NCBI GenBank assembly: GCA_016178725.1
Contig: JACOSV010000058.1
Span: forward strand, 1 to 64,000
Direction of reading: 5' to 3'
DNA: 64,000 nt
From: Candidatus Eiseniibacteriota bacterium
Lineage (GTDB): Bacteria > Eisenbacteria > RBG-16-71-46
Shown: in pieces, positions 1 through 64,000 of the stretch
Layout of the letters: every line of letters begins with the position of its first letter
Numbering within the stretch: position 1 is the first letter of the stretch
Translations under genes and position numbers: made by a program
The notes under the pieces: generated by a model
The model's database searches: none
Told to the model about the DNA's origin: nothing
The model's input: the letters and a program-made list of their open reading frames with translations, nothing else

Positions 1-501
1 CAGCGCGCGGCGGCGGTCGTGCTCGCCTGCCTCGCCGAGGCGCACCGCGTAGAGGAGGCCGATCTCGAGATCGTCGGGCAGGATCGCGCGCGCGCGCGCG
101 AGTGCGGCGAGCCGCGCCGGCTCGATCGCGAGTCCTTCGTGCGCGCGCACGAGCAGCTTCGCCCCGGCCTGCGTCTCCTCGAGCTCGAGCGCGCGCCCGG
201 CGATCGCCGCCAGCGGTTCCCAGCGCCTCGCGGCGGCGAGCCGCTCGCCGAGGGCGAGCAGGGTCTGCTCGGCGCGCTCGATCTCGCCGTTCAGCGCGCA
301 CGCCGCGGCGAGCAGGTACTCGACGCCGTGACTCGCACCCGCCTGGCGCAGACGCGCCGCCGTTTCGTCGCGGAGGTAGACGACCAGGCCCTCGCTCCGC
401 GCGTCGCCGGCGAGCGTCTCGAGCGCTTCGCGATCGGCGGGCGTGAGATCGGCCGCCTGCTCGCCTCTCAAGATCGACGGCAGCGTTTCACGAACGGGCA
501 T
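1..501 (-). CDS. Hypothetical protein, N-terminal part (runs off left edge)
   Basis: Minus-strand open frame from ATG at 501, MPVRETLPSILRGEQAADLTPADREALETLAGDARSEGLVVYLRDETAARLRQAG..., open to base 1. Ala/Leu/Glu-rich helical, possibly TPR-like. Absent from ORF track because it is truncated. Confidence 0.55.
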   Translation of the reverse strand, partial: MPVRETLPSILRGEQAADLTPADREALETLAGDARSEGLVVYLRDETAARLRQAGASHGVEYLLAAACALNGEIERAEQTLLALGERLAAARRWEPLAAIAGRALELEETQAGAKLLVRAHEGLAIEPARLAALARARAILPDDLEIGLLYAVRLGEAGEHDRRRAL

Positions 502-675
502 GAGGCTCGCGAGAGATCAGGGTCGGGCGCGCGAAAGGGCGGACATGATGCCCGATCGTCGCGCGTGGGAGCAAGGCGGGGCGGGGCGGGCGGGCGGCGC
601 GGGCGCGTCGCCGGCGTCGCGCCGGCGGACGGGACGCGCTTGTCGCCCGCGCGCGCGCGCGCCTATCCTCGCCGC

Positions 676-1230
676 ATGAAGATCTACACGCGCACCGGCG
701 ACGACGGCTCGACCGGTCTCCTCGGCTCGGGCCGCGTGCGCAAGGACGACGCGCGGGTCGAGGCGTACGGCAGCGTCGACGAGCTGAACGCGGCACTGGG
801 CGCGGCGCGCGCGGCCGACGATCAGGGCTGGGTCGGCGACGAGATCGTCGCAATCCAGGCGCGGCTCTTCGCGCTCGGCGCCGAGCTCGCGGCCACGACG
901 CCCGCGGCGCTCGCGGCGCTCGAGTGCATCGCCGACGACGACGTGACCGAGATCGAGAACCTGATCGACCGCCTCGAGGCCGATCTCGCGCCGCTCACGA
1001 GCTTCATCCTGCCGGGCGGCACGACGCTCGGCGGGGCGCTCCACCTCGCGCGCACCGTGTGCCGCCGCGCCGAGCGCCGCGTCGTCGCGCTGCAGGCTGG
1101 GGCGACCGTCGAGCCGCGGCTCGTGCGCTACCTCAACCGCCTCGCCGACCTCCTGTTCGTGATGGCGCGCTGGTGCAACGCCCGCACGGGCGTCCCCGAG
1201 CGCGAGTGGAAGGGCCGCGCGGGCGGCTGA
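676..1230 (+). CDS. Cob(I)alamin adenosyltransferase, PduO/MMAB type
   Basis: MKIYTRTGDDGSTGLLGSGRVRKDDARVEAYGSVDELNAALG... and RLVRYLNRLADLLFVMARWCN are typical of PduO-type ATR. The start at 676 is internal to the 19..1230 ORF. Confidence 0.93.
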   Translation: MKIYTRTGDDGSTGLLGSGRVRKDDARVEAYGSVDELNAALGAARAADDQGWVGDEIVAIQARLFALGAELAATTPAALAALECIADDDVTEIENLIDRLEADLAPLTSFILPGGTTLGGALHLARTVCRRAERRVVALQAGATVEPRLVRYLNRLADLLFVMARWCNARTGVPEREWKGRAGG

Positions 1231-1680
1231 CCGCGCCGCGCTTGCGCCATGGCGCCGGCGCGACCGCCGCACGGAGCGCTGGACATCGGCCGCGTCCGTG
1301 GGGATAATCCCGCCGCACCCATCGAGCGAGCCGGAGCGACGTGCTCGGATGTCGGCGTGATGCGCGTCCGGATGCTCCGCCTCTCGCGGGTGACTCCCCG
1401 CTTCGACCCGCCCGCGCCCCAGTCCACACCGTCGGGCGGTTGGGCGGAAACGCCGTGGTTGATCCACGAAGCGGCCGGGACGATCGGGTGGGAAGCCTCC
1501 ACCTCCCCCGGCACCGGAGAGGCCAGCCGTTCGCGAAGGCTGGGCGAGTTTCCGTGAACCGCAGCGTGTCGCGCCCACGAGGGGCGTGACGCCGAACGGT
1601 TCGGCTCCCGACCCGCGCGTCGCAGATGGCGCGCAGCCCCACCACCGCCGGGCGGCAGCACGCGCCGGCAAGGACGATCG

Positions 1681-2883
1681 ATGAGACAACGCCGTCGCCG
1701 CCCACGAGGTCCGCGACCCACGCAACCGGGCGGCATGCCCGGAGCCCCCATGCCGCAACAGGGCCAGGGCATGCAGGCCGCCCCGCTCGCACCCGGGCAA
1801 CCCCGCCCCGGCCGCCGCCGTCGCCGTCGCGGCGGCAACCGCCCGCCGAGCAACATGCCGCCCGCGCCGTATGTGAACAACGCCGGACACGACGGCGGCG
1901 CGATGCGCATGCAGCAGGCCCCGCGCCGTCCGCGCCGCGGCCGCGGCGGATCGCGCGGCAACGGCGGCGATCGTCGTCGCGGCGGCCTCGAGCTGCTGCG
2001 CGACATGCAGCAGATCGGCGCGGCGCTCGATCCCACCGAGCGCCTGATCATGGAGATTCCGCCCGGGCAGGGGAACCCTCCCTACGGCGACCGCATCACC
2101 GGACGCGCGATCGATCTCATCGCGCCGATCGGCCGCGGCCAGCGCTGCCTCATCGTCTCGCCGCCCAAGGCCGGCAAGACGCGCATCCTCCAGATCATCG
2201 CCGCGGCGGTGAAGCACAACCATCCCGACGTCGGCGTCTACGCGTTGCTCGTGGACGAACGGCCCGAGGAGGTCACCGACTTCCGCCGCAACACGCCCGC
2301 CGAGGTCATCGCCGCCTCGAGCGACCTGAGCGTCGACGAGCACATCGAGACCGCCGAGCACGCGATGGAGGTGGTCGCGGCACAGGTGCTCGAGGGCAAG
2401 GACGTCGTGCTGCTGCTCGACTCGATCACCCGCCTCGCGCGCGCCTACAACGCCGGCGCCGACGGCAGCGGGCGCACCATGTCGGGCGGACTCGACTCGA
2501 ACGCCATGCAGGGGCCGCGGCAGATCTTCGGCGCGGCACGCAAGATCGAGGACGGCGGCTCGCTGACGATCATCGGCACGGCGCTGGTCGACACCGGCTC
2601 GCGCATGGACCAGATCATCTTCGAGGAGTTCAAGGGCACCGGGAACAGCGAGATCTTCCTGTCGCGCGAGCTGGCCGAGAAGCGCATCTACCCGGCGATC
2701 GACATCGCGAAGAGCGGCACGCGCAAGGAGGAGAAGCTCTATCCGCCCGAGGTCGTGCAGCGCATGCATCTGCTGCGGCGCGGGCTCGCCGGGCTCCATC
2801 CCATCGAGGCGATGACCAAGCTGCTCGAGCTGCTGATGCGCTGGAAGACGAACAAGGAGATCTTCGACCTGCTCAAGTCGTAG
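1681..2883 (+). CDS. rho: Transcription termination factor Rho (atypical N-terminus)
   Basis: GDRITGRAIDLIAPIGRGQRCLIVSPPKAGKT, LVDERPEEVTD, LLLDSITRLARAYN, GGSLTIIGTALVDTGSRMDQIIFEEFKGTGN: Rho ATPase core. Confidence 0.95.
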   Translation: MRQRRRRPRGPRPTQPGGMPGAPMPQQGQGMQAAPLAPGQPRPGRRRRRRGGNRPPSNMPPAPYVNNAGHDGGAMRMQQAPRRPRRGRGGSRGNGGDRRRGGLELLRDMQQIGAALDPTERLIMEIPPGQGNPPYGDRITGRAIDLIAPIGRGQRCLIVSPPKAGKTRILQIIAAAVKHNHPDVGVYALLVDERPEEVTDFRRNTPAEVIAASSDLSVDEHIETAEHAMEVVAAQVLEGKDVVLLLDSITRLARAYNAGADGSGRTMSGGLDSNAMQGPRQIFGAARKIEDGGSLTIIGTALVDTGSRMDQIIFEEFKGTGNSEIFLSRELAEKRIYPAIDIAKSGTRKEEKLYPPEVVQRMHLLRRGLAGLHPIEAMTKLLELLMRWKTNKEIFDLLKS

Positions 2884-2917
2884 ATGTCGCGACGCGAACC
2901 TTCACCGGGAGGACGCG

Positions 2918-3118
2918 ATGTCGGATGGGCCCGCCAGGCGGCTGTATCGCTCTCGCACCGACAAGAAGATCGCCGGCGTGTGCGGGGGACTCGCGAAGTA
3001 CTTCGGGATCGATCCGGTGATCCCGCGCGTGATCTGGGTGATCCTGATCCTGGCCGCGGGCACGGGGCTGCTGGCCTACGCGATTGCGTGGATCGTGATC
3101 CCGATGGAGCCGGCGTAG
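2918..3118 (+). CDS. PspC domain-containing small membrane protein
   Basis: RLYRSRTDKKIAGVCGGLAKYFGIDPVIPRVIWVILILAAGTGLLAYAIAWIVIPME: PspC domain. Confidence 0.9.
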   Translation: MSDGPARRLYRSRTDKKIAGVCGGLAKYFGIDPVIPRVIWVILILAAGTGLLAYAIAWIVIPMEPA

Positions 3119-3160
3119 CGCCGCGTCTCGATCCGGCCCGCCGCTGCGTCCGCGGCGCGG

Positions 3161-3718
3161 CTACACGCGCTCGACGAACTCCCCGGTGCGGGGGTCGATC
3201 TTCACGCGGTTGCCGATCTCGATGTAGGGCGGCACCTTGATCTCGTAGCCGGTCTCGAGGATCGCCGGCTTGGCGGTGTTCTGCACCGCGGCGCCCTTGA
3301 TGTTCGGCGTCGTCTCCTTGACCGACAGCTCGACGAACATCGGCACCTCGATACCGACCACGCGCCCGTCGAAGTAATCCGCGGTCAGCATCATGCCGTC
3401 GACCAGGTAGTTCACGGCGTCGCCGAGCACGTCCCCCGGCAGGTCGACCATCTCGTAGCTCTCGGTGTTCATGAAGTGGAACGCGTCGCCGGCGCGATAG
3501 CTGAACTGGAGCGAGTGCTGCTCCATGTTCGCCTTCTCGACCTTGTCCTCGGAACGGAACCGGTGCTCGGTGTTGGAGCCGGTCTCGATGTTCACGAGGC
3601 GCGTCTGCACCATGCCGCGCCAGTTGCCGGGCGTGACGTGGAGGACGTTGGTGACGCGATGGGGCTTGCCGTTGTGCATGACGACCATGCCCACCTTGAG
3701 TTGAGTCGCGGCGATCAT
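3161..3718 (-). CDS. efp: Translation elongation factor P
   Basis: MIAATQLKVGMVVMHNGKPHRVTNVLHVTPGNWRG...FVELSVKETTPNIKGAAVQNTAKPAILETGYEIKVPPYIEIGNRVKIDPRTGEFVERV. Confidence 0.95.
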   Translation of the reverse strand: MIAATQLKVGMVVMHNGKPHRVTNVLHVTPGNWRGMVQTRLVNIETGSNTEHRFRSEDKVEKANMEQHSLQFSYRAGDAFHFMNTESYEMVDLPGDVLGDAVNYLVDGMMLTADYFDGRVVGIEVPMFVELSVKETTPNIKGAAVQNTAKPAILETGYEIKVPPYIEIGNRVKIDPRTGEFVERV

Positions 3719-3857
3719 GGCGGGACTCCCGGGTTGGAGGCTGGCTGGGGCGACCGGCGGGCCCATGGACCACCCGGCGCAAGCGGCCGGGGATTGTGCC
3801 CGAGCGCGCCGGCGCGCGCAAGGCCGGCGCCCGCGCACGACCGTCCGTGCATGCGAT

Positions 3858-3887
3858 GAGGGCGGACGGCTCGCGCCGTCCGCCCTC
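3858..3887 (-). terminator. Perfect 12-bp hairpin (putative terminator of the metalloprotease gene)
   Basis: GAGGGCGGACGG-ctcgcg-CCGTCCGCCCTC, about 30 bp past the minus-strand stop at 3917. No U-tract. Confidence 0.6.
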
Positions 3888-3916
3888 GTGATGTCGCGCG
3901 CGTTTCCGCGCTTCGC

Positions 3917-6697
3917 CTACGGCTGGCCGAACGGTCCGGCCGGCCGCGGCGCCGCCGGCAGATCGGATTCGCGGCCCGCGTCGAGCGCACGCTTGATGCG
4001 CGCGCGCGTCTCCATCAGGTGCGCGCGGGCGTAATCACCGATCGGCGTCTGCGCGGCGAGCAGGCGCGAGCAGCGGCCGTCGATGCGCGAGAGCTGGAGC
4101 CGCGCCAGCGCGCGGGCGTCGTCGGGCGCGCCGGGCGGCGGAGCGACCACCAGGTTCGCGAGCCGGTCCACGTAGGCGCGCTGCACCTCGCGCCGTGTGC
4201 CCGGACCCTCGAGCGTCTTGAGCGTCGCGGCCGCCCCGGTCGTGGGCTCGCCCCACACCATGCGCGTCAGCCGGTCGAAGTGCTCGGCCAGCCGGAACGC
4301 GTCGGCGCTCCGCGACTCGGCCTCGCGCAGACGCGCCATGAGCTGCGGCGCCATCAGCGCATCGAGCACGTTCGTCTGGACCACGAGCGTCTTGTCGTTG
4401 AGGTTGTAGTCGAGCCGCGGGCCCGTGAAGATCCCGAAGTTCTCGTTCACGCCCCAGTGCGACCAGCGATCCGGGCCGAGCCGGTTGAGCAGCCCCGGCG
4501 TCATCGCGAACGCGTCGGCCGCGAACACGCGCTGGGCGAGGAATTCGAGCGCCTCGCGCTGCCGCGCCGCCGGCACCGGCGTCAGCGGATCGTGGGCACC
4601 CGGCTGGCCGCGGTGGTTGCGCGACTGGTACTGGCCGCCGACGTACTTCACCGCGAGCCGCGCGGTGATGTCGTACTGCTCGAGCAGCCCGTCGACCGCG
4701 CGGCGCAGCACCGGGTACTCGCCGTCCTTGCCGGCCAGCCGGCTCTCGAGGCCCGGGTTCTTCCACAGCGACGCGATCAGCGCGGTGCGCTGCTTCGCGA
4801 ACGCGAGCGGATCGTCGCCGAGGTCGAACTGGTTGGTGCGCGGGTCGAGCGCGAACGGGCCGCCGGTGTCCTCGTCGGTCGAGTACTCGTGCCCCGGCTG
4901 TTCCGACTCGTCGGCGATGGTCTTCGCGAACGCGTAGTCGGCATCGGTCGTGGCGGCGCTCGACGGTGCGTAGCCGTAGCGGATCATCCAGTCGTCCACC
5001 GTGCCCGGCCAGACGGCGTAGTACTCGCCGGGCGCGCCGTGATCCGGCGGCAGGTTGACGGCGGCGTAGTCCATCACCGAGCCCATCAGCCCGTTCTGGG
5101 CCGTCCAGTTGCGGTCGGTGAGCTTCGCCGCCGGCGTCGCCGTGCTCGAGCGGAAGTTGTGGCGCAGGCCGAGCGTGTGCCCGACCTCGTGCAGCGTCGT
5201 GTGGATCAGCATCTCGCCGATGAACTTCTCGCGCAGCGCGCTGTCCGCCTCGGCGCCGCCCGCCATCGCCATCGCGACGTTCGCGAGCGCGGCGCCGCCG
5301 CCGAGCCCCGTCTGCAGATCGCAGCGATACTCGGGACCGGCGAGCCCGTTGCCGCCCTCCGGCGCGGGTGTTGCGGAAACGGACGGCGCGTTGCCGGTCA
5401 GGTCGACGTAGTTGCGCCAGCGCCGCTGCACGATCGACGCCTCGATCAGGATGTCGGCGTCGAGGATCTCGCCGGTGCGCGGATCCACGCGCGACGGTCC
5501 GATCGCGCCGAACGACGGCGGCGACGAGGTGATCCAGCGGATCGTGCTGTAGCGCACGTCCTCGGGATCGAAGTCGGGATCGTTGGGCGCGTCCTTGGCG
5601 ACGATCGCGTTCTTGAACCCGGCCGTCTCGAACGCGCGCTGCCAGCGCTCGATGCCCTCGCGGATGTAGGGGCGGTAACGCTCGGGGATCGTGCGGTCGA
5701 GGTAGTAGACGATCGGCTTCACCGGCTCCGACAGCGCGGCGCTCGGATCCTTCTTCTCGAGCCGCCAGTGATTGACGTAGCGGACGAAGAAGTGCTCCTT
5801 GTCGTCGCGGCTGAAGTCCTTCATCACCGTCAGGAAGTAGCCGGTGCGGTCGTCGGCGAGCCGCGGCATCATCGGCTTCGCCGGCAGCTTCGAGAACGAG
5901 TAGTGGACGCTCACCGGGATGTAGCGGTCGTCCGGGACCGTCGGCGCGTTGAGGCCGATGCGGTCGCTCGGCGAGTAGGTGAGCGTCGCCTCGATCTCCA
6001 TGTTCTCGGGGAACACCTTGATGCTGCCGAGCGCCGAGCGCTCCTTGTCGAATCGCATCGGCTTGTTGCCGAACGCGGCGCGCATCTGGTCGGCGAGATC
6101 GGGCAGATCGCTGACGAGCAGCGGCGCGATGTCCACCAGCACGGCCCTGGTCGAGTCCTGCACGCTCTCGACCTTGAGCGAGGCGAGCACGGAGTTGCCC
6201 ATCGACAGGTTCTTCGCGCGCTCGACGGAGGTTCCCGCCGGCGCGGTGAAGCGCGTGTTCTGCTGCACCACGAGCACGTGGTCGCCCGAGCGGTGGAACT
6301 CGATCAGCTGGTCGTTCTGCGGCAGGCCGCCGAGGATGCCGTTCATGCCGACGCCGCGCGCGAGGCTGGTGATCGCTAGCACCGGGGTGTCCATCTGATC
6401 GGCGTTGATCTGGAGATACAGGTTCTCGCGTTTCGCATAGAGCGTGAAGAACCCGCGCTTCGGCTCGGCGCCGGTGGTGAGCTTCTTCCAGTCGCCGTAC
6501 GGCTTGTCGGCGGCGGCGCCGCCGGCCATGTCGCCGGCCGGAGCGCCCGCGCCCGGCGCTCCGCCGCCGGACTTTCGCGTGTCGTTCGCCGCGTTCGCCG
6601 GCGGCTTGTTGCCCGGCCACGCGCGGCCGGCGGACATCGTGAGCAGCAGTGCGAGCGCGAGCGCGCCCGCAATCCGGGGACGACGATGACGCGGCAT
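3917..6697 (-). CDS. Secreted zinc-dependent metalloprotease (DUF5117/DUF4953-type)
   Basis: Signal peptide MPRHRRPRIAGALALALLLTMSAGRAW; zincin motif TTLHEVGHTLGLRHNF; VYYLDRTIPERYRPYIREGIERWQRAFETAGFKNAI. Confidence 0.88.
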   Translation of the reverse strand: MPRHRRPRIAGALALALLLTMSAGRAWPGNKPPANAANDTRKSGGGAPGAGAPAGDMAGGAAADKPYGDWKKLTTGAEPKRGFFTLYAKRENLYLQINADQMDTPVLAITSLARGVGMNGILGGLPQNDQLIEFHRSGDHVLVVQQNTRFTAPAGTSVERAKNLSMGNSVLASLKVESVQDSTRAVLVDIAPLLVSDLPDLADQMRAAFGNKPMRFDKERSALGSIKVFPENMEIEATLTYSPSDRIGLNAPTVPDDRYIPVSVHYSFSKLPAKPMMPRLADDRTGYFLTVMKDFSRDDKEHFFVRYVNHWRLEKKDPSAALSEPVKPIVYYLDRTIPERYRPYIREGIERWQRAFETAGFKNAIVAKDAPNDPDFDPEDVRYSTIRWITSSPPSFGAIGPSRVDPRTGEILDADILIEASIVQRRWRNYVDLTGNAPSVSATPAPEGGNGLAGPEYRCDLQTGLGGGAALANVAMAMAGGAEADSALREKFIGEMLIHTTLHEVGHTLGLRHNFRSSTATPAAKLTDRNWTAQNGLMGSVMDYAAVNLPPDHGAPGEYYAVWPGTVDDWMIRYGYAPSSAATTDADYAFAKTIADESEQPGHEYSTDEDTGGPFALDPRTNQFDLGDDPLAFAKQRTALIASLWKNPGLESRLAGKDGEYPVLRRAVDGLLEQYDITARLAVKYVGGQYQSRNHRGQPGAHDPLTPVPAARQREALEFLAQRVFAADAFAMTPGLLNRLGPDRWSHWGVNENFGIFTGPRLDYNLNDKTLVVQTNVLDALMAPQLMARLREAESRSADAFRLAEHFDRLTRMVWGEPTTGAAATLKTLEGPGTRREVQRAYVDRLANLVVAPPPGAPDDARALARLQLSRIDGRCSRLLAAQTPIGDYARAHLMETRARIKRALDAGRESDLPAAPRPAGPFGQP

Positions 6698-6921
6698 GCG
6701 GAACTCCTTCTCACCGATGGTTGCGGCGTTCCGCGCGCACGGGAGGACGAGGGCGCCGGGAGGCCTGGGGGTGGACGCTCGGTCGAGCGGGCCGCGCTCC
6801 TCGCGCGGGCGCCCGACGGTACGTCGCGGGCGCGGTGCGTTCCCGCACGCGCGTGACGGGCGCGGCATTCGCCCGCACCGGCGGGGCTCGCCGGGGCGCG
6901 AACGCGGCGGGCGAAAACGCG

Positions 6922-6950
6922 GCCGGCCCGGGCGTCGTGCCCGGGCCGGC
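6922..6950 (-). terminator. Perfect 12-bp hairpin (putative groEL terminator)
   Basis: GCCGGCCCGGGC-gtcgt-GCCCGGGCCGGC downstream of the groEL stop at 6996. No U-tract. Confidence 0.6.
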
Positions 6951-6995
6951 GCGTGCTTCGCGATCGCGGCGACGTCAGACCGCCGGATCGTTGGA

Positions 6996-9003
<2,008 letters not shown>

Positions 9004-9222
9004 GATCTCCTCCTCCGCCTGATCGCCCCGAACACCGGGGTCGTGTGATGTGAGTGGGTTCCCACGATGCCGCGGAGTCCGCACCCGGGAGGGCCGGAAG
9101 GCTTGCGCCGCGGCGAGCCACCGGAAGGTAGAGCATGACGGCGGTGGCGCGCAAGCGGGCGGCATAAGCCGCTGCTCGTTTGGCGCTTAGGCGGGAGGTC
9201 GGCGTGGCCTTTGCGGCGTTAT

Positions 9223-9239
9223 CGTGCCATAATGGCACG
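9223..9239. promoter_or_regulatory. Perfect 17-nt palindrome upstream of groESL (candidate operator)
   Basis: CGTGCCAT-A-ATGGCACG, about 220 bp upstream of the groES start. Confidence 0.4.
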
Positions 9240-9272
9240 GTGTAACTGGCAGCGCCGATTGGGCTCCGCCAG

Positions 9273-9291
9273 TCCCGCCACGGGGGCGGGA
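9273..9291 (-). terminator. 7-bp GC hairpin downstream of OB-fold membrane protein
   Basis: TCCCGCC-acggg-GGCGGGA, 10 bp beyond the minus-strand stop at 9301. Confidence 0.4.
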
Positions 9292-9300
9292 TCGCCGGGA

Positions 9301-10206
9301 TCAGTTGGAGGGGTCTTCGAGCAACGCGACGCGCGGCGCGCCGTCCATGTAGCCGATGCTCACCGTGCCGTGCACCGCGACGCTCTCGTGCAGCGAGGGA
9401 TGGCGGCTGCGCGAGTAGACGACGATCGTGTCGCGCGACTGGCGCAGATCGAAGACGAAGCTGTTGCCGATCATGAACGCCTCGCCGGCTTCGCCGCTCA
9501 CGCGCACCGCGCGCCCTTCGTACGCCTCGGGATGCTGTCGGATCTGCGCCAGCGACACGGACGGCTCGCCGCCCCGGCCGAGCAGGAAGAGCGTCACGAT
9601 CCCGAGGACCGCGACGGCGCCGGCGGCGATCAGCAACGGCTTCGGGATCGACTGCAGCGCATCGAGCCACGCCATGCGCGCGCCGCGCGGCGCGCCGCCG
9701 ATCGGCATGTCGCCGGAGGTTGCGAGCAGGCGATGCGCCGCGCTCTCCGCACCGGGCGCGGACGCGCGCTCGACCAGCGAATCCTGCGCGAAGCCGGGGA
9801 ACGGATCGGCCGCGGATTCCGCCGTGACCGCGACGACCTGGCTCAAGCGCGGGATGCTGCTCGCCGCCGCCTTCCACGCGACCGGGCCCTTCGCGGGCGT
9901 GTCCTTCGCCGCGGACGTCTCTCCTGTCGTGTCCTTCGCCGCGGACGTCTCCTCTGGCGCTTCCTTCGCCGCGGACGTCTCGGGCGCGTCCTCTGCGGGC
10001 GCGGGATTCCCCGCCGCCGGTTTCGCCGCGCGCTTCGGCGGCGCTGCGCGCCTCGCCGGCGGCAGTGTGGGCCGCTCGGACGGCGGATCGCGGCGCTCCG
10101 TGCCCTCGGACGCGCCGGTCAGCCACTCGGGCGTCTCGCGCGCCTCCTTGCCGGGAGACGGCGCGGGGTCCGGCGGTTTGGGGGAATCGGGCTCGGGAAT
10201 GGCCAT
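9301..10206 (-). CDS. Membrane protein with Pro/Ala-rich N-terminus, one TM segment and C-terminal OB-fold-like domain
   Basis: MAIPEPDSPKPPDP...; TM PKPLLIAAGAVAVLGIVTLFLLG; C-terminus SLAQIRQHPEAYEGRAVRVSGEAGEAFMIGNSFVFDLRQSRDTIVVYSR. Confidence 0.7.
   Translation of the reverse strand: MAIPEPDSPKPPDPAPSPGKEARETPEWLTGASEGTERRDPPSERPTLPPARRAAPPKRAAKPAAGNPAPAEDAPETSAAKEAPEETSAAKDTTGETSAAKDTPAKGPVAWKAAASSIPRLSQVVAVTAESAADPFPGFAQDSLVERASAPGAESAAHRLLATSGDMPIGGAPRGARMAWLDALQSIPKPLLIAAGAVAVLGIVTLFLLGRGGEPSVSLAQIRQHPEAYEGRAVRVSGEAGEAFMIGNSFVFDLRQSRDTIVVYSRSRHPSLHESVAVHGTVSIGYMDGAPRVALLEDPSN
9902..9981 (-). repeat. Three 20-bp identical blocks at 30-bp spacing (in-frame ETSAAK repeat)
   Basis: TCCTTCGCCGCGGACGTCTC at 9902, 9932 and 9962; encodes ...ETSAAK(E/D)... 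three times. Confidence 0.85.
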
Positions 10207-10265
10207 GGATATCCTCGCTGGGCACGGTGACGCCCGGTAGGTATCGGCAAGCCGTGGCGCAGGGC

Positions 10266-11213
10266 TTAGCGGCGCCGGCCGATCTTGCGATAGAGGGTGC
10301 GCAGCCCGATCCCGAGCAGCGCAGCGGCGCGGCGCTTGTCGCCTGCGGTCGCGGCGAGCGTCGCGGCGATCAGCCGCGCCTCGACCTCCGCCACGGTCAT
10401 CCCGACGGCCATCGCGAGCGGTGGCGCGGCTTCCGCGGCGCCGGAGAGCCCGGGCGGCAGGTCGTCGATACCGAGCGGGCGCCGCCCGTGCGCGGCGATC
10501 ACCATGCGCTCGATCGTCGCCTCGAGTTCGCGCACGTTGCCGGGCCACGGGTGACGCGTCAGCCGCTCGATCACGCCGGGTGTGGCGCCCGCGACCTTGC
10601 GATGGTGTTCGCGGTTCGCCTCGCGCACGAAGCGCTCGACCAGGGCCGGCACGTCCTCGGCGCGCTCGGCGAGCGCGGGCATCACGATGCGCCCGACGCC
10701 GAGGCGCACGAGGAGATCCTCGCGGAAGCGCCCGGCGCGCACCTCGGCCTCGAGCGGCGCGCGCGCGACCGCGACGATGCGCACGTCGGCGCGGCGTGCG
10801 TCGCGTCCGCCGACGCGCTCGAACGCGTGGTGCTGGAGGAAGCGCAGCAGCCGCACCTGCGCCGGCGCCGGCAGCGCGCCCGCCTCCGCGAGGACGAGCG
10901 TCCCGCCGTCCCCGCGCTCGAGCGCTCCCGCCCGGGGTTCCGCGTCGGCATCCTCGGCGCCGAACAGCTCGCGCTCGATCGCGGCGGCGGGCGCGGCGCC
11001 GAGATCGAGCGTCACGAACGGCCCGTGCCGGCGCGGGCTCTCGCGATGGAGCGCGCGCGCCGCCCGCCGCTTGCCCGTGCCCGGGCCGCCCTCGATCAGC
11101 ACGTTCGCGCGCGTCCCGGCGAGATGGCGGATCTGCTCGCGCACGCGCGCGATCGCGCGCGAGCGCCCGGTGAGATCGGCGGTGTCCGCACGCGCGGCCG
11201 GCCGGCGGGTCAC
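10266..11213 (-). CDS. Sigma54-activator-like AAA+ domain with Fis-type HTH, lacking GAFTGA
   Basis: LIEGGPGTGKRRAARALHRES, ELFGAEDADAEPRAGALERGDGGTLVLAEAG, FREDLLVRLGVGRI, HPWPGNVREL, C-terminal GDKRRAAALLGIGLRTLYRKI. Confidence 0.85.
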   Translation of the reverse strand: MTRRPAARADTADLTGRSRAIARVREQIRHLAGTRANVLIEGGPGTGKRRAARALHRESPRRHGPFVTLDLGAAPAAAIERELFGAEDADAEPRAGALERGDGGTLVLAEAGALPAPAQVRLLRFLQHHAFERVGGRDARRADVRIVAVARAPLEAEVRAGRFREDLLVRLGVGRIVMPALAERAEDVPALVERFVREANREHHRKVAGATPGVIERLTRHPWPGNVRELEATIERMVIAAHGRRPLGIDDLPPGLSGAAEAAPPLAMAVGMTVAEVEARLIAATLAATAGDKRRAAALLGIGLRTLYRKIGRRR

Positions 11214-11225
11214 GACGCCGCGTCG

Positions 11226-11693
11226 CTAGCGGAGGCTCTCGAGAGCCGCGAGGATCCGTCCGTTGTCGGGAACCTCGGCCGTCGTCGGCGCGACGTCCTT
11301 GTAGGCGATGCGGCCATCCTTGCCGACCACGAACACCGCGCGCCCCGAGTGGCCGGCGTCGAGCAGCACGCCGTACGCGGCGCTCGTCTCGCGGCGGAAG
11401 TCGGAGAGCAGCGGAAACGAGAGTCGCAGCCGATCGGCGAACGCGGAGTTCGCCCAGTGGCTGTCGACGCTCACGCCGAACACCACCGCATCGAGATCGG
11501 TGAAGCGGCCGAGCTCGCGCTCGATCGTCGGCAGCTGGTGCGAACACACCGGCGAGAACGCGAGCGGATAGAACACCAGCACGACGTGCCTTTTCCCGCG
11601 GTACTCCGCGAGCGTGACGGCCTGTCCTCCCGGGCCCTTGAGGTTGAACTCGGGCGCGGGCTGACCGACGTCCGGCGTCGCCGACGGCGGCAT
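11226..11693 (-). CDS. Peroxiredoxin (AhpC/TSA family, AhpE/BCP-like)
   Basis: APEFNLKGPGGQAVTLAEYRGKRHVVLVFYPLAFSPVCSHQLPTIERE... Confidence 0.92.
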   Translation of the reverse strand: MPPSATPDVGQPAPEFNLKGPGGQAVTLAEYRGKRHVVLVFYPLAFSPVCSHQLPTIERELGRFTDLDAVVFGVSVDSHWANSAFADRLRLSFPLLSDFRRETSAAYGVLLDAGHSGRAVFVVGKDGRIAYKDVAPTTAEVPDNGRILAALESLR

Positions 11694-11792
11694 CGAGACC
11701 TCCCCAGGATCGTGCGGGTGACGGGAGCGCGCATTATCCGGGACGCCCCGGAGGTGTCAAACGTGCGTCCGGCGCGTGCGTCCAACCCAGCG

Positions 11793-12428
11793 TCAGGCGT
11801 CCGCGACCGCCGGCTCGCGCGCCGGCGCCGGCGTGGCGCGGCCCGGCCGCCGCAGCACGTCCTGACTCACGGCGGCGAGCTCGTTCCACGAACCGATGCC
11901 GCGCTCCGACGCCCAGCGCGACGCGAGCCTCAGCAGGAGCTGCGCGGTGGTGAGTGCGTCGCCGAGCGCGCGATGCTTCGGCTGGTGCGGCAGATCGAAG
12001 CGCGCGGCGAGCGCTTCGAGCGCGTGGCCGCCGGCGCCGGGGAGTCCGCGCGCGAGCCCGAGCGTGTCGATCACGGGATTGTGGAGCGGCAGGGCGCCGC
12101 CGCGGCGCAGCATCGGACGCAGGAACGCGAGATCGAACGCGGCGTGGTGGAAGACCAGCATGCGATCGCCGCAGCGCCGCCGCAGCTCGGCCGCGACCTG
12201 GGCGGCGGGCGGCGCCGCCGCGACCATCGCGTCGTCGATGCCGTGCACCGCCGTGGCCTCGGCGGGAATCGGCCGGTCCGGCGAGACGAGGCTCGACCAC
12301 GTTTCGCCGATCGCGCCGTCGTCGATCGCAACCGTCGCCACCTCGACGATGCGGTGCCCGCCGGCCGCATCGAATCCGGTGGTCTCGGTGTCCACGACCA
12401 CGAGCGCCTGGCGGCTCGGCAGCGGCAC
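11793..12428 (-). CDS. DnaQ-family 3'-5' exonuclease
   Basis: ALVVVDTETTGFDAAGGHRIVEVATVAI (ExoI), VFHHAAFDLAFLRPML (ExoII), HRALGDALTTAQLL (ExoIII). Confidence 0.92.
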   Translation of the reverse strand: MPLPSRQALVVVDTETTGFDAAGGHRIVEVATVAIDDGAIGETWSSLVSPDRPIPAEATAVHGIDDAMVAAAPPAAQVAAELRRRCGDRMLVFHHAAFDLAFLRPMLRRGGALPLHNPVIDTLGLARGLPGAGGHALEALAARFDLPHQPKHRALGDALTTAQLLLRLASRWASERGIGSWNELAAVSQDVLRRPGRATPAPAREPAVADA

Positions 12429-12464
12429 GCGGTCCTCCCCGGGGACGCCAGACTCTGTCGGAGC

Positions 12465-12980
12465 CTAGTGCGGCGCGTCGGCCCCGTTCGCCTTGAGGAA
12501 CGCCTCGAACGTCTCGCCGCGATCGAGGTAGCCGTCGCCGATGTAGCGCAGCACGAGCAGGAAGCGATCGGCCGGCACGTAACCCGGCACGCTGATGAGG
12601 TGGTCGCCGCCGGATTTGAGGAAGATCGTGGTGGGATAGTCGCTGACCTCGAAGCGTGCGGCGAGCGCCTGCGACGTGAACAGCTTGCCCTGGTAGCGCG
12701 CGGCGTCGGTCGCCTCGGCGTTGAGCTTCACGAGCACGAACTTGCGCGCGAGGTAGTCGCGGATCTCGGGCCGCGTGTAGACGTCGGCCTCCATCCGGCG
12801 GCACCAGCCGCACCAGTCCGTGTAGACGTCGACCAGCACGTGGCGGCCCGAGCTCTTCGCCTCGTCGAGGCCGCGATCCCATGCGCGCCACGCGAGCGGC
12901 GGGACCGCGGTGCGGCCGGGTGCGGCCGGGAGCGCGAGGAGCGCGAGGCAGGCCAACGGCAGGACGAAACGAAGACGCAT
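12465..12980 (-). CDS. Secreted thioredoxin-family protein
   Basis: Signal peptide MRLRFVLPLACLALLALPAAPG; VDVYTDWCGWCRRMEADVYTRPEIRDYLARKFVLVKLNAE. Confidence 0.88.
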   Translation of the reverse strand: MRLRFVLPLACLALLALPAAPGRTAVPPLAWRAWDRGLDEAKSSGRHVLVDVYTDWCGWCRRMEADVYTRPEIRDYLARKFVLVKLNAEATDAARYQGKLFTSQALAARFEVSDYPTTIFLKSGGDHLISVPGYVPADRFLLVLRYIGDGYLDRGETFEAFLKANGADAPH

Positions 12981-13038
12981 GGAATCCCCGGAATCACGGC
13001 CGCTGGTGCGGGAGCGTGAAAAGCCTAGCATGGGCGCG

Positions 13039-13908
13039 CTAGCCGTGCACCGTGTGGCGCAGCGTCTCGCCGGGTCGGGACGGGTCGAACCGCACGCCGC
13101 ACAGGCGATCGGTGCCGAACTGTCCGGGGTTCACCACGACCGTCGCGCCGATCGCGTCGCGCCACGCGCCCGAGATCCGCGGCGATTCGTGGATGTGGCC
13201 CGAGAGCACGAGCGGCGGCTGGTGACGCTCGGCGAACGCGCGGATCGCGCGCGATCCGACGTGGACGCGCGCGCCGATCATGTCGCAGCGCGTCGCGCGC
13301 GGGGGCGAGTGCGTGACCCACACCGTCTCGCCAGCCGCGGTGCGCCGCGCGAGATCGTCGAGCGCCGCGGCGATCGTCGGCTCGCGGCGGTCGGGATCGA
13401 AGACGTACGGCGCGCGCGCGCCGCCGCGGCTGGCCCAGCCGTCGAGCCGCACCGGCGTCTCGGGCGCGCCGTCGTCCCAGCGCTCCCAGTCCTTGAGGCC
13501 GCCGGGCGTGATCGGCACCCACGAGAGCCCGGCGACCGCGACGCCCCCGACCGAGACGACGCGGTCGTGGAGCAGCCGCCACAGGTCGCCGTCGCGACGC
13601 TCGAGCGAGCCGTGGTTCGCGGCCCAGTCGTCGTTGCCCATCATCAGCAGCAGCGACGTCGCGGGCGAAGCCTCGCGCACGCGGCGCGCAAACTCGACCA
13701 GGAATCCCTCAAGGAAGACCCTCTGGCGCTGGATGCCGTCGGCGCCGCCCGAGTGCGGCGCGAGATCGCCGCCGATGATCGCGACCGCCGGCCGGTGGGC
13801 CGCGACGGTCGCGAGGAGCTGCTCGTAGAGCGCGGACTGACCGTGCAGATCGGAGGTGTAGAGCCACTCGGACACGCGGTCCTCCGCGACCGGACAACTT
13901 CCGAACAA
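13039..13908 (-). CDS. Metallophosphoesterase
   Basis: LYTSDLHGQSALYEQLLATV, AIIGGDLAPH, LLMMGNDDWAANH, VTHSPP, VLSGHIHESPRISG. Confidence 0.92.
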   Translation of the reverse strand: MFGSCPVAEDRVSEWLYTSDLHGQSALYEQLLATVAAHRPAVAIIGGDLAPHSGGADGIQRQRVFLEGFLVEFARRVREASPATSLLLMMGNDDWAANHGSLERRDGDLWRLLHDRVVSVGGVAVAGLSWVPITPGGLKDWERWDDGAPETPVRLDGWASRGGARAPYVFDPDRREPTIAAALDDLARRTAAGETVWVTHSPPRATRCDMIGARVHVGSRAIRAFAERHQPPLVLSGHIHESPRISGAWRDAIGATVVVNPGQFGTDRLCGVRFDPSRPGETLRHTVHG

Positions 13909-14062
13909 ATCGAGTGCGCGAATCTAATCGAGCGCTCCGCGCGCCCGCAACGGCGGGAGAATCCCCTTGACCCGCCCGGCCGCGGCTACCGATACTTTTC
14001 GCTCGCTTCCCGCGCTGCGTGATCCTCCCGCCACCGCCGCCCATCTCCGAAAGGTGCGTTCC

Positions 14063-15265
14063 ATGTCGCCTCGTATCGCCGTGTGCGCCGTGCTGGCGCT
14101 CGGCGTCCTGATCGCATGCCCGCCCGCGTCGCGAGCCGCGGCGGCCGGCAACCTGCTCGTCAATCCCGATTTCGAAACCGCGCTGTCCGGCCACGCGTGG
14201 ATGCCCGCCGGCTGGGACACGTCGTGGTCGCATCTGCCGACGGTGTTCTTCGGTCGCGACACCAGCGGCGCCCACGGCGGGCGCTACGCGGTCAGCGTCG
14301 CGAACGTCAGCACGCTGATGCCGATCTGGCACAACTGGAGCCAGACCGTGCTGGTCGCCTCCGAGGCGTGGGGCAAGGACGCGGTGTTCTCGATCTGGAC
14401 GCGGAGCAACGGCGTTCAGGGCCGCGGCTACGTGCTGCTGCAGGCGTATCGCGACACGGTCGGCAAGATGTCGCGCATCTGGGGCGTTTCGCGCGACACT
14501 GCGATGATCCGGATCGGCGTGCGCGCGACCAGCGATCCGTACGTCTACCTGGGCATGAAACGCGAGTACTTCTCCGACAACGAGACCGGATGGGTGCGCC
14601 GCGAGGTGCGCGTGTACGTGCCGCCCTCGACGAACATCTTGATCGTGCGCGGCGGCCTGTTCGGCGTCGGGCAGGTCTTCTTCGACGACGCCTCGCTGGC
14701 GCTCGAGCCGGCGCGGCCAGCGGCGGAGCTGCCCGTCGGCGTGAATCTGCTCCGCGATCCGGGATTCGAGGGCAGCGGCGACGAATGGGAGTACTCGATG
14801 CCGCCCTACGACGACATGCGCTGCGACCGCGACACGAGCGTCGCGCACGACGGCAAGGCGTCGGTGCGGTTCACCGGCGGCACGGTGGGCATGGTGATGA
14901 CCCGCGCCGGCGTCGCGCAGGTGATCGGCAATCGGAACATCGGCGGCAAGCGCGTGCGCCTGACCGGTTGGATCAAGACCGACAGCCTGCGCAGCAGCGC
15001 ATCGATCAAGCTCTACGCGACGACCGCCGCCGGCGATTCCGACGTCGCCGCGCCGAGCCTCATCAGCAACACCGCGCCGTGGACCAAGCTCTCGCTCGAG
15101 ATGGACGTGCCGACCGACAGCTATCAGCTCTGGGCGTGGCTGCTCTACAACGCGCCCGCGGTGGGCAAGGTGTGGTTCGACGACGCCTCGCTCGAGGTGC
15201 TCGGTCCGGCGAAGGTGCAGCGTCCGAAGCCGCCGCACCCGGTGGGACGCAGGCTCGGCCGCTGA
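14063..15265 (+). CDS. Secreted protein with two tandem carbohydrate-binding-like beta-sandwich domains
   Basis: Signal peptide; duplicated pattern NLLVNPDFETALSGHAWMPAGWD...VFFDDASLALEP and NLLRDPGFEGSGDEWEYSMPPYD...VWFDDASLEVLGP. Confidence 0.75.
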   Translation: MSPRIAVCAVLALGVLIACPPASRAAAAGNLLVNPDFETALSGHAWMPAGWDTSWSHLPTVFFGRDTSGAHGGRYAVSVANVSTLMPIWHNWSQTVLVASEAWGKDAVFSIWTRSNGVQGRGYVLLQAYRDTVGKMSRIWGVSRDTAMIRIGVRATSDPYVYLGMKREYFSDNETGWVRREVRVYVPPSTNILIVRGGLFGVGQVFFDDASLALEPARPAAELPVGVNLLRDPGFEGSGDEWEYSMPPYDDMRCDRDTSVAHDGKASVRFTGGTVGMVMTRAGVAQVIGNRNIGGKRVRLTGWIKTDSLRSSASIKLYATTAAGDSDVAAPSLISNTAPWTKLSLEMDVPTDSYQLWAWLLYNAPAVGKVWFDDASLEVLGPAKVQRPKPPHPVGRRLGR

Positions 15266-15271
15266 CGCGCG

Positions 15272-15291
15272 CGCGGGACGCACGTCCCGCG
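15272..15291 (+). terminator. 9-bp GC hairpin after the CBM-like gene
   Basis: CGCGGGACG-ca-CGTCCCGCG just downstream of the stop at 15265. Confidence 0.45.
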
Positions 15292-15476
15292 TGGAATTCC
15301 GTCGCACCGCACTCGAGCCTTGACAGCTTCTTCGCGACGGGCACATGCTTGGTGTGCAGCCGGGCAGAAAGTCCTCCTTGGCAGGGAGCTTTCCGACCTG
15401 AGCCGAGGTCCCGTTCGCTGCACGGGGCCTGTCCGAGCGCGGACGTGCGGAATTCACGAGCGAGGTGAGCGCACGT

Positions 15477-15533
15477 TTCGGGCGAGGGCCGAGCGGTGAA
15501 GGGGCTGTGCGGCGTTCGAATCACTGGCCCGAA
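15477..15533 (+). other. tRNA-like element without anticodon arm (possible tRNA remnant)
   Basis: TTCGGGC (15477-15483) pairs perfectly with GCCCGAA (15527-15533). Internal class-II-like D-arm motif GGCCGAGCGGTGAAGG. T-arm-like CGGCG-TTCGAAT-CACTG with 4 of 5 pairs (one G.T, one mismatch), adjacent to the 3' acceptor strand. Confidence 0.25.
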
Positions 15534-15777
15534 GTGGTTCCCTCTCGACGCCGATTCGCCCGGAGGCCCCCCCTCCAAACTGCGGCGATTCGGTATTGGC
15601 TGCCTGCGGCCCCCACCCATGACATAGGTGCATCCCTGACGGCGAGCGCGTGCGCGCCGGCGCCGGGGCGAGGTGTGGTGTGGGGCCGAGTCCCGGCATG
15701 GGCCTTTCCAGCCCGTGTCAGGCTGCCCGAGCCTTAGGGGGTCGGCCCCTTGAGTCGTCGGCGCGCGGGCGCGCGCC

Positions 15778-16698
15778 TCAACCGTCCGCGTTCGCGCTTC
15801 GGGCCGCGAGCCGCAGCGCCTGCTCGCAGGTCGACTGGTGGATGCGCACGGTGTCGCTGACGCGCCGCGCGTAGCCGCCGCCCAGCGTCACGACCAGCGG
15901 AATGCCGTGCTCGGCGCAGCCGGCGATCACCAGGCGGTCGCGCTCGGCGAGCCCCGCGAGCGTCATGCGCAGCGAGCCGAGCTGGTCGTCCTCATAGGGA
16001 TCCGCGCCCGCCTGATAGAAGACTATCTCGGGGCGATGCGCCCACACGCGCGGCAGCGCCGCCGCGAGACGGCCGTTGAACGTCGCGTCGTCGGCGCCGT
16101 TCTCGAGGCCGATGTCGAGGTCGCTGCACTCCTTGACCGGGTAGAGTTGCTGCTGATGGATCGAGAACGTGAACACGCTCTCGTCGTCCTGGAAGATCCG
16201 CGCGGTGCCGTTGCCCTGATGCAGATCGCAGTCCACGACCGCGGCGCGGCGGATCGCCCCCTCCCGCTGCAGCACGCGGATCGCGACCGCGAGGTCGTTG
16301 ATGTAGCAGAACCCCGAGGCGAGATCGGCGAACGCGTGATGGAATCCGCCGCCCAGGTGGACGCCGGCGCCGTGGCGCAGCGCGTGGCGCGCGGTCAGGG
16401 TCGTGCCGCCCGCGGCCAGCACGTAGGCGACGACGATCTCCGGCGTGAGCGGCAGCTCGGACATCGAGGTGCGCGGCGTGCGCCGGAGCGATTCCAGATC
16501 GTCGAGGTACTCGGGTGTGTGCACGAGGAGCAGGTCGTCGCGGCACGCCGGTTCGGGGGTCGCGACGTCGCCCGCGGCGACTGCACCCGCGGCGATCAGC
16601 GCATCGCGCACCAGCCGGTACTTCGCGGTCGGGAACACGTGGCTGCCGATGTCGCACTCGTACGCGGGGGAGAACACGACCGACGACCGACGGTTCAT
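15778..16698 (-). CDS. Histone deacetylase / acetoin utilization family deacetylase
   Basis: VVFSPAYECDIGSHVFPTAKYRLVRDAL, GGGFHHAFADLASGFCYINDLAVAI, VVDCDLHQGNGTARIF, QAGADPYEDDQLG, LGGGYAR. Confidence 0.94.
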   Translation of the reverse strand: MNRRSSVVFSPAYECDIGSHVFPTAKYRLVRDALIAAGAVAAGDVATPEPACRDDLLLVHTPEYLDDLESLRRTPRTSMSELPLTPEIVVAYVLAAGGTTLTARHALRHGAGVHLGGGFHHAFADLASGFCYINDLAVAIRVLQREGAIRRAAVVDCDLHQGNGTARIFQDDESVFTFSIHQQQLYPVKECSDLDIGLENGADDATFNGRLAAALPRVWAHRPEIVFYQAGADPYEDDQLGSLRMTLAGLAERDRLVIAGCAEHGIPLVVTLGGGYARRVSDTVRIHQSTCEQALRLAARSANADG

Positions 16699-16798
16699 GG
16701 CGCGATCATGGTGCCACCACGTTCCGACCGGCGCAAAAACACGCGCCGCGCCCGCCTATCGCGCCCGCGCGCCGCTCGGCTACAATCTCCGAACTCGC

Positions 16799-18022
16799 AT
16801 GTCCGTCACCGACCCCGCGCAGGTCCACGCGTTCCGCGCCCTCGCCCGCCGCCTCGCGCGCCGCCGCCTGCGGCAGCTCGATCTCCGCGTCCGCATCGAG
16901 CTGGCCGCGATCGCGCTCCTGATCGACGGCTTCGTCTTCTGGCAGACGCGCGTGCCGCTCGACGGTCTGGTGCGCGCGCACGGGCCCGCGGTCGGCGTCC
17001 TGGCGGTCGCCGCCGGGCTCGCCGCGCTGCTGATCGCAGCACTCACGCTCGCCGCCCTCCATCATGCGCGCCGGCTCGAGGCCGGGCCGCGCGGGCCCGA
17101 GTGGCTGGCGCTGCCGCTGGTACCTGCGCCGCTCGCGGCGCACCTCGCCGGCGAGTCGAGCGCGCTCGCGCTGTGGCTCGCCGCACCCGCGGCCGCGATC
17201 CTCGCGGCCTCGATCGGCATCGTCCCGGTCGTCGCGACCGTGGCGCTCGCGCTCGCGTTCGCGCCGCTGCTCGCCGGCGCGCGTGCGGTCGGCGGCTCGA
17301 TCGGGCTCGTGCTCGCGCTCCGCCGCATCCCGGCGGGCGGGCGCGGCGCGCCGATCGAGCGCGTGCTGGCGGTCGCCGCGCCCCGCGCACGGCGGCGGCG
17401 GCTCCCGCGTCCGGCGTGGCGCCGGATGCCGGCGTGGCGCGCGCTCGTCGAGAAGGACCTGCGCGTCACGTGGCGGCGCGGCGCGCTCCGGCGCAGCGCG
17501 CTGATGGCGCTCGTGGTCGCCGTCGCCTCGCTCGCGGCGTGGTGGCTCCCGGCCGAGCTCCCGCTCCGCCACTTCATCGCCTTCGGCCTCGCACTGGTCG
17601 CGGCGGCGCTCCTCGCCCAGTGGCTGGTCGCGCTCTCCGGCTCGGATCCGTTCGACACGCTGCGCACGCTGCCGATCGGGCTCGGCGGCGTCTGGGGCGC
17701 GCGCGCCGTGTGGGCGCTCGCGGGCGCGCTGCTGCTCGTCACAAGCCACGCGCTCGTCGCGCGCGAGCTGTCGCCGCACGCGCTCGAGATCTTCCTCGTC
17801 TGGTCCGGACTCGCGGCCGTGGGCATCGGCGTGCTCGGCGTCAATTACGGCGTCACGCTCTTCCCGCGCGCCGACCTGGCCGAGCGCATGCTCGGGCTCT
17901 CGCTCGGCCTCGCGGTCGCGGCCAGCATCATGATCCCGCTCTCTGGCTGGATCGTGCTGCTCACCGCGATCCTCCACTCCGCGCGGCGCCTGCCGCGCTG
18001 GTCGCGGCTCGAGGCGTCGTGA
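16799..18022 (+). CDS. Multi-TM membrane protein, putative ABC exporter permease
   Basis: Several hydrophobic segments; stop overlaps the GTG start of an ABC ATPase gene (GTGA). Confidence 0.7.
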   Translation: MSVTDPAQVHAFRALARRLARRRLRQLDLRVRIELAAIALLIDGFVFWQTRVPLDGLVRAHGPAVGVLAVAAGLAALLIAALTLAALHHARRLEAGPRGPEWLALPLVPAPLAAHLAGESSALALWLAAPAAAILAASIGIVPVVATVALALAFAPLLAGARAVGGSIGLVLALRRIPAGGRGAPIERVLAVAAPRARRRRLPRPAWRRMPAWRALVEKDLRVTWRRGALRRSALMALVVAVASLAAWWLPAELPLRHFIAFGLALVAAALLAQWLVALSGSDPFDTLRTLPIGLGGVWGARAVWALAGALLLVTSHALVARELSPHALEIFLVWSGLAAVGIGVLGVNYGVTLFPRADLAERMLGLSLGLAVAASIMIPLSGWIVLLTAILHSARRLPRWSRLEAS

Positions 18023-18750
18023 CGCTGCGGGTCGCGGACCTGCGCCGCCGCTACGGCGCGATCGTCGCGCTCGACGGCGTCTCGCTCGAGATCCGCCGCG
18101 GCGAGGTGCTCGGCCTGCTCGGCGCGAACGGCGCGGGCAAGAGCACGCTGCTGCGCACCGTGGCGGGGCTCCAGCCTCCGGACGAGGGCACGGTGACCGT
18201 GGACGGCGTCGATCTCTTCGCCGATCCGGTCGGCGCCCGCCGGCGGCTCGGCTATGCGGCCGAGGAGCCGAGCTTCTACGAGGAGCTCTCGGCCGAGGAG
18301 TATCTGGCGTTCGTCGCCGCCGTGCGCGGTCTCGACCCCGAAGCGGCGAAGGCGCGCGCCGCGGCGCTCGCCGACGCCCTCGGACTCGCCGGGCGCACGG
18401 ACGAGCCGGTGCAGCAGTTCTCGCACGGCATGCGCAAGAAGCTGTCGTTCATCGCCGCGGTCCTGCATCGTCCGCCGGTGCTGCTGTGCGACGAGGCGCT
18501 CGAGGGATTCGACGCCGGCGGGGCGCTCGCGGCGAAGCGCGAGCTGCGCGCGCTCGCCGACGAGGGCACGGCCGTGCTGTTTTCGAGCCACGTCACCGAG
18601 ACCATCGAGCGCCTCTGCGACCGCGTGCTGCTGCTGCGCCGCGGCCGCGTCGCGCGCGAGCTCGACCGATCCGCCTGGGGCGCGCCCGCGCCCGGACCCT
18701 CTCCGCTCGAGCGCGAATTCCTGGCGCTCGAGGGCACGACCTCCACGTAG
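18019..18750 (+). CDS. ABC transporter ATP-binding protein
   Basis: VTLRVADLRRRYGAIVALDGVSLEIRRGEVLGLLGANGAGKSTLLRTVAG..., QFSHGMRKKLSFIAAVLHRPPVLLCDEALEGFD; GTG start at 18019. Confidence 0.93.
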   Translation: MTLRVADLRRRYGAIVALDGVSLEIRRGEVLGLLGANGAGKSTLLRTVAGLQPPDEGTVTVDGVDLFADPVGARRRLGYAAEEPSFYEELSAEEYLAFVAAVRGLDPEAAKARAAALADALGLAGRTDEPVQQFSHGMRKKLSFIAAVLHRPPVLLCDEALEGFDAGGALAAKRELRALADEGTAVLFSSHVTETIERLCDRVLLLRRGRVARELDRSAWGAPAPGPSPLEREFLALEGTTST

Positions 18751-18760
18751 AGGAGACCGC

Positions 18761-20224
18761 ATGCGCTCCTGGACCCTCGCCGCGCTGATCGCCGCGACGG
18801 CGCTGATCCCCGTCGCAGCGCGCGCCGAGATCGTCGCGCGCACGTCGCTCGACACGCTGCTGATGCGCGCGCCGGATCCGCCGGCGCTGCGGGCGCAGCT
18901 CGCCGCGTACGCCGAGGCGCAGGCGCGCACCGACACCGTGCTCGCGGCGCGGGCGTTCGGCTACCGGGCGCAGAGCTTCGCGCGCGAGGGCGAATCGGAC
19001 AGCGCGGTCGCATGCCGTGAACGGGCGCTCGCGGTCGAGAACCGTCCCGAGTGGCGCCTGCGCCTCGCCGAGGCGCTGATCGCGCGCCTCGATCCCGGCG
19101 ACGCGGCGCGCGCGCTCGAGGTGCTGCGTCCGATCCAGCCGCGGCTGCCGCAGCTCCCCGACGTCGAAGACGCGCCTGCGCAGGCGTTGTTCTCGTGGAG
19201 CCATTACCTCGGCGGGCACCCCGACAGCGCGGCGACGCTGTTCGCGCCGCTCGACGCGTGGCTGAGCCACGACCCCGAGTGGCGCTACCGTCTCGCCTGC
19301 GTCGCGATCGAGCGCGGCGAGTGGACGCGCGTCGTGACGCTGCTCACGACGCTCGCGGTCGCGTCGCGGCAGCAGGACGGCGACGTGATGGACATGGCGC
19401 AGCGCGCCGCCAGCTCGCTCAACGCCGGCTCGCACCTGGTCGGCATGATCGAGCAGGAGATCGCCAAGCGCGACGCCATCGAGAAGGAGACGCTCGATGA
19501 CCTCGGCGCGCGCGGCGTCGTGTTCGCGGCCGACGACCGGTTCACGCTCGCCGGCGCCGTGCTGCGCGGCGCGGGCCGCACGCACGGCCCGCCGGCCGTG
19601 GTGCTGGTCGCACCCGGCGACACGCTCGCGTCCTACGACAGCCTCGCGCTCGGGCTCTCGCGCATGGGCATGCCGGTGATGCTGCTCGAGCCGCGCGGCT
19701 CGGGCCGGTCGGTGGGACCGACCTGTCCGTCGCACGAAACGTGGCGCGGGCGCGAGCTCGAGATGCAGAGCCGCGTCGCGCGCGACGTGCACCGCGCGTT
19801 CCTCATGCTCGCGCGCGCCGTCGGCGCCGACAGCAGCCGCTATCTGCTCATCGGCGTGGGCGAGACCGCGCCGATCGCGGTCGAGGCGGCGACACTCGAC
19901 CCGCGCGCGCAGGTGCTGGTGCTGGTGAGCCCGAGCCCCGATCCGGTGGACCGCGGCGCGATGCGCGCGCGTCTCGCGAAGATCCGACGCCCGGTCTACT
20001 TCCAGACCGGGCCCGAGGACTTCTCGAGCTACGACGTGACCGACGCGCTCTACCGCGCCTGCGACACGCGCGCGAGCCGCATCGCCGACTCCGATCGCCC
20101 CGGCCACCTCACGACGATCTTCCGCCACGACCCGCGCATCCTCACGCGGATCCAGACGTGGCTGGCGGAGTCGTGGCCGCGCGCGCCGCGCGCCACTCCA
20201 CGCGCACGACCGCGGCGACGATGA
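18761..20224 (+). CDS. Secreted TPR-like protein with C-terminal alpha/beta-hydrolase-like domain
   Basis: Signal peptide MRSWTLAALIAATALIPVAARA; helical repeats; PAVVLVAPGDTLASYDSLALGLSRMGMPVMLLEPRGSGRS...YLLIGVGETAPIAVEAA. Confidence 0.65.
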   Translation: MRSWTLAALIAATALIPVAARAEIVARTSLDTLLMRAPDPPALRAQLAAYAEAQARTDTVLAARAFGYRAQSFAREGESDSAVACRERALAVENRPEWRLRLAEALIARLDPGDAARALEVLRPIQPRLPQLPDVEDAPAQALFSWSHYLGGHPDSAATLFAPLDAWLSHDPEWRYRLACVAIERGEWTRVVTLLTTLAVASRQQDGDVMDMAQRAASSLNAGSHLVGMIEQEIAKRDAIEKETLDDLGARGVVFAADDRFTLAGAVLRGAGRTHGPPAVVLVAPGDTLASYDSLALGLSRMGMPVMLLEPRGSGRSVGPTCPSHETWRGRELEMQSRVARDVHRAFLMLARAVGADSSRYLLIGVGETAPIAVEAATLDPRAQVLVLVSPSPDPVDRGAMRARLAKIRRPVYFQTGPEDFSSYDVTDALYRACDTRASRIADSDRPGHLTTIFRHDPRILTRIQTWLAESWPRAPRATPRARPRRR

Positions 20225-21074
20225 GCGCGGCACCGAGCCACCAGCGCGCGACGAAGCGCTCGCCGCCGAACGCGATCGCGAACACCAGCGCGAACACCGG
20301 CTCGAGCGCGAACAGGAGCCCGATGCGCGCCGCGGGCAGCGTGCGCTGCGCCAGCACCTGGAGCAGCGGCGCCATGACGCTGCCGGCGAGCACGAGGTAG
20401 GCGAGCCGCAACGCGTCGGCCGGGCCGATGCCGCCGATGAGCCCGACGAGCGGTCCGGCGAACGGCAGCAGGCACGCCGCCACCGTCGCCGCCTGCAGCG
20501 CGGTGAGGAGCACGGGATCGGGCGCGCGGTCGGCGCGGCGCATCCAGCGCGCGACCGCGACGATCTGCAGCGCGTAGGTCACGGCGCCCAGCAGCGTCCA
20601 CAGCTCGCCCCGGCCCAACGTGAAGCCGCCGCGCAGCGAGAGCAGGGCCGATCCCGCCGCCGCCATCGCGAGCCCGGCCGCGAGCGTACGGTTCGGCCGC
20701 TCGCCGAGCAGCGGCCACGCGAAGAGACCGGCGGCGAGCGTCCCGGCGCAGGTGAGAAACGCCGACGTTCCGGCGGCCGTCGACGTGAGCCCGATCGCCT
20801 GGAAGAGATAGCCGCCGGCGGTGAGCGCGCCGGTCGCGACGCCGCCGATCAGCGTCTCGCGATCGAGCCCGCGGGCGGGCCCGTCGCCGCGCGCGCGGCG
20901 CACCGCGGCGACCGCGCCGAGCACCACCGCCGCGGCGGCGAAGCGCAGGCCGACCAGCGCCGTCGGGCGTATGCGCGCGAGCGCGTCGCGCGCGATCACG
21001 AACGTCGCGCCCCACAGCAGCGTCGCCACGACCATCGCCGCGACCGGCCCGATGCCGCGACGCGCGGCGGTCAC
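20142..21074 (-). CDS. EamA/DMT-family transporter
   Basis: Ten-TM-like protein: AAMVVATLLWGATFVIARDALARIRPTALVGLRF..., APLLQVLAQRTLPAARIGLLFALEPVFALVFAIAFGGE. Confidence 0.9.
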   Translation of the reverse strand: MTAARRGIGPVAAMVVATLLWGATFVIARDALARIRPTALVGLRFAAAAVVLGAVAAVRRARGDGPARGLDRETLIGGVATGALTAGGYLFQAIGLTSTAAGTSAFLTCAGTLAAGLFAWPLLGERPNRTLAAGLAMAAAGSALLSLRGGFTLGRGELWTLLGAVTYALQIVAVARWMRRADRAPDPVLLTALQAATVAACLLPFAGPLVGLIGGIGPADALRLAYLVLAGSVMAPLLQVLAQRTLPAARIGLLFALEPVFALVFAIAFGGERFVARWWLGAALIVAAVVRVEWRAARAATTPPATSGSA

Positions 21075-21748
21075 GTCGTGCGGCGGTCGCGGCGCCGCGG
21101 CCGCGGCGGCGCCAGATTGCTCAAGGCGAACGAGAGGGTCTCGAGCTCGACGGTCATGTCCACGGTGCGCAGCGCGACCGCGGCGGGGACGAAGAGCTTC
21201 CGCGGCGCGAGGTTCAGGATCGCGCGCACGCCGGCCGCGACCAGCGCGTCGGCCACGTCCTGCGCCGCGCGCAGCGGCGTCGCGATGACACCGATGTCGA
21301 ACCCGCCGCCGCGCGCCGCTGCGGCGAGCTCGACGATGTCGCGCACCGCGAGATCGCCGACCTTCTGGCCGACGCGCGCGGGATCACGATCGAACGCCGC
21401 AACCACGTCGAAGCCCTGGCGCGCGAAGCCGCGGTAGAGGAGCAGCGCGCTGCCGAGGTTGCCGACGCCGACCACCGCCACGCGCCAGCGCCGATCGAGG
21501 CCGAGGATGGCGCGGATCTCGCGGCGCAAGTGCGCCACGTTGTAGCCGAGGCCGCGCCGGCCGAACGAGCCGAAGCACGAGAGGTCCTTGCGCACCTGCG
21601 CCGACGTGACGCCCTCGCGCTCGGCGAGCCGGTGCGAGGAGATCAGCCGCTTGCCCTCGGCTTCGACCTCCTCGAGGACGCGGTAATAGTGCGACAGGCG
21701 TCGCACCGTCGATTCGGAGATCCGCGGCGCCGCGCGGCGACCGGGCAT
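21071..21748 (-). CDS. rex: Redox-sensing transcriptional repressor Rex
   Basis: RISESTVRRLSHYYRVLEEVEAEG..SSHRLAEREGVTSAQVRKDLSCFGSFGRRGLGYNV, VAVVGVGNLGSALLLYRGF; ATGA overlap with the eamA gene. Confidence 0.95.
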   Translation of the reverse strand: MPGRRAAPRISESTVRRLSHYYRVLEEVEAEGKRLISSHRLAEREGVTSAQVRKDLSCFGSFGRRGLGYNVAHLRREIRAILGLDRRWRVAVVGVGNLGSALLLYRGFARQGFDVVAAFDRDPARVGQKVGDLAVRDIVELAAAARGGGFDIGVIATPLRAAQDVADALVAAGVRAILNLAPRKLFVPAAVALRTVDMTVELETLSFALSNLAPPRPRRRDRRTT

Positions 21749-21773
21749 CGGGAAGCCTCGCCGTCCCGCGCGT

Positions 21774-24700
21774 TCAGCCCTGCGGGATGCCGTCGCCGGC
21801 CGGGGGCGCGTCCGCGGCGCCGTTGCCGGAGATGCCGCCGTCGCCGCCTTCGTCCCCTTCGCTCACGACGCGCGTCACCGCCGCCACGGCGTCGGGCAGC
21901 AGATCGCCCTCCCCCGCCGCCGCCAGGTTGACGAGGCGCACGCCCTGCGTGTTGCGGCCGATCACCGAGATGCCCGCGACCGGCATGCGGATCATCTGGC
22001 CCGAGCGCGTGATGATCATCAACTCGTCGCCGTCGACGACCTCCTTCACCGCCACGACCGAGCCGTTCCGGTCGGTGGTCTTCACGGTGATGATGCCCTT
22101 GCCGCCGCGGTGCGAGACCCGGTACTCGGTGATCTCGCTGCGCTTGCCGTAGCCGTTCTCGGTCACGCTGAGCAGCGTCGTCTGGCGGCGGATCGCGACC
22201 AGGCTCACGACTTCGTCCTCGTCGTCATCGAGCGTCACCGCCTTCACGCCGTACGACGTGCGGCCCATCGCGCGCACCTCGTTCTCGTGGAAGCGGATCG
22301 CGAGGCCCTTTTTCTTGGCGAGGATCAGATCCTGCGTGCCGTCGCTGAGGATCGCCTCGATCAGCGCGTCGCCCTCTTCGAGGAGGATCGCGTTGATGCC
22401 GCCGCGGCGCGGGTTGCCGTAGGCCGAGAGCACGGTCTTCTTGATCAGCCCCTTGCGCGTCGCGCACACCAGGTAGTGCTTGTCGTCGAACTCCTTCACC
22501 GCGACCACCGCCTGCACGCGCTCGTCGCGCGAGAGGCCCTCGAGGTGGTTGACCAGCGGCCGGCCGCGCGCCATGCGCCCGGCCTGCTCGATCTCGTGCA
22601 CCTTGAGCCAGTAGCAGCGCCCGCGGTCGGTGAGGAACAGCAGGTAGCTGTGCGTGCCGGCGATGAACAGGTGCTCGATGTAGTCCTCTTCCTTGGTGCG
22701 CGCGCCGATCACGCCCTTGCCGCCGCGACGCTGCGAGCGGTACGCGGAGATCTCCTGGCGCTTGATGTAGCCGGCGTGGGAGATGGTGATCACCATGTCC
22801 TTCTGCTCGATCGTGTCCTCGTACTGGATGTCGCCCTCTTCGGCCACGATCTCGGTGCGCCGCGCGTCGCCGTACTTCTCCTTCAGCCGCGCGACCTCGT
22901 CCTGGATGATGCCGAGGATCTTCTTCGGGTTGGCGAGGATGCTCTTGAGCTGCTCGATCAACTGGACGACCTGCAGGTACTCGTCCTCGATCTTCTTGCG
23001 CTCGAGGCCGGTGAGACGCGAGAGCCGCATCTCGAGGATGGCGTTGGCCTGGATTTCGGTGAGCTTGAACTCGCTGATCAACCCGGCGCGCGCGGTCTCG
23101 ACGTCCTTGGCCTTGCGGATCAGGGCGATCACCGCGTCGAGGTGATCGAGCGCGATCTTGAGGCCCTCGAGGATGTGCGCGCGTTTCTCGGCCTCGGCGA
23201 GGTCGTACTCGGTACGCCGGCGCACGACGGTCTGGCGCTGGAGGACGTACTGGTCCACGAGCGCGCGCAGCGTCAGGACCTGCGGCCGCTGGTCCACGAG
23301 CGCCAGCATGATCGCGCCGAACGTGGTCTGGAGCGGCGAGTGGACGAAGAGCTGGTTGAGGACGACCTTGGGATTCGCGTCCTTCTTGAGCTCGATCACG
23401 ATGCGCAGTCCGTCGCGGTCGGACTCGTCGCGCAGGTCGCTGATGCCGGTGACCTTCCCGTCCTTCACCAGGTCGGCGATCTTCTCGAGCAGCGCCGCCT
23501 TGTTGACCTGGAACGGGATCGCGGTCGCGACCAGGCTCATGCGTCCCTGGCGGCCCTCTTCGACCTGCACCTTCGCGCGCATCTTGATCAGGCCGCGGCC
23601 GTTGAGATAGCAGTCGCGGATGCCCTGCGTGCCGTAGATGATGCCGCCGGTCGGGAAGTCCGGACCCTGAACGACCTTGAGCAGGTCGGCGGCCGTGGTC
23701 TCGGGCCGTTCGATCACCATCGCGATCGCGTCGCAGATCTCGCGGAGGTTGTGCGGCGGCACTTCGGTCGCCATGCCGACCGCGATGCCCGAGCAGCCGT
23801 TGATGAGCAGGTTCGGCACGACGCTCGGCAGCACGACCGGCTCCTCGCGCGTCTCGTCGTAGTTCGAGCGGAAGTCGACCGTGTTCTTCTCGAGGTCGGC
23901 GAGCATCTCGGCGGCGAGCGCGGTGAGGCGGGCCTCGGTGTTGTGGCTGATGAACCCGTTGGTCACGAACGCGTGATCGGGGCTGTCCACGCGCAGCGAA
24001 TAGACCGGCCGGATCCCCGCGTCGGTCACCGACTCCACCTCGGCGAAGTAGTAGTCGGCCGAGACGAGCGGCGCGGTGACGCGACACACGTCTTCCGACG
24101 CGATGCGTTCGAGGATCGCGGTGCCGCCGCGCTCCCAGCGCTCGATCCGGTCCACGTTGTGCCGGCGAAGCCAGTCGCCGTCCTGCGGCGACGCGGCCCT
24201 CGCGCTTCGGATGTAAGGCGCGAGGAACGGAACGTGGTCCCGGCTCAATGCGCGGCTGGTCGCCGGAATGGCGGCGAGCTCGCGTTCGAGCTTCTCGTGC
24301 TTGCGGCCGAGGAAGCCGACGGCGCCGGCGAACCGCCGCGCGTCGCGGCGATTCGTGATCACAACCTTGTGCTCGCCGCTCGCGTCGCGGCAGATCCGGC
24401 TGATCACGCCGAACTCGAGGAGCAGGATCTGGACGTCCTTCGCGAGCTGTTCGCTTCGCGTCGAATAGGAGATCTGGATGGTGTGCCGCGGCAGGAGCGA
24501 CGACGAGCCGTCCCCCGTGAAGAGCGATCTCAAGAACCAGCGCTTGGCGGAAGCGCCCGCGGCCCACGCCCACTCGGGAATCGCCTTTTCGGCGCTTCGC
24601 CCGCGCACGTCCGCGAGGGGGCTCCGGCGCAGGTGCTCGAGGTTCTGGACGTCGAGCTCGAACAGCAGGCTGCCCGAAGCGATCCGGCGCTCGTACACGT

Positions 24701-25565
24701 AGCGGCGTCCACCGACGATGCGGTCGTAGGCGGCGACCACGCGGTCGAAGTATTCGCGATCGATGTTGTTGAACCCGGCCCGCGACTCCGAGACGAACCC
24801 CTCGGCCACGAACGCGCCGAGGAGCACGGCCGTGTCTTCGTCACACGCGCTTGCCGGTCCGCCCTCGGGCGCCGGCTTGCGCGCGATCACGACGCGGTCG
24901 CCGGGGCCCATCCGCTCCATCAGCTTCCACGCGAAGCTCGGAACGCCGGCGATGCTCTCGAGGCACAGGACCGGATGATTGCCGGTGCCGATCAGCTCGT
25001 ACCCTTCGATGGTGCGCACGCGCAGCGTCGGATGAGCGCCGGAGTGGAACAACTTCGAGGCGCGCACGACGTGTCCGGCGCGGCCACAGACGTCGACTGC
25101 GACGTCGTGATCCGATTCGGGCCCTGCATCCGGCACGATCGCATCGATGCGCCGCGTGCCCGCGGGCGTGGCGACGCGCGTGCTTCCGTCAACGCAGTAG
25201 CGCATCGCCGCAGCGGAATCGCCGTCGATGCTGCCAAAATTCCCCTGCCCGTCCACGAGCGGATAGCGCATCACCCAGTCCTGCGCCATCCGGACGAGCG
25301 TCGGATAGACGACCTGCTCGCCGTGCGGGTGGTAGTTGCCCGACGTGTCGCCGGCGATCTTCGCGCACTTGCGGAATCCGCGCCCGGGCGCGAGGTTGAG
25401 ATCGTTCATCGCGACCAGGATGCGGCGCTGCGACGGCTTGAGTCCGTCGCGCACGTCGGGCAGCGCACGCGAGACGATGACCGACATCGAGTAGTCGATG
25501 TAGCTGGTCTTCATCTCCGACTCGATGCTGACGTCGATGATCTTCTGTCGGTCGTTCAACGCCAT
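21774..25565 (-). CDS. gyrA: DNA gyrase subunit A precursor containing an intein
   Basis: Extein: [50 protein letters not shown]...AAMRY / [13 protein letters not shown]...; beta-pinwheel C-terminal domain. Confidence 0.97.
23940..25196 (-). other. Intein within GyrA (419 aa) with LAGLIDADG-type endonuclease motifs
   Basis: Starts at Cys124 ([21 protein letters not shown]), block B GTGNHPVL, endonuclease motifs [11 protein letters not shown] and [13 protein letters not shown]-terminal [22 protein letters not shown] followed by Thr. Residues 124-542 of the ORF. Confidence 0.95.
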
Positions 25566-25602
25566 GTCGGCTCCATCCTCGCGGGGATCCCGCGCATCCG
25601 TG

Positions 25603-26201
25603 TCACGGTCGGCCGCCGGCGCCCGTGCGCCAGCGCCATTCGAAGGCGGCGGTCAGATAGCGGTGCGTCGCGCCGCGCGAAAGCTCCTGATAGCGGACCA
25701 TCACGCCCGCCGAGTGGCGGTCCGAGAGCCGGCGCGCGAGCCCGAGGCCGGCGCCGACGCCGGCCGAGGTCGCCGATCCGAGCCGAGCGCCGCGCACGTC
25801 GTCGGTCGAGCGGTAGAGGCCCCACGTGACCGCGACGGTCGGGGCCCAGCGCTTCGACGGCAGCTCGCCCTCGAGGCGCCACGTCACGCCGGCGGTCTGG
25901 CGATGGAGCGACGAGACCGGGCCCAGATCGACACCGCCGGCGACGAGCCGCGTCGTCTGCTGGCCGAGGTCGTCGGCGAAGCCCATGACGCCGACATGGA
26001 AGTGGTCCTCGATCGGCCAGAGCAGCGCGAGCGAGAGCGCCGCCCCGCCGTTGTCGGGCGTGCCGTCGATCGCGGTCGTGGCGCCGATGCCGGCGACCAC
26101 GTCGGGGCCGGCGTGCGCCGCCGGGGTCATGCACAGCGTCGCGACCAGCGCGACGAACGCCGTGAGGGCCGGCGCGCCGGCCGATGCGGGACGCGGCGTC
26201 A

Positions 26202-26202
<1 letters not shown>
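25603..26202 (-). CDS. Small secreted/outer-membrane beta-barrel-like protein
   Basis: Signal peptide MTPRPASAGAPALTAFVALVATLCMTPAAHA; C-terminal HRYLTAAFEWRWR; ATGA overlap with the gyrB stop. Confidence 0.65.
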
Positions 26203-28452
<2,250 letters not shown>

Positions 28453-28456
<4 letters not shown>

Positions 28457-29601
28457 CCCGCCGCGTCGGGCAACCGCAGCGGCATCACCAGGCACAGCAG
28501 GTCTTCTTCGCTCTGCGATGGACCGCCGACCGGTTCCACGACGCCGGCGGCCAGCGCGTTGTTGAGGCGGAAGACGATGCGCTCGCTCTCGATGCTCCGA
28601 AGGATGTCGATCAGGTAGTTCGCGTTGTACCCGATCTCCATGCCCTCGCCGTGGAAGTCGGCGGCGAGCGTGTGCTCCCCCGCTCCGAGCTCGGTCGCCG
28701 ACGAGACGCCGAGGCGCCCCTCCGCCACCGAGAACCGCACCTGCCGCGTCACGTTGTCCGCGTGCGACGCGACGATGTCCACGGCCTCGAGCAGATCCTT
28801 CCGGTTCACCTGCAGATCGCGCGGGTTGTTCTTGGGAATGACCTGTTCGTAGTTCGGGTACGGACCCTGGAGGAGTCGAGCCAGGATCTGCACCCGGTAT
28901 TCGCCGACCTGCGTGGTGAACCCGGCCTGATTGCGGCCGGCGGCGATCTCGATCGCGACCGGGCTGGTCGCTTCTTCGGCGGTGCGGCTCACCGCCGCCA
29001 GCGCGCGGCTCGGCACGATGACGCCGTCCTTGCCGAGCCCGGCGAATCCGCCCTTGCGTCCGGTGCGGGCGAGGCGATGGCCGTCGGTCGCGACGAACGT
29101 GATCTGCTTGTCGCCACCCTGCACGAACACGCCGCCGAGGTTGGGACGCGTCGCGTCTGTGGACGCGGCGTAGATCGTGCGCGCGATCAACCGCGAAAGG
29201 ATGTCGCCCGGCAGCGTCACCTGGTGCTCGGCCTTGAGCTCGGGGACGCGCGGAAAATCGTCGGCGGGCTGGATCGGGAAGCGCGACCATCCGGTGCCGT
29301 CGCCGTAGCGAACTTCGCACTGGTTGCCGGCGATCGTGATCTTGAGCATGCCGCGCGGAATCTTGCGCACGACCTCGTTGAAGTGCCGCGCCGAAACCGC
29401 GGCCCGTCCCGGCGTCTGAACGGTGCACGGCACGGTGACGGCGGTCGTCACGTCGAGATCGCTCCCGGTGACGCGGAGCCCGGTCTTGTCGGCTTCGAGG
29501 AGCAGGCACGAGAGCAGCGGCATCGGGCTCTTGGTCGAGACCGAGGCGAACGCTTTTCCGACCGCGTAGCTCAAGTCTCCCTGCTGGATGCCGAGTTCCA
29601 T
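28453..29601 (-). CDS. dnaN: DNA polymerase III subunit beta (sliding clamp)
   Basis: MELGIQQGDLSYAVGKAFASVSTKSPMPLLSCLLLEADKTGLRVTGSDLDVTTAVTV...; start at 29601 favoured by upstream GGGAG (ORF opens at 29652). Confidence 0.95.
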
Positions 29602-29955
29602 CGCGGTCGCTCCCTGACGGGTAGGAAGTTCAAGTGCGGTCATCAGTTCCAAGCCTCTTCGCGGGGTTCATCCAGGGGCGTTTTCAGAGCGCGCCCGCAT
29701 GATAGGAATTGTGGCCTGTTTCCGCAAGGACATTTGATAGCTTTAACCTATTGTCTTTCAATAAGTAAGAATCTAGTTACCGTAGAGATTGTGGACTCTG
29801 GGGAAGACGCGCTTTGCGATCCTTCAACTGACTGCGGCAGAACGCGATGAACGCCGCGCGCCGGCTGGGGAGAAACGGCGCTGCTTTCCACCGCTCCCCC
29901 CACGGGCACGGCGTGGCGCCATTCCTTCCCCATTCGTCCACGATTCCTCCCCCGC

Positions 29956-31347
29956 TCATCCCGACGAGAGCGTGGAAACGAGACCATTCACCTTGTCGGC
30001 GATGACCAGATCGCCCGCCATCAGACTCGACACGCGCTCGCACGCGTACATCACCGTCGTGTGATCGCGGCCGCCGAAGAGACGACCGATCTCGACCAGC
30101 GAGAGATCGGTGAGCTGGCGGATGAGATACATCGCCACCTGCCGCGGCAGCGCGATGCTCTGCGTGCGCCGCTGCCCGCACATCGCCTCGATGCGCACGC
30201 CGAAGCGCTCGGCGGTCGCCGAGAGGATGCGCTCGGGCGCCATGCGGTCGGGCTCGGGATTGACGTAGTGCTGCAGCACCTCCTCGGCGAGCGGCATGGT
30301 GATTTCCTGATGCAGCAGCGAGCCGAGCGCGAACACGCGCACGAGGCAGCCCTCGAGATCGCGCACGTTGTTGCGGATGCGGTCCGCGATCAGCAGCAGC
30401 ACGTCGTCCGGGAGCTTGACGCCCTCGCTGTCCTGCTCGCAGAGGTTCTTGAGGATCGCGAGCCGCGTCTCGAGATCCGGCTGCTTCATGTCGGTGACCA
30501 GCCCCTGGTTGAAGCGCGAGACCAGCCGCTCCTCGAGCATCGGGATGTCCTTCGGGGCCTTGTCGGCGGTGACGACCATCTGCTTGTGCGCGTCGCGGAG
30601 CGCGTTGAACGTGTGGAAGAACTCCTCCTGCGTGCTCTCCTTGCCGGCGAGGAACTGGATGTCGTCGATGAGCAGCACGTCCACGTTGCGGTACTTGTTG
30701 CGGAACGCGAGCGTCTGCGCGTGCTGGATCGCGTAGATCATCTCGTTGGTGAAGCGCTCCGCCGAGACGTAGTAGACGCGCGCCGTGGGCCGCGACTCGC
30801 GGACCGAGTGGCCGATCGCATGCAGCAGGTGGGTCTTGCCGAGGCCCGGGCCGGCGAAGATGAAGAGCGGGTTGTAGGCCCCGCCGGGACGGTCGGCCAC
30901 CGCGCGGCACGCGGCATTGGCGAACGTGTTGCTCCCTCCCACCACGAAATTCTCGAAGCGCAGCCGCGGATTGAGCCGGCTGTCGAGCCACGCGCGGTCG
31001 CCGCGCGGCGGCTTCGCCGGCGCGGGCTCGCGCGGCGTCGCGGGTGGAAGGCGCGTCTCCGCCGCGGCGGGCGCGGATTCGCGGGCGGTGAAGCGGATCT
31101 CGGGCTCGGTGCCGAGCACCTCGGCGAGGCTCTGGCGCAGCGAGCGCAGGTGGTACTGGTGGATCCAATCGACGAAGAACGTGTTCGGGACTTCGAGCTC
31201 GACCAGTTGGGGGCTGAGCGTGAGGGGCACGATCGGCTTGAGCCAGGTGTCGAACGCCTGCTGGGTCTCGAGCCGGTTCTGCACCGCCGTCAGCACCTGC
31301 CCCCAGAGCTGTGTCGTCGCTTCGGGCAGCACGGGCTGGACAGCCAT
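29956..31347 (-). CDS. dnaA: Chromosomal replication initiator DnaA
   Basis: LWGQVLTAVQNRLETQQAFDTWLKPIVPLTL, FENFVVGGSNTFANAACRAVADRPGGAYNPLFIFAGPGLGKTHLLHAIGH, LIDDIQFLAGKESTQEEFFHTFN, C-terminal IGRLFGGRDHTTVMYACERV. Confidence 0.98.
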   Translation of the reverse strand: MAVQPVLPEATTQLWGQVLTAVQNRLETQQAFDTWLKPIVPLTLSPQLVELEVPNTFFVDWIHQYHLRSLRQSLAEVLGTEPEIRFTARESAPAAAETRLPPATPREPAPAKPPRGDRAWLDSRLNPRLRFENFVVGGSNTFANAACRAVADRPGGAYNPLFIFAGPGLGKTHLLHAIGHSVRESRPTARVYYVSAERFTNEMIYAIQHAQTLAFRNKYRNVDVLLIDDIQFLAGKESTQEEFFHTFNALRDAHKQMVVTADKAPKDIPMLEERLVSRFNQGLVTDMKQPDLETRLAILKNLCEQDSEGVKLPDDVLLLIADRIRNNVRDLEGCLVRVFALGSLLHQEITMPLAEEVLQHYVNPEPDRMAPERILSATAERFGVRIEAMCGQRRTQSIALPRQVAMYLIRQLTDLSLVEIGRLFGGRDHTTVMYACERVSSLMAGDLVIADKVNGLVSTLSSG

Positions 31348-31369
31348 CTCTGCGGTCCTTGCATGAGGG

Positions 31370-31560
31370 GTTGCGAGTACTCCACAGGGCTCGCAGCGCC
31401 GGGAATCCGGTTCTCTTCCGACGCTGCGGGCCGTGTGGACGACGATGTGGAAAGTTGGGGCACGACTTATCAACACACATGACCGACCACACAACCGACA
31501 GATTTACAGCAACTTGCGTGGTGAGGAACCTCCCATCCTCCACACGCTTTCCACACGGCG
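31370..31560. other. Candidate oriC / DnaA-box cluster upstream of dnaA
   Basis: TTATCAACA at 31467-31475 (8/9 to TTATCCACA), CTTTCCACA 31547-31555, TGTGGAAAG 31446-31454, TGTGGACGA 31434-31442, TCCTCCACA 31536-31544, TACTCCACA near 31377. Confidence 0.5.
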
Positions 31561-31804
31561 TGGAAACCCTCTCGCCGAGGGAAAAAGAACGCCCTGGCCC
31601 GGCGCGCGGCAGCGCAGGCAAGCCCAAGTCGTTACATGTTTTATGTGGTTTCGGCCCAAGCTCGGAAAACGCACCCGGTCGAGGTCGTCTCCGAGGGGGC
31701 GGAACGCTAGCACCCGACCCCGGCGGTCGCAAGGCCGAACCGGACGGACCAGCATGGGCGCCAACGCGTTGTCGGACTTCATCATCCCGTAACCGGCACG
31801 TCCG

Positions 31805-31822
31805 TGCCCGCACATGCGGGCA
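31805..31822 (-). terminator. 8-bp hairpin downstream of the OMP gene
   Basis: TGCCCGCA-ca-TGCGGGCA, preceded by an overlapping GGCACG-tc-CGTGCC; next to the minus-strand stop at 31849. Confidence 0.45.
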
Positions 31823-31848
31823 GCGGCTCCAGGTCTCGCGGCAACCCG

Positions 31849-32490
31849 CTAAAAGGGCAGATTCACGCCGGTTGCGAAGCCGACGTCGTCGTTGAAGCGG
31901 TCGGCGATGAACACCTGCATCTCGGCCACGATCCGGACCTCGGGGGCGAGCCGCGCCTCGAGGCCGAGCCGCAGCGGGAGTGAGAGGTCGGTGTCGCGCA
32001 GGCCGAACGCGTCGCGGCTGACGAAGAGCAGCGCGAGCCCCGCGTACGGCGCGAGCGGTCCGTTCTCGCCGCCCACCGTGCGGCCGACGACGACGGTGGG
32101 TCCGAGCGTCACGACCTTGAAGGCGTCGCCGGTCTCGACCGCGAGCGCCGCGCCCGCGGAGACATCCACCGCCGACGCCGCGCTCTGACGCCGCAGCTGC
32201 CAGCGCACGTCGGTGCCGAGGCGCAGCGTCGTGATGTCCTTGCCGGCGCCGCCGCGGTTCAGGCGCGAGAGCCCGCCGTGGAAGCCGAAATCGACGTCGG
32301 GGTAGAAGCTCAGGCGCAGCTGCGCGAGGCCGCCGACCTGGTTCTGGCTCGCGGTCAGGTAGCCGCCGAACGCGTGGCCGTTGACCGGCAGCGTCGCCGC
32401 GCTGTTGAACTGTCCGAATACTTGCGCGACCGCCGCGTGCGGCGCAGCGATCGCCGCGAGCGCGAGCGCCGCGGCCCATGCATGCTTCAC
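31849..32490 (-). CDS. Secreted outer-membrane beta-barrel-like protein
   Basis: GTG start; VKHAWAAALALAAIAAPHAAVAQ signal peptide; alternating hydrophobic strands; C-terminal DDVGFATGVNLPF. Confidence 0.7.
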   Translation of the reverse strand: MKHAWAAALALAAIAAPHAAVAQVFGQFNSAATLPVNGHAFGGYLTASQNQVGGLAQLRLSFYPDVDFGFHGGLSRLNRGGAGKDITTLRLGTDVRWQLRRQSAASAVDVSAGAALAVETGDAFKVVTLGPTVVVGRTVGGENGPLAPYAGLALLFVSRDAFGLRDTDLSLPLRLGLEARLAPEVRIVAEMQVFIADRFNDDVGFATGVNLPF

Positions 32491-32594
32491 CGTGAACCTC
32501 CCGGAGGTGGTCGGACTGGGAGCGCGCACGCACCGTCGCAAATCACAGCGACGCCGGTCAAGCGCGAAGCGACCGCCGCCGCGCGCGCGGCGCG

Positions 32595-33473
32595 TCAGCG
32601 CACGACGTCGTAGAACGCCGAGGCCCACTCGGCGCGGGTCGTGAAGCCGAGCCGGCGATAGACCGCGAGCGCGGGCGCGTTGAAGTCGTTGACGAACAGG
32701 CACACCGCGCCGCAGCGCTCGAGCAGCCGCGCGCAGAGCTCGGCGAGCCCGCGCCGCGCGTAGCCGCGCAGTCTCATCCCGGGCGGCGTGTAGACGCCCG
32801 ACACCTGCGCCGCGTCGCCGGTGAGCGCGCTGACGCTGGCGCGGAAGCGCAGGCCCTCGGCGTCGCGCCACAGGTACGTGTGGCCGTCGCGGCACTCCTC
32901 GTCCACGCGGCGGCGGAAGCCCTCGGGATCGGCGAGGCGCGGATCCTCGTCGAGCTCCTCGAGCCGCAGATCGGCGCCGGTCGCGTAGACCGCGGCCGCG
33001 TCCTCGCCGCGCGCGGGGGAGAGCTCGGGCAGCCGCTCGAACGCCGGCAGCGCGCCCCGGGCGAGCGCCATGTAGACCTGCGATCGCTCGAGCCGCGGCA
33101 TGCGCCCCGCGCGCGCGAACGCGCGCACCAGCGCCTCGACCGCCGCGCGCGGGCCGATGACCTGGAAGCGTCGCGGCATGAACGCGAGCCGCTGGCGCGC
33201 GGCGTCGGCCAGCGCGCGCAGCGCCGCCGGATCGTCGCCGAGCGGCAGGACCGCGCCCGACTGGCCGCCGATGTGCAGCAGGCCATCGATCGCGCCGTCG
33301 CGGCGAATCGCCCAGTACTCGTCGCGCGGCGCGGCGAGCGCATCGCGCAGCACCAGCGCCATCAGATACACGTTGAGCACCGGATCGCGATTGAGATACG
33401 CGAACACGTCGGTCAGGTCCATGGGACCGAGGCGGTCGGCCGTGACCGGGCCGATGCGGGGTTGGGGCACCAT
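32595..33473 (-). CDS. GNAT-family acetyltransferase (DUF4081-like N-terminal domain)
   Basis: VSALTGDAAQVSGVYTPPGMRLRGYARRGLAELCARLLERCGAVCLFVNDFNAPALAVYRRLGF: GNAT core. Confidence 0.85.
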   Translation of the reverse strand: MVPQPRIGPVTADRLGPMDLTDVFAYLNRDPVLNVYLMALVLRDALAAPRDEYWAIRRDGAIDGLLHIGGQSGAVLPLGDDPAALRALADAARQRLAFMPRRFQVIGPRAAVEALVRAFARAGRMPRLERSQVYMALARGALPAFERLPELSPARGEDAAAVYATGADLRLEELDEDPRLADPEGFRRRVDEECRDGHTYLWRDAEGLRFRASVSALTGDAAQVSGVYTPPGMRLRGYARRGLAELCARLLERCGAVCLFVNDFNAPALAVYRRLGFTTRAEWASAFYDVVR

Positions 33474-33527
33474 GCGCTTGCAGGATACCGCGATCGCCCC
33501 CTAGCATCCCGCGCCGGCGGAGGCGTG

Positions 33528-34223
33528 ATGTCCGAGCTCGTGATGCTCATCGAGGATGAGAAGGAGATCCGCGAGCTCGCCCGCTACAACCTCGAGCGCG
33601 CCGGCTACCGGGTCGCCTCGCTCGCCGACGGCGAGCAGGGGCTCGCGCGCGTCTTCGCCTCGCGCCCGGACCTGCTCGTGCTCGACCTCATGCTGCCCGG
33701 GCTCACCGGCCTCGAGGTGCTGCGCGAGTTGCGCGGCGAGCCGGCGACGCGCGATCTGCCGGTGCTGGTGCTCACCGCGCGCTCGACCGAGATGGACCGC
33801 CTGCTTGGCTTCGAGCACGGCGCCGACGACTACCTCGTCAAGCCCTTCAGCCCGCGCGAGCTGGTGGCGCGCGTGCGCGCGTTGCTGCGCCGCGCGCGGC
33901 CCGAACGCGCCGAGGGATCGCTCGCGGTCGGCGGGCTGGTCGTGGACGCGCGCCCGCACGACGCGCGCTGGAACGGGCGCGCGCTCGATCTCACGCGCCG
34001 CGAGTTCGCGCTGCTCGCGTTCTTCGCGCACCACGCCGGTCGCGTGCTCTCGCGCGAGGAGCTGCTGCGCAAGGTGTGGGGCTACGACTACGTCGGCGAG
34101 ACGCGCACGGTCGACGTCCACGTGCGAAGGCTGCGGGTGAAGCTCGGCGACGGCGGGCGCGCGATCGAGACCGTGACCGGCGCCGGCTACAAATTCATCG
34201 CCGGGCAGGGCGACGGCGCGTGA
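33528..34223 (+). CDS. phoB: OmpR/PhoB-family response regulator
   Basis: MLIEDEKEIRELARYNLERAGY..VLDLMLPGLTG..VLTARSTEMDRLLGFEHGADDYLVKPFSPREL; winged helix TRTVDVHVRRLRVKLGD; followed by a PhoR-like kinase and pst genes. Confidence 0.9.
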   Translation: MSELVMLIEDEKEIRELARYNLERAGYRVASLADGEQGLARVFASRPDLLVLDLMLPGLTGLEVLRELRGEPATRDLPVLVLTARSTEMDRLLGFEHGADDYLVKPFSPRELVARVRALLRRARPERAEGSLAVGGLVVDARPHDARWNGRALDLTRREFALLAFFAHHAGRVLSREELLRKVWGYDYVGETRTVDVHVRRLRVKLGDGGRAIETVTGAGYKFIAGQGDGA

Positions 34224-34227
34224 GCCG

Positions 34228-35982
<1,755 letters not shown>

Positions 35983-36121
35983 TCCCCAGGACCACCCCGG
36001 CGGGCGCAATTCTGGCATTTGCGACAGCGTGCGCCGGAGTATGCTTGAAACACGGGCAAGCCACGCGTCGGCCTTGGGCCGGCGCCCGACGCTCATGCTG
36101 CGCACGGAGGAGGATGAACCC

Positions 36122-36460
36122 ATGATTTCCGCCCTCGACCAGCCCCCGCCCGATGACGAGTCCGACGTAGCCACGCTGCGGGAGCCGATGCTGCTGCGCC
36201 GGAAGCGCGGCCGGCCGCTCGAGATGACGCAGAGCGAGGTGCTGGCGCGGATCCGCCAGATCGCCGCGACCGCCAACGGGCTGTTCCGGATCCACCACAC
36301 GCACAGCGACCTCTACGCCCGGGCGCGGCGCCAGTTCGGGTCGTGGGCCGCGGCGGTCGGCGCGGCGGGCGTGGACTACCTGGGCGCCGTGAACACGGCG
36401 CGCACCCGCGCCACCGAGACCCGGCGCGAGCGGCTGCGCAGCCGCACCCGCCGCACGTAG
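36122..36460 (+). CDS. Small basic protein with AT-hook-like RGRP motif and W-containing helical domain
   Basis: MISALDQPPPDDESDVATLREPMLLRRKRGRPLEMTQSEVLARIRQIAATANGLFRIHHTHSDLYARARRQFGSWAAAVGAAGVDYLGAVN... Confidence 0.6.
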   Translation: MISALDQPPPDDESDVATLREPMLLRRKRGRPLEMTQSEVLARIRQIAATANGLFRIHHTHSDLYARARRQFGSWAAAVGAAGVDYLGAVNTARTRATETRRERLRSRTRRT

Positions 36461-36496
36461 CACCCGCCGCACGCAGCACCCGGCGCACGCAGCACC
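36449..36496 (+). repeat. Tandem repeat, 16 bp x 3, spanning a stop codon
   Basis: cgccgcacgtagcacc / cgccgcacgcagcacc / cggcgcacgcagcacc; the ORF stop (tag, 36458-36460) is in unit 1. Confidence 0.85.
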
Positions 36497-36660
36497 CACC
36501 GCATTCGCCCGGCGCCCCCGGCCGGCGCGAAGGCGGGATCGCCCCACCGTCCGTTTTTACCCCGCCGAAACATCGAAGTCGTCCGCCCGTTACGCGGCAT
36601 CGCGTCTCATGCCCGCGAACGCTTCGCCGGCCCTGAACGGCCGCCACGGATCGGACACGG

Positions 36661-37839
36661 ATGGAGGGAACGACCATGAGACGCGCGGTGCTGATCCTCG
36701 CCTTGATCGTCTGGGCCGCGCCCCTGCGTGCCCAGAGCGGGACGCCGCCGACGAGCGGCGGGCCGACGCCTGGGGATTCCACCGCGGCGCCGCCGCCGAT
36801 CCCGATCGCGACCCCGACGGCGCCCGACTTCCCGCGCGGCCGCATCAGCGGCTACGCGTTCGGCGATTACTACTACAACGTCACCGGCGACCCGACGCAC
36901 CTCTACAACGGCTCGGGCCAGGACGCGGACAAGGTCAACATCGACAACTCGAGCGCGTCGCAGATCGGCCGCGACCTGAACGGCCTCCAGATCCGCCGCA
37001 TCTACTTCCAGCTCGACAACGATCTCACGATCCGCGTCGCGACGCGTTTTCGCCTCGAGGCCGACAGCAAGTCGCTGACCTCGGACGGCAAGATCGGCGT
37101 CGCGGTGCGCACCGCGTACGTCCAGGTCAAGAGCCTGTTCACGCGCTCGGATCTCTACCTCGGCCTGCTCGCCACGCCGATCTGGGAGAACTCCGAGGAG
37201 TTCTGGCAGTATCGCTCGATCGAGAAGACGATCGCCGACTTCCGCGGGCTCGGCGGTTCGATGGATCTCGGCGCCGAGGTCAAGGGGTTCGCCGATCCCG
37301 ATCATCACATCGGCTACGCGGTCATGGTGGGCGATGGCACCGGACAGAAGCCGGAAGACAACCGCTACAAGAAGTTCTACGTGACGCTGCCCGTGCGCTT
37401 CGGCGATCTGCGCATCGAGCCCTTCGTCGACTACGAGGGCGGCTACAACGGCACCGAGAAGGCGACGTTCAAGACCTTCGCGGGTTGCGAGTTCAAGCAG
37501 GGCGCGGTCGGCGTCGAGGCGGTGGATCGCGTCAACCACCGTCCCGCCGGCAATCAGGAGCCGCGCGGCGTCTCGGTGTTCGCGCGCGTCACGAACGGCG
37601 CAACGGTCGCCGGCTTCGCGCGCCTCGACGTGTGGAACAGCGACCACCGGCTGGCGGACCGCGTGGACTCGAAGCTCTGGATCGCGGGCCTCGACTGGCA
37701 GCCGGTGCGCGACGTGCACATCATGCCCAACGTCGAGGCGACGCAATTCATCCGCCGCGGCACCGCCGCCCCGCCCGCGCACCATGACGCGCAGGCGCGG
37801 ATCACGTTCTACTACCGCTACAGCCGCCCGCAGTCGTGA
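36661..37839 (+). CDS. Porin-like outer membrane protein (Pho-locus associated)
   Basis: Signal peptide MRRAVLILALIVWAAPLRAQ (possible start 36676); RGRISGYAFGDYYYN..., C-terminal ARITFYYRYSRPQS; immediately upstream of pstS. Confidence 0.78.
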   Translation: MEGTTMRRAVLILALIVWAAPLRAQSGTPPTSGGPTPGDSTAAPPPIPIATPTAPDFPRGRISGYAFGDYYYNVTGDPTHLYNGSGQDADKVNIDNSSASQIGRDLNGLQIRRIYFQLDNDLTIRVATRFRLEADSKSLTSDGKIGVAVRTAYVQVKSLFTRSDLYLGLLATPIWENSEEFWQYRSIEKTIADFRGLGGSMDLGAEVKGFADPDHHIGYAVMVGDGTGQKPEDNRYKKFYVTLPVRFGDLRIEPFVDYEGGYNGTEKATFKTFAGCEFKQGAVGVEAVDRVNHRPAGNQEPRGVSVFARVTNGATVAGFARLDVWNSDHRLADRVDSKLWIAGLDWQPVRDVHIMPNVEATQFIRRGTAAPPAHHDAQARITFYYRYSRPQS

Positions 37840-37859
37840 GCGGGGGCCAGGGAGCCGTC

Positions 37860-38918
37860 ATGCATCGACGCATTCGCAACGCCGCCCTCCGGCACGCGCG
37901 CTCGTGGGCCGTCCTCCTCGCGCTTGCATCGTGCGCGTCGCCGGCGGCGGCGCAGAAACTGACCGGAGCGGGAGCGACCTTCCCGTATCCGATCTACTCG
38001 AAGTGGTTCGACGTCTACAAGCAGAAGACCGGCGTCGAGATCAACTATCAGTCGATCGGCAGCGGCGCCGGTATCCAGCAGGTCAAGGCCGGCACCGTGG
38101 ACTTCGGCGCGAGCGACGCGGCCTTGAGCGACGCACAGCTGCGCGACATGCCGCGCGCGATCGTGCACATCCCGACCGTGGGCGGCGCGGTGGCGCTCGC
38201 CTACAACCTGCCCGGCATGACCGGCGCGCTGCAGCTCACGCCCGAGGCGATCACCGGCATCTACATGGGCCGCATCACCACCTGGAACGACAAGCGCATC
38301 GCGGCGGTCAACCCCGGCGTCGAGCTGCCGGCGGCGCCGATCCTGGCCGTGCACCGCTCGGACGGCAGCGGCACGACCAACATCTTCGTCACCTACCTCT
38401 CGCTCGTGAGCGGCGAGTGGAAGGAGCTGGTCGGCGTCGGCACCGCGGTGAGCTGGCCCGCCGGCGTCGGCGGCAAGGGCAACGAGGGCGTCGCGGGCGT
38501 GGTGCGGCAGACGCCGGGCGCGATCGGCTACGTCGAGCTCGCGTACGCGAGGCAGAACCGCCTGCCGGTGGCGCGGGTCAAGAACCGCGCGGGCAACTTC
38601 GTCGAGCCGACGCTCGCCTCGACGACCGCCGCGGTCGAAGCCTCGGCCAAGGCACTGGCCAGGGACGTGCGCGCGCCGATCGCGAACGCGGCGAGCCCCG
38701 AGGCGTATCCGATCTGCGGCCTCACGTTCCTGCTGGTCGAGCGGCAGCCGCGCGATGCGGCGAAAGGCAAGGCGCTCGCCGACTTCATCGCCTGGGCGAT
38801 GAAGGACGGGCAGGGCATGGCCGACGATCTCAACTACGCCCGGCTGCCGGCGGCGGTGGTCGCGGTGAACGAAGCGACGCTGGCCTCGCTGGTCGCGGCG
38901 GGGAAGCCGTCGCACTAG
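37860..38918 (+). CDS. pstS: Phosphate ABC transporter substrate-binding protein PstS
   Basis: KLTGAGATFPYPIYSKWFDVYKQKTGVEINYQSIGSGAGIQQVKAGTVDFGASDAALSD. Confidence 0.97.
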   Translation: MHRRIRNAALRHARSWAVLLALASCASPAAAQKLTGAGATFPYPIYSKWFDVYKQKTGVEINYQSIGSGAGIQQVKAGTVDFGASDAALSDAQLRDMPRAIVHIPTVGGAVALAYNLPGMTGALQLTPEAITGIYMGRITTWNDKRIAAVNPGVELPAAPILAVHRSDGSGTTNIFVTYLSLVSGEWKELVGVGTAVSWPAGVGGKGNEGVAGVVRQTPGAIGYVELAYARQNRLPVARVKNRAGNFVEPTLASTTAAVEASAKALARDVRAPIANAASPEAYPICGLTFLLVERQPRDAAKGKALADFIAWAMKDGQGMADDLNYARLPAAVVAVNEATLASLVAAGKPSH

Positions 38919-38931
38919 GATCGAGCCCGCC

Positions 38932-39912
38932 ATGACGTCGTCCGCCCCGGCCATCGGTCGCCCGCTCGCCCGCGCGGACGTCCGCGCGCGGGCCGGGCTC
39001 GCCGACCCGGCGTACCGCGCGCTGCTCACGCTGTTCGCGGTCGGCGTATTCGCGGTGCTCGCGCTCATCGTGTGGGAGTGCGCGCGCGGCGCCGCGCCGT
39101 CGCTCGCGGCGTTCGGGTGGCGGTTCCTCGTCTCGGCCGACTGGGACCCGGTGGCCGAGAAGTTCGGCGCGCTGCCCTACCTCTACGGCACGCTGGTCAC
39201 GTCGGCCATGGCGATGCTGCTCGCGGTGCCGCCGTGCATCGGCGCGGCGGTGTTCCTCGCCGAGCTCGCGCCGCGCGGTTTCGGCGCGGTGGCGTCGTTC
39301 CTCGTCGAGCTGCTCGCCTCGATCACGAGCATCGTCTTCGGCGTGTGGGGGCTGTTCGTGCTCGCGCCGTGGCTGCGCGTGGTGATCGAGCCGTGGCTGA
39401 TCGCGCACCTCGGCTTCCTGCCGCTCTTCCGCGGCTTCCCGTTCGGTCTCGGGTTCCTCAATGCCGGCATCGTGCTCGCGATCATGATCGCGCCGACCAT
39501 CGTGTCGATCTCGCGCGAGATCCTGCTCGCGACGTCGCGCACGCTGCGCGAGGCGTCACTGGCGCTGGGCGCGACGCGCGCCGAGTCGCTGGCGGTGACG
39601 CTCGATGCGGCGCGGCCCGGGATCCTGGGCGCCATGATCCTGGCGCTCGGGCGCGCGCTCGGCGAGACGATGGCCGTGACGATGGTGATCGGCAATACCA
39701 ACCGCATCTCGGCGTCGCTGCTCGGCTCGGGCGCCACGATGGCGAGCGTGATCGCCAACGAGTTCACCGAGGCGACCAGCAAGCTCCACCTCGCGGCGCT
39801 GATCGAGCTCGCGCTGGTGCTGTTCGCGGTGACCGTCGTGCTCAACGCCGCGGCGCGCCTGCTGGTGCGCTGGACGACGGGAGGGAGGCGCGATGTCGCC
39901 GGCGCCGCGTGA
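38932..39912 (+). CDS. pstC: Phosphate ABC transporter permease PstC
   Basis: KFGALPYLYGTLVTSAMAMLLAVPPCIGAAVFLAELAPRGF, LREASLALGATRAESLAVTLDAARPGILGAMILALGRALGETMAVTMVIGN. Confidence 0.96.
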   Translation: MTSSAPAIGRPLARADVRARAGLADPAYRALLTLFAVGVFAVLALIVWECARGAAPSLAAFGWRFLVSADWDPVAEKFGALPYLYGTLVTSAMAMLLAVPPCIGAAVFLAELAPRGFGAVASFLVELLASITSIVFGVWGLFVLAPWLRVVIEPWLIAHLGFLPLFRGFPFGLGFLNAGIVLAIMIAPTIVSISREILLATSRTLREASLALGATRAESLAVTLDAARPGILGAMILALGRALGETMAVTMVIGNTNRISASLLGSGATMASVIANEFTEATSKLHLAALIELALVLFAVTVVLNAAARLLVRWTTGGRRDVAGAA

Positions 39913-40768
39913 CCGCCTCGCGGCGCTGCCGCGCGGCGGACCGGGCCTCGCGCGCCGCGCGTGGAACGCGCTCGTGCTCGCCGGCTGCGGCGCCGGGCTC
40001 GCGCTCGTGCTGCTGCCGATGATCATGCTCGTGGCGCACATCGTCGCGCGCGGCCTGCCCGGGCTCTCGCTCGCGTTCTTCGTCTCGATGCCGAAGCCGG
40101 TGGGCGAACCGGGCGGCGGAATGGCGAACGCGATCGTCGGCACGATGATCCTGGTCGGCGCCTGCGGCCTGATCGCGGTGCGGGTCGGCGGCGGCACCGG
40201 GCTCTATCTCGCCGAGTACGGCCGCGGCCCGTTCGCCGGCGCGGTGCGTTACGCGGCCGAGCTGCTCGCGGGCGTCCCCTCGATCGTGGTCGGCGTCGCG
40301 GCGTACGGCCTGGTGGTGCTCACCATCGGACACTTCTCGGCGATCGCCGGCGCGATCGCGCTCGCGATCCTCATGCTGCCGACGATCGTGCGCTCGACCG
40401 AAGAGGTGGTGCGCCTCGTGCCACGGTCGTACCGCGAGGCGGCGCTCGCGCTCGGCGCGCCGCGCTGGCGCGTGGTGCAGTCCGTCGTGCTGCCCGCCGC
40501 GTCCGCCGGCATCGTCACCGCCAGCATGCTGGCGCTGGCGCGCGCGGCCGGCGAGACCGCGCCGCTGCTCCTCACGGCGCTCGGCAACCGATTCTGGTCG
40601 GTGGCGCTCGACCAGCCGATCGCCTCGCTGCCGGTGATGATCTTCGATTACGCTCGCGCCCCGTACAGCGACTGGAACCAGCAGGCGTGGACGGGCGCGC
40701 TGGTGCTGCTCCTGCTGGTCACCGCGGTGTCCGCGATGCTGCGCCTCGCGGTGCGCCGGATCGGATGA
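39893..40768 (+). CDS. pstA: Phosphate ABC transporter permease PstA
   Basis: [89 protein letters not shown]; overlaps pstC by 20 bp. Confidence 0.96.
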
Positions 40769-40778
40769 GGAACGCTCG

Positions 40779-41663
40779 ATGAAGCCCCGCGCCGGATGGA
40801 TGAGCCTCGCGACGCAGACGCGGCCGCCGAGCGTCGCGCCCGCGCGCGGCGAGAGCGCGCCGCCGCCGCCCGCGCCGGCCGCGTCCGCGCCCGGGGCGCC
40901 GCCCGTCGCCGAGGCGCCCGACGCGATCTCGGTGCGCGACTTCAGCCTCTTCTACGGCGCGCACCCGGCGCTCAAGCACATCGGCTTCGACGTCCCGGCG
41001 CACAGCGTCACCGCGATCATCGGCCCATCGGGCTGCGGCAAGAGCACGCTGCTGCGCTCGTTCAACCGCATGAACGACCTCATCGCCGGCGTGCGCACCG
41101 AAGGCGAGGTGCGCGTGGCCGGGCTCGACGTGAGGAGCGCCGACGTGGTCGAGCTGCGCCGCCGCGTCGGCATGGTGTTCCAGCGGCCGAACCCGTTCCC
41201 GAAGTCCATCTTCGACAACGTCGCGTTCGGGCTGCGGCTGCTCGGCATCCGCGACCGCGCCGAGCTCGAGGCGCGCGTCGAGCAGAGCCTGCTCCGCGCC
41301 GCGCTGTGGAACGAGGTGCGCGACAGGCTCAACCGCTCCGCGCTCCAGCTCTCCGGCGGGCAGCAGCAGCGCCTGTGCATCGCGCGCTGCCTCGCCGTCG
41401 AGCCGGAGGTGATCCTCATGGACGAGCCGGCCTCGGCGCTCGATCCGACCGCGACGGCGCGCATCGAAGAGCTGGTGCTCGACCTGAAGCGTGCGTACAC
41501 GATCGTCGTCGTGACGCACAACATGCAGCAGGCGGCGCGCATCTCCGACCGCACCGCGTTCCTGCTCGACGGCGAGCTGATCGAGATCGACGAGACCCCC
41601 CGGCTGTTCACGAGTCCGAGCCGCAAGCTCACCGAGGACTACATCACCGGCCGGTTCGGCTAG
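40779..41663 (+). CDS. pstB: Phosphate ABC transporter ATP-binding protein PstB
   Basis: [28 protein letters not shown]..., [56 protein letters not shown]. Confidence 0.97.
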
Positions 41664-41689
41664 ACGCGGCGCGCAAGGAGCCATCGGGC

Positions 41690-42400
41690 ATGGAACGACA
41701 CTTTCATCAGGAGCTGGATGCGCTGAAGGCGCAGCTCCTGCTCATGGGCGGAGGCACCGAGGCGATCGTCCAGAAGTCGGTCGAGTCGCTCAAGCGCCGC
41801 GACCCGCGGCTCGCGCGCGAGGTGATCGAGGACGACCGCGCGATCGACCGGCTGGAGATCGACATCGAGGAGCGCTGCGTCGGCCTGCTGGCGCTGCGCC
41901 AGCCGCTCGCCGGCGACCTGCGCGTCATCACCGCCGCGCTCAAGATATCGAACGACCTCGAACGCGTCGGCGATCACGCGGTCAACATCGCCGGCGGCGC
42001 GCTCAAGCTGGCCGAGGATCCGCCGCTCAAGCCGCTGGTCGACATCCCGCGCATGGCCGACATGGCGACCGGCATGCTGCGCGAGGCACTGGACGCGTTC
42101 GTGCGCCGCGATGCCGCCACCGCGCGCCGCCTGTGCACGCGTGACGACGACGTCGATGCGCTCAACCGCCAGCTCTTCCGCGAGCTGGTGTCGTTCATGA
42201 TCGAGGATCCCGCGACGATCACGCGCGCGATGGAGCTGATCCTGGTCGCGCGCAACCTCGAGCGCGTCGCCGATCTCGCCACCAACATCGCCGAAGAGGT
42301 GGTGTTCATCGCCGAGGCGCGGATCATCAAGCACCACGCCGATGAGACGCCGACGGGCGGGCGGCCGCACGCCGGCACCGCCGACTTCGGGCGAACGTGA
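41690..42400 (+). CDS. phoU: Phosphate signalling protein PhoU
   Basis: MERHFHQELDALKAQLLLMGGGTEAIVQKSVESLKRRD..., LKISNDLERVGDHAVNIA, ILVARNLERVADLATNIAEEVVFI. Confidence 0.97.
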   Translation: MERHFHQELDALKAQLLLMGGGTEAIVQKSVESLKRRDPRLAREVIEDDRAIDRLEIDIEERCVGLLALRQPLAGDLRVITAALKISNDLERVGDHAVNIAGGALKLAEDPPLKPLVDIPRMADMATGMLREALDAFVRRDAATARRLCTRDDDVDALNRQLFRELVSFMIEDPATITRAMELILVARNLERVADLATNIAEEVVFIAEARIIKHHADETPTGGRPHAGTADFGRT

Positions 42401-43122
42401 GCGCGACCCCCGTGGCCGACCGCGTGATGATCATCGATGACGAGCCGGAGATCCGTGATCTCATCGGCTACCACCTCGAGCGCTCGGGATTCCAGGTGAC
42501 CGCCGTGGGCGACGGGCAGGAGGGGCTGCGCCGCATCTTCGAGTCGCCGCCTGACGCGCTGGTGCTCGACCTCATGCTCCCCGGCGTCCACGGCATCGAG
42601 ATCCTGCGCGAGATCCGCGACGAGGCCGCGACGGCCGATCTGCCGGTGATCGTCGTCACGGCGCGCACATCGGAGATGGACACGCTGCTCGGGTTCGAGA
42701 ACGGCGCCGACGACTACGTCACGAAGCCCTTGAGCCCGCGTGAGCTGGTGGCGCGCGTCCAGGCGCTGCTGCGGCGCTCGCGCGTCGGCCCCGGCCGGCG
42801 CACGATCGACGCCGGCCCCGTGCGCATCGACACCGCCGCACGCGAGGCGTGGTGCCGCGAGCGGCGGCTGATGCTCACGCCGCGCGAGTTCGGGCTGCTC
42901 ACCTACCTCGCGCGCCGCGCCGGGAAGGTGGTGTCGCGCGACGAGCTGCTGCACCGCGTCTGGGATCGCGACGTGATGGCCGGGACGCGCACCGTGGACG
43001 TGCACATCCGGCGGCTGCGCAGCAAGCTCGGCGCGGACGCCGGCGTGATCGAGACGGCGATGGGCGCCGGCTACAAGATCGCCGCGCGCGCCGAGCCGGA
43101 GACGCCCGCCTCGAACGCCTGA
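42397..43122 (+). CDS. Second OmpR/PhoB-family response regulator
   Basis: MIIDDEPEIRDLIGYHLERSGFQVTAVGDGQEGL..LMLPGVHGIEIL..TARTSEMDTLLGFENGADDYVTKPLSPREL; winged helix TRTVDVHIRRLRSKLG; GTG start overlapping the phoU stop. Confidence 0.92.
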   Translation: MSATPVADRVMIIDDEPEIRDLIGYHLERSGFQVTAVGDGQEGLRRIFESPPDALVLDLMLPGVHGIEILREIRDEAATADLPVIVVTARTSEMDTLLGFENGADDYVTKPLSPRELVARVQALLRRSRVGPGRRTIDAGPVRIDTAAREAWCRERRLMLTPREFGLLTYLARRAGKVVSRDELLHRVWDRDVMAGTRTVDVHIRRLRSKLGADAGVIETAMGAGYKIAARAEPETPASNA

Positions 43123-43225
43123 CCGCCGGGGCGGCACGGGTTCGCCGGCCCGCCTCGGCGCACCCGCCGCGATCTCGCCGCCCCGCGCTTGCCCGCGGCG
43201 CACGCGCGACCTAGCGTAGCGCGCC

Positions 43226-45109
43226 ATGCTGGCATGGGTCCGCGCCGCGCTCGTCCTCGTCGCGCTGCTCTTCGTTCCCGGGCTGCGCGATTCGTTCGAG
43301 CCGCCGAAGGCGGCGGTCGTGCGCGCCGCCGGGCTCGCGCTGCTCGTCTACGTCGCGACCGCGCGGCGTCGCGGCGCGCCGCCGCGCCGGACGGGGATGG
43401 ACGCGGCGATCGCCGCGTGGCTCGCGATCGAAGCGCTGGCGACGCTCGCATCGCGGTCGCCGCTCGTGAGCGCGATCGGCGAGCCGATGCAACGCGAGGG
43501 GCTCGTCACGTCGCTCGGGCTCGCCGGTTGGTACGTCGCCACACGCGCGACGCACGGCGTCGCCGCCGCCGGCGACGATGCCGCCGCGGGCGACCGCGCG
43601 ATCGGGACACTCGGCTGGGCGATCGCGGCGATGACGGTGGCCGCGCTCTATGCGCTCGCGCAGGGGGCGGGATGGGACGTCTTCCGCTGGACCGGCTCGG
43701 CCGTGTACGGACCGGGCGGCGCGATCGAGCGGCCCTCGGCGACGTTCGGCCATCCGAACCTCCTCGGCGTCGCGGGGGCCGCCGCCGCGGCCGCGGCGCT
43801 CGCACTGGCGATCGCCGCGCCGCGCCGCCGCGCCGCCTTCGCGATCGCCGCCCCGGTCATCGCGCTCGCGACGCTCGCGACACTCTCGCGCGCGGCGTGG
43901 CTCGGCCTCGCGATCGGCGCCGCGATCGGCGCGGTGCTCGCCGTGCGCGCGGCGACGGCCGTCGCGGGCGCGAACCGTCGCGGCGTCATGATCGGCGGCG
44001 CGATCGTCGTGGCGGGCGGCGCGCTGGCGGCGATGGGCTGGGGCGCGCGGCTGGCGGCGCGCTTCGCGGACCTGCTGGCGCCCACCGGCGGATCGGGCGC
44101 GAGCCGGATCGAGATCTGGCGCGCAGCGCTCGCGGCGTGGCGCGCCCGGCCGTGGCTCGGCCAGGGCCCCGACACGTTCGCGCTCGTGTTTCACCGCTTC
44201 CAGACGGCCGCGTACTGGCGCGTCGAGTGGGCCGGGCTCCCGTACCACGCGCACTCGGTCGTGCTGCACGCGCTCGCGACCCGCGGCCTGCTCGGCGCGG
44301 CGGTGATGCTCGGCGCGTGCGTCTCGGCGGCGCTCGCCGCGCGCCGAGCGTGGCGCGCGCGTCCCGCGTCCCGCGCCGCGATCGCGGCGATCGTGGCGGC
44401 GCTGGTCGCGGTGGCGGTGGCCGGACAGCTCGGAGCGTTCGGAACCGCGGGCGCGCTGTGGATGGTGCTCGGCGCCGCGCTGCTCGCCTCGCTCGGCGGC
44501 GACGACGCCGCGACGCCGGACGCGGCGCCGGAGCGCAGGCCGCCGTTGTTCGCGCTCGCCGCCGCGGCGATCGTGGCGTTCGCGATGGCGGCGCTCGGCG
44601 TTGCGGACATTGCGTCGTCGGGGGCGGCGCGCGCGGCCGACCTCGCGCTCGCGCGGGCGCGGGAGGGCGATGCCGCGGCGCGGCTCGAGGCGCGCGATGC
44701 CGCGATCCGCGCGGCGCGGCGATCGCCGTGGGACGACGCGTATCCGCGACTCGAAGCCGAGGCCGATCTCGGCGTGGCGGTCGCGGGCGGCGACGCGGCC
44801 GCGGCGCTGGCCGCCGGCGAGCGGGCGGCGCGCCGCGCGCTGACGCTCGAGCCCGAGCGGGTCGAGAACCACGAGCAGCTCGCGCGACTGCTCGCGGCTC
44901 GCGCGGCGATGGGCGATACCGCTGCACTCGCGGCGGCCGAAGCGGAGATCGATCGCGTGCGCGCGGGGGCGCCGATGAACGCGCTCATGCTGGGCGGGTG
45001 CGCGCGGCTCGAGCTGTTGCTCGGGCGCGGCGATCGAGCGCGGGCGATCGCGGCGCACGTGGACTCGCTCTACCCGGAGCGCGCGCCGGCGCTGCCGGAG
45101 CTGCGATGA
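43226..45109 (+). CDS. O-antigen ligase/Wzy-like multi-TM protein with C-terminal TPR-like region (copy 1)
   Basis: FVPGLRDSFEPPKAAVVRAAGLALL...TFGHPNLLGVAG...LGQGPDTFALVFHRFQTAAYWRVEWAGLPYHAHSVVLHALATRGLLG; C-terminal helical repeats. Confidence 0.8.
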   Translation: MLAWVRAALVLVALLFVPGLRDSFEPPKAAVVRAAGLALLVYVATARRRGAPPRRTGMDAAIAAWLAIEALATLASRSPLVSAIGEPMQREGLVTSLGLAGWYVATRATHGVAAAGDDAAAGDRAIGTLGWAIAAMTVAALYALAQGAGWDVFRWTGSAVYGPGGAIERPSATFGHPNLLGVAGAAAAAAALALAIAAPRRRAAFAIAAPVIALATLATLSRAAWLGLAIGAAIGAVLAVRAATAVAGANRRGVMIGGAIVVAGGALAAMGWGARLAARFADLLAPTGGSGASRIEIWRAALAAWRARPWLGQGPDTFALVFHRFQTAAYWRVEWAGLPYHAHSVVLHALATRGLLGAAVMLGACVSAALAARRAWRARPASRAAIAAIVAALVAVAVAGQLGAFGTAGALWMVLGAALLASLGGDDAATPDAAPERRPPLFALAAAAIVAFAMAALGVADIASSGAARAADLALARAREGDAAARLEARDAAIRAARRSPWDDAYPRLEAEADLGVAVAGGDAAAALAAGERAARRALTLEPERVENHEQLARLLAARAAMGDTAALAAAEAEIDRVRAGAPMNALMLGGCARLELLLGRGDRARAIAAHVDSLYPERAPALPELR

Positions 45110-47094
45110 CGCACGCGCCGCGCAGCGAACCGGCGCGTCGCGCCCTGTGGCTCGCGCGCGCGGCGCTGGTCGTCACCGTGCTCGCCGTGATTCCGGGGCT
45201 CGACGAGATGTTCGAGCTGCCGAAGGTCGCGGCACTCCGCGTCTCGGGCCTGGCGTGCCTCGCCTGCGCGGTCGCGTCGGGATGGCCGCGCCGCAACGCG
45301 CTCGGGCTCGCCGATACGGTCGCGTGGATCTGGCTCGCGGTCGAGGCCCTCGCGACCGCGTTTTCGGTCGCGCCGCTCCGCAGCGTCAGCGGCGTCGCGC
45401 TCCAGCGCGAGGGGCTGGTCACGTCGTGCGCGCTGATCGGGATCTTCGTGGCGGCGCGCGCCGCCGCGCGTGAGGCGCTCGTGACGCTCGACCTGGCGTG
45501 CGCGGCGATCGGGATCGCGAGCGTGCTCGCGATCCTCCAGTGGGCGGGCGCCGATCCGTTCGCCTGGGCGAACACCGCCGTGTATTCGGGCCGCATGCGC
45601 CCGTTCGCGACGCTCGGCCATCCCAACACGCTCGGCGTCGTCACGGCGGCGGCGGCGGTCGCCTCGGCCGCGCTCATCGCGCGTGAAACGCCGCGCAACG
45701 CCCTGCGCATCGGCGTCGCCGCGGTCGCCGCGATCGCCACCGTGCTCACGCTGTCGCGGGCAGCGTGGCTCGGCTCGGCCGCCGGTCTGCTGACCGTCGC
45801 GATCGTGCGCGCCCGCGGGCAGCGCGTCACGCGCCGGGCGTGGATGATCGCGGCCGGCACCGCCGCGGCGGCGTTCGCGCTCACGTTCGCGACCGGCGCG
45901 GGGCACGCGGTCTGGACGCGCCTCGCCGAGCTCGCGCGTCCCGCATCGGGATCGGTCGGCAGCCGACTCGAGATCTGGCGGTCGGCGCTGGCGATGGGCG
46001 CCGCGCGGCCGCTCACGGGCTGGGGGCCCGCGACGTTCGATCTCGTCTTCCCGAGCGTCCAGACCGCGGCCTACTGGCGCACGGAGTGGGGCGGGCTCCC
46101 CGAGCACGCGCACTCGATCCTGCTCCACGCGTTGGCGACGCGCGGCGCGCTCGGCGTGATCGCGGGCGTCGCGTGGCTCGCCCCGCTCGCCCTCGCGCTG
46201 CGGGCGGCCGGCTCGGCCCGGGAGGGCCGCGATGCGCGCGGTCCGGACGCGCGGCTGGTTCCGGCGCTCGCGGGCGCGATCGTCGCGATCGGCGTGAGCG
46301 GCGGATTCGGCGCGATCGGCATCGCCGGCGCGACGCTGCTCGCGGCGGCGTGCGGGATGCTGGTCGGCCTCGGCGGCGCGGTGCCCGCGGCCGCCGGCGG
46401 GGCCCGCGTGACCGGCCGAACGACGGCGATTCCGGCCCGGGCGGCGCTCGCGGTTGGCGCCCTCGCGGCGATCGTATCGGCCGTCGACATCCAGGCGTCG
46501 CGCTTCGCGCACGAGGCACGCACGGACCTCGCGACCGCGCCCGACCTCGCGCCGGCGCCGGCACGCGCCGCGCTCGCGTTGCGCCCGTGGGACGACGCGA
46601 TGGCGCGGCTCGTCGCCGACGCCGCCTTCGTCGCGGCGCACGGCGATATCACCCGGCTCGGCGAGGCCGAGGCCGCGGCGCGGCGCGCGGTCGCGCTGTC
46701 GCCGCGCTCGGCGATGAACCACGAGCAGCTCGCGGGCGTCCTCGCCGAGCGCGCCCAGGCCGGCGATCCCGTCGCGCGGCGCGAGGCGGACGCCGAGTTC
46801 AGTCGCGCGCTCGACCTCGCGCCGCGGAGCGCATTCATCATGATGGAGGCCGCGCGCTACGCGAGCCTGACCGGGCGCCAGCGCGACGCGATCGCGATGG
46901 CGGAACGCGCGAGCGCGCTCTATCCGGCCGAGGCGCTGCCGCACTCGATCGTGGCCGCGGCGGCGATCGCGGCGGGCGATTCCGTGCGCGCGCTGGCCGA
47001 GGCGCGTGCCGCGCTGCCGCTCGAGTGGCGCGGACGCGGCGACACGAAGGCGGCGGTCGCGCGGCTCGCGGCATCGCTCGGCGGCGGACGATGA
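45106..47094 (+). CDS. O-antigen ligase/Wzy-like multi-TM protein with C-terminal TPR-like region (copy 2)
   Basis: VIPGLDEMFELPKVAALRVSGLACL...TLGHPNTLGVVT...LTGWGPATFDLVFPSVQTAAYWRTEWGGLPEHAHSILLHALATRGALG; ATGA overlap with copy 1. Confidence 0.8.
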   Translation: MTHAPRSEPARRALWLARAALVVTVLAVIPGLDEMFELPKVAALRVSGLACLACAVASGWPRRNALGLADTVAWIWLAVEALATAFSVAPLRSVSGVALQREGLVTSCALIGIFVAARAAAREALVTLDLACAAIGIASVLAILQWAGADPFAWANTAVYSGRMRPFATLGHPNTLGVVTAAAAVASAALIARETPRNALRIGVAAVAAIATVLTLSRAAWLGSAAGLLTVAIVRARGQRVTRRAWMIAAGTAAAAFALTFATGAGHAVWTRLAELARPASGSVGSRLEIWRSALAMGAARPLTGWGPATFDLVFPSVQTAAYWRTEWGGLPEHAHSILLHALATRGALGVIAGVAWLAPLALALRAAGSAREGRDARGPDARLVPALAGAIVAIGVSGGFGAIGIAGATLLAAACGMLVGLGGAVPAAAGGARVTGRTTAIPARAALAVGALAAIVSAVDIQASRFAHEARTDLATAPDLAPAPARAALALRPWDDAMARLVADAAFVAAHGDITRLGEAEAAARRAVALSPRSAMNHEQLAGVLAERAQAGDPVARREADAEFSRALDLAPRSAFIMMEAARYASLTGRQRDAIAMAERASALYPAEALPHSIVAAAAIAAGDSVRALAEARAALPLEWRGRGDTKAAVARLAASLGGGR

Positions 47095-49010
47095 GCGCGG
47101 CGATGCGGCGCGGCGCCGCGACGGACGGACAACGCGCGCCGGACGGCGCGGCCTGGTCGCCGGCCGTCATCCTCACCGCGACGGCGGTCGCCGCGACGAT
47201 CCTCGTCTTCGTGCCGGGATTGTTCGAACAGTTCGAGACGCCGAAGGCGGAGGTCGTGCGCATCGCCGGCCTCGCGGCGCTCGCGTTCGCCGCCGCCCGC
47301 GCGGTCGCGGGCGCCCGCGCCCGCTGGATCGTGCTCGACCTCGCCGTCGCGGCGTGGCTCACGGTCGAAGCGCTCGCGACGCTGACGTCGGCCGCGCCGG
47401 CGATCAGCGTGCTCGGCAGCGTGCCGCAGCGTGAAGGGCTGCTCACGTCGCTCGGTCTCACCGGCCTCTACGTCGCGGCGCGGGCGTCGGCGCGAGGCGT
47501 GGAGGGGCCGCGGCGCGTCTTCGACGCGCTGCTCATCGCCGCGAGCCTCGCGTCGCTCCATGCGCTGCTCCAGGCGGCGGGACTCGATCCCTCGCCGTGG
47601 CACGGCACGGCCGACTACGGCGCCGGCGCCGCGTATCGGAGGCCGTTCGCGACGCTCGGCCACCCGAATCTCATGGGTCTGGTCGCGGCCGCGGCGCTGC
47701 CGGTCGCGTGGTGGCGCGTGTCGGCGCGGGAACGCGCGTCGTTCGCATGGTGGCCGGTCCCGGCGCTGCTCACCGCCGCGGTGACGGCGAGCCTCTCGCG
47801 GGCCGCGTGGCTCGCCGCACTCGCCGGGTCGGCGGTCGCGATCGCGCTGCTCGTCGCCGCGCACGGCCGCGACGCGATCCGCCGCGTGCGCGTCCCGACC
47901 GCGCTGGCGGTGGTCGCGCTCGGCGCGGCGGCGCTGTCCCTGCGCGCGACGCTCACGCAGCGCGCGACCGAAGTCGTGACCGGCGGCTCGGGCGCGAGCC
48001 GGCTCGAGATCTGGCGCGGCGCGGTCGCGGCATGGCGCGCGCGTCCCTGGCTCGGCCACGGGCCCGACACGTTCGACCTCGTGTTCCCGCGCTTCCAGCC
48101 CGTGGCGTACTGGCGGCTCGAGTGGAGCCTCGCGCCGTTTCACGCCCACTCGATCGTGCTCCATACGCTCGCGACGCGCGGCGTGATCGGGCTGATCGCG
48201 GTCGCGCTGGTGGCGGTGGCGGGCGTCGCGGCGCTGGTCGCGGCGTGGCGAGCCGGCGGCGCCGCGCGCGCGCGCGTGCCCGCGGCGGCCGGCCTGCTCG
48301 TTGCGCTGATCGCGGCGGGCGGATTCGGCGCGCTCGGGATCGCGGGGGCCGCGATCGCGTGGATCACGACGGGCCTGATCGCCGGCACGGTCGCGGGGCC
48401 GCCCGCGCCGCGACCGGAGCCCGGCGCGGCGCCCGCGCGATGGACGGCGCTCGCCGCGGTCGCGGCGGCGCTCGCGTGGGCCATCGCCGAGATCGCGGGA
48501 TCGTGGTGGGCGGGCGAGGCGCGCGAGCGCATGCGGCCCGCGCCGGCGCTCGCGGCCGTCGCCGCGGCGAAGGCCGAGGCGTGCGCGCCGTGGGAGGATG
48601 GTTACGCGCGGATGCGCGCCGAAGCGCTCGAGCGCGCGGCGCAGCAGGCGCCGGATCGCGCCGCGGCGCTCGCCGAGGCGGAACGCGCGGCGCGACGGGC
48701 GATCGCGCTCGCGCCCGCGCGCGCGCTCGATCACGAGCGGCTGGCGAGCGTGCTCGCCGGCTCGGTCGCTCCGGGCGACAGTGTCGCCGGCCGCGCGGCG
48801 CTCGCCGAGCTCGCGCGCGCGGTGACGCTCGCGCCGAGCGACGGGCTCGCGTGGATCGCGCTCGCGCGCCTCGAGCTCTACGTCGGGCGCCCCGCGGCGG
48901 CGTGCGCCGCGGCGGAGCGCGCCGTCGCGCTCTATCCCGATCGCGCCGAGCCCCGGGCGATCCTCGCCGACGCGCGGCGCGCGCTCGGCGGCGCGGGCGC
49001 CATGCGCTGA
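47091..49010 (+). CDS. O-antigen ligase/Wzy-like multi-TM protein with C-terminal TPR-like region (copy 3)
   Basis: FVPGLFEQFETPKAEVVRIAGLAAL...TLGHPNLMGLVA...LGHGPDTFDLVFPRFQPVAYWRLEWSLAPFHAHSIVLHTLATRGVIG; ATGA overlap with copy 2. Confidence 0.8.
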   Translation: MSAAMRRGAATDGQRAPDGAAWSPAVILTATAVAATILVFVPGLFEQFETPKAEVVRIAGLAALAFAAARAVAGARARWIVLDLAVAAWLTVEALATLTSAAPAISVLGSVPQREGLLTSLGLTGLYVAARASARGVEGPRRVFDALLIAASLASLHALLQAAGLDPSPWHGTADYGAGAAYRRPFATLGHPNLMGLVAAAALPVAWWRVSARERASFAWWPVPALLTAAVTASLSRAAWLAALAGSAVAIALLVAAHGRDAIRRVRVPTALAVVALGAAALSLRATLTQRATEVVTGGSGASRLEIWRGAVAAWRARPWLGHGPDTFDLVFPRFQPVAYWRLEWSLAPFHAHSIVLHTLATRGVIGLIAVALVAVAGVAALVAAWRAGGAARARVPAAAGLLVALIAAGGFGALGIAGAAIAWITTGLIAGTVAGPPAPRPEPGAAPARWTALAAVAAALAWAIAEIAGSWWAGEARERMRPAPALAAVAAAKAEACAPWEDGYARMRAEALERAAQQAPDRAAALAEAERAARRAIALAPARALDHERLASVLAGSVAPGDSVAGRAALAELARAVTLAPSDGLAWIALARLELYVGRPAAACAAAERAVALYPDRAEPRAILADARRALGGAGAMR

Positions 49011-49060
49011 TCGCGGGCGCCATGCGCTGATCGCGGGCGCCATGCGCTGATCGCGGGCGC
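48993..49060 (+). repeat. Tandem repeat, 20 bp x 3.4, spanning a stop codon
   Basis: gcgggcgccatgcgctgatc three times plus gcgggcgc; the stop TGA of ORF 47091..49010 is inside unit 1. Confidence 0.95.
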
Positions 49061-49080
49061 GCCGCCGGCACCCGGTCGCC

Positions 49081-50337
49081 GTGCTAGGCTCGCGCGCCGT
49101 GCCCAGCGATCCCGCGCTCCCGCACACGCCCGCCGCCCCCGACGCCGGCGATCCCGGCGCCGGCAGACGCAACGTCCTCGCCCTCGGCTGGGCGTCGCTG
49201 TTCACCGACATCTCGACCGAGATGATCGTCCCGGTCTTGCCGGCGTTCGTGACGAGCACGCTGCGCGCCTCGGTCGCGAGCCTCGGCGTGATCGAGGGCG
49301 TCGCCGAGTGCACGGCAACCGTGCTGCGCATCTTCTCGGGCTGGTTGTCGGACCGCATCGGCCGGAGGAAGCCGTTCATGCTGTTCGGCTACGGCCTCTC
49401 GACCGCGGCGAAGGGCGTGATGGGCCTCGCCGGATCGTGGGGCGCCGTGCTCGCGCTGCGCTTCTCCGACCGCGTCGGCAAGGGCCTGCGCAATCCGCCG
49501 CGTGACGCGCTGATCGCCGATTCGGTGCCGGCGGCGCGGCTTGGCTGGGCGTTCGGGCTGCATCGTGCGATGGATTCGATCGGCGCCGCGATCGGGCCGC
49601 TCGTCGCCTATGCGATGCTGCGCGCGTTCCAGGGCGAGCTGCGCCGCATCTTCGTCCTCGCGGCACTCCCCGCGGTGCTGGCGATGATCGTGCTCGCGCT
49701 GTTCGTGCGCGCGCCGAGGCGCGCCCCGGCGCAACCGCGCTCGCTCGGCGCCGAGCTCGGCGGGCTCGGGGCGCCGGTCTATCGGTTTCTCGCGGTCGCG
49801 ATCGTGTTCTCGCTCGGCGGCAGCAGCATGGCGTTCGTCCTGCTCCGCGCCGGGCAGGCGGGACTCGGGCCGGCCGGCGTTCCGCTGGTCTACGCGCTCT
49901 ACAACGTCGTGTACGCGTCGCTCTCGTGGCCGATCGGCGCGTGGTCCGACACGATCGGACGCCGGCCGCTGCTCATCGCCGCGTACGCGTTGTTCGCGGC
50001 GTGCTACGCGCTCCTCGCGTGGCAGGCGACCGCCGCGGTCGTGATCGCGGCGTTCCTCGGCCTCGGTGTCCACAGCGCGCTGCTCGAGGGCTCGCAGCGC
50101 ACGATGCTCGCCGACCTCGTCGCAAAGGAGCGCCGCGGCACGGCATACGGCCTCTACTACGCGGGCGTCGGCGCCACGCTGCTGCCGTCGAGCATCGTCG
50201 CGGGCTGGCTGTGGGACCGGTTCGGCCCGCCGGTCACGTTCGCCGTCGGCGGCGCGCTCGCCTCGCTCGCGGCGCTGCTGTTCCTGATCCTGCTCCCGGC
50301 GCGCGACGAGCGCCGCGACCGGCCGAGCGCGGCCTAG
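49081..50337 (+). CDS. MFS transporter
   Basis: [74 protein letters not shown]...; GTG start at 49081 or 49099. Confidence 0.92.
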
Positions 50338-50360
50338 GGGCGGGAGGCGCGACCATCGCC

Positions 50361-51374
50361 ATGCCGACGCTCGCGGATCTCGGAGAGCACGAAGTCCTGC
50401 GGCGGCTCGCCGCGGCGCGGCGCCCGCCGCCCGGCACGCGGCTCGACGCGGGCGACGACGCCGCGGTGCTGCGCCTGCTCGCGGGCGGCGATCTGGTGGT
50501 GACGACCGACGCACAGGTCGAGGGGCGCCACTTCCTGCCCGCGTGGAGCGACGACGCGGCGGTCGGCGCGCGGCTCGCCGCGGCGAACGCCAGCGACCTC
50601 GCGGCGATGGCGGCGCGACCGCGCTGGGCGCTGCTCTCGATGGGCGTGCGCGCGACGCACGACGTGGACCGTCTGCTCGACCTCCAGCGCGGGCTCGACG
50701 CCGCGCTGGCCCGGGACGGCGCGGGGCTCGTCGGCGGCAACCTCACCGCGGTCGAGGGCGCCGAGTGGTTCAGCCTCACGCTGATCGGCGAGACCGCGGG
50801 CGCGCCGTGGACGCGGAGCGGCGCACGGCCCGGCGACGCGGTCGCGGTGAGCGGATGCCTGGGCCGCGCCGGCGCCGGCGCGCGGCTCGCGGGCACGCTG
50901 GGCGATCGGGCGCGTGCGCCCGAGTGGTCCGCGCTGCTCGACGCGTGGCTCGCGCCGCGCGCGCGCGTTTCGCTGGCGCTCGCACTCGCCGCGGCCGGCG
51001 GCGTCACGGCGGCGATCGACGTCTCGGACGGGCTCGCCGCGGATCTCGGCCGGCTGTGCGAGGCGAGCGGGGTCGGCGCCGATCTCGACGACGCGGCGTG
51101 GGCCGACGATCCGGCGCTCGCGGCCGCGGCGGCGGCGTGCGGCACGACGCTCGAGTCGTTGCGCTATGGCGCGAGCGACGACTACGAGCTGCTGCTGACC
51201 GTGGATCCGGAGCACCGCGCCGCGGTCGCCGCCGTCGCCGCGGGCGAGGGCGTGCCGCTCACGTTCCTGGGCGTCATGACGGGCGCCCCGGGCGTGCTCA
51301 CGCGGCGCGGCGCCGACGGCCGCGCCCACGCGCTCGCCGCGCGCGGCTACGACCACTTCGGAGCGGAAGGCTGA
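50361..51374 (+). CDS. thiL: Thiamine-monophosphate kinase
   Basis: [109 protein letters not shown]. Confidence 0.95.
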
Positions 51375-51412
51375 TCGGGCGGGTGCGCTCGGGCGGCGTC
51401 CGGCGCGAAGCG

Positions 51413-52414
51413 CTAGCGGCGGTAGATGGTCTTGACGCTGCCCCAGGTCTGAGTCCGCGTCGGGACCGGCGTGGTGCACAGGCCGGGCGAGCCGAAGCTG
51501 GGGGTCGTGAGGTCGACCCAGCGGCCGACATCGTGCGAAAGTAGGACGTCCGGGCAGTACTTGATCGAGTGGCCGGCCGCGACCAGCGGCACGAACGTTC
51601 CGGGGATCCAGAAGAAGTCGCCCGCCGCGACGCCCTCGTTGGCCTGGCTCCCCGCGCCCCACTCGACGTAGTCGATCAGCATGTCGCCGTTGGTGAGTGC
51701 GTTGCCGGGCGCGATCGAGTTGGGGACGTAGAGCGCGAGCGCCCCGGCGCTGTTCGGCAGCCCGGTGCCCGGCACGAAGCTCGGGATGTACACGTCGGTG
51801 TTGGTGCTGGCGCCGCTGACGTTGAGATGGACGACGACGCGGCCCATCGACGGCACGACCACGTTGCTCGTCGGCAGCTCGGTGCCCGTCCCGGTGCCCG
51901 ACACGTTGATGCGATAGCGCCCGAGGTTTCCGGTCGCCGCGCCGAAGTTCGTGATCTCGATCAGGTCCTGCCCGCTCGCGCGGTTGTACTGGACCTCGGT
52001 GATGCGGAAGTCCGAGACCGGGACGGGCGGGCCGCTGATGGGGTCGGTGACGATGATGCGGCTCGCCATGTCGGGGCCGTGGATCGCGCAGAAGTAGAGC
52101 ACCGTGCCGAGCACGCTGCTCTTCCACGCGTAGCGCGTGAAGCTCCCCTGGCCGAGGAACGAGGGATCGCTGTTGAACGTGAGGTCGGGCGTCATGGTCA
52201 AGGAGTCGCCGCTGGTCACGGTGTGCATCAGCGTTCCGGTCCACACCCAGACGACCTGATCGCCGAGGTTCACGTTCACGACCCGCGTCGAGTACTCGGA
52301 GCTGGGACCGACGTCGACGCGCACCTGGCCGGCGTGGGCGGCGGGGGCGAGCGCCAGCGCGAGCGCGCCGGCGATCAGCGCGAGGCGGAGATCAGCGCGA
52401 CGTGCGGCGGCCAC
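51413..52414 (-). CDS. Secreted protein: N-terminal cupredoxin-like domain plus lamin-tail-like domain
   Basis: Signal peptide; VNLGDQVVWVWTGTLMHTVTSGDSL...LYFCAIHGPDMASRIIV (H/C/H/M type-1 copper pattern); VSDFRITEVQYNRASGQDLIEITNFGAATGNLGRYRI (LTD-like). Confidence 0.75.
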   Translation of the reverse strand: MAAARRADLRLALIAGALALALAPAAHAGQVRVDVGPSSEYSTRVVNVNLGDQVVWVWTGTLMHTVTSGDSLTMTPDLTFNSDPSFLGQGSFTRYAWKSSVLGTVLYFCAIHGPDMASRIIVTDPISGPPVPVSDFRITEVQYNRASGQDLIEITNFGAATGNLGRYRINVSGTGTGTELPTSNVVVPSMGRVVVHLNVSGASTNTDVYIPSFVPGTGLPNSAGALALYVPNSIAPGNALTNGDMLIDYVEWGAGSQANEGVAAGDFFWIPGTFVPLVAAGHSIKYCPDVLLSHDVGRWVDLTTPSFGSPGLCTTPVPTRTQTWGSVKTIYRR

Positions 52415-52976
52415 TCGAACCTCCGGCGACGGCGAACAGGTCGCCCTGCTTGCCGACGGGGCGGAGCTGTCGGGCCTCGTGCTCGAGCAGCCAGCGTTTG
52501 CGATGCAGACCGCCGCCGTATCCGGTGAGCTGGCGGTTGGCGCCGATGACGCGATGGCAGGGCGTCACGATCGCGATCGGATTGTCGTGGTTGGCGAGGC
52601 CGACCGCGCGGGAGGCCTTCGGCTGGCCGACGCTCGTGGCGATCTCGCCGTAGGTGCGCGTCTCGCCGTACGGAATCCGGCCGAGTGCCCCCCACACCTT
52701 GAGCTGGAACTCGGAGCCGACCGGATCGAGCGGCAGCTCGAACTCGCGCAACGTGCCGAGGAAGTACGCCTCGAGCTGCTCCGTGACGTTCTTGACGTCG
52801 AGCAACGAGGGCTCCCACACGGCGTCGGGCGCGTCCGCTTCGTGAGCCGCGATCATGCGCTTGAGGCTCTTGCGGTCCATGAACTCGACATACCGAAGGC
52901 CTTTCGAGGTGCGTGCCAGGAAGAGGAGGCCGATCGGCGGTGGCGCCGACATCATGTGGTAGGCGATCCGCACCAT
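52392..52976 (-). CDS. ogt: Methylated-DNA--[protein]-cysteine S-methyltransferase
   Basis: EFQLKVWGALGRIPYGETRTYGEIATSVGQPKASRAVGLANHDNPIAIVTPCHRVIGANRQLTGYGGGLHRKRWLLEHE; PCHRV active site. Confidence 0.96.
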   Translation of the reverse strand: MVRIAYHMMSAPPPIGLLFLARTSKGLRYVEFMDRKSLKRMIAAHEADAPDAVWEPSLLDVKNVTEQLEAYFLGTLREFELPLDPVGSEFQLKVWGALGRIPYGETRTYGEIATSVGQPKASRAVGLANHDNPIAIVTPCHRVIGANRQLTGYGGGLHRKRWLLEHEARQLRPVGKQGDLFAVAGGSSGRRTSR

Positions 52977-53029
52977 GAAAGGATAGCCGAGCCTGCGCCG
53001 GGCGGCCAAGCCCGACTTGGTGTTTCCGG

Positions 53030-53764
53030 TCAGCGGGCCGGGGGGTTCAGGCGCGGGAAGAAGCGTCCGGTGCGGTCGCGATAGGCCCGGAATCCGTCGC
53101 CGAACCGGCGTTCGAGCATGGCGTCCTCGCGCCTGGCGCGGTTGCGGAGGAGTAAACCCATCACGAGCACGAGCGGCAGGGCGATGCCCCCGCCGAACGC
53201 GAGCGCGCCGCCGAGCGCGATGAGCCAGGCGCCGAGGTAGCCGGGGTGGCGGATGCGCGCGTAGAGGCCGCCGGTCTCGAGCGCGTGATCGCGCTGGAGC
53301 GCCACGCGCGGCGAAAAGCGCGCTCCGAGCCGTCGCATCGCCGCGATCCGGATCGCGAATCCGATCCCCGAGAGCGCGACGCCGATCCAGCGCCACGCGG
53401 GCGGTCCGGGGATCAACCAGAGGCCCAGGCGCTCGCCGATCGCCGCCGCCGGCGCGACCACGAGCGGCACGACGAGGAGCGCGAGCATGACGCCCGGCGA
53501 TTCGGCATCGCGCTCGACCACGTCCTGGCCCGCGACCGGCCGTAGCAGCGCCAGCGTCACGCCGCCTAAGGTCCACAGCGCGAGCAGGGCGAGCGCCCGG
53601 TGGTGGGCGAGGAGCGCGGAGACGCCGTCGAGCGCCGCCGCGAGCAGCAGCGCGTCGATCGCCGCGATGAGGAGCGCGAACGCGATCGTGCGCACGGGGT
53701 GCGGCCGGGGCCGCGATCCAAGTGGATTGCGCGGCGCGGCGACGCGCGGGGGGTCGGTCGTCAC
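53030..53764 (-). CDS. Isoprenylcysteine carboxyl methyltransferase-like membrane protein (ICMT/PEMT family)
   Basis: LETGGLYARIRHPGYLGAWLIALGGALAFG..., REDAMLERRFGDGFRAYRDRTGRFFPRL; GTG start at 53764. Confidence 0.88.
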   Translation of the reverse strand: MTTDPPRVAAPRNPLGSRPRPHPVRTIAFALLIAAIDALLLAAALDGVSALLAHHRALALLALWTLGGVTLALLRPVAGQDVVERDAESPGVMLALLVVPLVVAPAAAIGERLGLWLIPGPPAWRWIGVALSGIGFAIRIAAMRRLGARFSPRVALQRDHALETGGLYARIRHPGYLGAWLIALGGALAFGGGIALPLVLVMGLLLRNRARREDAMLERRFGDGFRAYRDRTGRFFPRLNPPAR

Positions 53765-53799
53765 GCGGCGCAGTGTAGCGTGCGCCGCGCGGGTCCGCG

Positions 53800-55161
53800 C
53801 TACTCGTTCTCGACGATCAGCTCGCGGTGGTCCCAGTCGAACGTGAGCCGCTGATTCTTGAAGAAGTCGTGCGAAAGGATCGCGTCGCGGCGGACGCCGT
53901 GGCGCCAGAGCTCGGCGTCGTCGAGCGCGCCCGACCAGCCCGTGACTCTGTCGCGCACCAGCGGACCGACGGTCACGGTCGGCACGGTCAGCGACGCCCA
54001 CGGCCTGCCCTGCAGCCAGCTGCCCGCGCCCTTGATCGCGCGCGACAGCGCGCCGGGCTTGACGCCGACCTCCGAGAACACCGCTTCGGGCGCGCCGACG
54101 CCGCAGCCCGCGAGACCGGTGCCGACCACCATCGCCATCGTGCGGCCGCCGGCGATCGAGCCGCGCACCGTGAGCTCGGATTCACCCCAGATCTCGAACG
54201 GCACGCGCTGCGCGCGCGCGGTCGCCAAGGCCGGCGTGCCGGCCTTGCGCAGGATCAGCACGCGGTCCCGGTAGTCGATCGTCGGCGTGAAGCGCTGGAG
54301 CAGCGCGAGGCCGATGACGCCCGCGACCGGCTCGTCCTGCGGATTCACGGTGTTGCTCCAGCTCCGCAGGCCCGCGACGCCGGCCGGCACGTCCTCGATG
54401 CGCAGGCCGCCGAGCTCGAGCCTCTGCACCACCGCGTTCTGCACCGCGATGCGCGTGCCCTCCCAGAACACCGGCACCTGCGTCGGCATGATGGTCACGT
54501 TGCAGCGCCGCGCGAAGCTCTGATCGAGGATCAGGTCGCGCGCGCCGGTGTCGAGCCCCATGAGCACGCTCTGGCCGTTGAGCTTCACGCGCAGGAGTGG
54601 GATCGGATAGCTCTTGTTCCACTGCACGCGGGCGACGTCGGGCCCGGTGATGCGGAACGGCGGATGCTCGGCGAGCCACGTGAGCATCGGCACGCGCCCC
54701 GCCTCGTTGACCTGCGGCGCGAGCTCGGCGGCGCGCGCCCACTCGCCGCGCCGCAGCCGCGCCGCGTAGAGGTCGGCGAGCGCCGCCGGATCCGGCCCGG
54801 CGAGCGTGAGCAGGCTCTCGGCCTCGGCGAGCCTCCCGGCGAACAGCGCGAGCTTGCCGATCGCGGCAAGCGCCGCCGGATCATTCGGGCGCACCGCGAG
54901 CGTGCGGCCGAAGATCGTCGCGGCATCGGCGGTGCGGCCGAGCCGGAGCAGCGCGACGCCGAGCGAGTCGAGGCGCACCGGATCGTTGCCGTGGTCGAGC
55001 GTGTCGCGCTGCGCCTGGCGCAGCAGGAACTGGGCGTCGCGGTAGGAGGGATCGGGCTGGAGCCAGTCGCCGCGGGCGACCGGCGCGAGGACGGCGAGCG
55101 CGAGCGCGAACACGACCGCCCGCACACCGCGCCGCGTTCGCCGCGCCCCGCCGCGCGTCAT
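53800..55161 (-). CDS. Secreted TPR protein with clan AA (retropepsin-like) aspartyl protease domain
   Basis: Signal peptide; TPR-like region; IPLLRVKLNGQSVLMGLDTGARDLILDQSFARR (DTGA active site). Confidence 0.82.
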   Translation of the reverse strand: MTRGGARRTRRGVRAVVFALALAVLAPVARGDWLQPDPSYRDAQFLLRQAQRDTLDHGNDPVRLDSLGVALLRLGRTADAATIFGRTLAVRPNDPAALAAIGKLALFAGRLAEAESLLTLAGPDPAALADLYAARLRRGEWARAAELAPQVNEAGRVPMLTWLAEHPPFRITGPDVARVQWNKSYPIPLLRVKLNGQSVLMGLDTGARDLILDQSFARRCNVTIMPTQVPVFWEGTRIAVQNAVVQRLELGGLRIEDVPAGVAGLRSWSNTVNPQDEPVAGVIGLALLQRFTPTIDYRDRVLILRKAGTPALATARAQRVPFEIWGESELTVRGSIAGGRTMAMVVGTGLAGCGVGAPEAVFSEVGVKPGALSRAIKGAGSWLQGRPWASLTVPTVTVGPLVRDRVTGWSGALDDAELWRHGVRRDAILSHDFFKNQRLTFDWDHRELIVENE

Positions 55162-55162
55162 G

Positions 55163-56341
55163 TCACGCATCGAGGAACCGGCGCGCGGTGCGCAGAAGGA
55201 CCTCGGCGCCGATCGCGAGACAACCCTCGTCGACATCGAACTTCGGATGGTGGTGGCCGTAGACGAGGCCGCGCCCGGTGTTGCGCGAGCCGACGGCGAT
55301 GAAGCAGCCCGGCACCTGGCGCAGGAACGCCGAGAAGTCCTCGCCGCCCATCGTGCGCACGTCGTCGCGCACGTTCTTGGCGCCCACGACCTCGGCCGCG
55401 GCCTCGCGCGCGATCGCCGCCCTCGCCGGATCGTTCACGGTCGGTTGGTTGAAGCGGTGGAAGTCGATCTCGACCGTGCAGCCGAACGCCGCGGCGACGC
55501 CGCGCACGATGCGCTCGAAGTGCCCGGGCAGCGCGCTCCACACCTCGCGGTCGAAGACGCGCACCGTGCCGTTCATCCACGCGCTCTCGGGGATGATGTT
55601 GAACGCGGAGCCGGCCTTCAGCTGCGTGACGCTCACCACCACCTCGGCGAACGGGTTGACGCTGCGGCTCGCGATCGTCTGGAGCGCCGCGATCATGTGC
55701 GCGAGGCACACCACCGGATCGGTGCCGAGGTGCGGCATCGCCGCGTGCGCACCCTTGCCGGTCACGGTGACCGTGAACTCGTCGACCGCGGCCATGAACG
55801 GGCCGGGCGTCACCGCGATGTGGCCGAGGTCGAGATCCTGCCAGACGTGGAGGCCGAACGTCGCGTCGGGTTTCGGATCGGCGAGCGCGCCTTCGGCGAT
55901 CATCGTCTCGGCGCCGCCGCCGCACTCCTCGGCGGGCTGGAAGCACAGCGTCACCGCGCCCTTCATCGACTCGCGCTCGGCGACCAGGCGGCGCGCGATG
56001 CCGAGCAGGATCGACGTGTGACAGTCGTGCCCGCACGCGTGCATCACGCCCGCGGTCTTCGAGCGGTAGGGCGTCTCGTTCTCCTCGTGGATCGGCAGCG
56101 CGTCCATGTCGGCGCGCAGCAGCACCGTTCGGCCGCGCGATCCGCCGCGCACGGTCGCGAGCACGCCGGTCTTCGCGACACCGGTGCGCGGCGTGAGCCC
56201 GAGCGCGCGCAGGCGCTCGGCGACGATGCCCGAGGTGCGCACCTCGTGGAACGCGATCTCGGGGTGCTGGTGCAGGTCGCGGCGGGTCGCGACCATTTCC
56301 TTCACGATGTCCTCGGTGAACGTGGGCGTGAGCGTGGGCAT
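55163..56341 (-). CDS. M20-family amidohydrolase (hippurate hydrolase-like)
   Basis: RRDLHQHPEIAFHEVRTSGIVAERLRALG, VLLRADMDALPIHEENETPYRSKTAGVMHACGHDCHTSILLGIA, FQPAEECGGGAETMI. Confidence 0.95.
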   Translation of the reverse strand: MPTLTPTFTEDIVKEMVATRRDLHQHPEIAFHEVRTSGIVAERLRALGLTPRTGVAKTGVLATVRGGSRGRTVLLRADMDALPIHEENETPYRSKTAGVMHACGHDCHTSILLGIARRLVAERESMKGAVTLCFQPAEECGGGAETMIAEGALADPKPDATFGLHVWQDLDLGHIAVTPGPFMAAVDEFTVTVTGKGAHAAMPHLGTDPVVCLAHMIAALQTIASRSVNPFAEVVVSVTQLKAGSAFNIIPESAWMNGTVRVFDREVWSALPGHFERIVRGVAAAFGCTVEIDFHRFNQPTVNDPARAAIAREAAAEVVGAKNVRDDVRTMGGEDFSAFLRQVPGCFIAVGSRNTGRGLVYGHHHPKFDVDEGCLAIGAEVLLRTARRFLDA

Positions 56342-56412
56342 GGCGGACCTCGTGGTCGAACGGGACGGCGTGACGCGTTGGGCCCGGCAGTCTACCCCGC
56401 CGCCTGATCAAC

Positions 56413-58917
56413 TCACAGGGCGGCGCCGCCGGAGACGACCCACGCGAAGCCGGGGATGCGCAGCACGCCGCCCGAGCGGAAGCGGGCGGCGGCGCGGGCG
56501 AAGCGGCGGCGGAGCCGCGCCCGGTCGGCGAGGGAGAGATCGACGTAGATGTCGCGCAGCGGGCCGCGCACGCCGAGGCTCATCGCCATCCCCTCCTCGA
56601 CGCTGCCCCACACCAGCGGCGCCGCGACGCCCTCGGTCCGCACGCCGCGGAATCCGGCGGCGCGCATCAGCCGCGCCAGCTTCCCGGCGCGCGCGAGCCG
56701 CAGCGGATTCGGCGTGGTCTCGGGGTCGGCGGGCGGCGCCGTGACGAAGGGCCGCGCCACCTCGGCGCGCAGTCGGAAGGTGGGATTCCGCGCCGCCGGT
56801 CCCCAGACCGCGAATGCGGCGCGACCGCCCGGGTGGAGCGCCGCGCGCAGCGCCGCGAGCGCCTCGGCCACGTCGGGGACGAACATCAGCGCGTAGCGCG
56901 AGACGATGCGGTCGAAGCGGCCGCGCGCCGCGGCCGCGACGCGCGTCATGTCGCCGGCGCGGAAGCGCAGGTTGCGCACGCCATGGAGCCGGGCGCGGCG
57001 CCGCGCCACCGCCAGCATGCGCGGCGAGAGATCGGCGGCGAGCACCGAGCCGCGCGGGAGGACGAGCTGCGCGATCGCGATCGCCGGATCGCCCGAGCCG
57101 CAGCCGGCGTCGAGCACGCGCTGGCCGGGGGCGAGCCGCAGCGCACGGATCAGCGCGGGATCCACGGCGGCGAGTCCGTGGAGGAACGTCGCTTCGAAGC
57201 GCTCCCAGCCGGCGGCCGTGCGGTCCCAGTCCTTGCGCACGGTCGCGCGCCAGCGCGCGCGGTCGGACGATGCTCCACCGAACTTCTTCTTCGTCGTGTC
57301 CGGCGCCGCCGGGGCCGGCGGCTTCGCCGGCGCGGGGGCCGGCGCGGGCGCCGGAGCCGCCTTCTTCGTGGTGTCCGGCGGCGCGGCCTTCCGGGTCGTA
57401 TCGGGCGGCGCCATCTTCTTCGTGGTGTCCGGCGGCGCCATCTTCTTCGTCGTATCCGGCGGCGCGGACTCGCCCTGCCGCAGCAGTCGGCGGCGCTCCG
57501 ACTCCTTGCGCAGCACGTCCTTGTTCTGCACCACGAACTCGACGCGGCGGTTCTTCGCCATGTTGAGCACGTTGGTGTTGGGCACGATCGGCCGGCTCTT
57601 GCCGTAGCCCCTGGCGGTGAACTGCTCCGCCTTGAGCTTCGGGAACTTCGCGATGAGATAGGCCAGCACCGAGTCCGCGCGCGCCTCGCTCAGCTTCTGA
57701 TTGAGCTTCTCGGAGCCGCGCGAATCGGTGTGGCCGCCGACCTCGATCTTGAGCTCGGGCCACTGCGTGAGCACCTGGCCGACGATGTCGAGCGTCGGAT
57801 ACGACTCGGGCAGGACGTTCGCCTTCGCCGTCTCGAAGTTCACGTTCTGCAGCCGGATCATGCCGGTGTCGAGCAGCTCGGTCTCGCGCTCGACGACCTC
57901 GATCGGGCAGCCGTCCTTGTCCACCTTGAGACCGGGCGACGTGTCGGGGCAGCGGTCGAGGCCGTCGCACACGCCGTCGCCGTCGGAGTCCTTCGGGCAG
58001 CCGTCCTTGTCCACCGTGCAGCCCTTCGGCGTATTCGGGCACTTGTCGAGCCCGTCCAGGACGCCGTCGCCGTCGGAATCCTTCGGGCAGCCCCTGGCGT
58101 CCACCGTCGCGCCCTTCGGCGTGTCGGGGCATTGATCGACGCCGTCGCACACGCCGTCGCCGTCCGCGTCGCTCGGGCAGCCCTTCGCGTCCACCTTGCA
58201 GCCCTTCGGCGTCCCCGGGCACTGGTCGAGCCCGTCGTAGACGCCGTCGCCGTCGGAGTCGATCGGGCAGCCCTTCGCGTCCACCTTCGCGCCCTTCGGG
58301 GTGTTCGGGCACTGGTCGAGTTTGTCGGGCACGCCGTCGCCGTCGGTGTCGCGCGGCCGCGCGCCGAGCGCGAACGTGATCCCGGCGCCGATCGTGACCA
58401 CGTCGGTGCTGGTGAGCGCCTGATTGTTCGGGATCCAGTGCTGATCGCGCGCCTCGAAGCGCAGCCCGACCTGATCGGTGAGCCAGAAACGCAGCCCCGC
58501 CGCCAGCTCGAGGTTGCCCTGGTTCAGATGATTGCCGGGCGCGCGCACCTGGGCGCCGCCGAACCCGGCCGAGACGAACGGGCCACCGCTGCGGCGCGCC
58601 CACGGCGTGAAGGCGAGGTTGCCGGACGCGTGGATGTAGTTCACGTCGGCGCCGCCGACCATGAGGTCCTCGCCGCTCGGCGTCACGTCGCCGGCGAGCT
58701 CCAATCCCCACAGGGTGTTCGGGAACCAGCCGAGCCGTCCGCCGACCGCGCCGGCATCGCGCAGGGTGAAGCCGTTTGACCGGATCGCCGAGTCGAACAC
58801 GGTGAATCCGCCGAAGGGCGTGACCTCGAAATGGGCGCCGATGGGTTCGGCCGGAACCGGGGCCGCCGTCGTCACGACGAGCAGCGCCGCGGCGATGACG
58901 GACAGACGCACGCGCAC
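56413..58917 (-). CDS. OMP barrel / TSP3 repeats / OmpA C-terminal domain / SAM methyltransferase fusion
   Basis: Signal peptide, beta-barrel, 5x DxDGDGVxDxxDxCPxTPKG, OmpA motif VNFETAKANVLPESYPTLDIVGQVLTQWPELKIEVGGHTDSRGSEKLNQKLSEARADSV, DTTKK linker repeats, then VLDAGCGSGDPAIAIAQLVLPRGSVLAADLSPRMLAVAR. Confidence 0.9.
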   Translation of the reverse strand: MRVRLSVIAAALLVVTTAAPVPAEPIGAHFEVTPFGGFTVFDSAIRSNGFTLRDAGAVGGRLGWFPNTLWGLELAGDVTPSGEDLMVGGADVNYIHASGNLAFTPWARRSGGPFVSAGFGGAQVRAPGNHLNQGNLELAAGLRFWLTDQVGLRFEARDQHWIPNNQALTSTDVVTIGAGITFALGARPRDTDGDGVPDKLDQCPNTPKGAKVDAKGCPIDSDGDGVYDGLDQCPGTPKGCKVDAKGCPSDADGDGVCDGVDQCPDTPKGATVDARGCPKDSDGDGVLDGLDKCPNTPKGCTVDKDGCPKDSDGDGVCDGLDRCPDTSPGLKVDKDGCPIEVVERETELLDTGMIRLQNVNFETAKANVLPESYPTLDIVGQVLTQWPELKIEVGGHTDSRGSEKLNQKLSEARADSVLAYLIAKFPKLKAEQFTARGYGKSRPIVPNTNVLNMAKNRRVEFVVQNKDVLRKESERRRLLRQGESAPPDTTKKMAPPDTTKKMAPPDTTRKAAPPDTTKKAAPAPAPAPAPAKPPAPAAPDTTKKKFGGASSDRARWRATVRKDWDRTAAGWERFEATFLHGLAAVDPALIRALRLAPGQRVLDAGCGSGDPAIAIAQLVLPRGSVLAADLSPRMLAVARRRARLHGVRNLRFRAGDMTRVAAAARGRFDRIVSRYALMFVPDVAEALAALRAALHPGGRAAFAVWGPAARNPTFRLRAEVARPFVTAPPADPETTPNPLRLARAGKLARLMRAAGFRGVRTEGVAAPLVWGSVEEGMAMSLGVRGPLRDIYVDLSLADRARLRRRFARAAARFRSGGVLRIPGFAWVVSGGAAL
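57361..57468 (-). repeat. Four 27-bp in-frame repeats (APPDTTKKM-like) in the linker
   Basis: APPDTTKKM APPDTTKKM APPDTTRKA APPDTTKKA; boundaries approximate. Confidence 0.8.
57901..58350 (-). repeat. Five 90-bp repeats encoding thrombospondin type-3 calcium-binding motifs
   Basis: D(T/S/A)DGDGVxDxxDxCPxTPKGxxVDxxGCPx, five units of exactly 30 aa. Confidence 0.92.
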
Positions 58918-59061
58918 GAAACCTCCTCCACGCAGGAAGGGACGGCCGGGTCAGCGAACGGCGGGAATCCGGCGGACATTAGCGGGGGCGGCGGCACGGG
59001 GCAAGCCGCGAACGCCTGCGTCGCGCACGCCGCGCTCCGACGCGCCGCACCGGCGCACGCG

Positions 59062-60315
59062 TCAGAAGGTGCTCTGGAGCTGGAGGAAGCCTTTGTCGTG
59101 GATGTTGGTCAGGACGTAGCGCTCCTTGTCGAAGAGCCGCAGTCCCTCGACGCCCTGCATCGAGACGCGCCCGAGCTTGAACCCGACGCCGACGTACGCA
59201 CGATCCTCGTAGCGCGAGCCCTGCGAGTTCGGGATCGCGTAGCCCGGCTGATAGACGGTGACGCGGTCGCGCAGCGCGCCGAAGCGGACCGTGAAGCGCT
59301 CGTCGCGCGCGTAGCGCGCCTCGATCTGCATCATCCGGTCGGTCCCGGCGAACGCGCGCGGCACGGTCGCCGACTCGACGTTCCCGGTGCGCTCCTGATA
59401 GAGGCCGCGCCACTCGGCCGCCCAGTGCGCCGCGAGCGCGTGCGTCAGCGTGGTCTCGAGCGACCACTGGCGGCGATAGTCGTGCAGATAGTCGTTCGGC
59501 GTGCCCACCGTCCACACGCCGCTCTTCGCCTGATGGTTCACGGTCGCGATCGTCCAGTCGAATCCCGCGGTCCGCGCCTCGAGCGACCCCCAGACGTACG
59601 AGCCCCAGAGCGTCGTCAGGTGATCGAGGTCCGGGAAGGCGTACGAGACGATGATGCGCTTGACCTGCGGCGTGAGATAGCGGCCGCCCATCTCTGCGCG
59701 CCACGCGGGGCGGTGGACGGCGAACGAGAGCGCCGGCTCGAACGGGTGCTTCACGAACGGCTCCGCCGTCTGGCCGAGCGTCGTCTGGCGGAACGCCCAC
59801 AGGTTGTTGAAAAAGTCCTCGAGCCCGAGCACCGCGCTCATCTGGAACACGGTCGTATCGGCGCCGACGTCGAGGCCGAGCGCGAAATCCTGGCGCGACT
59901 TGTCGTGGAACGGCCGGAACATGAAGTACGGCGTCCCGAACCGGGTCGCGAGATGGAACGAGAAGTCGACGAACTGATAGTCCACCGCGTCGTTCTCGCG
60001 GTCGGTGAACGTGAGCCCGAACCACGCGTTCCGTGCCATCGACGCGCGCAGCTTGGCGTCGATCGAGGTGAACCACTGCCCCGAGGTCAGACAGCCCTGG
60101 CCGGTGCGGAGCGCGAGCGGCGCCCGGCACCATTCGGTCTCCCACGCCTCGGGCGTGCGCGACATGACGTGGTCGAGCAGGCTCTCGTCGTCGCGCTCCT
60201 GCTCTTCGACGCTGAAGGTCGAGAACTCCTCGGTGCCGGCGCACGCGCGCTGCGGCGCGAGGGCCGCGAGCGCGAGGGCGAGCAGCAGCGGGATCGAGCG
60301 GGCGCGCCCGCTCAC
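59062..60315 (-). CDS. Outer-membrane beta-barrel-like protein
   Basis: GTG start at 60315 overlapping the eda stop; SIPLLLALALAALAPQRACAG signal; repeated beta-strand pattern, e.g. DYQFVDFSFHLATRFGTPYFMFRPFHDKSRQDFALGLDVGADTTVF. Confidence 0.7.
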   Translation of the reverse strand: MSGRARSIPLLLALALAALAPQRACAGTEEFSTFSVEEQERDDESLLDHVMSRTPEAWETEWCRAPLALRTGQGCLTSGQWFTSIDAKLRASMARNAWFGLTFTDRENDAVDYQFVDFSFHLATRFGTPYFMFRPFHDKSRQDFALGLDVGADTTVFQMSAVLGLEDFFNNLWAFRQTTLGQTAEPFVKHPFEPALSFAVHRPAWRAEMGGRYLTPQVKRIIVSYAFPDLDHLTTLWGSYVWGSLEARTAGFDWTIATVNHQAKSGVWTVGTPNDYLHDYRRQWSLETTLTHALAAHWAAEWRGLYQERTGNVESATVPRAFAGTDRMMQIEARYARDERFTVRFGALRDRVTVYQPGYAIPNSQGSRYEDRAYVGVGFKLGRVSMQGVEGLRLFDKERYVLTNIHDKGFLQLQSTF

Positions 60316-60977
60316 GCGTGCGCCCGGGCCGCGACGCCCGTGGTCTTCCACTCCGTGTAGCGATCGACGAACGCGCGCGCGCGGCGCGTGATCTCGTCGA
60401 ACTGTCCGGCGGCGGCGAGCCGGGGGTCGGCGAGCGCGGCGCCGAGGCCGATCGCGACGGCGCCGGCGGCGAGGAACGGGATCGCGTTGTCGAGCGTCGT
60501 CCCACCCGAGGCCATCAACGGGATGTCGGGCAGCGGGTCACGGATCACGCGGATGTAGGCGGGCCCGCCGGCGACGCCGACGGGATAGACCTTGATGAGG
60601 TGCGCGCCGAGGTCGCGCGCAGCGACGATCTCGGTCGTGGTGTAGGCGCCGGGGCAGTACATCACGCCCGCGTCGAGCGCCACCTTCGCGACCGCGGCCG
60701 ACGTGTTCGGCGCGATCACGAATTGCGCGCCGGCGTCGAGCGCCGCGCGCGCCTGATCGGCGGTGAGCGCCGTGCCGCATCCGACCACCGCGCCGGGGAG
60801 ATCGGCGAGCGCCCGCATCACGCGCGGCGCCTCGGGCACGGTGAACGTGATCTCGAGATGAAGGATGCCGCCCTTCGCGACGGCGCGCGCCGCCTCGAGC
60901 GCGTCATCAGGCGTGGCGGCGCGGATCGCGGCGACGAACGGGCGCTCACGGAGCGCGGTGAGGGCGGAAGGTTCCAT
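60312..60977 (-). CDS. eda: KDPG/KHG aldolase (bifunctional 4-hydroxy-2-oxoglutarate aldolase family)
   Basis: AIRAATPDDALEAARAVAKGGILHLEITFTVPEAPRVMRAL, VGCGTALTADQARAALDAGAQFVIAPN, YCPGAYTTTEI, HLIKVYP, PLMASGGTT. Confidence 0.94.
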   Translation of the reverse strand: MEPSALTALRERPFVAAIRAATPDDALEAARAVAKGGILHLEITFTVPEAPRVMRALADLPGAVVGCGTALTADQARAALDAGAQFVIAPNTSAAVAKVALDAGVMYCPGAYTTTEIVAARDLGAHLIKVYPVGVAGGPAYIRVIRDPLPDIPLMASGGTTLDNAIPFLAAGAVAIGLGAALADPRLAAAGQFDEITRRARAFVDRYTEWKTTGVAARAHA

Positions 60978-61066
60978 GGTCCGCGCGAGAATCTAGGCGC
61001 GGAGCGTCGCGGCGGCAACCCCGAAGGCTTGCCGGGTCGCGGCACGGCGTGCACTATCGGTCGCCG

Positions 61067-63691
61067 ATGGCTTCGTCTCCCTCCGCCGGCGCGCGGCGCG
61101 TCCTCGTGTGGGTCGCGGTGGCGCTGCTCGCGCTCGCCGCCGCGGCGTACGCGACGGTGCGCGTGCTGCTCCCGCCCGAGCGCGTGCGCGCGATGGTGCA
61201 CGAGCAGCTCGCCGGCGTACTCGCGCGTGACGTGCGCTACGGCGACGCGTCGGTGTCGCTGTGGCCGCCGATCCGGCTCACCGTGAGCCAGCCGGGGCTC
61301 GCCGAGGTGGGCGGGTTCGAGCGCGGCGCGCTGTTCGAGGCGCGCGCGATCCATCTCGATCTCGACGTGTTCGCGCTCCTCGGCCGCCGCGTCGTCGTGC
61401 GCAGGCTGGTCCTCGACCGGCCGAAGCTGCACGTCGTGATGCGTGCCGACGGCACGACCAACCTCGACGGCATCATGAAGCCCCCGCCCCGGGGCGCGCC
61501 GCCCGCGAAGCCGATGGATCTCGAGCTGAAGCAGATCGCGATCGTCGACGGCCGCGCGCTGATCGACGATCTCAAGTCCGGCCGGCGCACGGCGCTCGGG
61601 ATCGAAAGTCGCACGGCGCTCGCGGCGGAGGTGGGCGGCGCGCGCCTGGCCACGTCCGGCACGACGCGGATCTCCGATCTCCGCAGCGGCCCGCTCATCG
61701 CCGCGCGGCTCGGGGACCTCGGCGGCCCGCTCGCGAGCCTGGTGTTCACGATCGAGCACGACGGGAAGTTCGACGCGCAGCGGAAGCGGCTCGCGCTCGG
61801 ACGGCTCGCGCTCGACCTCGGCCGCGCGTCCATCACCTGCTCGGGCGTCGTGGACGATCCCGGCCCGCACGCGGCGATCGATCTCACCGCGCGCGGCAGC
61901 GCCGTGGATCTCGGCGCGGTGCTCGGCTACCTCGCGGCGGCCGACGCGCAGGCCGTGCACGGCGTGAGCGGCGCCGGGCGGCTCGACTTCGACCTTCGCG
62001 CCGTCGGCCGGCTCGGCGGTGCGGCGCTGCCGGCGCTCTCCGGCGTGCTCACGGTTGCGGGAGGATCGTTCCGCTACGCGGGTGCCCCGGCGGGCGTCGA
62101 GGCGCTCGGCTTCACGGCGCGATTCGCGCCCGACTCGCTCGCGATCGGCGATCTCGCCGCGAAGATCGGCGGCCAGCCGGTCGCGGCGACGCTGGTCGCG
62201 ACCCGCTTCGCCGATCCGTGGGTGCGGTTCTCGGCGCGCGGCGACGTCGATCTCGCCGCCGTCGGTCCGATGGTCGCGCCGCGCGACACGAAGCTCGGCG
62301 GCCGCGTCGCGGTCAACGTCGCGGGCAGCGGCCGCGCGAAGGATCCCGGATCGCTGGCGCTCGACGGCGGCGCGATCTTGAAGGGCGTGAGCGTCCGGTC
62401 GCCGATGCTGCCGAAGCCGGTCGAGGACGTGCACGGCGACGTGCGGTTCTCGCAGACCCGGGCGAGCGTCACCGGCTTCGGCGCGCGCGCCGGCAAGTCG
62501 TCGTTCGCGCTCGACGCCACCGTCACGCGCCCGCTCGCGCTGTTCGGGCCGCCGGCGCCGTCCGCGGGCGCCGCGCCGGCCGCGGGTGCCGCGATCGCCG
62601 CGCCAGTCGCGCCCGGCGCCGGCGCGTCGACGTCAATACCGCCGGCGACGATGGACTTCACGCTCACGTCGCCCTATCTCGACCTCGGCGAAATCATGCC
62701 GACGACGGCGGGCGGGGCGCCGGTGCTGCCGAACGCGGTCGGCGGCGGCCGCGTCGCGATCCGGCGTCTGATCGACCAGAAGCTCGACGTGCAGGACGTG
62801 GCCGCGACGGTGACGCTCGCGCCGCGGGTGATGACCGTGACGCAGTACGCGATGCGCGCCTACGGCGGCCGCGCCGCGGGCACGGCGAAGTTCGATCTGC
62901 GCGATCCGGCGAAGCCGGCGTTCGACGTGCAGTCGAAGGTGGACAGCCTCGAGGCGGACGCGATCCTCTCGGCGTGGACGCCGGCGAAGAACCTGCTCCA
63001 TGGCGCGCTCTCGACGAACCTCCAGCTCTCGGGGAGCGGCGCCAGTCCCGCGGACCTCAAGCGCACGATCACGGCGGTCGGCCTCGCGCTCGTGGCCGAC
63101 GGCACGTTCGGCCCAGGGCCCACGCTCGAAGCGCTCGCGCGCTACGTGCACGTGCCGGCCCTCAAGACCGTGAAGTTCAAGGACGCGAAGGTGCCGTTCC
63201 GCGTCGAGCACGGCGCGGTCGTCACCGATCCGGTCGTGCTCTCGGGTCCCTACGGCGACTGGCGGCTCATCGGGTCGATCGGCTTCGACGGCGCGCTCGA
63301 CTACGCGGTGAGCGCGACGCTGCCGAAGGAGGTCGCGTCCGCGCTCGGCGCGAACGCCGCGCTCGCGGCCGGCGCGCTGTCGGACGACCAGGGCCGCATC
63401 CTGCTCGATCTGCGCGTGCGCGGCCCGGCCGCCGCGCCGTCGGTCAGCTGGGACACGGGCGCGATGCGCGACCGTATCGCCGGCCGCGTCTCGCAGGCGA
63501 TCGCCGGCCAGCGCTCGCGGCTCGACTCCACGGCACGCGCGTTCGCCGACACGCGCACGCGCGCCGCCGCCGACAGCGCGCGCAACGTGATCGAGCAGGC
63601 GAAGCGCGCCGCGGGGGACAGCCTCGCGCACCGCGTCGGCGACGTGTTCAAGGGATTCTTCTCCGGCGGTCGCGACACCACGAAGCACTGA
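61067..63691 (+). CDS. AsmA-family membrane-associated protein
   Basis: N-terminal TM, PPERVRAMVHEQLAGVLARDVRYGDASVSLWPPIRLTV..., FEARAIHLDLDVFALLGRRVVVRRLVLDRPKLHVVMRADGTTNLD. Confidence 0.9.
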   Translation: MASSPSAGARRVLVWVAVALLALAAAAYATVRVLLPPERVRAMVHEQLAGVLARDVRYGDASVSLWPPIRLTVSQPGLAEVGGFERGALFEARAIHLDLDVFALLGRRVVVRRLVLDRPKLHVVMRADGTTNLDGIMKPPPRGAPPAKPMDLELKQIAIVDGRALIDDLKSGRRTALGIESRTALAAEVGGARLATSGTTRISDLRSGPLIAARLGDLGGPLASLVFTIEHDGKFDAQRKRLALGRLALDLGRASITCSGVVDDPGPHAAIDLTARGSAVDLGAVLGYLAAADAQAVHGVSGAGRLDFDLRAVGRLGGAALPALSGVLTVAGGSFRYAGAPAGVEALGFTARFAPDSLAIGDLAAKIGGQPVAATLVATRFADPWVRFSARGDVDLAAVGPMVAPRDTKLGGRVAVNVAGSGRAKDPGSLALDGGAILKGVSVRSPMLPKPVEDVHGDVRFSQTRASVTGFGARAGKSSFALDATVTRPLALFGPPAPSAGAAPAAGAAIAAPVAPGAGASTSIPPATMDFTLTSPYLDLGEIMPTTAGGAPVLPNAVGGGRVAIRRLIDQKLDVQDVAATVTLAPRVMTVTQYAMRAYGGRAAGTAKFDLRDPAKPAFDVQSKVDSLEADAILSAWTPAKNLLHGALSTNLQLSGSGASPADLKRTITAVGLALVADGTFGPGPTLEALARYVHVPALKTVKFKDAKVPFRVEHGAVVTDPVVLSGPYGDWRLIGSIGFDGALDYAVSATLPKEVASALGANAALAAGALSDDQGRILLDLRVRGPAAAPSVSWDTGAMRDRIAGRVSQAIAGQRSRLDSTARAFADTRTRAAADSARNVIEQAKRAAGDSLAHRVGDVFKGFFSGGRDTTKH

Positions 63692-63708
63692 TGAGGGGAG
63701 GCCGAATC

Positions 63709-64000
63709 ATGTTCCAGGAGTTCAAGAAGTTCCTGCTCCAGACCAACGCGCTGGCGCTCGCGGTCGGCGTGATCATCGGCGCCGCGGTCGGCAAGGTCGT
63801 GAGCTCGCTGGTCGCCGACATCCTGATGCCCGTGATCGGCGTGATCATCCCGGGCGGGGCGTGGCGCGACCTCAAGTTCGTGCTCACGACCAAGCCGGAC
63901 GGCACGCCGGCCAACGCCATCACCTACGGCGCGTTCATCGGCAACGTCGTGGACTTCGTGATCGTCGCCGCGGTGGTGTTCATGATCACCAAGTCGCTGC
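63709..64000 (+). CDS. mscL: Large-conductance mechanosensitive channel (truncated by right edge)
   Basis: MFQEFKKFLLQTNALALAVGVIIGAAVGKVVSSLVADILMPVIGVIIPGGAWRDLKF...ITYGAFIGNVVDFVIVAAVVFMI. Confidence 0.96.
   Translation, partial: MFQEFKKFLLQTNALALAVGVIIGAAVGKVVSSLVADILMPVIGVIIPGGAWRDLKFVLTTKPDGTPANAITYGAFIGNVVDFVIVAAVVFMITKSL

Follow-up and report, generated by a model that had tools for sequence, protein, structure and literature searches.

Outer-membrane proteins of the OmpA/TSP3 type in one Candidatus Eisenbacteria family share a signal peptide, a beta-barrel, TSP3 repeats, an OmpA domain and a ...DTTKK tail, after which the reading frame stops; this holds for orthologues such as that at locus L031 and for a paralogue on contig C4 of the genome studied here. 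Class I SAM methyltransferases (Methyltransf_25/31/11; UbiE/arsenite/small-molecule type) carry a characteristic motif I and a Rossmann-type core. A literature search for OmpA-methyltransferase fusions found nothing relevant. We analyzed a window of 64,000 nucleotides from a soil bacterium placed in this family (G000; a 3.07 Mb draft assembly of 88 contigs, 89% complete), in which one open frame contains both. The window's OmpA part has all these features of its orthologues, but where they stop its frame continues into a methyltransferase. That methyltransferase, as judged from its sequence and predicted structure, is like other class I enzymes in motif I and core, but it has neither a start nor a ribosome site of its own and lies in frame with an exported protein. 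The relevant features are as follows.

59062..60351, minus strand: gene flanking OmpA on its upstream side; conserved in relatives, matches no Pfam family
58849..58917, minus strand: signal peptide of the OmpA protein, residues 1-23, with cleavage between ...APVPA and EPIG (site read from the translation, not program-predicted)
58372..58890, minus strand: beta-barrel domain, residues 10-182 (Pfam OMP_b-brl, E 1.5e-6)
57910..58350, minus strand: five TSP3 repeats, residues 190-336 (Pfam TSP_3, E 4e-17)
57547..57837, minus strand: OmpA peptidoglycan-binding domain, residues 361-457 (Pfam OmpA, PF00691, E 2.5e-16)
57283..57468, minus strand: low-complexity linker of PPDTTKK repeats and (AP)n, residues 484-545, where the OmpA proteins of relatives end
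57259..57285, minus strand: junction K-FGGASSDR; relatives have a stop, terminator, ribosome site and methyltransferase start here instead
56413..57258, minus strand: class I SAM methyltransferase domain, residues 554-834 plus stop (Pfam Methyltransf_25/31/11)
55163..56341, minus strand: M20 peptidase gene, the downstream flank; same neighbor in G001 and G013 (see below)

Translation of the frame at 56413..58917 (minus strand) gives 834 residues from a GTG start with no internal stop, and the uninterrupted frame and domain architecture reported in the preliminary description match the assembly exactly, by both ORF and Pfam analysis. The start GTG lies downstream of a good ribosome-binding site (GGAGGAGGTTTC, minus strand), with the ribosome site GGAGGAGG immediately 5' of it. 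Signal peptide (by reading only), barrel, TSP3 repeats and PF00691 domain are all those of an OmpA/TSP3 protein, a group whose members end soon after the domain tail; here the frame runs on. Tandem repeats occur in the TSP3 region (90 bases, 57903-58350) and in the linker (27 bases at 57352-57465; 6/24 bases at 57307-57359). Third-position GC content is 0.943 in the OmpA half and 0.947 in the methyltransferase half, against 0.949 in the adjoining M20 gene (0.94-0.95 overall), so both halves look coding. Homologous genes in relatives confirm each half independently, so neither is a chance frame.

In the methyltransferase half Pfam places Methyltransf_25 at residues 601-698 (E 1.4e-19), and motif I is intact (VLDAGCGSGDP), with the GxGxG pattern of class I enzymes. 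In the predicted structure the Rossmann-type core is complete, most of it at pLDDT of about 90 or more, and the linker is predicted to be disordered (pLDDT <50 over all but one of model residues 140-204, fusion 484-548). Because the alignment behind the model held methyltransferase rows only, its OmpA part is poor. The small-molecule methyltransferases GtmA, TmtA and OxaG from the PDB were fold matches of the model, and sequence matches were of similar kinds. Just outside the window, the contig carries another class I methyltransferase on the strand of the fused gene and ~7 kb upstream of it (L074:2040-2876, G000:C50:66040-66876); the two are 40% identical over 128 residues.

The preliminary description had suggested searching relatives with each half separately and checking whether they have adjacent genes or the fusion. 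In relatives, a conserved block comprises a KDPG aldolase gene, an uncharacterized gene, ompA, an M20 peptidase gene and a TPR/aspartyl-protease gene. In a same-genus relative (G001, Candidatus Eisenbacteria isolate WS_11, a MAG, VBPB01000115.1; ompA locus L031) and in a relative from another genus (G013, locus L032), a methyltransferase gene occupies the position it has in the window, after ompA and ahead of the M20 gene in the same orientation, but unfused. OmpA of G001 ends at ...APDTTKKH-TAG, and 266 bases on a separate methyltransferase starts (MPGNLTPARW...); in G013 the end is ...PPDTSQ-TAG, followed 78 bases on by a methyltransferase with a GTG start behind GAGGAGGCAACG (VKPPLGGARW...). 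Both G001 genes and the G013 methyltransferase gene belong to the same Pfam families as the window's halves. Over residues 2-514 the OmpA part shares 67% identity with that of G001, and the methyltransferase is 57% identical to the separate gene of G001 and about 61-62% to that of G013.

Using the OmpA-to-methyltransferase stretch as query against 47 genomes of the phylum, we obtained a continuous open match in one only, the window itself. G013 aligns to the query through its TAG because its two genes happen to share one frame; the ompA stop and methyltransferase start are in frame there with an open spacer (L032:200-280), and readthrough of the TAG would give a similar fusion. In a search of 47 genomes of the class, close methyltransferase homologues (at least 57% identity) were found in four of 20 family genomes, namely the source genome, G001, G013 and G007, the last cut by a contig end; G010 and G018 gave weaker matches, and most remaining family members have no close homologue. 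This patchy presence suggests that loss of the methyltransferase is tolerable. Thus the pattern named beforehand as evidence against a fusion, two genes in relatives with a clear stop between them, is seen wherever the methyltransferase adjoins ompA (G001 and G013), while most other relatives lack a close methyltransferase altogether.

What is missing at the joint was read against these arrangements. All OmpA tails in the family that could be read to their end (more than 20, paralogues included) stop at most 60 residues after NRRVEF, whereas the window's tail runs for 90 residues to DTTKKK and then onward into the methyltransferase. The greater length accompanies extra PPDTTKK units in the window's linker (57352-57465). 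Within ~20-40 bases 3' of the OmpA stop, nearly all relatives have a hairpin with a long GC stem. Hairpins were judged by folding the spacers; a consensus terminator scan requires a T run, and most OmpA-downstream hairpins have none. Spacer folding found no terminator hairpin at the window junction. The sequence across the joint reads ...PDTTKK-KFGGASSDR-ARWRATV, leaving only nine codons between the repeat unit that ends OmpA and ARW, the first residues common to all three methyltransferases. Between the OmpA tail and the GTG at residue 560 there is no in-frame ATG, GTG or TTG, and no stop.

Since the stop, terminator, ribosome site and methyltransferase start are all gone, a single base change is insufficient. 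Loss of the stop codon, proposed in the preliminary description, accounts for the absent stop but not for the missing terminator and methyltransferase start region. The final lysine codon, AAG, could be an altered TAG (relative G008 reads GACACGACGAAGAAG-TAG), but this change alone does not yield the junction. The junction bases have no match of at least 8 bases to the spacers of G001 or G013 that would mark where exactly a deletion began and ended. A chimeric contig joining distant loci is rejected: flanking gene order matches G001 on both sides and G013 downstream, so the joint is local.

A repeat element in the G001 spacer was also considered as the cause and rejected, as it has no match in the source genome. 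This 167-base MITE-like element (L031:3655-3821, G001:C90:8654-8820) sits on the G001 OmpA stop codon and has long terminal inverted repeats (TGTCCCGTACCGGAAAT...ATTTCCGATACGGGACA) with CTAG flanks. G001 carries ~11 near-full copies and G008 diverged ones; the source genome has none.

Overall, we favor, at a probability of roughly one half, a recent local in-frame deletion in this genome that joined two ancestrally separate adjacent genes. Ancestrally, an ompA/TSP3 outer-membrane gene would have stood beside a separate gene for a small cytoplasmic class I methyltransferase. The deletion would have taken the OmpA stop codon and terminator hairpin and, from the methyltransferase, its start codon and ribosome site. 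Translation of the OmpA part would continue from its own good start, with export unchanged, and the methyltransferase, if made, would either be exported as a C-terminal passenger, deprived of SAM, or be clipped off; its cytoplasmic role is probably lost. We infer both this fate and a deletion in the organism rather than in the assembly alone. Divergence of the methyltransferase is not accelerated (window-G013 identity is 61%, versus 54% for G001-G013), which is consistent with a very recent event or with an artefact and shows no sign of a long life as a periplasmic passenger.

An artefact, also listed among the options in the preliminary description, is a serious contender, at somewhat under even odds: the organism may have two genes, with the assembler or library having dropped a GC-rich hairpin and spacer beside the tandem repeats of the linker. 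Immediately before the joint stands one copy of the linker's repeat unit (CCGGACACGACGAAGAAG), tandem repeats of 27 and 6/24 bases occupy 57307-57465, and the piece missing relative to other genomes usually contains a strong GC hairpin. The draft, incomplete state of the assembly and the uniqueness of the fusion point the same way, as do frame breaks in other assemblies of the family, in a flanking gene of G001 and in ompA of G008. The former is the TPR/aspartyl-protease gene (L031:5933-7346), which, compared with its counterpart in the window, is broken in two by a frameshift. In the latter (L050:3700-4650) the frame breaks where the TSP3 region begins and an early TAG lies within the conserved tail; these are either draft errors or marks of a decaying copy. 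However, an equally strong hairpin after the stop of the C4 OmpA paralogue in the same genome was assembled intact, the window's neighboring genes are full-length and free of frameshifts, and the joint is in frame, which random loss would give only about one third of the time.

Internal initiation, which is compatible with a real deletion and does not compete with that reading, would restore a free cytoplasmic methyltransferase from GTG560 or from linker ATGs at residues 493 and 502; we consider it improbable. Such in-frame codons exist, including the GTG singled out in the preliminary description at residue 560 (nt 57240), but that codon has no purine-rich ribosome site in the preceding 20 bases, which weakens the proposal. 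A start there would also remove part of the first predicted methyltransferase helix (model 204-238, fusion 548-582). The linker ATGs lie behind ACGAAGAAG, a weak ribosome site at best, and neither the G001 nor the G013 tail has them, bar one Met in the latter.

We regard a functional, selected fusion as highly improbable, whether OmpA were to anchor or export a methyltransferase working in the periplasm or the product were a processed polyprotein. Both domains are intact, the predicted methyltransferase core is complete, and the linker appears long and flexible in the model. Nevertheless, a conserved fusion would recur in several lineages, and this one occurs in a single genome of the 47, while relatives with both genes keep them apart. 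The periplasm is not expected to contain SAM, and no processing site was identified in the fused protein. The novel bifunctional or processed polyprotein suggested earlier is thus unsupported; in G001 and G013 OmpA stops after ...DTTKKH and ...PPDTSQ, respectively. More improbable still is a species-specific outer-membrane protein that exports or releases a working methyltransferase onto an exported or external small molecule.

Most likely, then, the OmpA-methyltransferase frame arose by a mutational or assembly accident and does not represent a new kind of protein; nothing here points to a new biochemical system. The topological paradox noted at the outset, an OmpA protein of the periplasm joined to a SAM-dependent enzyme, is correct for the assembled frame but largely dissolves, since these are two ordinary neighboring genes joined in one genome. 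The locus serves mainly as a caution: what looks in a draft assembly like a striking "fusion" of many domains comes apart into two ordinary adjacent genes once relatives are aligned. If the deletion is real, the window would hold a gene fusion caught at birth, before selection removed or shaped it.
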